Virus record (IMG/VR): IMGVR_UViG_3300046723_000182
Location: 1-39,493 of that record
Length of the DNA stretch: 39,493 nucleotides
Strand: one strand, 5' to 3'
Source of the DNA: a virus
Shown: in pieces, positions 1-39,493 of the stretch
Position numbering within the stretch: position 1 is the stretch's first letter
How the letters are laid out: each line of letters begins with the position of its first letter
Program-made: the position numbers and the translations under genes
Notes under the pieces: model-generated
The model's input: the letters and a program-made list of their open reading frames with translations, nothing else
Told to the model about the DNA's origin: nothing
The model's database searches: none

Positions 1-41
1 AAGTCCCTGAGCTTGGTGACCTTCAGCGCAGCCTGTGCCAC
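1..41 (-). CDS. Partial N-terminus, variant copy of the gene at 38938-39243
   Basis: Reading leftward from a GTG at 41-39, this encodes the first 13 residues of a protein starting MAQAALKVTKLRDF. It runs off the contig edge. The gene at 38938-39243 starts MATAQAVKVTKLRDF, also from GTG, and both have an AGGAGG ribosome-binding site just upstream. The two starts are homologous but not identical. This fragment is therefore probably a strain variant of the same locus, or part of a neighbouring related prophage, rather than a second gene of this phage. Confidence 0.55.
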   Translation of the reverse strand, partial: MAQAALKVTKLRD

Positions 42-193
42 ATGGTCCTCCTTGAGTGGGTGCCCGAGCGGAGAATAGCGCCATATCGCACTTGCTTGCT
101 ACCCCGGGTACAACCTGACAGGGGACACCCTACAGCACCCGGGGGGTGGGTGCCCGGGGCGCGTTAGCCGCCCGCGTTAGTGGAAACTGTACC
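42..193. other. Diverged left-end non-coding segment
   Basis: This stretch holds no gene. It occupies the same relative position as 39244-39366, between the start of the KVTKLRDF gene and the 127-bp repeat, but its sequence has diverged. Shared landmarks are a tgcccgg block followed by two cgttag motifs (162-180 here, 39335-39353 there). It looks like an alternative version of the right-end segment. Confidence 0.5.
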
Positions 194-320
194 GCCTTGA
201 GCCGTAAGGGTTTTTAGGCTTCAGCCTTTGCACGGCACGTACCATGTAGCATTTGCTTGCGACCTATGATATTATGAGCTTTCTCGTGACGGGTCATTAG
301 GTTGCGGGTGGTTGAGGACT
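194..320. repeat. 127-bp direct repeat, left copy
   Basis: This is identical to the last 127 bases of the window (39367-39493). It contains a near-palindrome, aggcttcagcct, and no convincing ORF. The contig ends exactly at the end of the second copy, and 127 is a common assembler k-mer length. The simplest reading is a circular or terminally redundant molecule closed by k-mer overlap. A real terminal repeat, or an attachment region next to the integrase, is also possible. Confidence 0.85.
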
Positions 321-332
321 CATTCTGATAAT
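302..332 (+). promoter_or_regulatory. Candidate integrase promoter
   Basis: TTGCGG at 302-307 and GATAAT at 327-332, preceded by TCT, form a weak sigma-70-like promoter about 60 bp before the integrase start. The spacer of 19 bp is long. An inverted repeat starts 2 bp after the -10 box, where a bound protein would block transcription. Confidence 0.35.
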
Positions 333-333
333 G

Positions 334-354
334 CCTGAACCGTGGTGGTTCAGG
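334..354. repeat. Perfect 8-bp inverted repeat upstream of int
   Basis: The arms cctgaacc (334-341) and ggttcagg (347-354) are separated by 5 bp. The element lies between the candidate promoter and the integrase start. No T tract follows, so an operator or recombinase arm site is more likely than a terminator. Function is inferred from position only. Confidence 0.5.
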
Positions 355-380
355 GTGCCGGTGTGAGTCGCGTTAGTCAA

Positions 381-394
381 ACATGGAGATGAGA
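381..394 (+). promoter_or_regulatory. Integrase ribosome-binding leader (ACATGGAGATGA)
   Basis: The GGAGA at 385-389 sits 5 nt before ATG 395 and decides that start over the in-frame ATGs at 383 and 389. The 12-mer acatggagatga recurs at 8177-8188, and inside the terminator loop at 10732-10743, where the transcribed strand is its complement. Confidence 0.6.
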
Positions 395-1519
395 ATGGAA
401 CAAGCCAGCAGCAAAGGCATCACCCCGTACCAGACGAAGAAGGGCCCGCGCTTCCTCGCGCAGGTGCGCGTCAAGGGCCACAAGCCCGAGTCGCAGTCGT
501 TTGGCTCCCGCCCTGAGGCGCTCGCGTGGAAAAAGAAGCGCGAGGTCGAACTGAGCGGCCAAGCCCCGGAGCGCGAGTGCGGCGTCCCGCAGTCCCTGCT
601 CATGGGCGACACGCACGACGCCAACGGCAACGTGATCGAGAAGGGCCTCTTCACGATGTACACCGAGATGCACCCGAACCTGCCCTCGTATCAGGTGCTG
701 CAGTTCAACCGCCTGAAGGCCCACTCGGTCCTGAAGGGCGTACGCGTCGCCGACATGTGCTTCAGCGTGATCCTCGCCTACTGCAAGGCGCGCAAGGCCG
801 AAGGTGTGTCGCCCTCGACCACGCAGACCGAGGTCGCTCGCATCTCAGTCTCGATCAGGGGAGTCGCTGACGATCAGGCGTGGGACGAGAACTACATCCA
901 CCCGTTGACCGGCGCGCGCGCTCGGCTCAAGAAGTTGAAGCTCATCGCCGAGAGCAACGAGCGCACTCGCCGTCCGACCGGGCCCGAGATGGACGCGCTC
1001 GCTGCCTACTTCGCCGAGAAGGGCGGCGACATCCCGATGGCCGACATCGCCGAGTTCGCTGCTCTCAACGCGTTCAGGCGCGGCGAGCTTGTTGCCCTGC
1101 GCTGGTCCGACCTCGACGTCGAGGGCTCGCAAATCGCGTGCGCTCGCAAGGACTCGTCGGCTCTTGAGAACGGCAAGCGCGGCACGCTGGTGCCGCTGCG
1201 CGCGAAGGCACTGCAGATCGTGCTGCGTCAGCCGCGCGTCGAGGGTGAAGACCGCATCTTCCCCTTCAACGGCGACACGGTCGGCGGGCTCTTCGCTGAC
1301 GCCTGCAAGGCGCTCAACAAGCTGCACGGCGGGAAGTTCTGCCTCGACCTGCACTTCCACGACCTGCGCCACGAGGCGATCAGCGTGGCCTCGCAGATTC
1401 AGGGGCTGACCACGGCGCAACTGAAGACCTTCAGCGGCCACAAGAACGAGCGCCACCTCTCGCGCTACATCAAGCACACCCGGGAGGACATCGCGAACAC
1501 CGCGCGTCTCATGCAGTAA
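395..1519 (+). CDS. int: Tyrosine-recombinase integrase
   Basis: This is a 374-residue phage integrase that would catalyse site-specific recombination between phage and host attachment sites. The N-terminal part (about 1-60) is a basic arm-binding-like region, followed by a SAM-like core-binding domain and a C-terminal catalytic domain. Visible catalytic residues are Arg in FRRGEL (about R228), the HDLRH box (about 322-326), His in SGHKN (about H349) and the nucleophile Tyr in SRYIKH (about Y358). Start 395 is preferred because GGAGA lies just upstream; 383 is an in-frame alternative. It is monocistronic, with a strong terminator 20 bp after the stop. The integrase lies next to the 127-bp repeat, so attP is probably within 1-394 or just downstream. 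Confidence 0.93.
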   Translation: MEQASSKGITPYQTKKGPRFLAQVRVKGHKPESQSFGSRPEALAWKKKREVELSGQAPERECGVPQSLLMGDTHDANGNVIEKGLFTMYTEMHPNLPSYQVLQFNRLKAHSVLKGVRVADMCFSVILAYCKARKAEGVSPSTTQTEVARISVSIRGVADDQAWDENYIHPLTGARARLKKLKLIAESNERTRRPTGPEMDALAAYFAEKGGDIPMADIAEFAALNAFRRGELVALRWSDLDVEGSQIACARKDSSALENGKRGTLVPLRAKALQIVLRQPRVEGEDRIFPFNGDTVGGLFADACKALNKLHGGKFCLDLHFHDLRHEAISVASQIQGLTTAQLKTFSGHKNERHLSRYIKHTREDIANTARLMQ

Positions 1520-1538
1520 CGCGGGCGAGCTTCAACAG

Positions 1539-1560
1539 GGGCCACTTCGGTGGCCCTTTT
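1539..1560 (+). terminator. Rho-independent terminator after int
   Basis: The stem gggccac/gtggccc (1539-1545, 1550-1556) has a stable ttcg tetraloop and is followed by TTTT. It ends the integrase transcript, and its T tract abuts the last codon of the convergent gene at 1560. Confidence 0.85.
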
Positions 1561-1742
1561 CATTTGATCTTGTCGTAGCCCTCGACCGTCCGCACCTCGA
1601 CGTCGGTGTAGTCCGCGTCAGCGAGCCGCGCGAACTCATCCGCCGCAGGCTTCGAGTGGTACACACGCGACAGTTGCACGAGCTTGCCGTCCTTGTCGCG
1701 CCCGACAACCTTCCAACCCTTGGTGATCCGCTCACCCTTCAT
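1560..1742 (-). CDS. Small hypothetical protein (60 aa)
   Basis: This 60-residue protein begins MKGERITKGWKVVGRDKDGK and contains alternating charged and aromatic residues compatible with a small beta-rich fold. No family is recognised. Its ATG overlaps the stop of the preceding gene (ATGA), so it is the last gene of the leftward recombination operon and is translationally coupled to it. It ends against the integrase terminator. Confidence 0.6.
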   Translation of the reverse strand: MKGERITKGWKVVGRDKDGKLVQLSRVYHSKPAADEFARLADADYTDVEVRTVEGYDKIK

Positions 1743-1897
1743 CGCTGGCCCAGCCAGAGCGCGATCGCCGCGACCAGTTCACCGCACAGGAACCCGGCAG
1801 CGAAGACCTTGAGCGCGTTCGCCTTGCCCCAGTCGCGCGCGCACATCAGTCGACGGTACGCGTCCATCGGCACAACGTGCGGGCCGAGCCACGTCAT
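1739..1897 (-). CDS. Small membrane protein (52 aa)
   Basis: The 52-residue product starts MTWLGPHVVPMDAYRRL and has one hydrophobic segment near residues 32-48 (VFAAGFLCGELVAAIALWL), a likely single transmembrane helix. Both ends overlap the neighbours by ATGA, which strongly supports translation. No family or function is recognised. Confidence 0.55.
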   Translation of the reverse strand: MTWLGPHVVPMDAYRRLMCARDWGKANALKVFAAGFLCGELVAAIALWLGQR

Positions 1898-2088
1898 AGT
1901 CCGAGTCGCCGCCTCAATTCGGCGTTCTCTGCCGCGAGCGCATCGACCTTCTCGATGGCGTTCTTCATCGACTGCGCGAACGTGGTGTCGTTCAAGTTCA
2001 TCGCACCCACCAGCGTCACCAAGCGCCCGAGACGCTTGTCGACACGGGCAAGCGTGGTTCTCAGCGTCTCAGTCGGCTTTCGTTTCAT
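1894..2088 (-). CDS. Small coiled-coil protein (64 aa)
   Basis: This 64-residue protein has a basic N-terminus (MKRKPTETLR) and a C-terminal heptad pattern (about 40-62, ending ENAELRRRLGL) typical of a short leucine-zipper-like coiled coil. It overlaps both neighbours in the leftward operon. The function is unknown. A dimerising accessory protein of the recombination module is possible, but nothing in the sequence proves it. Confidence 0.6.
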   Translation of the reverse strand: MKRKPTETLRTTLARVDKRLGRLVTLVGAMNLNDTTFAQSMKNAIEKVDALAAENAELRRRLGL

Positions 2089-2251
2089 CGGCCTTCTTCT
2101 TCTCGCGCTCGACGTACGCGTCCCACAACTCCTGCAGCTTGGCCGCGTGGCTCACGCCGTGGAGCGCGCCGCCGCACACGCACGTACACTTCGGGTGCTT
2201 CGCGTTCTCGCAGGCTTTCGCGTTGCGCGAGAACAGGGCGTAGTTCAGCAT
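2069..2251 (-). CDS. Small Cys-rich protein (60 aa)
   Basis: The 60-residue product has four cysteines in its first half (CENAKHPKCTCVCGG), consistent with a small zinc-binding knuckle. A charged helical tail (YVEREKKKADE) follows. It overlaps the next gene by 20 bp and the previous gene by 7 bp. The family is not recognised. Confidence 0.6.
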   Translation of the reverse strand: MLNYALFSRNAKACENAKHPKCTCVCGGALHGVSHAAKLQELWDAYVEREKKKADETKAD

Positions 2252-2472
2252 GGCTTCCTTCCTTCGTCGTCCTTCTTTTCGAGATACTCAGCGACCGCCT
2301 CGTAGCTCGCCCAGCGGCGCTTGCCTTCCCGGTAGGTGCGAATCGGGAACTCCCCGCTCGACATCAGGTTCTGGATGTGCCCGGGGCTCAGGCCGAGCAC
2401 CTCACCGAGTTGCTCGACGGTGAGGCGGAACCCGTACTTGTCGAGCAGCGCGGCGCGCGTCAGCAGCGTCAT
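2245..2472 (-). CDS. Small HTH DNA-binding protein (MerR/excisionase-like)
   Basis: The 75-residue protein starts MTLLTRAALLDKYG at an ATGA overlap with the gene upstream. The core reads LTVEQLGEVLGLSPGHIQNLMSSGEFPIRTYREGKR, the pattern of AlpA/Xis-type winged helix-turn-helix proteins, with the recognition helix near residues 27-36. Such proteins act as recombination directionality factors or small regulators. Lying in the same leftward operon as the recombination genes, it is a candidate excisionase, but a transcription regulator is equally possible. Confidence 0.7.
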   Translation of the reverse strand: MTLLTRAALLDKYGFRLTVEQLGEVLGLSPGHIQNLMSSGEFPIRTYREGKRRWASYEAVAEYLEKKDDEGRKPC

Positions 2473-2717
2473 CGCGCCTGTTCCAACGCCGCAGAGAGCA
2501 GCATCATCCCGGCGTGCTTCAGGCAAACCCGCTTGCCGTTGATGTCCACCTTCGCGAGAAAACCGCAACGGTCCCCAAGATCGCTGAACAGTCCGCGCGC
2601 CTGCTGCGCGCACGCATCGGTCACCCGCGACTCGCACGGCACCGCCTTCTTCGCTTCCTCGTTGTAGCGAATCGACGCCTCACCGTACGCAAGCAACTTG
2701 ACCTTGAGCTTCTTCAC
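2469..2717 (-). CDS. Hypothetical protein with paired cysteines (82 aa)
   Basis: The 82-residue protein starts MKKLKVKLLAYGEASIR. It has Cys at about 28, 36, 50 and 65 and a C-terminal hydrophobic helix (HAGMMLLSAALEQ). A zinc site or disulfide is possible. It overlaps the annealing-protein candidate upstream and the HTH gene downstream by 4 bp each. No family is recognised. Confidence 0.6.
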   Translation of the reverse strand: MKKLKVKLLAYGEASIRYNEEAKKAVPCESRVTDACAQQARGLFSDLGDRCGFLAKVDINGKRVCLKHAGMMLLSAALEQAR

Positions 2718-3856
2718 GTCTTGAGTCTCCTGCGCGCTGCGTCGATGTGCTGCTGCGCGAGTTGCACCTCGGCCTCGTCGGTGATTTGCTGTGCAATCTG
2801 CGAGGCCCGCTCGATGTCCCCGAGGGTCTGCGCCGCCCGGGCGAAGTTGATCGCGTCAAGGAACGCGGGGCTCGGGTCGGGCTGGGTGGCCGGGGCGGGT
2901 TGGGGCTGGGGGTCAGCCGGGGCCGGTGCCGGGGTGCTTGCAGGGGGTGCAGGCGGGGGCTTGCCGCTCTGCAGACGCCGCTTGACCGCTTCCCGGGCCG
3001 AGGGTGCCGCCGAGGGGGCGATCGGGGCTCCTGAGCCCTCCTGAGCGGTCTGCGCCCCTGTTTGAGCGTCCCCGAGGTCGAACCAGTCGCTGGGCTGGGA
3101 CATGTTGTCCCGCAGGCTGGTGAAGATTTTCCCCAGTTGCACCATGATGCCCGGGGTGATGGCGTCGATGCGCCGTTGGATGCGCTTCTCGATCGCCACC
3201 TTGGTCACGCCGAACTCGCCGAACTGGTCGACCAGATTCTTGAGCCGCTCCGGGGTGATCGCGACCTTGGTCACGAGGGTGAGTTCGCACTGCTTGACCG
3301 CCGCCTCGACGACGTCGCCCGGGATCACGCGCAGGATGCAGGCGCGCAGCCGTCGGCTCGCGGCGTTGGCGACGTGCTCGTAGATGTCGCGCGGGTCGTG
3401 CAGGGTCTGCCGCGAGCCCCGGGCCATGCGCTCGTGGATGACGTCGAAGACCACCTGCGCGCGGGTGCCGGTCTGCAAGTCCCACGCGAAGGTCTGCACC
3501 TTGGTCGCGCCCGGGCGCTCTTCGAGCACGCGCCAGCCGAAGTCGAGGTGCCCCCAGTACTGCGCGAGACACTCGGCCAGCCGCACCGATGGGCCCCGGA
3601 TGTCGGTGCCGCCGCGCGCGTACTCGTAGAGCGCGCTCTCGGCGAGCGAGGGCCGGGTGCAGGCCTGCAGGATGCGGTCCATGACCTCGACCTCGACGCG
3701 CGGGAAGTGGCGCGCGTTCACCATCGCGGCCTGCACCTCCGCGACCTCGCGGGCGCTTGCGATGCCCGCCATGACGTTGCTCTCGACGGGTCGCGCGACG
3801 ACCGGGGCGCGCGCGAACGGGTTCTCGACTTCTGGTGCCAGCATCTCGTTGGTCAT
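2714..3856 (-). CDS. Putative phage single-strand annealing/recombination protein
   Basis: This 380-residue protein is fused translationally (ATGA) to the YqaJ-type exonuclease upstream, the usual layout of an exonuclease/annealing-protein pair. Conserved-looking blocks are YARGGTDIRGPSVRLAE (about 79-95), the DPRDIYEHVANAASRRLRA region (154-172), and a helical segment near 232-260 ending SQPSDWFD. A Pro/Ala-rich linker (about 268-335) and a C-terminal helical tail follow. It does not read as classical Bet, RecT or Erf. I infer the annealing role from the neighbour and architecture, not from a motif. It probably acts in recombination-dependent replication or repair of phage DNA. Confidence 0.65.
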   Translation of the reverse strand: MTNEMLAPEVENPFARAPVVARPVESNVMAGIASAREVAEVQAAMVNARHFPRVEVEVMDRILQACTRPSLAESALYEYARGGTDIRGPSVRLAECLAQYWGHLDFGWRVLEERPGATKVQTFAWDLQTGTRAQVVFDVIHERMARGSRQTLHDPRDIYEHVANAASRRLRACILRVIPGDVVEAAVKQCELTLVTKVAITPERLKNLVDQFGEFGVTKVAIEKRIQRRIDAITPGIMVQLGKIFTSLRDNMSQPSDWFDLGDAQTGAQTAQEGSGAPIAPSAAPSAREAVKRRLQSGKPPPAPPASTPAPAPADPQPQPAPATQPDPSPAFLDAINFARAAQTLGDIERASQIAQQITDEAEVQLAQQHIDAARRRLKT

Positions 3857-4734
3857 GCAATCTCCTTGAGTTTGGTGAACCGCGAGTCGACGTAGGTCTT
3901 CGCATCGACGCTGTATGCCTTGCGCTCGATCTGCTTGCGCTGTAGCTGCACGCCCGCGTCGGGGAAGACCAGCTTCGCGGCCTCGCCCATCGAGTCGAGC
4001 AGTTGAGCCTTCGCGCGCTCGACCTTCACCGCGTAGGACTTCATGAACTCGTCGGCGTTGCGGTAGGCGGCGAGCGACTGGTAGTCGTCGTCGGTCGCGG
4101 TGACCGTGCGGCCATCGGTGCCCGGGTAGAGCTTTCGCACGAGGTCGTAGACGTTGGGCCGATCGAAGTCAGGCGACGGCGGCTCGCCGCGCTCGACCAT
4201 CGACCAGAACTCGACCTCGCCTTCGAGGATCATGTTCTGCAGTTCGCGATCGGCGGGCACCTCGAAGATGCGGAAGTCGTTGCCACCGATCAGCACCGCG
4301 ATGTCGGCGACGAGCAGGCCGGTGACCGCGAGGTAGTGCTGCACCTGCAGCAGGTAGTGGTGCGGCACATCGTCGCTGCCGCTCTTGCCCCAGTCCTGAT
4401 CGGTGCGCGAGGTCTTCGCCTCGAAGACGCGCTTGTCCTCGGTGATGCCGTCGACGTGCGCGATCACGAACGGGAGCGTGGGATGTCGCAGCGTGCCCTC
4501 GGGCAAGAGCACGTTGCGGTGCGTGACGTTCGCGTACTCCTGCCGGATTACCGGCTCAAGCAGATTGCCCCAGCGGAACGCGCTCACCTGCGGGGCCGAC
4601 AGGTCGCGCCGCTCGCGCTTCTCCAAGAACAATTCCAGCGCGCTCTTGTAGGGCGAGAGCCCGAGGGCGGCTGCTGCGTCTGATCCGCCGAGGCCGGTGT
4701 GGCGCTCGGCAAGTTGCTGCTCTGTCAGGCTCAT
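3853..4734 (-). CDS. YqaJ-family viral exonuclease
   Basis: The 293-residue protein matches the YqaJ/lambda-exonuclease PD-(D/E)XK family. Visible are the GGSDAAAALGLSPY box (16-29), the Glu of GNLLEP (E60), the catalytic Asp in HVDG (D95), the E-x-K in FEAKTS (E105, K107) and the HYLLQVQHYL helix. Such enzymes resect double-stranded ends 5'-3' to make 3' tails for an annealing protein, here probably the next gene. It is the first gene of the leftward recombination operon, with GGAGA upstream of the ATG and a promoter at 4813-4842. Confidence 0.9.
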   Translation of the reverse strand: MSLTEQQLAERHTGLGGSDAAAALGLSPYKSALELFLEKRERRDLSAPQVSAFRWGNLLEPVIRQEYANVTHRNVLLPEGTLRHPTLPFVIAHVDGITEDKRVFEAKTSRTDQDWGKSGSDDVPHHYLLQVQHYLAVTGLLVADIAVLIGGNDFRIFEVPADRELQNMILEGEVEFWSMVERGEPPSPDFDRPNVYDLVRKLYPGTDGRTVTATDDDYQSLAAYRNADEFMKSYAVKVERAKAQLLDSMGEAAKLVFPDAGVQLQRKQIERKAYSVDAKTYVDSRFTKLKEIA

Positions 4735-4812
4735 GAACGTCTCCGGTGAGTGGTCGAAGACGCTGCACCTCTCCCGATCGCGGGGTGCCGCGCGTTTGCA
4801 AGCAAGTGGCTA

Positions 4813-4842
4813 AAGCTACGCCTAGCACGGGATACACGTCAA
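4813..4842 (-). promoter_or_regulatory. Promoter of the recombination operon
   Basis: On the minus strand TTGACG (4842-4837) and TAGCTT (4818-4813) are spaced 18 bp. They lie about 80 bp upstream of the exonuclease start and face leftward. This is the best sigma-70-like match in the interval between the exonuclease and outer-membrane genes. Confidence 0.5.
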
Positions 4843-4861
4843 GTCGTTCTGGAAGTCCTTG

Positions 4862-4889
4862 AAAAAAAAGAGCCGCACGGTGGCGGCTC
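4862..4889 (-). terminator. Rho-independent terminator after the outer-membrane gene
   Basis: The minus-strand stem gagccgc/gcggctc (4889-4883, 4876-4870) with a 6-nt loop is followed by eight Ts. It separates the outer-membrane protein gene from the recombination operon. Confidence 0.85.
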
Positions 4890-4915
4890 CGAAGTGGAAC
4901 GAACGACTGCGCGGC

Positions 4916-5542
4916 TTAGAAGCTCACCGCGATCCCTGCCGACAGGTAGTCCAGCTTGGAACTGCCGATGGTGGTGTCGTCGCCGATCTTGCTGAAGTGA
5001 TCGTACTCGGCGCGGATGCCGACTTGCGGCGTGACCTTGAACTCGATCCCCACGCCGATCATCGGTGTCGTATTGGAACTCGACTGACTGACTTGCGCGA
5101 ACCCGGCGGCGGAAACAGTCGCCGTCGCGTCGACGTTGAAGCTCCAGAAGCCGAGCTTGCCGTAGAGGTCGACCTTCTCCGCGACCGGCAGGTACCCGAC
5201 TACGTTCACGCCGACACCACTACCGGAGAACTTCGCGGTCGCGGTGCCCTGAGTGAACGTCGCCTTGTAGTTGAAGTCGGATGCGCCAAAGTAGGCGATC
5301 TCGACCGACGCCTGCGGCACGAACTTGTAGCCCGCGCCGATCATAAAGGCGCTCGCCGAGTCGGTCACCGTGGAGCTTAGGTTGGTTGCGCCCGCACTCC
5401 TCAACGCCGCATCGTTGCCAGCCTGATCGACGTCGACCTTCGCCGACCCTATCTGGCCGAACAGGTAGAACGGATGCGCCTCTTGCGCGATTGCGCCTTG
5501 CGTACATAACAGCACGAACAAAAATGCAAACAGCTTCTTCAT
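4916..5542 (-). CDS. Outer-membrane beta-barrel protein (OmpA/OmpW-like), lysogenic-conversion candidate
   Basis: The 208-residue protein begins with a clear Sec signal peptide (MKKLFAFLFVLLCTQGAIA, cleavage before QEAHPF). It continues as alternating aromatic/glycine beta strands, such as FYLFGQIGSAKV, MIGAGYKFV, VDLYGKLGFWSF and VGIRAEYDHFSKIG. It ends YLSAGIAVSF, a C-terminal Phe typical of barrels inserted by the Bam machinery. The size fits an eight-stranded OmpA-N/OmpW/opacity-type barrel. GGGAGG lies 5 nt before the ATG. It has its own terminator and a gap on each side, so it is a separate unit. Lambda Lom is a known phage precedent. Receptor masking, adhesion or serum resistance are possible roles by analogy only. 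Confidence 0.85.
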   Translation of the reverse strand: MKKLFAFLFVLLCTQGAIAQEAHPFYLFGQIGSAKVDVDQAGNDAALRSAGATNLSSTVTDSASAFMIGAGYKFVPQASVEIAYFGASDFNYKATFTQGTATAKFSGSGVGVNVVGYLPVAEKVDLYGKLGFWSFNVDATATVSAAGFAQVSQSSSNTTPMIGVGIEFKVTPQVGIRAEYDHFSKIGDDTTIGSSKLDYLSAGIAVSF

Positions 5543-5626
5543 GATGCCTCCCAGTTGTGTTGCGTTGAAAAAAAAGTAGTGCCTGAAACGCCACCGCGCG
5601 CTTTGCGCGGCAGCAGTGAAAACTGT

Positions 5627-5845
5627 TCAGAACGTCCCGGCGTGCGCGTTGAGAAACCGGACGAGGCCCGCCTTGTCGGTCGGCACGTCGATGCGCAGGG
5701 GCTCGCCGCATGGCGAGAAGTCAGCGGGCTCGTTCGCCGCCGCCTCTCGCATCATGGCGCGAACTTCGCGCTTGGAGCCCGCCCATATTTGCACGACGCC
5801 CGAGCCCGAGTCGTTGTCGAGGTAACTCCATTGCCAGATTTTCAT
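5627..5845 (-). CDS. Hypothetical protein (72 aa)
   Basis: The 72-residue protein starts MKIWQWSYLDNDSGSG behind a strong GGAGGAG site. It is the last gene of the leftward early operon from the 8035 promoter. The beta-rich N-terminus and a helix (REVRAMMREAAAN) suggest a small soluble fold. No family is recognised. Between it and the outer-membrane gene lies a CCGCGC-type hairpin (about 5593-5617) without a directly following T tract. Confidence 0.6.
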   Translation of the reverse strand: MKIWQWSYLDNDSGSGVVQIWAGSKREVRAMMREAAANEPADFSPCGEPLRIDVPTDKAGLVRFLNAHAGTF

Positions 5846-5997
5846 GACTCCTCCTCGTGGCGCTCGGCGCTTTCCTTGAAGACGTCGAAGACCACCGCGA
5901 ACACGATCCAGAACACGAGCGTGCCGGGGAAGAAGTACAGCGCCGGGGCCGACAGCACCACGGCGAGCACCAGCATCGAGCCCTTGTCGAGCTTCAT
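5842..5997 (-). CDS. Small membrane protein (51 aa)
   Basis: The product starts MKLDKGSMLVLAVVLSAPAL. It has two hydrophobic segments (about 8-21 and 25-39) joined by a FFPG turn, then a charged tail (KESAERHEEES), so a two-helix membrane hairpin is likely. GGAGGT precedes the ATG. Stop and start overlap the neighbours in the operon. The function is unknown. The small hairpin topology is compatible with a holin-like or superinfection-exclusion protein, but its early position argues against lysis. Confidence 0.6.
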   Translation of the reverse strand: MKLDKGSMLVLAVVLSAPALYFFPGTLVFWIVFAVVFDVFKESAERHEEES

Positions 5998-6266
5998 GTC
6001 CACCTCCGGTTGCCGGTGAGGAGGATCACGGGCCCGACGAGCGGGTACCCGACAATCTCCGACGCGACCGGGTTGACCGGCATCTTCTTGAGCAGCCCGT
6101 CCTCGTTGAAGAGCGCCTGCGCCGCGACGCCGTCGCGCTCGAAGCGCAGCGGCTCGACGTAACCCTCGACCATGTCCTGCGCGGCCTTGAGCGTGGGCTT
6201 CTGGATGCCCTCGACGATGTGGCCCGACACCGGGATGAACAGACCTGTGTTGTTGGTGAGCTTCAT
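5994..6266 (-). CDS. DUF3846-like phage protein
   Basis: The 90-residue product starts MKLTNNTGLFIPVSGHIVEG at an ATGA overlap. The pattern VEGYVEPLRF, then ALFNEDGLLKKMPVNPVAS, then IVGYPLVGPVILLTG is that of DUF3846, a small phage and plasmid family of unknown function. It belongs to the leftward early operon of host-takeover-type small genes. Confidence 0.7.
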   Translation of the reverse strand: MKLTNNTGLFIPVSGHIVEGIQKPTLKAAQDMVEGYVEPLRFERDGVAAQALFNEDGLLKKMPVNPVASEIVGYPLVGPVILLTGNRRWT

Positions 6267-6376
6267 AGCGGCCACCACGGCGAGAAGAACCACACCACGA
6301 GCGCGACCGAGCACGCGCTGTCGATCGCCACGTACACGATCGCCCACTTGCCCAACTTGTTCACGAGCTTCTTCAT
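6263..6376 (-). CDS. Very small membrane protein (37 aa)
   Basis: The product is 37 residues, starting MKKLVNKLGKWAIVYVAIDS, with one strong hydrophobic helix (about 12-31) and a Trp/Pro-rich C-terminus (FFSPWWPL). GGGAGGT lies 5 nt before the ATG and both ends overlap their neighbours by 4 bp, which supports expression despite its size. No function is recognised. Confidence 0.55.
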   Translation of the reverse strand: MKKLVNKLGKWAIVYVAIDSACSVALVVWFFSPWWPL

Positions 6377-6573
6377 GACGCACCTCCCTTGCGGAACTGG
6401 ATGCGCTCCAGCCCGGTGATGTGGCGGTACAGCCGCAGCGCGTAGACGGGCATCGCGTTGACGCCGCGCTCCCAGTCCTGCCACGTACGCGTTGAGACTC
6501 CGAGCGACTCAGCGGCCTGCTGCTGCGTGTGCCCAGCTTGCGCGCGCGAGCGCGCGGGTTCGTTCTTAGCCAT
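6373..6573 (-). CDS. Small XRE-type HTH protein
   Basis: The 66-residue protein starts MAKNEPARSRAQAGHTQQQA with AAGGAG 7 nt upstream. The sequence TQQQAAESLGVSTRTWQDWERG is a clear helix-turn-helix of the XRE/Cro type, with the recognition helix starting at STRTW. The fold is short, like stand-alone Cro-type regulators. It may regulate the early operon in which it lies. Confidence 0.75.
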   Translation of the reverse strand: MAKNEPARSRAQAGHTQQQAAESLGVSTRTWQDWERGVNAMPVYALRLYRHITGLERIQFRKGGAS

Positions 6574-6949
6574 GGTGCGGCTCCTTGTCGTTGAGTTGCT
6601 TCGCGAGCTTCTCGGCGAGCGCGAGGTTGTGCGTCGGGGTGTGCTCGGCCTCGACGCGCTCGCCGTTGACCCAGCGCACGGCGTTGTAGAGCAGCCCGCC
6701 AGCATCGGGGCGAGACACGTCGCTCGCGTACCACCGCTGGCTGTCGGCCTTGTCGGCCTCGTCGCGGATGCGCTTCGACTCCTCCCACTCCTTCGACTGC
6801 GCGCGCGTGCGCTTCTCGGCGCGGTGCGCGCTGGTGATGCGCTTCTCGGCGCGGCGCAGGATTCTCATCGCGCGGCGCACCTCGTAGAGCACGTCGTACG
6901 TGAGCCCGACGGGCTCGTCGAGCTTCTGCTGCAGGGTCTTCTTTGCCAT
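6566..6949 (-). CDS. Basic helical hypothetical protein (127 aa)
   Basis: Start 6949 is preferred because AGGAG lies 7 nt upstream; ATG 6955, overlapping the previous stop, is the alternative. The protein is rich in Arg, Glu and Ala helix (about 20-75, VRRAMRILRRAEKRITSAH onward). The C-terminal half contains NAVRWVNGERVEAEHTP and a helical end. No family is recognised. The long charged helix suggests a nucleic-acid or protein-binding role. Confidence 0.6.
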   Translation of the reverse strand: MAKKTLQQKLDEPVGLTYDVLYEVRRAMRILRRAEKRITSAHRAEKRTRAQSKEWEESKRIRDEADKADSQRWYASDVSRPDAGGLLYNAVRWVNGERVEAEHTPTHNLALAEKLAKQLNDKEPHHG

Positions 6950-6951
6950 GG

Positions 6952-7470
6952 TCATGCTCCTGTGACTTCAGTGATCGAGACGATGATGCCGGTCGTGCGG
7001 TGGACCCGGTCGGCTTCCGCCCGGGCGGCGGCGAGCGTGAAGCTGCCGACTCCCGACACGCGATAGAGCGGCTCGGGGACGTTGCTCCACGCGGCCTTCA
7101 CGCGGGTGCGCGCACCGTTGCGCTTCGCGGTCCAGTTGTAGACGACGCCGTCGCGCACCGCGAGGAAGTGGGTGTTGACCCGCAGCACGTAGCTGCCGGT
7201 GCGGTGCTCGCGGACGAACTTCGCGAGCGTCGGCCACCCGTCGAGGTGCGCGTTGAGGTTGACCGCGTGCAGCCTGAAGTTCTCGGCGGCGCGCTTCACG
7301 GTGTTGTTCGACGTCGCGCGCTTCGCGCGGCGACCATACGCCGCTAGCATCGCGTGGGCCCGCTCGTACGTGATGCCCGCCGCGATCCGCAGCGCCCGCA
7401 CCGCGCAGTCGCGCTGCTCGTGCTTGAACGCGACCGGCGTGATCGCGTACTCGATGGTAGCGACCCTCAT
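6952..7470 (-). CDS. Papain/C39-like cysteine protease-fold protein
   Basis: The 172-residue product starts MRVATIEYAITPVAF at an ATGA overlap. The arrangement QRDCAVRALRIAAGITYERAHAML (Cys22 on a helix) and, 75 residues on, SYVLRVNTHFLAVRDGVVYN (His101) is that of a phage family with a papain-like fold (Cys then His). The HFLAVRDGVVYN strand pair closely fits the usual His-x-x-AVxDG signature. It could process a phage or host protein early in infection. No signal peptide is present, so it would act in the cytoplasm. Confidence 0.65.
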   Translation of the reverse strand: MRVATIEYAITPVAFKHEQRDCAVRALRIAAGITYERAHAMLAAYGRRAKRATSNNTVKRAAENFRLHAVNLNAHLDGWPTLAKFVREHRTGSYVLRVNTHFLAVRDGVVYNWTAKRNGARTRVKAAWSNVPEPLYRVSGVGSFTLAAARAEADRVHRTTGIIVSITEVTGA

Positions 7471-7793
7471 GACGCCACCAGATTGTTGAGGCGGCAGAAC
7501 ACCGCCACGTAGCACTCGACCGGGTCGACCGCGCTCGCGATGAGCAGCGCGTCGTTCTGCGCCGAGGTGCGGGTGTACATCACGCGCGCCTGCTTGTGGG
7601 GCCGATTCTTGAAGCACTCGTGCATACTCGGCGACACGCTGTCGGCGACGCCCGGGATGATGCGGTCGATGTTGAGCCACCGCTGCTTCGTGCTCTTGAC
7701 CCCGGTGTTGTCCGGGTCGATGCCGCGCTCGATGCACGCCTGCCGCAGCGACTTCACGGGCTGGGCGACTTCCTGCTGAAGGGCGCGCCTCAT
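7467..7793 (-). CDS. Hypothetical protein (108 aa)
   Basis: This 108-residue protein starts MRRALQQEVAQPVKSLRQAC at an ATGA overlap with the first operon gene. It contains a mixed charged N-terminal half and a C-terminal helical half (NDALLIASAVDPVECYVAVF). No domain is recognised. It is the second gene of the leftward early operon. Confidence 0.6.
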   Translation of the reverse strand: MRRALQQEVAQPVKSLRQACIERGIDPDNTGVKSTKQRWLNIDRIIPGVADSVSPSMHECFKNRPHKQARVMYTRTSAQNDALLIASAVDPVECYVAVFCRLNNLVAS

Positions 7794-7990
7794 GACACCA
7801 CCAGCCCTTCGGCCTGAATGCCCGCGACGATGTCGGCGATGTAGCGGTGCTCGACTGCGTACGCGAAGCCGAAGCACTGCGCGTCGGCGGGCAGGTGCTC
7901 GTTCGCCCAAGCGCGCGCGGCGCTGCTGATCGGGCGCAGCAGGAAGATGCTGCCCTCGTTCTGCACTTCAAAATCGGGTTGCTCGTTCAT
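7790..7990 (-). CDS. Hypothetical protein, first gene of the leftward early operon
   Basis: Start 7990 (MNEQPDFEVQ) is chosen because ATGGAGAG lies just upstream and supplies the ribosome-binding site; ATG 8002 is in frame but has no site. The 66-residue protein contains GSIFLLRPISSAARAWANEHL and AYAVEHRYIADIVAGIQAEG, probably an alpha/beta fold. It resembles small proteins common in phages and mobile elements, but I cannot name a family. It is expressed from the minus promoter at 8035-8065. Confidence 0.65.
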   Translation of the reverse strand: MNEQPDFEVQNEGSIFLLRPISSAARAWANEHLPADAQCFGFAYAVEHRYIADIVAGIQAEGLVVS

Positions 7991-8034
7991 CGGACTCTCC
8001 ATGTAAGGGCGGGAACCACTCCCACCGCACGCGC

Positions 8035-8065
8035 ATCATAGCACAGATCATGTGCCCACGGTCAA
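8035..8065 (-). promoter_or_regulatory. Leftward early promoter
   Basis: On the minus strand TTGACC (8065-8060) and TATGAT (8040-8035) are 19 bp apart, with an extended -10 TG (tgtgcTATGAT). The dyad operator at 8041-8055 fills the spacer. It drives 7990 and the eight genes behind it. The core is nearly identical to the rightward promoter at 8129-8159. Confidence 0.75.
8041..8055. promoter_or_regulatory. Operator 1, GCACA-N5-TGTGC
   Basis: This is a perfect dyad with arms gcaca and tgtgc around gatca, lying between the -35 and -10 boxes of the leftward promoter. A protein bound here would exclude RNA polymerase. Three sites of this type occur within 113 bp. Confidence 0.7.
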
Positions 8066-8095
8066 GGAGAATAAAAAGCCTTATGAATCAAGGGG

Positions 8096-8110
8096 GCACA
8101 GGCTATGTGG
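8096..8110. promoter_or_regulatory. Operator 2, GCACA-N5-TGTGG
   Basis: The arms gcaca and tgtgg surround ggcta, one mismatch from the other two sites. It lies between the two divergent promoters, like the middle operator of a lambda-type array. Confidence 0.5.
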
Positions 8111-8128
8111 TTCACCCCATGAAAAGGT

Positions 8129-8159
8129 TTGACACGAGGCACATATCCTGTGCTATGAT
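8129..8159 (+). promoter_or_regulatory. Rightward early promoter
   Basis: TTGACA at 8129-8134 and TATGAT at 8154-8159 have a 19-bp spacer and an extended -10 (tgTGCTATGAT). It lies 32 bp before the start at 8191. Operator 3 fills the spacer. The strong consensus suggests high activity when not repressed. Confidence 0.8.
8139..8153. promoter_or_regulatory. Operator 3, GCACA-N5-TGTGC
   Basis: This is a perfect dyad with tatcc in the centre, located in the spacer of the rightward promoter exactly as operator 1 is in the leftward one. It suggests common control of both early operons by one repressor. Confidence 0.7.
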
Positions 8160-8176
8160 GCGTGTGTAGTCCAACC

Positions 8177-8190
8177 ACATGGAGATGAAG
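8177..8190 (+). promoter_or_regulatory. Ribosome-binding leader of the rightward early operon
   Basis: The 13-mer acatggagatgaa at 8177-8189 holds the GGAG that sets ATG 8191 as the start. It is identical to the entire loop of the terminator at 10714-10753 in plus-strand sense. The minus-strand transcript loop there is thus its exact complement. Confidence 0.65.
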
Positions 8191-8505
8191 ATGACCAACC
8201 AAGTCAACGCCGCCGATGTCGTCGCGGCATTCGAGCAGCAGAAGCAAGCCACCGAGGCGCTCCGCGTCGCGCTCGATGCGTTCGTCGCAGCCAACGCGGA
8301 GTACAAGATCGGCGACGTGATCCAAGCCGACGTGGGCAAAATGAGGTCGCACGCCTTCCGCGTGAACAAGATCGCGAGCAAGGTCGACCGCGACTGCGTC
8401 GTCGTTACCTACACCGGGATGCGCCTGAAGAAGGATGGCAGCGACCACGCCTCGGCGGGCGGTTACGGGTGGCAGTACATCAGGCTCGCGAAGGCGGCGT
8501 CATGA
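8191..8505 (+). CDS. Hypothetical protein, first gene of the rightward early operon
   Basis: The 104-residue protein starts MTNQVNAADVVAAFEQQKQA, chosen because GGAG lies 6 nt upstream; ATG 8179 and 8185 are in frame. It has a helical N-terminus (about 1-36), then a beta-rich part (YKIGDVIQADVGKMRSHAFRV and GYGWQYIRLA) like a small SH3-type barrel. No family is recognised. The stop overlaps the next start by ATGA. Confidence 0.65.
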   Translation: MTNQVNAADVVAAFEQQKQATEALRVALDAFVAANAEYKIGDVIQADVGKMRSHAFRVNKIASKVDRDCVVVTYTGMRLKKDGSDHASAGGYGWQYIRLAKAAS

Positions 8506-9005
8506 GCACCAGAGCAAACATCGTCGTGAGCATGGGCGACTCGCGCGTCTTCCTGTATCGGCACTGCGACGGCTACTTGGCCGAGACGGGCGCTGATCTA
8601 CTCGCGAAGCTCCGCGCCGCCGAGAGCGCGACGGACTTCCTGCGCGCGGTCTGCTCGGAGATGTACGAGAAGCAGTCCTACGAGCGCGCAGCGCGCCCGG
8701 TGTACGAGTTCACCAACATGCTGCACGGTGACATCGAGCACGTCTACTACATCTCGTTCCAAGCCGTGCGCTCGCGCGGTGGGCCGAAGGTGCGCCACGC
8801 TGCGCGCCCGAGCCTGCGTCACAGCCCCGACGTTCCGCAAATCGTCTGGACCAAGTACGGCGAAAAGGTGTCGCTCGCTGAATTCGCCGAGGCCGTGAAC
8901 CAAGACAGGAGCGAGTGCAACAAGCGCATCAAGCAGTTGAAGGCCGAGCAGCCCGCAGCGTACGCGGATTGCGACGAGTACGAGATGGTCGAGGTGGCAT
9001 CATGA
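8502..9005 (+). CDS. Conserved phage/plasmid protein of the MSTRANIV type
   Basis: The 167-residue product starts MSTRANIVVSMGDSRVFLYR at the ATGA overlap. The opening, with LYRHCDGYLAETGADLLAKL, is a pattern seen in many phage and plasmid proteins of unknown function. The C-terminal half contains a charged helix (DRSECNKRIKQLKAEQP). No catalytic motif is visible. Confidence 0.7.
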   Translation: MSTRANIVVSMGDSRVFLYRHCDGYLAETGADLLAKLRAAESATDFLRAVCSEMYEKQSYERAARPVYEFTNMLHGDIEHVYYISFQAVRSRGGPKVRHAARPSLRHSPDVPQIVWTKYGEKVSLAEFAEAVNQDRSECNKRIKQLKAEQPAAYADCDEYEMVEVAS

Positions 9006-9220
9006 GACAGACTCTCGACCTCGAAGTCGCAACACCCGAAGAAGTCATCCACGTCCTGCGCGCAGCCGCCGACAAGTTCCGCGAGTCGACGAGCGAACTG
9101 CAGAGCGCGTGGCAGGACCAGCAGGCGGGCAAGGTGTGGAGCGCCTACGCCGCGATCCTCGACCGGGCTGCGGCCTCGTGCGAGCGCGCCCGGCAGAAGC
9201 ACCTCGGGAGGTCGTCGTGA
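9002..9220 (+). CDS. Small helical hypothetical protein (72 aa)
   Basis: The protein starts MRQTLDLEVATPEEVIHVLR at an ATGA overlap. It appears mainly helical, with a second helix around AGKVWSAYAAILDRAAAS. The third gene of the rightward early operon, it has no recognised family. Confidence 0.65.
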   Translation: MRQTLDLEVATPEEVIHVLRAAADKFRESTSELQSAWQDQQAGKVWSAYAAILDRAAASCERARQKHLGRSS

Positions 9221-9474
9221 GAGCCAAGCCGATCCTCATCGACTGGACGAAGCTGCCGCCCAAGTTCACCAACGACAGCGCCGAGCGCGAGATTTTCAAG
9301 CCCGAGACAGACACGCACGCGACCGTGGCCCAACTGCGCTCGCTGCTGCTCGACGCCGAGTACTACACCGACGCGCTCGGCCCCGACCAGTGCCCGCCCG
9401 GATTGGTCGCGAGCGCACGCGCGACCGTCAAGGCATTGCGCCGGATGTTTGGCGAGAAGGAGGGTGATGCCTAG
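9217..9474 (+). CDS. Hypothetical protein (85 aa), GTG start
   Basis: The start is GTG 9217, overlapping the preceding TGA (GTGA), behind GGGAGG. The product reads VRAKPILIDWTKLPPKF, then a helical segment (THATVAQLRSLLLDAEYYTDAL) and a helical end. It is the last gene of the rightward early operon, 22 bp before the terminator. No family is recognised. Confidence 0.6.
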   Translation: MRAKPILIDWTKLPPKFTNDSAEREIFKPETDTHATVAQLRSLLLDAEYYTDALGPDQCPPGLVASARATVKALRRMFGEKEGDA

Positions 9475-9495
9475 CGCGATCGCGCCACCCACCTC

Positions 9496-9519
9496 GGGCC
9501 CTCACGGGCCCTTTTTTTT
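9496..9519 (+). terminator. Rho-independent terminator of the rightward early operon
   Basis: The stem gggccc/gggccc with a tcac loop is followed by eight Ts. The T tract doubles as the KKK codons at the end of the convergent gene 9502-9720. Confidence 0.85.
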
Positions 9520-9720
9520 GCGCTCGAAGATCGCGGTGAAGCTCAGTTCAGGCTCAACGTGCAACGCGAGCACCGCGTCGACGATGTTGACACCGGGCGG
9601 TGCATCAACCATCACCTCGAAGTGGCACTCGGGGTGCGCGATGTCGAAGTCGCGCAGGTGCTGCAGCCACTTCTGCGCGAGGTCTTCCGGCATCGTCGCG
9701 ATCGTGAAAACCTTGGTCAT
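9502..9720 (-). CDS. Hypothetical protein (72 aa)
   Basis: The 72-residue protein starts MTKVFTIATMPEDLAQKWLQ and contains HLRDFDIAHPECHFEVMVDA, a likely alpha/beta fold. Its C-terminus (FERKKKGP) is encoded by the opposing terminator. It overlaps the preceding Cys-rich gene by ATGA. No family is recognised. Confidence 0.6.
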   Translation of the reverse strand: MTKVFTIATMPEDLAQKWLQHLRDFDIAHPECHFEVMVDAPPGVNIVDAVLALHVEPELSFTAIFERKKKGP

Positions 9721-9995
9721 GACTTGGTCACCTTCTCGAAGGGGCCGTCGAGTTCCCGAAGAGTTTCATCGAGGACGTCGGCGTTGATCGTGTCTCCGGG
9801 CTCGGGGTTGAAGCACTGGGGGCAGACGAATTTGACCTTGCCGGGGTTGGCCGCGAAGATCGCTTGCGTACTCGGCGCGCTGCAGACGTGATGCCCGCAC
9901 AAGTAGCAGCGGTGCGAGAACACCGTGCCCGCCGCGACCTCCTCGGTGTCGAGCACGCGCACGGAGAGAATGATGGTCTGCTCGGTGTCGCTCAT
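9717..9995 (-). CDS. Small zinc-ribbon protein
   Basis: The 92-residue product starts MSDTEQTIILSVRVLDTEEV with GAGGAG upstream of 9995; an ATG at 10025 lies in frame. It has two CxxC pairs, CYLCGHH and VCPQCF, separated by about 25 residues, which should bind one zinc ion. A nucleic-acid or protein-binding role is likely, but the family is not known. Confidence 0.65.
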   Translation of the reverse strand: MSDTEQTIILSVRVLDTEEVAAGTVFSHRCYLCGHHVCSAPSTQAIFAANPGKVKFVCPQCFNPEPGDTINADVLDETLRELDGPFEKVTKS

Positions 9996-10498
9996 GTGAG
10001 ACTCCTCAACATGTCGGCGCGCCACAAGATCGCCAACTGCCGCGCGCCATCGTTAGTGTACTTCTTGATCGACCAGTGGCGGCGCACCTGCTTGCCCGGG
10101 CTCGGGTGGTACCACGCGACCCAGCAGGCCCCGTGCTTGTTCTTGTCGAGCGTGATGCCGGTGATGCCGCTCTTGTTGTTCGATCGCGGCTTGACGATGT
10201 AGGGCGCGAGGCGGCGCTTCGCGTTGCGTCGCTCGGGCTCATTGGTCGCATGGAAGACCTCGTCGCGGGCCGCGCGCGCTGCCAGTAGTGCCGCACGCTC
10301 GCTGCCGTGGCGCTTCACACTGAAGTACTGCTGCGGAGCACCGATCGAGCGCGGGAAGCGCAGCGCGAACCCGCGCGTGACGTCGAGCAGCTTGCCCCAA
10401 CCCCACACCTTGATGATGAAGTCGTCGCGCTCGGTGCGCCACGCCGGGTGACTGGGCAGGCGCAGCCACTTGCCCTTGTGCTTGCGCCTCTTCGTCAC
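9992..10498 (-). CDS. AP2-domain-like DNA-binding protein
   Basis: The 168-residue basic protein has a C-terminal AP2/ERF-type unit: SGITGITLDKNKHGACWVAW, then KQVRRHWSIKKYTNDGARQLA (about 109-160). The pattern is three beta strands followed by a helix. The middle part (APQQYFSVKRHGSERAALLA) resembles a second, degenerate copy. Phage AP2 proteins are often homing-endonuclease DNA-binding parts, but no HNH nuclease motif is visible here. It may therefore be a regulator or a nuclease remnant. It overlaps both neighbours. Confidence 0.7.
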   Translation of the reverse strand: MTKRRKHKGKWLRLPSHPAWRTERDDFIIKVWGWGKLLDVTRGFALRFPRSIGAPQQYFSVKRHGSERAALLAARAARDEVFHATNEPERRNAKRRLAPYIVKPRSNNKSGITGITLDKNKHGACWVAWYHPSPGKQVRRHWSIKKYTNDGARQLAILWRADMLRSLT

Positions 10499-10701
10499 GG
10501 TGCGAGCGGCCCGCTCGCCTCAATCTGATCGGCGACCTCGCGCAGGAGCTTGGGTAGACCGAGCACGATGGGCAGCGGTGCCTGCACCTCGAAGCCCTCG
10601 CCCTTGTCGCCCTCCATGATGATCAGCACCACGCCCTTCGCGTTCACGCGCTTCCTGACGTAGGTCGCGACTTCGTTGTAGCGCCCGGGTCCGAGACTCA
10701 T
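10495..10701 (-). CDS. Hypothetical protein (68 aa) directly behind the repressor terminator
   Basis: Start 10701 (MSLGPGRYNEVATYV) is preferred because GGGAGAG lies upstream; ATG 10713 is in frame but inside the site. The 68-residue protein has beta strands (GVVLIIMEGDKGEGFEV) and a C-terminal helix (LPKLLREVADQIEA). The start is only 12 bp from the T tract of the terminator, so this operon probably depends on read-through of the repressor transcript. I see no separate promoter. Confidence 0.6.
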   Translation of the reverse strand: MSLGPGRYNEVATYVRKRVNAKGVVLIIMEGDKGEGFEVQAPLPIVLGLPKLLREVADQIEASGPLAP

Positions 10702-10713
10702 CGACTCTCCCAT

Positions 10714-10753
10714 AAAAAAACAGCCCCGCGTACATGGAGATGAAACGCGGGGC
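10714..10753 (-). terminator. Repressor-transcript terminator with an anti-ribosome-binding-site loop
   Basis: The minus-strand stem gccccgcgt/acgcggggc (10753-10745, 10731-10723) is followed by TG and seven Ts. The 13-nt loop reads TTCATCTCCATGT in the transcript. This is the exact complement of the ribosome-binding leader at 8177-8189, and of 12 nt of the integrase leader at 381-392. It is a strong terminator and a candidate antisense element. Confidence 0.85.
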
Positions 10754-10811
10754 CGACCTCTCTTGCAGTGGTTAGTTGCAAGGTGGTTGAGGTGTGTAGA
10801 GTGTACAGTGG

Positions 10812-11408
10812 TTAGAAGTGTCGCGTCGCCGCGATCACACGACCTAGTACCTTGAAGGGTCCATCAATCTCTCGCCCGGGCTTCATCGTAGTGTAGAACT
10901 TGAAGCTGCCATCACCATCTGCGCGCGCGTACAGGAGGCGCACTCGGGTGCCGTTACGCACGAGGTGCAGCCCCTTCGTTTGCACCTTGATCATCGGCTC
11001 GATGAACACCACGTCGCCCTCGACGAACTCGGCCATCACCGTCTCGGTGTCACCATCGGCCACCACCGCGAAGACGTCAGTCGCACAGCCCGACACCGGG
11101 CAGATGCGGTAGTCGACCACCTTCGCGTCGAACGCCGCGAGCGAACGCAGCGGCACCTTGATCAGCGACACCGCAGGCGTGGTGCCCCCGTGCTTCTTGT
11201 CAAGGTCGTAGGGCTGCAGCTTCAGCCGCGCCTCGATGTCGCGCGCACTGCGCTCACCAATCCCACGGTGGCCCGAGAGAATCTGCCACATGTAGGTGTG
11301 CGAGGTCTTGAGCGCACGCCCCGCCAAGCTCGCGTTGTTCTCGAACATCTCCTCGACCAGCCGCTTGAGGTTCGTGCGCCGCAGCTTCTGTACCATCGTC
11401 GTCGACAT
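10812..11408 (-). CDS. Prophage repressor (HTH plus degenerate LexA/S24-like domain)
   Basis: The 198-residue protein starts MSTTMVQKLRRTNLKRLVEE. Residues 12-70 form a repressor-type HTH (ASLAGRALKTSHTYMWQILS, then GHRGIGERSARDIEARL). Residues about 110-198 follow the LexA/CI C-terminal barrel (DVFAVVADGDTETVMAEFVE, GDVVFIEP, RVRLLYARADG). The usual catalytic Ser of the GDSM box appears replaced (GDTE), and Arg sits where Lys is expected. Self-cleavage is therefore doubtful. It probably maintains lysogeny and may bind GCACA-N5-TGTGC. The start was chosen over 11444 because ACATGGAGG lies upstream. Confidence 0.85.
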   Translation of the reverse strand: MSTTMVQKLRRTNLKRLVEEMFENNASLAGRALKTSHTYMWQILSGHRGIGERSARDIEARLKLQPYDLDKKHGGTTPAVSLIKVPLRSLAAFDAKVVDYRICPVSGCATDVFAVVADGDTETVMAEFVEGDVVFIEPMIKVQTKGLHLVRNGTRVRLLYARADGDGSFKFYTTMKPGREIDGPFKVLGRVIAATRHF

Positions 11409-11445
11409 CCAGCAATTCCCTCCATGTTGAAAATCATCACGCACG

Positions 11446-11463
11446 GTTTCCGTGGCCGGAAAC
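11446..11463. promoter_or_regulatory. Dyad in the repressor leader
   Basis: The inverted repeat GTTTCCgtggccGGAAAC has perfect 6-bp arms and lies 38 bp upstream of the repressor start. It could be an operator for Cro or the repressor, or an mRNA hairpin in the leader. No T tract follows on either strand. Confidence 0.45.
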
Positions 11464-11510
11464 TACAACACCGTACGCTGGCGGGCAGTATATCTGAGTA
11501 TTGTTGCGTT

Positions 11511-11521
11511 TGTATAGCACA
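11511..11521 (-). promoter_or_regulatory. Candidate repressor promoter (extended -10)
   Basis: The minus strand reads TGTGCTATACA, matching the TGTGCTAT core of the two early promoters and of the promoter at 24474. No good -35 is seen. Another TATACT lies at 11492-11487. The leader would be about 95 nt and would contain the 11446 dyad. Confidence 0.35.
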
Positions 11522-11564
11522 TGCGATAGTACGCAGTAGTTACGTGGTACAGCACCCTCCCAAT

Positions 11565-11603
11565 GGCTCATGTTCCCCATGGTATGGCTCACGCTGGCTC
11601 ATG
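11565..11603 (+). repeat. Three phased GGCTCAYG repeats
   Basis: Copies at 11565-11572, 11586-11593 and 11596-11603 are spaced 21 and 10 bp, close to whole helical turns. They lie just upstream of the -35 of the Cro promoter. The placement fits activator or repressor binding sites on one face of the DNA. Confidence 0.5.
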
Positions 11604-11617
11604 GATGTAATTCCGGG

Positions 11618-11647
11618 TTGACTCGCTTTGCATGCAGGCGCTACGAT
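11618..11647 (+). promoter_or_regulatory. Rightward promoter of the Cro/replication operon
   Basis: TTGACT (11618-11623) and TACGAT (11642-11647) are separated by 18 bp, about 40 bp upstream of the Cro-like start. It drives the main rightward transcription. Confidence 0.65.
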
Positions 11648-11687
11648 TCTCGGCTGCCACCTGCTCACACCGCCAGAGGAGCCGCCC

Positions 11688-12038
11688 ATGTCCAAGTCCC
11701 CGCACACGCGCCGCCCACCCAAGCGCCACACGCACGACGGGGCCAAGCGCGCACCTCGGGGCAAGCCACCGCGACGCGTGCGATCGCTGCAGCGGTTCTT
11801 GAAGGCCTACGGCCCCGGGAGCGAGGGCGCGAGGCTACGTCACGCCTTCGCCAAGCGCATGGACACGAGCCTGCCCTACCTCATCGCCCTCGCGTGGGGC
11901 TACCGCATCGCCAGCGTGGGCATGGCAGTGAAGATCGAGGGCGCAACGCATGGGCTCGTAACGCGCGAAGACCTCCGACCCGAGGAGGACTGGGCCGCGC
12001 TCGCGCCACGAGGTGAACTGCAGCACGCCGCAGCGTAG
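11688..12038 (+). CDS. Cro/YdaS-like regulator
   Basis: The 116-residue protein starts MSKSPHTRRPPKRHTHDGAK behind GGAG. After a basic, Pro-rich arm (1-35) comes a Cro/YdaS-type HTH: LRHAFAKRMDTSLPYLIALA, then MAVKIEGATHGLVTREDLRP (about 53-102). The VTREDLRP ending is characteristic of this group. It is divergent from the repressor, the usual position of cro, and would help switch to lytic growth. Confidence 0.8.
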   Translation: MSKSPHTRRPPKRHTHDGAKRAPRGKPPRRVRSLQRFLKAYGPGSEGARLRHAFAKRMDTSLPYLIALAWGYRIASVGMAVKIEGATHGLVTREDLRPEEDWAALAPRGELQHAAA

Positions 12039-12047
12039 GGGGACACC

Positions 12048-13061
12048 ATGCCCGATCGGTATCTGCGCGAGGCGTTGCTCCGCTCTGATCGTTGGAACGC
12101 GTGCGCGGTCGACGCGCGCGACCTGTACGTGCGCCTCATGATGATCGTCGATGACTACGGCTGCTTCGACGGGCGCGACAATGTGATCGCGCAGCAAGCG
12201 TACTTCATGGGACGCCACGAGGCGCTGCCGCTCACCGCGCTGCAGGAGGTCGGCCTCATCGTGCGCTATCTCAACGCGGGCAAGCTCTACATCGCGCTCA
12301 TGCGCTGGGGCGAGACGCTGCGCGGCAGGCGCAGGTGGCCCGCACCGCCAGTGTGCAACGACCTGCCCGAGATTAAGTACCGGGGAAAGTACGGCACACC
12401 GATCAACTTCAGGAACCCAACAGGCTGCGACGCCGTGAGCATTTTGGTCGACGTCCACGGTCGCCCAGTGATGCCGCAGCCACCCGAGTGGCGGCGCGTG
12501 GACAGCGATTGGACACCAGTGCTTGGTGCAGCGCAGCGTGATAACGCAGGGCCAGAGCAATCACTGCACGCAAGCCCTGTAAGCCACAGCCCGCAGTTAC
12601 TGCGCGCAGTTACTTCACCTCAGGAGCCCATGCACGCAGTAACGGCAGGCAAGGACAGCGCGCGATCAGTAGTCAGTAGTCATAGAACAGAAGTCAAAGA
12701 TCAATCGTCGGCGGTGCAGGTGTCGGCGATCAGCGGGCCAAGTAACAGCGCGCAGTCACTTGCAGCGCCGACACCAACACCGGGCAACGGAAAGTATGAA
12801 CTCGATGACAACGGCGCGTGGGCGGGCGTCAGCGACGCGCAGCGGGCGCGCTGGCAGGAGATGTTCAGCGAGATGAGTGTGCCTGACCAGATCGAGCGTG
12901 CAGGGGCGTGGCTCGTGGCTCACCCTGCAGAGCGGAAGCTCTACACCGAGCGGGGCGAGCTTGAGCAGTACCTCATCCGGTGGATGCTGAACGAGTCGCG
13001 GCAGATCGCCGAGCGCACGGTTCGTGCAAAGGCGGGCCCTGATTCACAAGGGAAAAGGTGA
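12048..13061 (+). CDS. O-like replication initiator
   Basis: The 337-residue protein starts MPDRYLREALLRSDRWNACA behind GGGGG. The N-terminal winged-helix-like part (about 1-90, VDARDLYVRLMMIVDDYGCF and LTALQEVGLIVRYLNAGKLY) is typical of phage replication proteins that bind the origin and load helicase. A long low-complexity linker (about 150-255) is encoded by DNA with origin-like repeats. The C-terminal region (about 258-337) has WQEMFSEMSVPDQIERAGAW and may contact a host helicase or loader. Placement after cro and the internal repeats mimic lambda O. No phage helicase is seen, so the host's is probably used. Confidence 0.75.
   Translation: MPDRYLREALLRSDRWNACAVDARDLYVRLMMIVDDYGCFDGRDNVIAQQAYFMGRHEALPLTALQEVGLIVRYLNAGKLYIALMRWGETLRGRRRWPAPPVCNDLPEIKYRGKYGTPINFRNPTGCDAVSILVDVHGRPVMPQPPEWRRVDSDWTPVLGAAQRDNAGPEQSLHASPVSHSPQLLRAVTSPQEPMHAVTAGKDSARSVVSSHRTEVKDQSSAVQVSAISGPSNSAQSLAAPTPTPGNGKYELDDNGAWAGVSDAQRARWQEMFSEMSVPDQIERAGAWLVAHPAERKLYTERGELEQYLIRWMLNESRQIAERTVRAKAGPDSQGKR
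12593..12761. other. Candidate replication origin with iteron-like repeats
   Basis: Within the initiator gene, GCAGTTACT occurs at 12593-12601 and 12606-12614. GCAGTAAC is at 12636-12643, CAGTAGT is twice in tandem at 12667-12680, and agtaacagcg...cagtcactt is at 12741-12761. The middle part (12667-12710) is less GC-rich than its surroundings. This resembles the lambda origin inside gene O. The evidence is pattern only. Confidence 0.45.
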
Positions 13062-13062
13062 C

Positions 13063-13293
13063 GTGCTAACGCAGCCACTCACGCCCGACCCCGAGTACGC
13101 ATGCCGACGCGTGCCCGAGTGCGCGAGGTGGTGCTGGTACACGGGCTGCTTGCTCTGGCCTGAGGGTGCGCTGGGCAGGGGCGCGCGATCGCCCACCGGC
13201 AGACCCCCCGGGGTCGAGCCCGCAGGGCGGGGTGGTCGAATGAATAACCGTCCCCTCCCTTTCCCGGCCAGTACGGTCCACAGCCCCTTATAG
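13063..13293 (+). CDS. Small Cys/Trp-rich protein, GTG start
   Basis: GTG 13063 follows GGGAAAAGG and the initiator stop by 1 bp. The product (76 aa) contains YACRRVPECARWCWYTGCLL, four cysteines that could bind zinc, then a Gly/Arg/Pro-rich tail with no clear fold. Codon use in the tail is less convincing, so the true end or frame is uncertain. It may be one of the Cys-rich accessory proteins of this region. Confidence 0.4.
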   Translation: MLTQPLTPDPEYACRRVPECARWCWYTGCLLWPEGALGRGARSPTGRPPGVEPAGRGGRMNNRPLPFPASTVHSPL

Positions 13294-13305
13294 CGCGTGC
13301 TACAG

Positions 13306-13464
13306 ATGGAATTCGTGAAGACGCCGAGGTACGTCGGGTACTACCGGATCGGTGGGACGCCTGCGCTGCATATTCCGCTGACGGTGCGCCCGAGGTGGCT
13401 GACGCGGGTCTTGATGCGGTGGCTGGTGGAGTGGGATTGGCACGATGAAGTGTCCGAGGTGTAG
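13306..13464 (+). CDS. Small hypothetical protein (52 aa)
   Basis: The 52-residue product starts MEFVKTPRYVGYYRIGGTPA and continues with RPRWLTRVLMRWLVEWDW, an amphipathic basic/Trp-rich helix. The upstream ribosome site is poor, but the frame is open and overlaps the next zinc-finger gene by 20 bp. The helix could associate with membrane. No family is recognised. Confidence 0.45.
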   Translation: MEFVKTPRYVGYYRIGGTPALHIPLTVRPRWLTRVLMRWLVEWDWHDEVSEV

Positions 13465-13753
13465 GCGGCACATGGACGAGGGTGCGGTGGGGCACGGGTG
13501 CGGGTGGCGGGCACCTGTCCCCCACACTCGGGGCGTGGAGGTTATTCCGGCGAGTGCGGAGGTGGCGCGAGCGGCGATCGCGAGGGCGAGGGAATACCTG
13601 ACGCGGGTGTCGGGGAAACCCGATAGGAAGGCGAGTGCCGAAAGAGTGTCGCTTCTGAGCGACGTGGGTCACGGTGGGGAATGTTCGTGCGAGGTGTGCT
13701 GTGGGGAGCGGGAGCGGCGGCGCGTGCTGCGGGAAAAATTCCCGGTTGTATAG
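13445..13753 (+). CDS. Zinc-ribbon-type protein (102 aa)
   Basis: The protein starts MKCPRCRRHMDEGAVGHGCG, a CxxC...C zinc-ribbon opening, and has a second cysteine group near the end (ECSCEVCCGERERRR, about 79-93). The central helix (AEVARAAIARAREYLTRVSG) is basic. Two metal sites joined by a helix suggest a nucleic-acid or protein adaptor. The family is not recognised. Confidence 0.6.
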   Translation: MKCPRCRRHMDEGAVGHGCGWRAPVPHTRGVEVIPASAEVARAAIARAREYLTRVSGKPDRKASAERVSLLSDVGHGGECSCEVCCGERERRRVLREKFPVV

Positions 13754-13756
13754 CAG

Positions 13757-14020
13757 ATGAGAACAAACTTGCAACTTTTTCAGGCTGGGAGTATTTTCGC
13801 GTTTCATAGGGGGATGCTGATGTCATGCGTGGTCCGATTGCGCGGCGAGGTACGCGGTGGGGAGCTTTGCGAGTGGCCCGAGCCGTGGTGGCTGATGGAC
13901 TGGGCCGACTCGGGCGCTCGTGCGGTCGATGCACTGCACGCTCGGGTGTTTTGCTCGCAGGCCGAGGCGGTGGCGGCGTTGGCGTTGACGCCGTGGGTGG
14001 GCGACGTGGTCGAGGTGTGA
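13757..14020 (+). CDS. Hypothetical protein (87 aa or shorter)
   Basis: The open frame begins at ATG 13757, but ATG 13820 (MSCVVRLRGEVRGGELCEWP) has GGGGGA upstream and may be the real start. The C-terminal half (ALHARVFCSQAEAVAALALT) is helical, and the end WVGDVVEV is a strand. No family is recognised. Confidence 0.55.
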   Translation: MRTNLQLFQAGSIFAFHRGMLMSCVVRLRGEVRGGELCEWPEPWWLMDWADSGARAVDALHARVFCSQAEAVAALALTPWVGDVVEV

Positions 14021-14021
14021 G

Positions 14022-14327
14022 ATGAAACCTGACTGGCCGAAGAAGCACTCGGGCGATGAGCCCCCGGTTCTCGGTGGTGGCACGGCGGACGCGCCGATGA
14101 TCGTGAAGCAGCCCTACGTGATCATGTTCAAGCCCGAGGGTGCGGACACGATCCACACGCACATCTACCGGGGCGACGCGAAGATCGGCTACAAGGAATT
14201 CGGTTTGCTTGCCTGCGATCTTGTGCGTCAGGTCGCGGGCGCGTTCGAGGTCGACGAGGACGAGGTGTGGGAGTGGGTCGACAAGGAACGCCACCATCCG
14301 ACTTCAACACCACGGAGGCCTTCATGA
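14022..14327 (+). CDS. Hypothetical protein (101 aa)
   Basis: The protein starts MKPDWPKKHSGDEPPVLGGG, one base after the previous stop. The centre (YVIMFKPEGADTIHTHIYRG) is beta-rich, and the region LLACDLVRQVAGAFEVDEDE, ending WEWVDKERHH, is helical and acidic. The sequence recalls conserved small phage proteins, but no function can be assigned. The stop overlaps the next start by ATGA. Confidence 0.65.
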   Translation: MKPDWPKKHSGDEPPVLGGGTADAPMIVKQPYVIMFKPEGADTIHTHIYRGDAKIGYKEFGLLACDLVRQVAGAFEVDEDEVWEWVDKERHHPTSTPRRPS

Positions 14328-14518
14328 GCAACACGGCGGCGGTAGCGGCGAAGCGGCGGCAGCGCGAGCAGCAGTACACGCGCGTGGGAATTTGCAACGG
14401 GGCGAAGTGTCGCGAGGAGGAGCGCGACAAGTGGAAGGACAAGCCGCTGTGGCGCATTGGCGATGATCGCTGGCGCTGCGCGCGGTGCCACAAGGAGGAG
14501 ACGGGGTACTTGCCGTGA
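14324..14518 (+). CDS. Small zinc-finger-like protein (64 aa)
   Basis: The 64-residue protein starts MSNTAAVAAKRRQREQQYTR at the ATGA overlap. It contains GICNGAKCREEE and, near the end, CARCHKEETGYLP, a CxxxxC...CxxC arrangement for one zinc ion. The N-terminal helix is very basic. Nucleic-acid binding is likely but unproven. Confidence 0.6.
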   Translation: MSNTAAVAAKRRQREQQYTRVGICNGAKCREEERDKWKDKPLWRIGDDRWRCARCHKEETGYLP

Positions 14519-15156
14519 CTGAGCTACGCAAGGGTCTGCCGCTCCTGCCTGAGCGCGTTCAGAAGCTGCCGCTTGATCCGCGCGGCTATCCGATCCCGTG
14601 GTTCGTTGGCGTGGTCGAGGGCAAGCGCGACTTCCGCGTCGCCGATGGTCGCAAGCGCGTGATCGCGGTGAATCAGAAGCGGTGCTGGGTGTGCGGTGAG
14701 CCGCTCGGGCGCTTGTTCGCTTTCGTGATCGGCCCGATGTGCGCGGTGAATCGCAACACGTCGGAGCCGCCGAGTCACGTCGACTGCGCGACCTTCGCGG
14801 CGCGCGCGTGTCCGTTCCTGTGTCTGCCGAAGTCCGACTACCGCAAGCCCCCCGAGGGCGGCAAGATGCTGGTCGGTTCGCTGGAGGGCAACCCCGGGGC
14901 GTGCGCGGTGTGGATCACGAAAAGCTACAAGCCCTACATCGTCCCGGGCACGAAGGCCGAGTGGCTGATTCGCATCGGCCCTGCGACCGAGGTGCTGTGG
15001 TTTGCACAAGGCAAGATGGCGAGCCGCGCGCAGATCGAGGAGAGCTTCGAGAAGCGCCTGCCGCTCCTGCGCGAGGTGGCCGAGCGCGAGGGCCCTGAGG
15101 CGTGCGCGTACCTTGCCCAGCAAGTGGACATCGCGATGAAGCTCTTGCCCGCATGA
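14515..15156 (+). CDS. Conserved phage Cys-rich protein (213 aa)
   Basis: GTG 14515 overlaps the previous TGA. The product reads VTELRKGLPLLPERVQKLPL and then RCWVCGEPLGRLFAFVIGPM with further Cys residues (CAVNRNTSEPPSHVDCATFA and ARACPFLCLP, about 61-112), probably one or two zinc sites. The second half (ITKSYKPYIVPGTKAEWLIR) is beta-rich and the end is helical. I recall similar proteins in phages and prophages, all of unknown function. Confidence 0.65.
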   Translation: MTELRKGLPLLPERVQKLPLDPRGYPIPWFVGVVEGKRDFRVADGRKRVIAVNQKRCWVCGEPLGRLFAFVIGPMCAVNRNTSEPPSHVDCATFAARACPFLCLPKSDYRKPPEGGKMLVGSLEGNPGACAVWITKSYKPYIVPGTKAEWLIRIGPATEVLWFAQGKMASRAQIEESFEKRLPLLREVAEREGPEACAYLAQQVDIAMKLLPA

Positions 15157-15356
15157 AGCAGGCCGACATCGAGGACATCGCCCGGGTCGCGCCGGTCATC
15201 GGGTTGCTCGACGCATGGCGGGCCTTCAAGCGCACGCACGACCTCAACCTCGCGAGCGTATGCTGCTGCGAGCGCACGAGGAAGCTCTTCGAGACGCTCG
15301 ATGAGTTTGAGCGCGGCGTACTCGGGCCCTCGCGAATGGAGGAGCCGCTGCAGTGA
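15153..15356 (+). CDS. Small hypothetical protein (67 aa)
   Basis: The protein starts MKQADIEDIARVAPVIGLLD at an ATGA overlap and is mostly helical, with SVCCCERTRKLFETLDEFER near the middle. The Cys triplet is unusual. No family is recognised. It sits in the tightly overlapped rightward block of small genes. Confidence 0.55.
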   Translation: MKQADIEDIARVAPVIGLLDAWRAFKRTHDLNLASVCCCERTRKLFETLDEFERGVLGPSRMEEPLQ

Positions 15357-15637
15357 AGGACGTCCCGAGAATCGACACCTCGTGGGTTGAGCCGCACCTG
15401 CGCGCGATGCGGCGCTGGGAGTACGGGCTCGTCGCCGCCTTTGGCCTTGATGTGTTCATCGCCGCGCATTGGATTGTCGATCCTATCGGCCCGGTGTGGG
15501 TGCAGGCGATCGCCGTGTCGATCAACATCGCTGCCGCCGTGTTCGTGTGGGACGTGGCGAAGAAGAGCGAGCAGCGCCGCGCGCAGATGCTCGACCTCGT
15601 GCGTCGGGCGAATGAGTTCAACCGGATTTTCCCGTGA
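15353..15637 (+). CDS. Two-helix membrane protein (94 aa)
   Basis: GTG 15353 overlaps the previous TGA. After a polar N-terminus (about 1-22) come two hydrophobic segments, LVAAFGLDVFIAAHWIV (about 25-42) and WVQAIAVSINIAAAVFVW (about 49-66), then a basic cytoplasmic-type tail. Both ends polar and two helices resemble class II holins in layout, but the gene lies in the early/replication block. A lysis role is only one possibility. Confidence 0.6.
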   Translation: MKDVPRIDTSWVEPHLRAMRRWEYGLVAAFGLDVFIAAHWIVDPIGPVWVQAIAVSINIAAAVFVWDVAKKSEQRRAQMLDLVRRANEFNRIFP

Positions 15638-15846
15638 GCGGCGGCTACATGGCGGTGATCGGCCCGTGCTTTTCGTGCCGACAGATTTTCCACTTCAATG
15701 CCGAGCGCGTGCCGAGCATCATCGTCAACGGGCGGCGCGAGCCGCTGTGCGAGGACTGCGTGAGGCGCGCGAACAAGCTGCGCGCGGAGAATGGCGCGCA
15801 GTTGATCGTGCCGCTCCCGGGCGCGTACGAACCGGAGGAGGTCTGA
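15634..15846 (+). CDS. Conserved phage zinc-ribbon protein
   Basis: The frame starts at GTG 15634 (VSGGYMAVIG), overlapping the previous stop by 4 bp; ATG 15649 is an alternative. GPCFSCRQIFHFNAERVPSI, then REPLCEDCVRRAN and VPLPGAYEP, is a well-conserved small phage family with one CxxC...CxxC zinc site. The function is unknown; a protein or nucleic-acid adaptor is likely. Confidence 0.7.
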   Translation: MSGGYMAVIGPCFSCRQIFHFNAERVPSIIVNGRREPLCEDCVRRANKLRAENGAQLIVPLPGAYEPEEV

Positions 15847-15848
15847 CC

Positions 15849-15929
15849 GTGTGGGGCGTCGCCGACTGGGTGCTCGCGATAGGGGCGCTGCTCGGGCTGC
15901 TCGTGCTGCTCTACGCGCTATGGCGGTGA
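15849..15929 (+). CDS. Tiny transmembrane protein (26 aa)
   Basis: GTG 15849 lies 2 bp after the previous stop. The product is almost entirely one transmembrane helix (WVLAIGALLGLLVLLYALW) ending in Arg. It overlaps the next gene. Such tiny proteins are easily missed. Translation is plausible from the tight packing, but there is no family support. Confidence 0.45.
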   Translation: MWGVADWVLAIGALLGLLVLLYALWR

Positions 15930-16123
15930 GCCTGCCTGATGGGCTGTACCAAGTCACGGCGCGCTACCTATGCGGCGGCTTCGTGGTCGAGGGCGGACGC
16001 GTGACGCATTGCGCGCCGATCCTGCGGCAGCGCCTTTCGCACTGGGTGCGCCTTGCTCGCCGGGTGCCCGATGGCGATGTCCCACGATGGCGCGCTCGAA
16101 TCGAGGGCTGGAACGATGAGTAA
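15920..16123 (+). CDS. Conserved small phage protein (67 aa)
   Basis: The protein starts MAVSLPDGLYQVTARYLCGG and continues FVVEGGRVTHCAPILRQRLS. The pattern LYQVTxxYLCGGFVVExGRVxxCAPIL is familiar from many phage genomes, always without known function. The beta-rich core and two Cys suggest a compact fold. It overlaps both neighbours. Confidence 0.7.
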   Translation: MAVSLPDGLYQVTARYLCGGFVVEGGRVTHCAPILRQRLSHWVRLARRVPDGDVPRWRARIEGWNDE

Positions 16124-16307
16124 GCCGCGTCGGAAGGTGCTGGTGATGCAAGTGCCGAACGAGGTCGCCGAGGCGGTGCTCCTCATCGCCAAGCGTGCCG
16201 GGACCAGTCGGACCAACGTCATCAACGTGCTGCTCGCCGCCGCCATGCTGCGGCTGGAACGTGTTGCGCTTGTCCCCGACCCAGTTCGCCGCGCTCCAAC
16301 GCGGTGA
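16116..16307 (+). CDS. Ribbon-helix-helix-like small protein
   Basis: The 63-residue protein starts MSKPRRKVLVMQVPNEVAEA. A short basic strand (KVLVMQVP) followed by two helices (EVAEAVLLIAKRAGTSRTNV, then INVLLAAAML) is the CopG/Arc ribbon-helix-helix layout. It would bind DNA as a dimer. It overlaps the nuclease-like gene that follows and may regulate late expression or assist packaging. Confidence 0.55.
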   Translation: MSKPRRKVLVMQVPNEVAEAVLLIAKRAGTSRTNVINVLLAAAMLRLERVALVPDPVRRAPTR

Positions 16308-16638
16308 GCGCCCGAAGCGCGAGCGGCGCGGCGCGGCGACCGAGGAGTTGCTCGCCTCGCAGCTTCGAGCCGCGAGCATCGGCTTCTCGCGCGAGCACCG
16401 CTTCGTCCCCAACCGGCGCTTCCGCTTTGACTTTCGCATCGGCGTCGACCTCGCGGTCGAAATCGAAGGCGGGGTCCACGGGCTCAAGCGTCAGTTCCGC
16501 TCCGACCTCGACAAGCACGCCCTCGCGCTGCTGCACGGCTGGCGCGTGCTGCGCGTCTCGCCCGAGCAGGTGCGATCGGGTGAAGCCCTGAGGCTCATCC
16601 GCCTGTTGCAGCCAGTCGCTTGCAAGGACTGTAGCTGA
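16261..16638 (+). CDS. Vsr/DUF559-like endonuclease-fold protein
   Basis: GTG 16261 is the likely start (125 aa, LRLSPTQFAALQRG). The core RFRFDFRIGVDLAVEIEGGV then HGLKRQFRSDLDKHA then LLHGWRVLRVSPEQV is the Vsr/DUF559-type PD-(D/E)XK fold: Asp in FDF (about D57), E-x-E in VEIEGG (E67, E69) and His73. It lies just before the packaging genes. A nicking or resolving role on replicating or packaged DNA is plausible. An N-terminal extension within the preceding gene is possible. Confidence 0.7.
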   Translation: MLRLSPTQFAALQRGERPKRERRGAATEELLASQLRAASIGFSREHRFVPNRRFRFDFRIGVDLAVEIEGGVHGLKRQFRSDLDKHALALLHGWRVLRVSPEQVRSGEALRLIRLLQPVACKDCS

Positions 16639-16642
16639 TCGC

Positions 16643-16671
16643 TTGACACGTCCCCCAAGGGAGCGTAAAAG
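16643..16671 (+). promoter_or_regulatory. Candidate late promoter
   Basis: A perfect TTGACA (16643-16648) and TAAAAG (16666-16671) with the optimal 17-bp spacer lie in the only real gap of the rightward block, about 100 bp before the membrane protein and terminase genes. Confidence 0.55.
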
Positions 16672-16774
16672 CCTGCAGGATGCGCGCCGGGGTTCCCGGC
16701 ATATCGGCATGGCCTGCAAAGCCCTCCCGAACGGCGCTGGGTGATCCCGGGGCGCGCCAGATCAGGGGGTCAGC

Positions 16775-16927
16775 ATGTCCACCGTCGCGATCGTGCTGCA
16801 AGTGCTCGCGGTCATCCTGTTGTTCCTCGCCGCCTTCGCCGTGAAAGTGCCCCACCTCGACGGGGTCGGCTGGCTCGGCCTTGCGTTCTTCGTGCTCGGC
16901 GTCGTTCTGCCCAACCTGAAGCTGTAG
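16775..16927 (+). CDS. Small two-helix membrane protein (50 aa)
   Basis: The product starts MSTVAIVLQVLAVILLFLAA behind GGGGGT. Two hydrophobic segments (about 4-21 and 29-46) surround a short polar turn (KVPHLDGVG), a hairpin like small holins or phage-encoded exclusion proteins. It is the first gene after the 16643 promoter. No family assignment is safe. Confidence 0.6.
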   Translation: MSTVAIVLQVLAVILLFLAAFAVKVPHLDGVGWLGLAFFVLGVVLPNLKL

Positions 16928-16930
16928 CCG

Positions 16931-17119
16931 ATGCCCTCCTCGACCGCGAAGCAGGCCCGCACCATGGCGGGCGCGGCGCACGACCCCGCCTTCGCTGCCA
17001 AGCTCGACATCCCGCAGAAGGTCGCGACCGAGTTCAACCAAGCCGACAAGGGCACCGCGCTCCTCAAGCAGTCGGCGCTCTCGCAGCATCTGCGGCAACC
17101 GCCGAGCGCGCGTGGCTGA
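16931..17119 (+). CDS. Conserved small phage protein before the terminase genes
   Basis: The 62-residue product starts MPSSTAKQARTMAGAAHDPA. The pattern S-x-K-Q-A-R-x-M-x-A-x-A-H-x-P-x-F-A-x-K-x-x-I-P-Q-K-V-A-x-E-F is common in phages, often near structural genes. The function is unknown; a small virion or DNA-binding component is possible. The end overlaps the next gene. Confidence 0.65.
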   Translation: MPSSTAKQARTMAGAAHDPAFAAKLDIPQKVATEFNQADKGTALLKQSALSQHLRQPPSARG

Positions 17120-17570
17120 CGAGGTCGTCCGCGAGTTCCCGCTCGGCAAGGGGCGCTTCACCTCGGAGAACGCGGCGGCGGCGGGGCGCAAGGGCGGCGC
17201 TGTCACCGCAGAAAACTTCTCCATCAAGCGCGGGCTGATCGGGGCGCTCGACGCCTATGCGAAGCGGCGAATGGAACAGGCGCGAGAGTTCGCTCGCGAG
17301 AGCGACAACCTCGGGCTCAAAGTGTTTTTGCTGGAGATGCTGGAGGGCACCGGCGAGGACCGTCGCGCCGTGCTCGGCATGGTCCGGGCGATGTTGCCCG
17401 TCGAATTCGAGGCGACGGTGGATGCTTCGCTCACCGTGCGCGTGATGACGATGGTGGGCGAGCACGCTCTTGACATCAGTAACCCGAAGAGAATTCGCGA
17501 GGTCGCGGTCACACCGCCAGCGCACCCGATCGCGCTGGAACACGACCGCGAACCTCGCGATCCCGCATGA
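17112..17570 (+). CDS. Putative small terminase subunit
   Basis: GTG 17112 begins a 152-residue protein (ADEVVREFPLGKGRFTSENA). Helical segments such as LIGALDAYAKRRMEQAREFA and a C-terminal part that could oligomerise fit a TerS, and it directly precedes TerL with a 4-bp overlap. No classical TerS HTH is obvious, so the role rests mainly on position. It would recognise phage DNA and activate TerL. Confidence 0.5.
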   Translation: MADEVVREFPLGKGRFTSENAAAAGRKGGAVTAENFSIKRGLIGALDAYAKRRMEQAREFARESDNLGLKVFLLEMLEGTGEDRRAVLGMVRAMLPVEFEATVDASLTVRVMTMVGEHALDISNPKRIREVAVTPPAHPIALEHDREPRDPA

Positions 17571-18931
17571 CCGAGATTGCGATCCCCAACGGCTTCACGG
17601 CTCGCCCGTATCAGGCGCGCGCGATGCTCGCCTTCGATGCGGGCTACAAGCGCGGCGTGTACGTGTGGGCGCGGCGCTCGGGGAAGGACGTCACCTTCAT
17701 GCACCAGATCGCGAAGATGGCGCACCGACGCATCGGCACGTACTTCCACATGCTGCCGACCTTCACGCAGGCCAAGCGCAACGTGTGGGACGCGATCGAC
17801 GATCAGGAGCGGCGCGTCCTCGACCACGTCTTCCCGCCCATCCTGCGAAAGAGCACGAACGAGACGGACTTGAAGCTGCAGTTGAAGTGCGGCTCGGTGT
17901 ACCAACTCATCGGCGCGGACAGCTACAACCTCGTCGTCGGCGCGAACCCGATCGGTCTGGTGATGAGCGAGTACGCGCTGATCGACCCGAGAGCGTGGCA
18001 GATTTTCCGCCCGATCCTGCAGCAAAACGGCGGCTGGGCCGCGTTCATCGGCACGCCGCGCGGCTACAACCACTTCCACGAGCAGCTTGAGATTGCCAAG
18101 CGCGAACCCGACTGGGACTACAGCGTCATCGACGCGATCGAGGCCGGGTACATGTCGCAGGAGGACATCGACCGTGAAGTCCGCACCGGGATGCCTGAGG
18201 AACTCGCGCGGCAGGAGTACTTGGTTGACTTCAGTGCTGCGAATGTTGGAGCGATACTTGGGTCGCGCATCGAGCGCGCCGAGAAGGAGGGCCGCATCTC
18301 GGACGCGGTCGAGCACGACCCGAACGCGGGCGAGGTGATCGTCACCTCCGACATCGGCTACCGCGACGCTGCCGCGTGGTGGTGGTGGCAGGCGGTCCCG
18401 GGCGGCTACAACCTGCTGAACTACGACGAGGACACCGGCCTCGAAGCGGGCGACTGGATCGAGCGGCTGCGCGCTCACGCGTTCCCGATCGGGCGCGTGC
18501 TGCTGCCCAAGGACGCCAAGGCGAAGACCATGGCGACGCGCCACTCGGTGCTGGAGCAGTTCCTCGAAGCGGGCCTGAAGTGCTCGATCGTGCCGCAGGT
18601 GCGAATCGTCGACCGCATCAACGCCGCGCGCTCGGTGGTGCCGCGCTGCAGCTTCGCGCGCTCGCGCTGCGCGAAGGGCTTGCAGATGCTGCGCGACTGG
18701 GCGTTCAAGTACGACGAGGAGCGCAAGAGCTTCTCGCGCGAGCCCGACCACAACTATGCGAGCCACGGCGGGGACGCGTTCAGCTACGGCGCGACGATGG
18801 TCGCGGAGTTCGCCGCGACGGCGAAAGAGGCGAACCGTCACCGCGACATCGGGCAACCGGCGAACTACGCCTTCAACCTCGACCAGCTTTGGCAGGATCG
18901 CGAGGCTGCATCGAATGGCCGACACTTTTGA
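17567..18931 (+). CDS. terL: Terminase large subunit
   Basis: The 454-residue motor/nuclease packages DNA through the portal. Visible are the adenine-binding-like PYQARAM (14-20), a Walker A-type WARRSGKD (34-41), Walker B GLVMSE (130-135, Glu135 catalytic) and the coupling motif GTPRG (162-166). The RNase H-like nuclease domain has Asp in TSDIGYRD (about D262), a middle Asp/Glu cluster and a late HGGDAF Asp. The start overlaps the TerS candidate and the end overlaps the lipoprotein gene by 17 bp. The length is normal for a podovirus or P22-like TerL. Confidence 0.93.
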   Translation: MTEIAIPNGFTARPYQARAMLAFDAGYKRGVYVWARRSGKDVTFMHQIAKMAHRRIGTYFHMLPTFTQAKRNVWDAIDDQERRVLDHVFPPILRKSTNETDLKLQLKCGSVYQLIGADSYNLVVGANPIGLVMSEYALIDPRAWQIFRPILQQNGGWAAFIGTPRGYNHFHEQLEIAKREPDWDYSVIDAIEAGYMSQEDIDREVRTGMPEELARQEYLVDFSAANVGAILGSRIERAEKEGRISDAVEHDPNAGEVIVTSDIGYRDAAAWWWWQAVPGGYNLLNYDEDTGLEAGDWIERLRAHAFPIGRVLLPKDAKAKTMATRHSVLEQFLEAGLKCSIVPQVRIVDRINAARSVVPRCSFARSRCAKGLQMLRDWAFKYDEERKSFSREPDHNYASHGGDAFSYGATMVAEFAATAKEANRHRDIGQPANYAFNLDQLWQDREAASNGRHF

Positions 18932-19061
18932 CAGGGCCGCGCTCGTGATCCTTGTCCTGCTCGCGGGCTGCACCAGCATCTCCGGTCCCTGCACCCGCGA
19001 TGTCAAGGTCACGACGCATTGCGAGTCCGACGGCAAGGTGATCGTGTTCCCCGGCAAATGA
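18915..19061 (+). CDS. Small lipoprotein (48 aa)
   Basis: The product starts MADTFDRAALVILVLLAGCT. Residues 9-19 are a signal with lipobox LAGC (lipidated Cys19), leaving a mature peptide of 30 residues with three further Cys or polar groups. It would be anchored in a membrane leaflet, probably outer. Phage lipoproteins serve as Rz1-type spanins or as superinfection-exclusion proteins (T5 Llp). No inner-membrane spanin partner is adjacent. It overlaps TerL and the next gene. Confidence 0.6.
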   Translation: MADTFDRAALVILVLLAGCTSISGPCTRDVKVTTHCESDGKVIVFPGK

Positions 19062-19519
19062 AACCCGACCGCGCATTCCTCGCCGACTTCGACCGCCAAG
19101 ATGCGTCGGTCGATGCTGTCGGTCGGCTTCTGGTGCGCGCCGGGTATTCGGTGTTTCGACCGCAGAGCCAGTTGCGACCAACCGCTGAAGTGCGGCGGCT
19201 CTACGCAGATTGCGGCGACCTCATCGTGCGAAAGCGCGTCGAGGTGAAGCACCGCAAGATCGACTTCACCTGCGAGGACGACTTCCCGTTCTCGACCGTG
19301 TTCATCGACGAGTGCTACCACGTCGACCGCTTCAACCCGAACACGCTCGACGCGTACTACATCGTCAACGCGAAGTTGACGCACGCCGCCGTGATTCGCG
19401 CGTTCACGCGCAAGTGGTGGAAGGTCGAGAGCAATCGCGACCCGGCGCAGGACCGCGTGTGCGATTTTTACGCGATGCCGAAGTGGCTCATCGCGGACTG
19501 GGTGAGATTCGATGGCTGA
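19058..19519 (+). CDS. PD-(D/E)XK nuclease-like protein
   Basis: The 153-residue protein starts MKPDRAFLADFDRQDASVDA at an ATGA overlap. CGDLIVRKRVEVKHRKIDF gives Asp54, Glu62 and Lys64 in the D-x7-E-x-K order of PD-(D/E)XK nucleases. It is followed by a strand (STVFIDECYHVD) in which Glu or His may assist. It lies between TerL and portal, so a role in branch removal during packaging is plausible. The exact family is not recognised. Confidence 0.55.
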   Translation: MKPDRAFLADFDRQDASVDAVGRLLVRAGYSVFRPQSQLRPTAEVRRLYADCGDLIVRKRVEVKHRKIDFTCEDDFPFSTVFIDECYHVDRFNPNTLDAYYIVNAKLTHAAVIRAFTRKWWKVESNRDPAQDRVCDFYAMPKWLIADWVRFDG

Positions 19520-21650
19520 AGAGCTTACCGAGTTCAAAACGAAGTCCGACCTCTACGAGCGCGAGCTTGCGGCGGCGAAGAAGGAACTGCAAAGCTGGCA
19601 GGAGACGGGCCAGCGCGTGGTGAAGCGGTACCTCGGGGGCAAGACCACGGGCGCTGGCGTCGCCGATGACGGCGGCGTGTTCAACCTGTTCTGGTCGAAC
19701 ATCAACATCCTGAAGGCGGCGCTCTACGCGAAGCAGCCGCGCGCCGATGTCTCGCGTCGCCACAAGGATGCGATGGACGACGTCGCGCGTGTCGGCGGGC
19801 TCATCATCGAGCGCATCCTCAACCTCGACATGGACTCGCGTGCGAGCGACTTCGACAGCGCGCTTCGCAACGCGATCGAGGACCGGCTCGTCCCGGGCAT
19901 GGGGCAGATGTGGCTGCGCTACGAGCCGACGTTCGTCAACATGCCCAACCCCGACTACCAAGCGCCAGCGCCGCAGCAGGCCGCGCCCGCGATGCCGCAG
20001 CAAGCGCCGCAGATGGGCATGCCACCGCAAGCGGCGCAGCAGCCGGGAATGCCGCCTCAACCGGGCATGCCACCGCAGCAGGGGATGCCGCCGCAAGCCC
20101 CACCGCCACCGCCGATGACACCAGCAGCGCCAGTACCTGGCCCTGCCGGTGCGCCACCGCCGCCCGAGCTTGAAGTGATCGGCGACGAGCACGTCGCGAC
20201 CGATTACGTCTACTGGCGCGACTTCCTCTACTCGCCCTGCCGCACATGGCGCGAGTGCCGCTGGGTCGCGCGCGGCGTGTGGATGACGCGCGAGCAACTC
20301 AAGCAGAAATTCGGCAACGACCTCGGCTCGCGCGTGCCGCTGCAAAATCCGCGCGGCGCGAAGAACAGCAGCCTGCCCGAGAACGACCCGTGGTCGAAGG
20401 CGCAGGTGTGGGAAATCTGGTCGAAGGAGTCGCGCTACGTGTGCTGGAAGGTGATCGGCTTCCCCGAGCTACTGGGCGAGCAGCCCGACCCGCTCGGGCT
20501 CACCGAGTTCTTCCCGTGCCCGAAGCCGCTCGTGTCGAACGTCAGCACCACGGCGTTCATCCCGAAGGCCGACTACCAGATGCTGCGCGACCAGTACGTC
20601 GAACTCGACGTCATCTCGGCACGCATCGCGCTTCTCGAAGACTCGATCCGCGTCGCGGGCGTGTACGACAAGTCGAGCGCGCAGATCAACCAACTGATCA
20701 GCAACCGCGTGCAGAACATCATGATCCCGGCGGACAACTGGGCGATGTTCGCCGAGCGCGGCGGCATCAAGGGCGCGGTCGATTGGTTCCCGCTCGACAT
20801 GATCATCGGCGCGCTCGACAAGCTGCGCGAGGTGAAGAACGCGCTCAAGCAAGACCTCTACGACCTCACCGGCCTCTCGGACATCATGCGCGGCGCGACG
20901 GTGGCGAGCGAGACGGCGACCGCGCAGCAACTGAAGGCGCAGTACGGCTCGGTGCGGATGCAGTTCATGCAAGGCGAGCTTGCCGAGTTCGTGCAGAGCG
21001 CGCTCGCGATCAAGGCCGAGATTATGGCCGCGCACTTCCAGCCCGAGACGCTCATCCGGCGCTCGCTCATCGACAAGACCCCCGACATGCAGTACGCGCA
21101 GCCCGCGATCGAGCTATTGCGCGACAAGCGCATGGCGATCTACTCGCTCGCGGTCGACCCGGACACGATGGCGATGGTCGACTACGCCGCCGAGCAAGAG
21201 GCGCGCACCGCGTGCATCACGGCGGTGGCGACTTTCGTGCAGGCGGTGTGGCCGCTCGCGCAGGCGAAGCCCGATGCGACGCCGTTCCTCCTGCAGATTC
21301 TGCAGTGGCTGCTCGCGGGCTTCAAGGCCGGGAAGCAGATCGAGGGCGTGCTCGATCAGGCCATCGGGATGATGCAGCAGACGCCACCGCAGCCGCAGCA
21401 GCAGCAGCCCGACCCGAGGATGGTGGCCGCGCAGGCCGACGCGCAGGGCACCATGATGAAGGCGACAGCCGACGTGAAGTCGACGCAGATGAAGACCGCC
21501 GCGAAAATTCAGGGCGATCGGTTCAAGCTCGTCGCCGACGCGAAGAACAAGCAGGCGAAGGCCATGGGCGAAGCCGCGATGATGGGCTTGCCGCCGGGCG
21601 ACCCGACGGGCGCGCCGCCTGCACCTCCTGCCGCGATGCCCGGGCCATGA
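19512..21650 (+). CDS. Portal protein with Pro/Gln/Met-rich insertion
   Basis: The 712-residue protein follows TerL and carries portal-type regions: FNLFWSNINILKAALYAKQP (about 57-76), ADYQMLRDQYVELDVISARI and LYDLTGLSDIMRGATVASET. It is podovirus-like in length. Residues about 147-219 are an unusual low-complexity insertion with repeated MPPQ units. The C-terminal tail (after about 620) is Gln-rich and then helical, as in portal barrel regions. It forms the DNA gate at the capsid vertex and binds the adaptor. Confidence 0.85.
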   Translation: MAEELTEFKTKSDLYERELAAAKKELQSWQETGQRVVKRYLGGKTTGAGVADDGGVFNLFWSNINILKAALYAKQPRADVSRRHKDAMDDVARVGGLIIERILNLDMDSRASDFDSALRNAIEDRLVPGMGQMWLRYEPTFVNMPNPDYQAPAPQQAAPAMPQQAPQMGMPPQAAQQPGMPPQPGMPPQQGMPPQAPPPPPMTPAAPVPGPAGAPPPPELEVIGDEHVATDYVYWRDFLYSPCRTWRECRWVARGVWMTREQLKQKFGNDLGSRVPLQNPRGAKNSSLPENDPWSKAQVWEIWSKESRYVCWKVIGFPELLGEQPDPLGLTEFFPCPKPLVSNVSTTAFIPKADYQMLRDQYVELDVISARIALLEDSIRVAGVYDKSSAQINQLISNRVQNIMIPADNWAMFAERGGIKGAVDWFPLDMIIGALDKLREVKNALKQDLYDLTGLSDIMRGATVASETATAQQLKAQYGSVRMQFMQGELAEFVQSALAIKAEIMAAHFQPETLIRRSLIDKTPDMQYAQPAIELLRDKRMAIYSLAVDPDTMAMVDYAAEQEARTACITAVATFVQAVWPLAQAKPDATPFLLQILQWLLAGFKAGKQIEGVLDQAIGMMQQTPPQPQQQQPDPRMVAAQADAQGTMMKATADVKSTQMKTAAKIQGDRFKLVADAKNKQAKAMGEAAMMGLPPGDPTGAPPAPPAAMPGP

Positions 21651-21952
21651 CGCGCCGCCGCTACATCCAGCGTGACGGCGTCCTGATCGAGGTGCCGCTC
21701 AACTACTCGCCCGAGCCGAAGAACTCGGACGCCGCGCTGTGGAACGACCGCGCCTACCAAGACGTGGGTGATCCGCGCTTCCACTCGCGCACGTCGCACC
21801 GCGAGTTCATGAAGCGCGAGGGGCTCACGACCGTCGACGACTTCAAGGGACACTTCGCGAGCGCAGAACAGCAGCGCGCGCAGGCCCTGCAGGGCAAGGA
21901 CGTATCGCGCAAGGGCGACATCGCGCGCGCACTGGAGAAGCATCGTGGCTGA
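21647..21952 (+). CDS. Hypothetical head-region protein (101 aa)
   Basis: The protein starts MTRRRYIQRDGVLIEVPLNY at an ATGA overlap with portal. It contains DRAYQDVGDPRFHSRTSHRE, then FMKREGLTTVDDFKGHFASA. The SRTSHREFMKREGLTTVDD pattern recurs in small proteins next to portal genes of podoviruses. The function is unknown; it could be a head assembly accessory. Confidence 0.65.
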   Translation: MTRRRYIQRDGVLIEVPLNYSPEPKNSDAALWNDRAYQDVGDPRFHSRTSHREFMKREGLTTVDDFKGHFASAEQQRAQALQGKDVSRKGDIARALEKHRG

Positions 21953-22622
21953 CGAGAGCGACGACGGTCGCACCTTCGAGCCCATCTCGACAACTACGCT
22001 CGGGTCGCTGGGCAAGGGCATGCTGCGGCGAGCGAGCACTCAGGGCGAGGGCATCGCGCGCCAGATCGCGCAGAACTACCAAGGCCTCGCTAACTTCGGG
22101 CGCAGTCTCGCGCCGCGCGGCACTTTCGGCCCACCCGAGGGTGGGACCGGGCGTTCGCCGATTGACCCGCCCTCCGAGCCGCAGATGCAGGAGTCGCCAT
22201 TCGCGCAGGCTTCGAGCGATCAGGGTGTGCGGCTCGGGGCTCACCTCCTCGATCCTGCGAACTTCATCACCGGGGGCACTGGCGCGCTCGGCGCGAAGGC
22301 GATCAAGCAGGTGGCGACTTCCCGGGCGCTGCGCGCGGCAGCGGAGCGAGAAGCTCTCGCGACACAGACAGCCGCGCGGGAAGCGGCAGACCCGTACGCA
22401 TTCTTGCTGCGTGGCGGACCCAGCGCGCAGCGCGGCTTCATGTCGCCCAAGCTCGCAGGCGGGATGGCTGCTGGTGGCCTTGGCGCGTGGGGGCTCTCGC
22501 GCGCGTTGCGCGACGACACACCAGAAGACCCTGCAGCACGCACGACCGCGAACGCCTTCCGCCAGCAGCAGGAAGCGATGGACGCAGCGCGCGAGGAACT
22601 GAAACGGCAGAGCGGCAGATGA
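21945..22622 (+). CDS. Hypothetical virion-region protein (225 aa)
   Basis: GTG 21945 overlaps the previous gene by 8 bp. The protein (ADESDDGRTFEPISTTTLGS) is rich in Ala, Arg and Gly. It has a Gly-rich hydrophobic stretch GGMAAGGLGAWGLSRALRDD (about 173-192) and a charged helical tail. Its composition resembles the neighbouring large polyvalent-type protein. It may be packaged in the head, but there is no direct evidence. Confidence 0.6.
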   Translation: MADESDDGRTFEPISTTTLGSLGKGMLRRASTQGEGIARQIAQNYQGLANFGRSLAPRGTFGPPEGGTGRSPIDPPSEPQMQESPFAQASSDQGVRLGAHLLDPANFITGGTGALGAKAIKQVATSRALRAAAEREALATQTAAREAADPYAFLLRGGPSAQRGFMSPKLAGGMAAGGLGAWGLSRALRDDTPEDPAARTTANAFRQQQEAMDAAREELKRQSGR

Positions 22623-24343
22623 ACGACGACCTCGGCGACCTCTACCTTGACTCGGTCAAGAGGAAGCTGCGCGCCGTTGGCGACTTCGGCACCGGGCTCG
22701 GCGAGACTGCGCTCACGCTCGGCTCGGGTGCGCTCGCGCAAGTGCCTGCCGGGATCGCGGGGCTCGGCGATTTTCTGGTGAACCCCGAGTCGGTGCGTCA
22801 CCCGCAACGCGCTCTGGAGCGCGCAACACAGCGAGCGGGAGACACCGCCGACTACTGGACGTACGAGCCACGCTCGGACGTCGGGCAGCGCGCGGTCGAG
22901 AACGTCGGCGAGGGCTTTAGCGCGGTGACCGATCCGCTCAAGGAGCACCTCGTTGACCCGGTCGGCGATCGCGCGCCCGCTCTCGGTGCGGCGATCCTCG
23001 CCGGGGCGAACGTGATCGCTCCGAAGGGCGCGAAAGCGACGAAAGCGGTGGCGAGACTCGGCGAGTTCCCGACCACCACCGCAGGGCGCATCGTGAACGA
23101 GACGACGAAGCGCGGCGGCTACTCGGTGAACCTGCCCTCAGGCGAGCGCCCGACCGAAGGGCTGATGATGGGCAAGTACGCCAACACCGACGAGCGCAAC
23201 GCGGTGGTCGATGCGCTCACGCGGCAGAAGATCATCGAGATGGTGAAGAAGAACGAAGCGGGGCTCGCTCGCGATGACACCTATCTCGGCACTTGGAAAG
23301 ACCCATCCGAAGGCGGCAAGACCTACGTCGATGTCTCGCGGCGTTTCCCGAGCGATGAGCTACGGCAGGCGACCAAGTACGGCGAGCGCAGCGGGCAAAT
23401 CTCTGGCTATAACGTCGGCGAGGGCAAAACTTTCGACGTCGGCAACTGGGAGCAGTTCGTGAAGGGCCCGGAGTTCGCGCAGCGCCTCACCGAGATGGGT
23501 GCGGAGGGCCGAGACTACTTGAAGCAATTCGGTGAGAAGGAGTGGTGGGACATGCACGGCGGGCCCTTCGAGCGCGTGTACGGCGAGAAGAACTTGCCTC
23601 AGGTCGCGGGCTTCACTGCAGCGACCGCGCCGAATTCCGAGCCGCGCGGCAACCTGCAGACGATGTCGGAGTATCTGCGGCGGCACATCAAAGGTGAACC
23701 GCCCGTGCAGCCCGACTGGCGCGTGCCCGAGGGCCAGATGACGCGGCAACCCGGGAAGCAGATCGGCATGGAGAACGTGCGCGTCGGCAACCTTGAACGA
23801 GCTTCTCGCGGTGCGCTCGATGAACTGCAGCAGGACAAGGTGCGCGAGGAAGCGCAGGCGATGATGGGCGACCCGAACGCGGCGGTGCTCGATCGCCACT
23901 GGGCGCGCGTCGCTGAAGACCCGTCGAAGGGCATCTACACCAGCGCAGCCGAGGGCATCCTCGACCCGGGCAAGCAGTACCAGACGCTGAAGGCCGCGAT
24001 CGCGAGCCACCCTGAGGTCGCGTCGGGTCGTCGCTCGCTCAGGGACTTCAGCGCCGACGTGTGGACGGGCATCCGCGAGCGCATCAAGAACACCAGCGAA
24101 CTCTACGGGCAGAAGTACCGTGGGTCGTCGATCATCGGCGAGTCGAAGTCATACGCCGACCACTTCGAGCACCTGATCGAGGACAAGGCGAAACACATGG
24201 GAATTTCCAAGGCCGAGATGGAGTCGCGGCTGCGCTCCGGTGATGCGACGCTGCTCTCGGTGATGGGCGCGACTACTTTGCTCGCCCCGATCGTCGCCGA
24301 AGTTTTGCAGCAGCCCTCTTCTGCTCAAGGTGGTACAGATTGA
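22619..24343 (+). CDS. Polyvalent-type virion protein (DUF7178-like segment)
   Basis: The 574-residue protein starts MNDDLGDLYLDSVKRKLRAV. After a Gly/Ala-rich N-terminus it has a segment TYLGTWKDPSEGGKTYVDVS, then RRFPSDELRQATKYGERSG, of the kind seen in phage polyvalent proteins. NLPQVAGFTAATAPNSEPRG, continuing NLQTMSEYL (about 328-357), recalls the DUF7178 pattern. Such proteins are thought to be injected with the DNA and carry host-acting domains. No catalytic residue is certain. A hydrophobic C-terminal helix (LLSVMGATTLLAPIVAEVL) is present. Its 3' end is overlapped by an antisense gene. Confidence 0.6.
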   Translation: MNDDLGDLYLDSVKRKLRAVGDFGTGLGETALTLGSGALAQVPAGIAGLGDFLVNPESVRHPQRALERATQRAGDTADYWTYEPRSDVGQRAVENVGEGFSAVTDPLKEHLVDPVGDRAPALGAAILAGANVIAPKGAKATKAVARLGEFPTTTAGRIVNETTKRGGYSVNLPSGERPTEGLMMGKYANTDERNAVVDALTRQKIIEMVKKNEAGLARDDTYLGTWKDPSEGGKTYVDVSRRFPSDELRQATKYGERSGQISGYNVGEGKTFDVGNWEQFVKGPEFAQRLTEMGAEGRDYLKQFGEKEWWDMHGGPFERVYGEKNLPQVAGFTAATAPNSEPRGNLQTMSEYLRRHIKGEPPVQPDWRVPEGQMTRQPGKQIGMENVRVGNLERASRGALDELQQDKVREEAQAMMGDPNAAVLDRHWARVAEDPSKGIYTSAAEGILDPGKQYQTLKAAIASHPEVASGRRSLRDFSADVWTGIRERIKNTSELYGQKYRGSSIIGESKSYADHFEHLIEDKAKHMGISKAEMESRLRSGDATLLSVMGATTLLAPIVAEVLQQPSSAQGGTD

Positions 24344-24467
24344 ACGCCTGCCATTCCTTGGCGCGAGCGTCGGCCTCGACGTCGTACGGCAGGCCCGTGA
24401 ACCGCTCCCACTGGCGAGCGTGCTCGGGGCTCAAGGGTGTCTCGCGCTTGACTTTGAAGTTGGGCAT
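24273..24467 (-). CDS. Antisense moron candidate (64 aa)
   Basis: This leftward gene sits inside the rightward head block and overlaps the polyvalent gene by 71 bp. The 64-residue product starts MPNFKVKRETPLSPEHARQW, contains YDVEADARAKEWQAFNLYHL and ends very basic (KLRRRSGRAK). An extended -10 (TGCTATACT) ends 6 bp before the ATG, so the mRNA would be almost leaderless. A separate promoter, opposite orientation and small size are typical of a moron expressed in the lysogen. Its function is unknown. Confidence 0.6.
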   Translation of the reverse strand: MPNFKVKRETPLSPEHARQWERFTGLPYDVEADARAKEWQAFNLYHLEQKRAAAKLRRRSGRAK

Positions 24468-24473
24468 GGCGCG

Positions 24474-24493
24474 AGTATAGCACATGCTATGTT
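24474..24493 (-). promoter_or_regulatory. Moron promoter with TGTGC half-operator
   Basis: The minus strand reads GCATGTGCTATACT, an extended -10 (24479-24474) with the TGTGCTAT core of the early promoters. The element is nearly palindromic (ATAGCA-CA-TGCTAT). On the plus strand the same site offers TGCTATGTT, a possible promoter for the scaffold gene. GCACA-N5-TGT also matches the operator in part. Confidence 0.5.
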
Positions 24494-24508
24494 TCACGTG
24501 GAGCAATG

Positions 24509-25717
24509 ATGGCTGAGAACGAAGTCCCGGCAGGACAGGAACCCGGCGGCGACGCTCCGGGCGGCGGGGAAACCTCCCGACAGGATGACGTCGCCCGCGC
24601 GTTCGACATCGTCGAAAACCGCGACGCGCCACCGGCACCCGCGCCGGGTCCACAGGCCCACCCTCAGCCTGCGGCGGCTCCGGGGCTCGGTGAGCGCGCT
24701 CGCGGCCCGGATGGGCGCTTCGTCCCGGGCAGCGAGGCCCCACCGCCCGCGCCGACCGTCAAGACCGCGCCGCCGCGCGCCCCGGTCCCGCTGGGAGGGC
24801 AGCACGCGATCGCGCCAGCGGTTCCACCGAAGGCCCCAGCCCCGGGACAGGCAGCACCCCCGCCAGCAGCCGCCCCGCAGGCCCTGCGCGCCCCCGTCTC
24901 GTGGCGACCCGGGGCCCGGGAGCAGTGGGGCAAGCTCCCGCCTGACGTGCAGCAGGAGGTCGTGCGCCGGGAGACTGAGGTCGCCCGGGCGGTCAAGGAG
25001 TCGGCGGGCGCGCGCGATGCGCTCACGCATGTCCAGAGCGTGCTCGCGCCCTACGCGGCCAACATCAACGCGAGCGGCAACGACGCGCTCGGGATGATGA
25101 CCCAGCTTTTTCAAGCGGATAACGCGCTGCGCCACGGCTCGGTCGCCGACAAGGCGACGGTGATCGCGAACATCATCAAGTCGTACGGCGTCGACCTCGT
25201 GACCCTCGACTCGGTGCTGGCCGGTCAGGCACCGACCTCGGACCCGGCCACGATGATGGGCGAGCGGCTGCGCCGGGAGATGCAGCAGCAACTGCAGCCG
25301 GTGATGCAGTACTTCGGCCAGCAGCAGGCCCAGCGGCAGCGCGCCGTGGCCGAGATAAACGCCAACGCCTCGACCGACGTGGAGAGCTTCGCTGCCGATG
25401 CGGGCCACGAATTCTTTGAGGACGTGCGCGAGCTTATGGCCGACATCATGGACTTGCACACCCAACGGGGTGCAACCATTAGCTTGCAAGACGCCTACGA
25501 TAGGGCTATAAAGCTACATCCGCAGGTGAGCGAGGTTTTCGCGAAGCGTGCGGAGTCGGAGCGCGCCAGCGCCGCAGCACAAGCCGCCCAGCGGGCGAGA
25601 CGTACCGCAGTGAGCTTGAGCAGCGCACCCGCTCCAGCAGGCGCAGTACCGGGACCAGCAGGCGACGATCGACGCGCCCTCATCGAGGCCGCGTGGGATC
25701 AGTCGAGCGGCGGCTAG
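24509..25717 (+). CDS. Scaffolding protein
   Basis: Start 24509 (MAENEVPAGQEPGG) is preferred because GGAG is 5 nt upstream; ATG 24506 is adjacent. The 402-residue protein has a Pro/Ala/Gly-rich disordered N-terminal third, then SWRPGAREQWGKLPPDVQQE (about 131-150), a segment common in phage scaffolds. Long helices and a charged C-terminus follow. It directly precedes the major capsid gene. It would guide procapsid assembly and then leave or be degraded. Confidence 0.75.
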   Translation: MAENEVPAGQEPGGDAPGGGETSRQDDVARAFDIVENRDAPPAPAPGPQAHPQPAAAPGLGERARGPDGRFVPGSEAPPPAPTVKTAPPRAPVPLGGQHAIAPAVPPKAPAPGQAAPPPAAAPQALRAPVSWRPGAREQWGKLPPDVQQEVVRRETEVARAVKESAGARDALTHVQSVLAPYAANINASGNDALGMMTQLFQADNALRHGSVADKATVIANIIKSYGVDLVTLDSVLAGQAPTSDPATMMGERLRREMQQQLQPVMQYFGQQQAQRQRAVAEINANASTDVESFAADAGHEFFEDVRELMADIMDLHTQRGATISLQDAYDRAIKLHPQVSEVFAKRAESERASAAAQAAQRARRTAVSLSSAPAPAGAVPGPAGDDRRALIEAAWDQSSGG

Positions 25718-25842
25718 GCCACCCGGCGAGCAGCGTAGTCCCCTCCCACGCGAGGGGCCGCGAACACTTCGGTGCCATCGCGGAGTAGCGTGAGCCGGTC
25801 AGCCCGACCGATCAAGGGCGCGTGCCATCGTAGATCGAACAC
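25714..25842 (-). CDS. Possible small leftward gene between scaffold and capsid
   Basis: A minus-strand frame from GTG 25842 encodes 42 residues (VFDLRWHAPLIGRADRLTLL, then RDGTEVFAAPRVGGDYAARR). Codon third positions are GC-rich as in neighbouring genes, and it fills the only gap in this stretch. The ribosome site is weak, so expression is uncertain. If real it would be a second antisense moron. Confidence 0.3.
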   Translation of the reverse strand: MFDLRWHAPLIGRADRLTLLRDGTEVFAAPRVGGDYAARRVA

Positions 25843-25899
25843 GAGAGGCCTCGCGGGCAAGGAGAAGTATTTTCTTTGCAACCTTGAGAGGAGTCCATC

Positions 25900-26865
25900 G
25901 TGGCCTTCCCAAATGTTTCGGACATCGTCGCGACGACGATCGAGAGTCGCTCGCGCAAGATCGCCGACAACGTCACCAAGAACAACGCGCTGCTCACGTA
26001 CATCGACTCGCGCGGCAACATCAAGACCGTCTCGGGTGGCTCGACCATCCTGCAGGAACTGAGCTTCGCTGAGAACGGCAACGCAGGCTGGTACTCGGGT
26101 TACGACTTGCTGCCGGTCGCGGCGCAGGACGTGATCAGCGCGGCGCAGTTCGACCTGAAGCAGGCCGCGTGCCCCGTCATCATCTCCGGGCTTGAGCAAC
26201 TGCAGAACGCGGGCCGGGAGCAGATGATCGACCTCATCGACGCGCGGCTCGGCGTCGCTGAGAGCACGATGTCGAACCTGCTCGCGGGCGGCGTGTACTC
26301 GGACGGCACTGCGAACGGCGGCAAGCAGATCACCGGGCTCGACGCAGCCGTGCCGGTCAACCCGGCGGCGGGCACCTACGGCGGCATCGACCGCGTGACG
26401 TGGACGTTCTGGCGCTCGAAGACGACCACCGCAGGCGCGGCGCTCACCAACCTCACCGTGCAGGGCGCGATGAACACCATGTGGGCATCGCTCGTGCGCG
26501 GCATGGACCGCCCGGACCTCATCGTCATGGACGGCTTCATGTGGGGCATTTACATCGCCTCGCTGCAGGCGAATCAGCGGTTCACCGATCCCAACCGCGC
26601 GACGCTCGGCTTCCCGACCATCAAGTACATGGACGCGGACGTCGTGCTCGACGGGGGCATCGGCGGCTTCTGCCCAGCGAAGACGATGTTCTTCCTCAAC
26701 ACGAAGTACCTGTTCTACCGCCCGCACTCGGCGCGCAACATGGTGCCGCTCGCGCCCAACAAGCGGTACGCGATCAACCAAGACGCCGAGGTGCAGATCA
26801 TCGGCTGGGCGGGGAACCTCACGAGCAGCGGCTCGCAGTTCCAAGGACGGCTCATCTCGCCGTAA
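25900..26865 (+). CDS. Major capsid protein
   Basis: GTG 25900, behind GAGAGGAG, starts a 321-residue protein (AFPNVSDIVATTIESRSRKI). The blocks NNALLTYIDSRGNIKTVSGG, ILQELSFAENGNAGWYSGYD and FDLKQAACPVIISGLEQLQN are strongly characteristic of a widespread phage major-capsid family (gp13-like). The order scaffold then capsid fits, and a terminator follows. It forms the shell around the packaged DNA. Confidence 0.92.
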   Translation: MAFPNVSDIVATTIESRSRKIADNVTKNNALLTYIDSRGNIKTVSGGSTILQELSFAENGNAGWYSGYDLLPVAAQDVISAAQFDLKQAACPVIISGLEQLQNAGREQMIDLIDARLGVAESTMSNLLAGGVYSDGTANGGKQITGLDAAVPVNPAAGTYGGIDRVTWTFWRSKTTTAGAALTNLTVQGAMNTMWASLVRGMDRPDLIVMDGFMWGIYIASLQANQRFTDPNRATLGFPTIKYMDADVVLDGGIGGFCPAKTMFFLNTKYLFYRPHSARNMVPLAPNKRYAINQDAEVQIIGWAGNLTSSGSQFQGRLISP

Positions 26866-26884
26866 TTTTTTCTCGGCCTTCCGA

Positions 26885-26921
26885 GGGGGCGCTGTCGACC
26901 GGCGGCGCTCCCCCGGTTTTT
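26885..26921 (+). terminator. Terminator after the major capsid gene
   Basis: The stem gggggcgc (26885-26892) and gcgctccccc (26905-26914), with a small bulge, is followed by GG and five Ts. It probably attenuates transcription, so that capsid is made in excess over downstream genes. Confidence 0.7.
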
Positions 26922-26937
26922 CTTCAAGAGGTGAACG

Positions 26938-27198
26938 ATGAACGAGAACGACCCCAGCATCCTGCGAAACGCGCCCGACCCGGACTTCAAGCCGTTCGTC
27001 GCGCCGCCCATCGTGGGCGAAGTAGGCGATCGCGCGAGCGATCCGCAGCACGAGAGCGCGAGCACGCGTGCCAACAAGCCGGAACCGGCTGTCGCGATGA
27101 CGCCGCCACCACCGCTCGGCGAGGTGATCGCAGGAGCATCGACCGACAACGAAGTGCCGCCGAGTCTGCTCGGCACGAGCTTCGCACCGAAACCGTAA
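26938..27198 (+). CDS. Pro-rich hypothetical protein (86 aa)
   Basis: The product starts MNENDPSILRNAPDPDFKPF behind AAGAGGTG. It is Pro/Ala-rich and probably disordered, ending PPSLLGTSFAPKP. Position after capsid suggests a small head or decoration accessory. No family is recognised. Confidence 0.6.
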   Translation: MNENDPSILRNAPDPDFKPFVAPPIVGEVGDRASDPQHESASTRANKPEPAVAMTPPPPLGEVIAGASTDNEVPPSLLGTSFAPKP

Positions 27199-27207
27199 GG
27201 AGCAACC

Positions 27208-27822
27208 ATGCCCGCATCTCTTCCCGGCGACACCAAGGCGAACAACACGGGCGCGAACCCCAGCGTGGGCCAGCCCGTTGCGTTCGATCTTATCTCGGGC
27301 CCGAAGGGCTCCCCTTTCGACAAGGACACGACCGGCAACGCATCGACCGGCGCGCTCTCGACCGGGATCGGCTACGGGCCCGAGGTGGTCATCAGTCCGT
27401 TTTCCAATCCGCTGATCAGCAACGCGCTCTTCGGCATCATCAAGGCGGGCTTCACCGACGACTACTCCCCGGGCGCGTCGAAGCTCGACGCGAGCGCCGC
27501 AGTCGACTCGCGCTTCATGTACATCGGCACCGGGCGCACGCAGACCTCGGGCGCGCCGAGCTACAAGAACATCCCGGGAGCAGCCGGGTGCCTGCCCTAC
27601 ACCGCAGGCTTCGGCATCGGCGCTGCAGGCGCTGGCGGCTCGCGTGATGCGGGCGCAGGGCCAGCATTCACCGGCTTCCCGATGAAGACGGTCACGGCAC
27701 CGGGCGCGGTCGCGATCGGCGCAGTGGTCGAGGTCGGATTCACCAACCGCAGCGGCGTGGCGCTCACGAACGGTCAGTCAACCTTCGGCTCTCAAGTCGC
27801 AGCGAGCGCGGCGGTCGCCTGA
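27208..27822 (+). CDS. Putative head decoration/structural protein (204 aa)
   Basis: The product starts MPASLPGDTKANNTGANPSV behind AAGGAG. It is Gly/Ala/Ser/Thr-rich and beta-type, with VAIGAVVEVGFTNRSGVALT near the end, as in surface-exposed structural proteins. Its position between capsid and connector genes supports a decoration or head role. The family is not recognised. Confidence 0.55.
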   Translation: MPASLPGDTKANNTGANPSVGQPVAFDLISGPKGSPFDKDTTGNASTGALSTGIGYGPEVVISPFSNPLISNALFGIIKAGFTDDYSPGASKLDASAAVDSRFMYIGTGRTQTSGAPSYKNIPGAAGCLPYTAGFGIGAAGAGGSRDAGAGPAFTGFPMKTVTAPGAVAIGAVVEVGFTNRSGVALTNGQSTFGSQVAASAAVA

Positions 27823-27826
27823 CGCC

Positions 27827-28060
27827 ATGGCAAGCAGCAGCGGGCAGGGCACGGCAATCATCCCAGCGAGCGAGGTGCTCGACTTGATCCGCAAGGCCTC
27901 GGGCCTGCCGAGCACATTTTTCGTGTCCATCGCCAAGGCGAAGATCAACGCGGACGGCTCGCTGCAGGCGAACTACACCTTCGACTCAAGCCAAGCGCCG
28001 CCGCCGCCCGCGCTCGCCGATGACCCAGCAGCCAAGGAGACATCCGATGGAAACATTTGA
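27827..28060 (+). CDS. Small structural-region protein (77 aa)
   Basis: The product starts MASSSGQGTAIIPASEVLDL, contains IRKASGLPSTFFVSIAKAKI and ends in a Pro/Asp-rich disordered tail. It overlaps the next gene by 14 bp. The function is unknown. Confidence 0.6.
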   Translation: MASSSGQGTAIIPASEVLDLIRKASGLPSTFFVSIAKAKINADGSLQANYTFDSSQAPPPPALADDPAAKETSDGNI

Positions 28061-28631
28061 ATCCGACATCAGCCACTTCGACGTCCGCAACCCCTACAAG
28101 GGAGACGAGAAGCTCCCGGTCGCGTTCTACATCGGCGCGATTCCCGATGACGCCGAAACCGAGAAGCAGGGGCACCCGTGCTTCAAGGATGTGGAGTGCG
28201 TGAAGATTTACAACTCGAAGGACAACATCATCGACCGCCCGGTGCGCGACACCGACCGGCAGCGGTGGCCCGGGGCGTATAGCGCGTGGAAGCAGAGCGG
28301 CCAGAGCGAGCCCGGCGCGAGCGGCATGCGCCTTGAGCACTGGCCGCAGATGACGCGCGCGCAAGTCGAGGAGTACCGCTTCTTCAAGGTCTTCACCGTC
28401 GAGCAACTCGCCGAGCTTCCCGACATCACGGTGCAGAAGATCATGGGCGCGACCAAGCTCAAGCAACTCGCGAAGCTCTACATCGAGGCCGCGCGCGGCG
28501 AAGCGCCGTTCATCCGCATGCAGGCGGAACTGGAGAAGCGCGACGGGCAGATCGCCGAACTCACCTCCGAAGTGCGGCGGCTCACCGTCATCTTGGAGAA
28601 GATGGCGAAGAACGAGCCGCAGCCTGCGTGA
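28047..28631 (+). CDS. Structural-region protein (194 aa) with C-terminal coiled coil
   Basis: Start 28047 (METFESDISHFDVRNPYKGD) follows AAGGAG. The N-terminal half is beta-rich (LPVAFYIGAIPDDAETEKQG). The middle contains YRFFKVFTVEQLAELPDITV, a short helix-loop unit resembling a HhH-like motif. The end (about 155-190, LEKRDGQIAELTSEVRRLTV) is a coiled coil. It is a probable connector-region protein whose role is unknown. Confidence 0.6.
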   Translation: METFESDISHFDVRNPYKGDEKLPVAFYIGAIPDDAETEKQGHPCFKDVECVKIYNSKDNIIDRPVRDTDRQRWPGAYSAWKQSGQSEPGASGMRLEHWPQMTRAQVEEYRFFKVFTVEQLAELPDITVQKIMGATKLKQLAKLYIEAARGEAPFIRMQAELEKRDGQIAELTSEVRRLTVILEKMAKNEPQPA

Positions 28632-28639
28632 GGCTGTAG

Positions 28640-29371
28640 ATGGCCTCGGCCCAAAAGCTCGACACGATCCTCTACGAGGTGCAGCAGGCCTCGGTGCAGA
28701 TGTCGCTGCCCGCTCCTCCGGGCGTGTACGACTCCACCGACGAAACGGCGCTCCTCATGGGGAGCGTGGCGAATCTCGCCGGGATCATGGTCGCCGAGGC
28801 CTACGACTGGCAGCAGCTTCGCAAGACGTTCACGGTCGCGGGCAACGGGGTCTTGACCACGTTTCCCCTTCCAGCCGACTTCTCGCGCTTCGTTGACGAC
28901 ACCGGCTGGTCGACCACGATGCGCCGCCCGATCGTGATCGTGAATGCACAGCAGTGGGCGGCGGCGAAGGCTTGGGTGCCGAAACTCACCATCAGCCCGA
29001 TGTGCCGCATCTTCGCCGACCAGCTTCAGTTCCTCGTCGCGCCGATGAACGGCGAGGTGATCACCATCGAGTACGTCGATGCGAACTGGGTGATCGACGG
29101 CGTCACCCCGACGCTCTTCAAGCAGCGCGCCACTCTGAATTCGGACATGCCGCGCCTCGACTGGTTGCTGATGGTGCTCGCGATCAAGCTCAAGTGGCTG
29201 GAGCAGAAGGGCATGGCGACGGTCGCGGTGCAGAGCGACTTCAACGACCGCATGTCGCTCCTGCTCGGGCACGACAAGGTCGCGCAGGCGCTCACGCTCT
29301 CGGGCCCGATGCCCGGTGGCTTCCGCTACATCGACAGCGCGGCGAACGTCCCCGACTCGGGCTTCGGATAG
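28640..29371 (+). CDS. Head-tail adaptor (tail tubular A-like)
   Basis: The 243-residue protein starts MASAQKLDTILYEVQQASVQ. The region VAEAYDWQQLRKTFTVAGNG, then LTTFPLPADFSRFVDDTG, is typical of podovirus adaptor/gatekeeper proteins: a helix pair followed by beta strands. It lies directly before the hub gene. It would dock on the portal and stabilise packaged DNA. Confidence 0.7.
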   Translation: MASAQKLDTILYEVQQASVQMSLPAPPGVYDSTDETALLMGSVANLAGIMVAEAYDWQQLRKTFTVAGNGVLTTFPLPADFSRFVDDTGWSTTMRRPIVIVNAQQWAAAKAWVPKLTISPMCRIFADQLQFLVAPMNGEVITIEYVDANWVIDGVTPTLFKQRATLNSDMPRLDWLLMVLAIKLKWLEQKGMATVAVQSDFNDRMSLLLGHDKVAQALTLSGPMPGGFRYIDSAANVPDSGFG

Positions 29372-29373
29372 CC

Positions 29374-31092
29374 ATGTTCCGAGCCGCCACTCTGCAGAAC
29401 ACCCGCAAGGCGCGACCGCCAGTCGGGCAGTTGATCCCGGTCGCCATCCCGACGCAGGGGCTGAACATGCGCGATGCGTTCGCGGTGATGGGACCGCAGT
29501 ACGCAATCTCGCTCGTCAACGTGACTGTCGAAGACTTCGGCATCAAAACGCGCAAGGGCTACACCGAATGGGCGAACAGCATCCCCGGCGTTGGCCCGGT
29601 GTGGACGCTGATGAGCTACTACCCAGCGCCGACCGTGCCGACCTTGAAGACGCGCATCCGCAACGAGATTAGTCTCGCCGCCAGCATTCTGCGCGCTCCC
29701 GTCGCGCAGGCGCTGCCCCCAGCGGGCAAGCTCTTCGCAGCGCGCGGCGGCTTCATCTACGACGTCACCGCTGGCGGCGCGGGCCCATGGACCGCCGAGG
29801 TTGGCGTTGGCGGCTCGGGCTTGATTGCGTTCTGGTCGTGGATCAATTTCCAGAACGTAGCGGGCTCGTTCCTGCTCGCCTGCAACCAGCTTGGGGGCTA
29901 CGCGATCTACAACGGCGCGTGGACGATGCCAGTCGCTGGCGCGGGCGTGGGCCAGATCAACGGCGCGGACCCCTCGAAGTTCTGCTACGTCACCGAGTGG
30001 AAAAAGCGCCTGTGGTTCATCGAGTTCAACAGCACGCACGCATGGTACCTCCCGGTGAGCCAGATCACCGGCACGGTGAAGATGTTCGACTTCGGTGAGC
30101 AGTTCCGCCGTGGCGGCAAGCTGGTTGCGCTTGTGAATTGGACCGTCGACGGTGGCATCGGCATCGACGATTACCTCGTCGCGGTGTCTTCGCAGGGCGA
30201 CGTCGTGATCTATAAGGGCACCGACCCCGACACGCTCGGCGAGTTCCAGTTGAGCGGCGTGTGGAACGTGGGCCCGCTCCCGGTGGGACATCGCGCGGTC
30301 ATTATGACCGGGGCCGACGTCCACATCCTGTCGCAATTCGGGCTCACCCCACTCAGCACGCTGCTCAACTCGCCGACCCTCGGCGAGATTGAGCAGAAGC
30401 GCGCGACGTACGTGATTGCGCCGGTCATCGCGAGCTTGATGCAGAACTACAACACCTTCGATGGTTGGCAAGTTCAATCGCTGCCAGCCGAGGAACTTCT
30501 CACGGTCAACGTGCCGCCGACCGCACTGCAAAACCCCGGCGACGTATTCGCGCTCAAGGTCACCAACGGAGCGTGGTCGATGTTCAAGGCGATGCCCTAT
30601 ACCTGCTACGTCTCGATCGACTCCGACATCTTCGCCGGGACGAACGACGGGCGCGTGGTGCGCGCGTTTGACGGCACGCTCGACAACGTGACCATCGCCG
30701 CGCCGACCACGAGCGGCCAGCCGATCCTGTGTCAGGTGACGCCCGCCTATCAGGCCATGGGCGCGCCGGGGCTGCAGAAGCGATTCACGCTCGTGCGCCC
30801 GACGTTCCTCGCCTCGACGAAGCCGACGGTGACGGTGCAGATGCTGATCGACTATGGGCTTCCCGTCTCCCCGGTCACGCCGAGCATTCCCATCCCGCCG
30901 CCCGAGTCGTCGTGGGGTTCAGCGATATGGGGGACGGCGCACTGGAGCGCGCCGCTCGGTCAGCAGTTGCGGCGATGGATCGGAACGCGCGGCGCGGGGT
31001 TCGCTGCGACCGCGCAGCTTGACTATCGCTGCACGCGCGAGACGTTGCTGACCACGATCGACTACTGGGCCGAGCCCGGGGGTGTGATGTGA
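29374..31092 (+). CDS. Tail hub/nozzle or DNA-stabilisation protein
   Basis: The 572-residue protein starts MFRAATLQNTRKARPPVGQL. VNVTVEDFGIKTRKGYTEWA and repeated beta-propeller-like strands (LVALVNWTVDGGIGIDDYLV, DVVIYKGTDPDTLGEFQLSG) fit the nozzle/stabilisation proteins of short-tailed phages (P22 gp10 or tail tubular B type). It follows the adaptor, and its end overlaps the next start as TGATG. Confidence 0.75.
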   Translation: MFRAATLQNTRKARPPVGQLIPVAIPTQGLNMRDAFAVMGPQYAISLVNVTVEDFGIKTRKGYTEWANSIPGVGPVWTLMSYYPAPTVPTLKTRIRNEISLAASILRAPVAQALPPAGKLFAARGGFIYDVTAGGAGPWTAEVGVGGSGLIAFWSWINFQNVAGSFLLACNQLGGYAIYNGAWTMPVAGAGVGQINGADPSKFCYVTEWKKRLWFIEFNSTHAWYLPVSQITGTVKMFDFGEQFRRGGKLVALVNWTVDGGIGIDDYLVAVSSQGDVVIYKGTDPDTLGEFQLSGVWNVGPLPVGHRAVIMTGADVHILSQFGLTPLSTLLNSPTLGEIEQKRATYVIAPVIASLMQNYNTFDGWQVQSLPAEELLTVNVPPTALQNPGDVFALKVTNGAWSMFKAMPYTCYVSIDSDIFAGTNDGRVVRAFDGTLDNVTIAAPTTSGQPILCQVTPAYQAMGAPGLQKRFTLVRPTFLASTKPTVTVQMLIDYGLPVSPVTPSIPIPPPESSWGSAIWGTAHWSAPLGQQLRRWIGTRGAGFAATAQLDYRCTRETLLTTIDYWAEPGGVM

Positions 31093-31550
31093 TGGTCACC
31101 GCGCGGAGCGAGCGCGACTGGCTGGCTCTCGCCGAGTTCCTTCGCACGTACGCCTTCGTCACGCCGACGCAGGACATGCAGTGCGTCGGGTGGGTGAGCG
31201 AGGGCAAGCTCGTGATCGTGGTGGGCTTGCAGGGTTTCCTCGGCAAGGTCTGCCAAATTCACGTCGCGTTCGCACCGGATTGGCACTACTCACCGCGCAC
31301 GATGCTGCACGAGGTGTTCCGCCACGCGTTCATCACCGCTGGGCGAGAGACGCTGATCGGCATCGTCAATAGCAAGAACGAGAAGGCCATGCGGATGGAC
31401 GCGCACCTCGGCTTTCGCGAACTGTTTCGCCTGCCCGGGATGCACGAGGAGGGCGGCGACATGGTGGTGCTCGGGATGACCAAAGACAACTGCCGCTACC
31501 TCGACGACAGGTGGCGGCGCGGAGAGCCAGATGCACAAACTGTTCATTGA
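31092..31550 (+). CDS. GNAT-fold protein in the tail/ejection block
   Basis: Start 31092 overlaps the previous TGA (TGATG). The 152-residue protein (MVTARSERDWLALAEFLRTY) has a GNAT-like order: strand (KLVIVVGLQGFLG), helix (SPRTMLHEVFRHAFITAGRE), strand (LIGIVNSKNEKAMRMDAHLG, FRELFRLPG). The sequence NSKNEKAMRMDAHLGFRELF is the GNAT acetyl-CoA-side motif. T7 internal virion protein A has a related fold. It may modify a protein or be structural. Confidence 0.7.
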   Translation: MVTARSERDWLALAEFLRTYAFVTPTQDMQCVGWVSEGKLVIVVGLQGFLGKVCQIHVAFAPDWHYSPRTMLHEVFRHAFITAGRETLIGIVNSKNEKAMRMDAHLGFRELFRLPGMHEEGGDMVVLGMTKDNCRYLDDRWRRGEPDAQTVH

Positions 31551-32517
31551 AGCTCTGCTCAGGGGCTCGCCCGATCCGTGGTTTGACTCGGTGCTGCACG
31601 GTGGTGGTGGCAAGAGCCCGCCTGCCTCGCCCGACTACACCGGGGCCGCGCAGCAGCAAGCCGCAGCGAGCCAGCAACTCGCGACGCAGAACACATGGGC
31701 GAATCGCCCGACCGTCAACACGCCGTGGGGCTCGCAGACGTGGGGCACGGGCACGGCGGTCGATCCTGCAACCGGACAGAACGTCACGACGTGGAACCAG
31801 AACATCAACCTGTCTCCCGATCAGCAGGCCTCGCTCGACTCGCAGCAGGCGATACAGCAGGGCCGCTCGGGGGCCGCGCAACAGCTTCTCGGGCAGGCGA
31901 CGAGCGCGACGGCGACGCCGTTCGACTGGTCGAGCATGCCCAGTGCGCCCACGCAGGCCGCGCAGGGTGGCGACATCAGGGGCGCGCAGCAGAACGCGTA
32001 CAGTCAGATGAGCCAGATGCTGCAGCCCCAGCGCCAGCAGCAGCAATCCGAACTCGACACGAAGCTCGCGAACATGGGCCTGCCCACGGGGAGCGAGGCG
32101 GCAAACCGCGCGGGCCAGCAACTGCAGAGCCAGTGGACGCAGGAGGACAAGAACCTGCTCGGGCAAGCGATGCAGCAGGGCCAGTCCGAGCAGGCGCAGC
32201 AGTACGGTCAGTCGGCGGCGTCGATCAACCAGCAGCAGCAGCTTCGCAACGCGGGGATCGCCGAGGAAGCGCAGCGGCGCGGCATGCCGCTCAACGAATT
32301 GAACGCGCTGCTCACCGGGCAGCAGGTGTCGATGCCGCAGATGCCATCTTTCGCTCCCGCGACGCAGGGGCAGACTCCCGACCTCCTCGGCGCGGCGCAA
32401 TCGCAGGGCCAGTACGGGCTCGGGGCGACGCAACTCAACCAGAACACGTCGAACCAATACGGCCAGCTTGCCGGGTCCGCTGCGAGCTTGGGCTTGACCG
32501 CGATGATGATGTACTGA
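31531..32517 (+). CDS. Gln-rich internal virion/tail protein
   Basis: The 328-residue protein starts MHKLFIEALLRGSPDPWFDS. It has very high Gln (QQQAAASQQLATQ, PQRQQQQSELDTKL, SINQQQQLRN) and helical segments, with a hydrophobic end (SAASLGLTAMMMY). Such proteins occur after the GNAT gene in podoviruses and are probably virion components ejected or placed in the tail. The family is not named. Confidence 0.6.
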   Translation: MHKLFIEALLRGSPDPWFDSVLHGGGGKSPPASPDYTGAAQQQAAASQQLATQNTWANRPTVNTPWGSQTWGTGTAVDPATGQNVTTWNQNINLSPDQQASLDSQQAIQQGRSGAAQQLLGQATSATATPFDWSSMPSAPTQAAQGGDIRGAQQNAYSQMSQMLQPQRQQQQSELDTKLANMGLPTGSEAANRAGQQLQSQWTQEDKNLLGQAMQQGQSEQAQQYGQSAASINQQQQLRNAGIAEEAQRRGMPLNELNALLTGQQVSMPQMPSFAPATQGQTPDLLGAAQSQGQYGLGATQLNQNTSNQYGQLAGSAASLGLTAMMMY

Positions 32518-32520
32518 CCC

Positions 32521-33090
32521 ATGACGCCCTCGACCGTCACCCTCGACCTCATCAACTCGGTGCCGCTGCCGAAGATGGAGACGCGCGCCCAGTTCGTGAC
32601 GTTCCTGAAGTTCTGCCACGGGCTGATGCGTGCATCGGCCCCGCTCTTGGAACTCGCGATCGAGCGGTCGAGCGGCGCGCTGCGCGACTACTATGCGTCG
32701 CACCTCGCCGAGGAGAAGGATCACGCGACGTGGCTCGCCGAAGACATGGACCTGCTCGGGGAAGCCCCGGTCAAGCTCGACCACGCGGTCGCGGCGACAG
32801 CCGGGGCGCAGTACTACTACCTGCGACATGTCGGGCCGCAGGCGCTCCTCGGGTACATCGCGGCGATGGAGTTCCGTCCGATGCCGCTCGCGGACGTCGA
32901 GACGTTGGAGAAGGTCTACGGTGCGCCCGCGATCCGCACCGTGCGCTATCACGCCGAGCACGACACCGAGCACGCGAAGGAACTCGCTCGCGTGATCGAC
33001 GAGCACGCGGAATTCGCGGACATCATCTGCTACAACGCGTTCGTGACCGCGAAGATGCTCGGCTTCTACCTCAATGAACGGATGCGGTGA
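32521..33090 (+). CDS. Heme-oxygenase-like diiron protein (HDO/iron-containing redox type)
   Basis: The 189-residue all-helical protein starts MTPSTVTLDLINSVPLPKME. SHLAEEKDHATWLAEDMDLL supplies His61, Glu64/65 and His68 (ExxH-type). AAMEFRPMPL supplies Glu117. YHAEHDTEHAKELARVIDEH supplies His144, His147, Asp148 and His151. This spacing is that of the heme-oxygenase-like diiron oxidase/TenA-PqqC superfamily; a ferritin-like fold is the alternative. It lies between two virion-protein genes with 3 and 12 bp spacing. The role in a phage particle or infected cell is unknown. Scavenging oxygen radicals or modifying a metabolite are possibilities. Confidence 0.65.
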   Translation: MTPSTVTLDLINSVPLPKMETRAQFVTFLKFCHGLMRASAPLLELAIERSSGALRDYYASHLAEEKDHATWLAEDMDLLGEAPVKLDHAVAATAGAQYYYLRHVGPQALLGYIAAMEFRPMPLADVETLEKVYGAPAIRTVRYHAEHDTEHAKELARVIDEHAEFADIICYNAFVTAKMLGFYLNERMR

Positions 33091-33102
33091 AAGGAAACTG
33101 AG

Positions 33103-33468
33103 ATGCCGACCAATACCCCGTATTACACCGATGACCAGTGGGCGCAGATGATGAAGCTGCAAGACCTCACCGGGCAAGAGCAGCAGATCGCCCGGCAGCA
33201 GGCAATGGCGAAGGACTTGCGAGAGGGCGGCGGCAACCGCATCGACAAGGCCTCGCAGATCGCGCAGGGGCTGCGCGGCATCAGCGGCGCGATGTTGGAT
33301 TACAAGACCATGAAGGACGCGCAGGGACTCTCCGCTGGCCGGAAGGACTGGCTCAACGCGATGGGCCAGCGGCGGCAGCAGAACAGCCTGCCGATCGCCC
33401 CGCCCAGCGTCAACAACTACGACCCTTCGCAGTTCAACGATCAGACCGGGCAATACGGCGGTGTCTGA
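33103..33468 (+). CDS. Virion-region protein (121 aa)
   Basis: The product starts MPTNTPYYTDDQWAQMMKLQ behind AAGGAAA. It is Gln-rich and helical (LTGQEQQIARQQAMAKDLRE), with a disordered end. It resembles small proteins preceding ejection proteins in podoviruses. The end overlaps the next gene by 8 bp. Confidence 0.6.
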   Translation: MPTNTPYYTDDQWAQMMKLQDLTGQEQQIARQQAMAKDLREGGGNRIDKASQIAQGLRGISGAMLDYKTMKDAQGLSAGRKDWLNAMGQRRQQNSLPIAPPSVNNYDPSQFNDQTGQYGGV

Positions 33469-34582
33469 ACCCTACTCTCCGCTCTTCGACGAGTCGCCGT
33501 TCGACGCGCCGTTCGACCCGGCGAACCCGACGCTGCAGCCGCCGCCGCGTGTGCTGAAGCAGGCGCTCGCGCCGAAGCCTGCGCCACAAGTTGATGCCGG
33601 TGATGAATATCGGCGCAAGGCGCTTGACCTGCTCGCGCAGGCACAGTCGACGCAGCCGAACGATGCTGACGTCGGGGCGATGCGCGAGTACGCGAGGAAG
33701 CGCGAGGAAGGGGCGCAGCGCGATTTTGATCGCGGCATGGTGATGCAGGTGATGGGCGGCTCGGCGTTCCAGCCGGTCGGCGCGCAGGTGCTCAAGCAGG
33801 CGCTCGCCGCGCAAGAGCCCGAGAAGCTCGGCGGGGGCATCGTCTCTGGAGGGCAGTTCTTCAACGACCCCGAGGTGGTGGCGCAGCGGCGCGCGACACG
33901 GCTTGAACAGCAGGCGAAGATTTACGAGTCGATGGCGGCGAACGCCGCGACCACCGCCCAGCGCGAAGCAGCGGCGCAACAGGCAGCGGAGACGCGACGC
34001 ATGATCGCCGGGATCACGGCGGGCTCGCGCCAGAACACGCAAGACCAGCAACGAGCGGCGCGCTCTTTCACGCAGGAGAACGCGCTCCGCGACGACTTCG
34101 AGAAGCAGGTGAAGGATCAGCGCATCAGCCTCGGGACGTACCCGCAGATCGAGGCCGCTCTCACTGGAACGCCCACCGCCGCGAGCGACATGCGCGCGAT
34201 CTTCCGGTACATGAAGATGCTCGACCCGACCTCGGTGGTGCGCGAGGGCGAATACGCGACGGCGCGCAATGCCACGGGCGTGCCCGCGCAGATCGCGAAC
34301 CTCTACAACAAAGTGTTGACGGGCGTGGTGCTCACCCCAGCGCAGCGAGTCGACTTCCTCAAGCAGGCGAAGAGCGAGCGCGACACGGCGCTGAACTACT
34401 TCAACGAGCGCGCCAACGAGTTCAAGGCGCGCGCTCGCACGTATGGGCTCGATCCTGAGAATGTCGTCCTCGGCTACGGCGCGAGCGGCGGCGATCAAGC
34501 GCAAGCGCAGCAGTCCGGGCGCGGCTCTCGCCAGTCGCCGATCCAGATCGCACCGGGCGGCACGACCAAGGTGGACTTCTGA
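33461..34582 (+). CDS. Putative DNA-ejection protein (373 aa)
   Basis: GTG 33461 starts a 373-residue, Ala/Gln/Arg-rich helical protein (SEPYSPLFDESPFDAPFDPA). Near residues 247-310, AIFRYMKMLDPTSVVREGEY, then TPAQRVDFLKQAKSERDTAL, is a domain shared by putative DNA-transfer or ejection proteins. The C-terminus is Gln-rich. It is likely injected with the next protein to form the trans-envelope channel. Confidence 0.65.
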   Translation: MSEPYSPLFDESPFDAPFDPANPTLQPPPRVLKQALAPKPAPQVDAGDEYRRKALDLLAQAQSTQPNDADVGAMREYARKREEGAQRDFDRGMVMQVMGGSAFQPVGAQVLKQALAAQEPEKLGGGIVSGGQFFNDPEVVAQRRATRLEQQAKIYESMAANAATTAQREAAAQQAAETRRMIAGITAGSRQNTQDQQRAARSFTQENALRDDFEKQVKDQRISLGTYPQIEAALTGTPTAASDMRAIFRYMKMLDPTSVVREGEYATARNATGVPAQIANLYNKVLTGVVLTPAQRVDFLKQAKSERDTALNYFNERANEFKARARTYGLDPENVVLGYGASGGDQAQAQQSGRGSRQSPIQIAPGGTTKVDF

Positions 34583-36456
34583 TGCCGACGATCGAGACAC
34601 GCGACGGCATCTTCCTCGACATCCCTGAGGGCATGGCCCCGGATGCACCCGAGGTGAAGGCTGCTGTGCAGCAGGAGCGGCTCGGGCGTCGCCATCGTTC
34701 GCCGGAATACAAGGCGAAGGCCTTGGCGGATCAGGAGCAGGACCGCGCAACCTACGACCCGACTGTCGGCATGGGCGCTGGCGCGAAGACACTCGCGAAC
34801 ATCGGCGCGGGGATGTCGAATGCGTGGGAGGGCCTCAAGCAGATCACCCCGGGCGTGAAGGGCATGAGCGATGAGCAACTCCGCGAGAAGCGCGCGATCG
34901 ACCAGCGCCTCGCCGAGAAGACCGACCTCGGGATCGCCCCCGACTGGGCACCGACCGCTGGCAGCGCGCTGCAGTTCGCGGGCGAGATGGCCCCGTCGCT
35001 CGTCATCCCGGCTGGCGGGGCAGGAATGGCAGCGCGAGTCGGGGGGCGTTTCCTGCCGAAGGCAGTCGCGGCGCTGGGTGGTGCTGCTGGCGGCGCGGCA
35101 TCCGGCGCGCTCGCGCCTGTGACCTCGGACGAGAGCCGCGCGATGAACATGGTCACGGGCGGCGTCGCCGGGGGCGCTCTTCCGCTCGCGGTCGGAGCCA
35201 CCAAAGGACTCTGGCGCATGCGCCCGGGCGCAGGTGGCCGCGCCGCTCGGGCGGGTGAGATGCTCGCCGACGAGCTTGGCCCGCAAGCTGGTGCGACAGA
35301 GGCATCGCTGCGCGCTCATCAACCGGGGCCGACGACGGCCAATATCCCGACGACTGCTGGCGAGGTCACCGGCTCGCCCGTGCTCGGGCGCATGGAGCGC
35401 ACCTCAGCGAGCGGCGCTCCCGAAGACTGGGCGCAATTCCGGCGCGCTCAGAACGAGGGCACGTACGACGCGCTGCGCGAAGCGACCGGCGACGCGACCT
35501 CCTTGGAGCACCGCGCCGACTATCGCGACCTTGCCACCGGGGCACAACGTGAGCGGGCGATCGAGAGCGCCACGGCGCACTTCCAGCGCACCGAGGCTCC
35601 GATGGAGAGGGTGGCGAAGCAGATCGCTGGTGAGAACGCGCTGGCGAGCCCGTCGCGCAAGCTCGCCAACATGGCGCTCGCCGAGGTTGGCGAGGGCACG
35701 ACGCCGCAGAAGCTCTACAGCTTCAGGAAGCTCCTCGCATCCAAGCTCGAAGGGCCGATGCTGCCCGGTGACGAGACTGCGGCCATCATCAAGGGCGCGC
35801 AAGTCGACGCGCGGAAACTCATTGCGGCGATCGACGCGGGCATGGAACGCGGGGCCCCGGGAGACTGGGGCAATTACCTCTCGACGTACTCGCAACTCTC
35901 GCGCCCAGTGGATAGCTCGGTGGCCCAGCGGTCAATCCGCGAGGCGATCGACAGCGAGGGCGCGAAGCTCTACGGCAGCGCCCCCGAGGTGACGCGGCAC
36001 AAGCTCGGGCGCGCGATGGAGCAGTACGGGCGGAATGAATTCGGCGACGTTCTTGAGCCGCGCGCTCGCGCGTCGCTCGATGAGCTTCTCGGTCATCTCA
36101 AGCAACGCGAGGAGCTTCAGTCGACGCTGAAGAGCGTGGGCACTTCCGGCGGCGGGTCGAATACCACGATGGACGTCTTGGGGCACGCCGCTGCCGCGAC
36201 ACGCGGTGGGCTCAAGATCGCGGGGCGCGAGATTCCCGTGCTGAAGCAGATCGCCGCGCACTTGGATAGCGGGGCTCGCGAGGAGCTTGTCGGCTTGCTC
36301 CAGAATCCGCGCGCTGCTGCTGACGCGATCGCCGCCGCGAGCGCGCGAAGAGCGCCACTCACGCCCGCGCAGTTGGCGTTCCGCACTGCGATGAACATGA
36401 CCATCGGCGGCGCGCTGCCGCGCACGATGCAAGCGAATCAGCCTCAGGGGTACTAG
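34582..36456 (+). CDS. Large internal/ejection protein (624 aa)
   Basis: The ATG overlaps the previous stop (TGATG). The product starts MPTIETRDGIFLDIPEGMAP and has a Gly/Ala-rich hydrophobic region (about 130-195, AAVAALGGAAGGAASGALAP type) able to enter membrane. Long charged helices and a C-terminal helical part follow. An early IETRDGIFLDIPEGM motif recalls the DUF-type N-termini of phage ejection proteins. No lytic transglycosylase motif is visible. Confidence 0.6.
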   Translation: MPTIETRDGIFLDIPEGMAPDAPEVKAAVQQERLGRRHRSPEYKAKALADQEQDRATYDPTVGMGAGAKTLANIGAGMSNAWEGLKQITPGVKGMSDEQLREKRAIDQRLAEKTDLGIAPDWAPTAGSALQFAGEMAPSLVIPAGGAGMAARVGGRFLPKAVAALGGAAGGAASGALAPVTSDESRAMNMVTGGVAGGALPLAVGATKGLWRMRPGAGGRAARAGEMLADELGPQAGATEASLRAHQPGPTTANIPTTAGEVTGSPVLGRMERTSASGAPEDWAQFRRAQNEGTYDALREATGDATSLEHRADYRDLATGAQRERAIESATAHFQRTEAPMERVAKQIAGENALASPSRKLANMALAEVGEGTTPQKLYSFRKLLASKLEGPMLPGDETAAIIKGAQVDARKLIAAIDAGMERGAPGDWGNYLSTYSQLSRPVDSSVAQRSIREAIDSEGAKLYGSAPEVTRHKLGRAMEQYGRNEFGDVLEPRARASLDELLGHLKQREELQSTLKSVGTSGGGSNTTMDVLGHAAAATRGGLKIAGREIPVLKQIAAHLDSGAREELVGLLQNPRAAADAIAAASARRAPLTPAQLAFRTAMNMTIGGALPRTMQANQPQGY

Positions 36457-36459
36457 GCC

Positions 36460-38076
36460 ATGCCACGCGACATCAATGGCAACTTCACGCTCGACCCGAG
36501 CAACCCGGTCATCCCCGGAAGTGTCATCGAGACGGGCTGGGCGAACCCGACCCTCACCGACATCGCGGCGGCGCTGACCGACTCGCTCTCGCGCAGCGGT
36601 GCCGGTGGCATGCTCGCCCCCTTCAGGTTCTCCGATGGCACGCTCGCCGCGCCCGGGATCGCGTTCACCAACGAGCCGTCGAGCGGCCTCTACCGCGCTG
36701 CGCTCAACGACATCCGGTTCGCGATCGGGTCGAGCGACGTCATGCGGTTCATCCCGGGCGGGGTCGTGATCCCAGCCGCGAAGTCGCTCACGGCGAGTTC
36801 GATCACGGCAACCACCGCGCTCGCCTCGCCCACGGTTTCCGTCGGCATTGTCGGCAGCGGTGGGCTGAACGTCAATCGACGCGACAACGGGGCTCTTGCG
36901 TGGACCCTGTATTCTGGCGCTGGTAACTTGAGCTTTTACGACGGGGCCGCTGACCGGGTGACTTTCGGCGGCGGCGGCGGCTTGACCCTGCAAGGCACCG
37001 CGTCCATCAGCGGCAACGCGCTCATTCATGGAGCGACCGGCAACCGGGGCGCGGGGGTGGAGATTCTCTACAACAGCGTCTACAACGCCGAGTCTTCCGC
37101 GCTCTACATCATGAGCGGTTTGGGCACGGCTGGTGAGCAGGCGATGTACTTCGCGGCAGACAGAGCGAACGGAGTCTCGGTCATTAGTTCGCTGGTGCCG
37201 GGGACTGGCCCCGCGCCGCTGTGGATCAACCCGCTCGGCGGCACGCTATACGTCGGCAACCCGGGGAAGCTGGGCGGGCAGTTCTCGACGAATATTTCAA
37301 CGCGCGGCGGCTCGGGGAACTCCGTTGAATTCGGGCACACCAACGCAGCCGGGTACGGTAGCGCAATCGGATTCGAGTTCACCTCTGGCAAGCCGGGGCT
37401 GTTCCTGTGCTGTGAGGTTGATGGCGGAGCCACCTATCGCACGCGCGGGCTTGTGGGCAACGTCATCCAGTCCGACCTTCAAGGGCAAGTCATCATCGCG
37501 AAAATCCCGCTCGCGAACGCGGCTGCTCAGGCTGCTGTCACGCTGGCGACGTTCAACAATTCAGGGAACCTCTCAATCGTAGGGGGAATGGCCGGTGGCA
37601 CGCCCTTCAGCTTCTACACGGGCGTCTTCGGCGTTTCCGCTGTCGAGCAGTTACGCTTGTTGGGCGGTCCTGCCCCGAACGTGCTGACAATCTCGGCGAG
37701 CGCGACCAACCCGACCATCGGCACCACGGGCGGCAGTATCGCGTTCTCCACGACGATTGCCGCAACCTTCGAGTCCGCCGAGCAGGGCATCCCGGTGGGC
37801 AACACGGTCCTAAGCGTGGCGCACGGGCTGGGGCGAACGCCCAAGCTCATGCTTACGGTTCTGCGGTGCAAGATCGCAGAGTTAGGGTATGCGATTGGCG
37901 ATGAGGTAGCCATTCCCAGCGCAGGTGTGAACCCGATGGTTTCGACGTGGGCAAGCAGCACGACTTGCAAATACGTTTGCTCTTCCAGCACCCCGCAGAT
38001 CACTGATGCCGCAGGCGCGACGGGCGTTCAACCGATCACTACTGCTCGATGGAGAGTAGTCTTCTACGCATGGTGA
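36460..38076 (+). CDS. Tail fibre/receptor-binding protein
   Basis: The 538-residue protein starts MPRDINGNFTLDPSNPVIPG, ending the late block. The N-terminus (NPVIPGSVIETGWANPTLTD, FTNEPSSGLYR) is the usual virion-attachment part of podovirus fibres. The rest is Gly/Ser/Thr-rich beta structure. No chaperone or hydrolase motif is certain. It probably determines host recognition. No reverse transcriptase or variable repeat is nearby. Confidence 0.75.
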   Translation: MPRDINGNFTLDPSNPVIPGSVIETGWANPTLTDIAAALTDSLSRSGAGGMLAPFRFSDGTLAAPGIAFTNEPSSGLYRAALNDIRFAIGSSDVMRFIPGGVVIPAAKSLTASSITATTALASPTVSVGIVGSGGLNVNRRDNGALAWTLYSGAGNLSFYDGAADRVTFGGGGGLTLQGTASISGNALIHGATGNRGAGVEILYNSVYNAESSALYIMSGLGTAGEQAMYFAADRANGVSVISSLVPGTGPAPLWINPLGGTLYVGNPGKLGGQFSTNISTRGGSGNSVEFGHTNAAGYGSAIGFEFTSGKPGLFLCCEVDGGATYRTRGLVGNVIQSDLQGQVIIAKIPLANAAAQAAVTLATFNNSGNLSIVGGMAGGTPFSFYTGVFGVSAVEQLRLLGGPAPNVLTISASATNPTIGTTGGSIAFSTTIAATFESAEQGIPVGNTVLSVAHGLGRTPKLMLTVLRCKIAELGYAIGDEVAIPSAGVNPMVSTWASSTTCKYVCSSSTPQITDAAGATGVQPITTARWRVVFYAW

Positions 38077-38080
38077 TGAC

Positions 38081-38287
38081 ATGACCAACGAAGAACGAAT
38101 GAACGCCGCGATTCAGGAAGTGGCCCTGCAGCGCAACCAGATGGGCGAGCGCGCCGCGAACCTCGCGATCGCGCTGGCCGAGGCGCAGGAGAAGGTGAAG
38201 GAACTCGAAGACAAGCTCGTCGCGCTCGCCAAGGGCGAAGCCCCGACCGAGAGCAACGTGGTCGACTTGCCGCGCTCGCCGAGCTAG
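38081..38287 (+). CDS. Small coiled-coil protein after the fibre gene
   Basis: The 68-residue product starts MTNEERMNAAIQEVALQRNQ and is a near-continuous helix with a heptad pattern (ALAEAQEKVKELEDKLVALA). It may assist or cap the tail fibre. Its stop overlaps the convergent gene by 4 bp. No terminator is visible between them. Confidence 0.6.
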   Translation: MTNEERMNAAIQEVALQRNQMGERAANLAIALAEAQEKVKELEDKLVALAKGEAPTESNVVDLPRSPS

Positions 38288-38556
38288 GTCACGCGCCAGA
38301 TGCGGCGGCGGTCCTTGCGGTCCTTGTCGAAGCGGATCGTGAACGTGGTGCTCTTCGCCCCCGTCCTGTAGCGCGCGATCGCGTTCCGCACCGGCCCCTC
38401 CTCCTTGATCGGGAAGCCGAACGACTGCCCGATCTTCATGCGCTTGAGCGGGTAGCGGTTGGGCTGGTTGCGCGGTGGCGGGATCGGGATGCCATCGGTG
38501 AGCTTGTAGCGGCGCGCGTCGTTCTCGGGGACGGCGTTCTTCTTCTTGCTTGGCAT
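38284..38556 (-). CDS. Small basic protein (90 aa)
   Basis: The product starts MPSKKKNAVPENDARRYKLT and contains RNQPNRYPLKRMKIGQSFGF, then a beta-like end (KSTTFTIRFDKDRKDRRRIW). The RYPLxxMxxGxSF pattern is common in small prophage proteins. Strong basicity suggests DNA binding, but the function is unknown. Confidence 0.65.
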   Translation of the reverse strand: MPSKKKNAVPENDARRYKLTDGIPIPPPRNQPNRYPLKRMKIGQSFGFPIKEEGPVRNAIARYRTGAKSTTFTIRFDKDRKDRRRIWRVT

Positions 38557-38560
38557 CGGG

Positions 38561-38935
38561 TCACCCCTTCAGCAGGTGCATCAGTCGCGTCGAGAGGCGC
38601 TTGCGCTCCTCGGTCAAGACCTTCACGTCGTTGATCATCCTGTTGACCTTGGTGAGCCGCTTCGCGATCGACTCGATGTTGTCCATGTCGACCGGCTTCG
38701 GCGGGCGCTTGCCGCCCTTGCCCGGGCGCGGTGGCAGGCTCGACGCGCTCACCGAGCCCGAGTCGATGTTCACGCCCGGGAACTTGAAGCCGCGCTTCCT
38801 CCATGTGTCGTAGGCGTTCCTGCTGACCCCGACCTTCCTCGCGGCGTTCTCGATCGTCTCGCCCGCATCGACCAGCGCCTTGATCCGCAGCACGCCCTCA
38901 ATCACCTGCTGCCGGGTGGAACGCTTCTTCGCCAT
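38561..38935 (-). CDS. HTH-containing protein (124 aa)
   Basis: Start 38935 (MAKKRSTRQQVIEG) follows GAGG; an in-frame TTG 38941 lies upstream. ETIENAARKVGVSRNAYDTW (about 28-47) is a helix-turn-helix of the transposase/terminase-small type. A Pro/Lys-rich linker and a C-terminal coiled-coil helix (MINDVKVLTEERKRLSTRLM) follow. This layout also fits a small terminase-like or a regulatory DNA-binding protein. Confidence 0.7.
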   Translation of the reverse strand: MAKKRSTRQQVIEGVLRIKALVDAGETIENAARKVGVSRNAYDTWRKRGFKFPGVNIDSGSVSASSLPPRPGKGGKRPPKPVDMDNIESIAKRLTKVNRMINDVKVLTEERKRLSTRLMHLLKG

Positions 38936-38937
38936 GT

Positions 38938-39243
38938 TCAACGGTCCTCAAGTTGGTGACTGCTGCGCCAGAATCTAATTTGATCGCCGTGTCGGTGGTA
39001 CTGGCCGCGCAGTGCGCCGACGCGGATGTCGAACACTTCGATCACGGTGTCGCCCCGAGCCCACGCGGCCTCGGAGAGCGCGCGCATGTGCGCGTGTCGC
39101 AGGTTCTTGAAAAACGCCCATGGCAGTTGCTTCTTCTCACGCGAGTCCCACAATCGGAACGGGCGCTTCGTCTCGTCGTCGTCTTCCTCCTGAGTGGGGA
39201 AGTCCCTGAGCTTGGTGACCTTGACGGCTTGTGCAGTTGCCAC
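38938..39243 (-). CDS. Hypothetical protein (101 aa), GTG start
   Basis: GTG 39243 follows AGGAGG. The product starts MATAQAVKVTKLRDFPTQEE and contains RPFRLWDSREKKQLPWAFFK and a C-terminal beta part (DTVIEVFDIRVGALRGQYHR). No family is recognised. The first 14 residues are repeated with changes at positions 1-41 of the window. It is the first gene of the leftward unit next to the terminal repeat. Confidence 0.65.
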   Translation of the reverse strand: MATAQAVKVTKLRDFPTQEEDDDETKRPFRLWDSREKKQLPWAFFKNLRHAHMRALSEAAWARGDTVIEVFDIRVGALRGQYHRHGDQIRFWRSSHQLEDR

Positions 39244-39366
39244 ACGTCCTCCTGTAGGTTACCCTCCCGCGCCCGTAGGATAGGGGCGAGTAGCTACCAG
39301 TTGCAATAGGTGCCACCTTCTGGTGCCCGGGCCCCGTTAGTAGCCCGCGTTAGTGGAACAGGTACA
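39244..39366. other. Right-end control region
   Basis: No gene is seen. On the minus strand TTGCAA (39306-39301) and TATCCT (39282-39277) with an 18-bp spacer are a possible promoter for 39243. Two cgttag motifs lie at 39335-39353. It is the diverged partner of 42-193. Confidence 0.4.
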
Positions 39367-39493
39367 GCCTTGAGCCGTAAGGGTTTTTAGGCTTCAGCCT
39401 TTGCACGGCACGTACCATGTAGCATTTGCTTGCGACCTATGATATTATGAGCTTTCTCGTGACGGGTCATTAGGTTGCGGGTGGTTGAGGACT
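39367..39493. repeat. 127-bp direct repeat, right copy
   Basis: This is identical to 194-320 and ends exactly at the window end. It supports joining 39366 to 194 in a circle. Confidence 0.85.

Follow-up and report, generated by a model that had tools for sequence, protein, structure and literature searches.

The repressor locus of the phage in IMG/VR record IMGVR_UViG_3300046723_000182 (the whole 39,493-nt stretch analysed here, referred to as the window) very probably encodes an RNA that pairs in trans with the Shine-Dalgarno motif of several of the phage's own operons, which would block ribosome binding. A trans antisense RNA acting on a set of own translation starts is the best explanation because the RNA loop and the leaders co-vary among phages, and the probable outcome is that one such RNA shuts down an entire group of viral genes. 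The case for the antisense RNA rests on the relatives of this phage, not on the window alone.

The repressor terminator and its putative target leaders

The repressor gene is located on the minus strand (10812..11405, start codon approximate) and is of the lambda CI/LexA type, as judged from Foldseek and a sequence match. An AlphaFold model of moderate confidence (pLDDT 78.5) matched lambda and 186 repressors and LexA with a Foldseek probability of 1.00 and has the N-terminal helix-turn-helix and C-terminal LexA/CI-like fold of this family; the sequence search gave a weak match to phage Repressor 5d50. Divergent from this gene is a plus-strand gene for a YdaS/Cro-like regulator (11646..12038), with a below-cut-off Pfam YdaS_toxin match and a PHROG match as transcriptional repressor.

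A leftward, intrinsic terminator is found approximately 60 nt beyond the repressor gene stop. Its hairpin (10722..10755, minus strand) consists of the arms gccccgcgt (10723-10731) and acgcggggc (10745-10753) with the loop acatggagatgaa (10732-10744) between them, followed leftward of the stem by a tract of seven T (10720-10714, minus strand). The perfect 9-bp arms and 13-nt loop described in the original prediction are thus present, and the stem can be extended to 11 pairs. On the leftward RNA the loop (10744-10732) reads UUCAUCUCCAUGU, which constitutes the anti-leader element, and its CUCC is predicted to be unpaired.

The loop agrees at 13 of 13 nt with the rightward early operon's ribosome-binding site (8177..8189, plus strand; ATG at 8191), and 12 of 13 nt match the integrase ribosome-binding site, ACATGGAGATGAG (381..393, plus strand; ATG at 395), both as originally claimed. 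The match claimed for the leftward early operon leader (ACATGGAGA) also exists, but at 8004-7996 rather than 8002-7991; with the preceding T it extends to 10 nt, TACATGGAGA (7996..8005, minus strand; ATG at 7990). Similarly, the 8 nt said to be shared with the repressor's own leader were found at 11427-11420 (ACATGGAG, minus strand), making this leader a possible weak self-target. The distance from the RNA to its proposed targets in the window is 2-10 kb. The exact 13-mer occurs in only two places, 8177-8189 and the loop itself. An exact match arose in 0 of 100 dinucleotide-preserving shuffles, which bears out the earlier view that a chance 13-nt match is unlikely, and five sites with two or fewer mismatches were observed against 0.42 expected.

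The proposed antisense RNA is approximately 83 nt in length (10714..10796, minus strand, 5' end approximate) and lies downstream of the repressor gene. Three of its features had been missed in the original prediction. Stem-loop 1, CUUGCA-ACUAACCAC-UGCAAG, is located at 10762..10782 (minus strand) and is conserved. The 5' part of the RNA, ccucaaccacc (10792-10782), is complementary without mismatch to the 11 nt GGTGGTTGAGG (307..317, plus strand) upstream of integrase, providing a second possible contact (CCUCAACCACC, 10782..10792, minus strand). A -10-like hexamer, TACACT (10800..10805, minus strand; TACAAT in the close relative described below), stands just upstream of the RNA, where no clear -35 was seen alongside it. 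A hexamer of this TAnAAT type directly precedes the RNA in all eight phages (8/8), which points to a promoter of the RNA's own, and for this reason the RNA may be a separate transcript rather than the end of the repressor mRNA. The originally predicted trans action on early and integrase leaders is supported by the joint change of loop and leaders, while the predicted origin as a repressor mRNA 3' end is uncertain, and silencing in the lysogen after transcriptional repression would be a presumed effect.

Co-variation of RNA and leaders in related phages

Searched as nucleotides against phage records, the region gave no match, and the repressor search in viral contigs at first returned only L005/L004; no relative was found among genome contigs by repressor or RecT-like alignments. 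The only close relative is the viral contig L005, whose repressor is 67% identical to that of the window. Its terminator is unchanged and its RNA is identical at 79 of 83 nt, whereas the gene beyond the T tract has been replaced immediately after the tract. Stem-loop 1 of L005, CCUGCA-ACUAACCAC-UGCAGG, differs by one compensatory pair and retains an identical loop. The loop matches 14 nt of the L005 integrase leader and 12 nt each of the right and left early leaders, and the second contact is matched as well. The repressor leader carries 8-9 nt of the motif in both phages. A 15-mer including the loop occurs in 56 stretches of the viral contigs, and only the stretch on the L005 contig forms a hairpin with 9-bp arms.

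Further phages, with repressors approximately 30% identical to that of the window, were found by RecT-like alignment. In four distant relatives a structured RNA occupies the same position and is antisense to a different motif that matches the phage's own leaders by 11-15 nt. The element is carried in the terminator loop in L077 (anti-GGAGATAGAGATGA) and L075/L083 (anti-GACAGGAGACAAAG), and in a hairpin before the terminator in L078 (anti-CTCAACCTAGGAGAA) and L072 (anti-TCAACCAGGAGAAC). In the phage concerned, each motif occurs in sense orientation across the Shine-Dalgarno sequences of its early operons, of other genes and, where it is on the contig, of integrase; the motif precedes integrase in 5/5 phages with both RNA and integrase on the contig. 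Compensatory pairs support the RNA secondary structure. L081 and L082 have the same architecture; the leaders of L081 lie off its contig, and the L082 element has one mismatch to its own early leaders, with a contiguous match of 8-9 nt. An RNA carrying GATCTCCTGGTTA is predicted for L079/L007. The original prediction had named a loop that changes freely beside a constant leader as the pattern that would speak against it; in the related phages loop and leaders change together. A pattern scan for the RNA tail yielded no new phage, its other matches resembling chance, and the multi-leader antisense element was not seen in the more distant repressor matches L086-L098.

The correspondence was quantified in six phages of five motif classes, whose contigs, all from metagenomes, include RNA and leaders alike. 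To avoid motif-based choice, 17 leaders (integrase and both early operons) were picked by homology or position; the cross-phage matrix was computed without self overlaps and then with these leaders. The longest exact complement to a leader was 10-15 nt (mean 12.7) for the phage's own RNA and 5-10 nt (mean 6.3) for the RNAs of other phages (Mann-Whitney p 2e-11, a value that treats the leaders as independent, which is not fully so). The true assignment of RNAs to leaders was the best of 120 permutations, a more cautious figure that five classes limit to 1/120. Shuffled RNAs reached the observed score in 0 of 2000 cases in each of the six phages. Duplex energies calculated with the GC-rich flanks gave no discrimination, and the test was then run on just the loop element; since pairing to a closed hairpin loop is outside what RNAcofold can model, its energies for such cases say little.

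A loose whole-genome scan was also made for sites antisense to at least three leaders. In L005, L077 and L083 no site other than the RNA was of this kind. In the window the RNA did not stand out, as GC-rich coding sites scored as high or higher, and in L072 and L078 the scan gave nothing, a spurious antisense start codon overlapping the RNA. Control sequences gave eight sites in 613 kb, those listed being GC-rich.

Several other observations concern the early operons. Between the window and L005, the rightward early operon has exchanged its opening gene for an unrelated one at the start codon, with promoter and leader kept (window 8177-8191, L005 8799-8813). A dyad resembling GGCACA..TGTGC was seen by eye to overlap the -10 of the early promoters (window 8030-8160). 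Such dyads vary across the window, L072, L074, L075, L077, L078 and L082 (GGCACA..TGTGC, GCACGG..CCGTGC, ACGGG..CCCGT); they are probably repressor operators diversifying alongside the leader motif. Also, many early leaders have TGTAGT or GTAGT close to where transcription is predicted to start (L005 8790; L072, L074, L078, L083), independently of the ribosome-binding-site motif.

Proposed mechanism and alternative explanations

In the proposed mechanism, the repressor locus would give rise to an antisense RNA approximately 80-110 nt long, transcribed either from a promoter of its own or together with the repressor, as the 3' end of that mRNA. Through a loop or bulge that contains CUCC, this RNA would base-pair in trans with a motif of 10-15 nt that spans the Shine-Dalgarno sequence of integrase, both divergent early operons and sometimes others, and this pairing would block ribosome binding, adding a post-transcriptional lock to CI-type protein repression. 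Folding predictions leave at least some of the CUCC-containing core unpaired in every element, and most of it overall, and parts of the anti-leader element are paired in the free RNA; the core appears suited to starting pairing with the GGAG of the leader. Repression of translation is the natural reading because the pairing covers the Shine-Dalgarno sequence, and lysogeny and immunity would be served by it. It is conceivable, with somewhat less than even chances, that the RNA forms a second immunity layer, in which each phage of this group has one small RNA and a private ribosome-binding-site code that silence its integration and early operons, together with the corresponding operons of superinfecting phages sharing that code, specificity diversifying via loops and operators.

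A different outcome of the same pairing, in which the RNA stabilises or activates the leaders or the leader mRNAs act as a sponge for the RNA, is very unlikely. The sign of regulation is deduced, and the 8-9 nt of the motif in the repressor leaders of the window and L005 would fit such a role, but the pairing lies over the Shine-Dalgarno sequence in every case, and pairing of this kind blocks translation for C4 (PMC5320573, PMC12197685). It is very unlikely that the motif is a DNA site for a regulator protein and the terminator copy one more such site. Although the motif is found at several regulated operons, and the early-promoter dyads likewise vary between phages, it is not palindromic and overlies the Shine-Dalgarno sequence immediately ahead of the start codon. 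In all six phages the copy outside the leaders runs antisense on the strand of the repressor and falls within a stem-loop, and the dyads that overlap the -10 make stronger operator candidates.

Least probable, and likewise very unlikely, is that ordinary ribosome-binding sites are shared and a chance or leftover copy resides in the terminator loop. All motifs do contain the Shine-Dalgarno core, and GC-rich genomes give many 11-nt antisense matches in loose scans. Against this stand the shuffles of the 13-mer, the loop left unchanged while the neighbouring gene was replaced, and matches that exceed the core, vary by phage and track the phage's own RNA.

If trans antisense control of translation is correct, a single repressor-linked RNA governs several own operons at translation start via a phage-private ribosome-binding-site motif, a multi-target version of C4-type antisense immunity. 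A shared leader motif with an antisense loop near the repressor would then be a signature to look for in other temperate phages, and the co-variation makes orthogonal RNA/leader pairs directly testable.

Related systems and genome context

By analogy, the C4 antisense RNA of P1/P7 appears the closest known system in how it works. C4 pairing over the Shine-Dalgarno sequence blocks translation (PMC5320573, PMC12197685). Like the RNA proposed here, C4 is a short RNA of phage immunity, and its loops are complementary to target sequences at and upstream of the ribosome-binding site; the loop in the window is likewise complementary to the ribosome-binding sites of its putative targets. Between P1 and P7, the C4 loop and its target vary in concert (heteroimmunity), and C4 is processed by RNase P from a longer transcript. 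C4 pairs at two sites; the possible second contact in the window and L005, between CCUCAACCACC and the GGUGGUUGAGG that lies upstream of integrase, is reminiscent of this, a resemblance that is only suggestive. However, C4 targets the mRNA of ant (antirepressor), whereas the putative targets here are integrase and divergent early operon leaders elsewhere in the genome, and the RNA follows a CI-type repressor gene. The Rfam C4 model had no match at gathering score in the window, where all Rfam matches were sub-threshold, and no match at E<=1 in the RNA regions of the window, L072, L077 and L078.

On the leader side only, the motifs resemble the Start-Associated Sequences (SAS) of cluster K mycobacteriophages, a repeated asymmetric motif over the ribosome-binding site of many non-structural genes, whose function is unknown and for which an RNA partner was considered possible (PMC3203893). 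In both cases the Shine-Dalgarno sequence, a few nt ahead of the start codon, is covered by a repeated asymmetric motif; the SAS consensus is GGGATAGGAGCCC, in contrast to ACATGGAGATGA, GGAGATAGAGATGA, CAACCTAGGAGAA, CAACCAGGAGAAC and GACAGGAGACAA here. If true, the proposed control would suggest one reason for long motifs common to a phage's ribosome-binding sites, an open question for SAS. Cluster K SAS was considered as the same system and rejected: the only antisense copy in Anaya is far from the repressor, with a fold no better than shuffles.

Lambda OOP, P22 sas and other cis RNAs are likewise antisense to the phage's own genes (PMC12197685). These RNAs are encoded opposite their targets, whereas the RNA here lies kilobases from its putative targets rather than opposite them. 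The CI RNA of satellite phage P4 provides RNA-based immunity via leader pairing, as proposed here. The P4 RNA works by terminating transcription of its own operon prematurely, while in the present case it is the translation starts of several operons that appear to be covered. In the open PMC papers searched, no phage RNA was found that targets several leaders of its own phage in trans, a statement of novelty limited to that literature.

Other features of the window are recorded here. A gene for an AP2-domain protein, possibly homing-endonuclease-like, adjoins the repressor region (9992-10498). The ends of the window (149-320 and 39322-39493) carry a near-identical 172-bp sequence (95%), and therefore the genome probably closes on itself; positions 24-148 are unlike both the end copy and L005. 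The early region also contains a conserved extra gene for an OmpA-like outer-membrane beta-barrel (4916-5542), which is 95% identical in L005 and 81% in L074.
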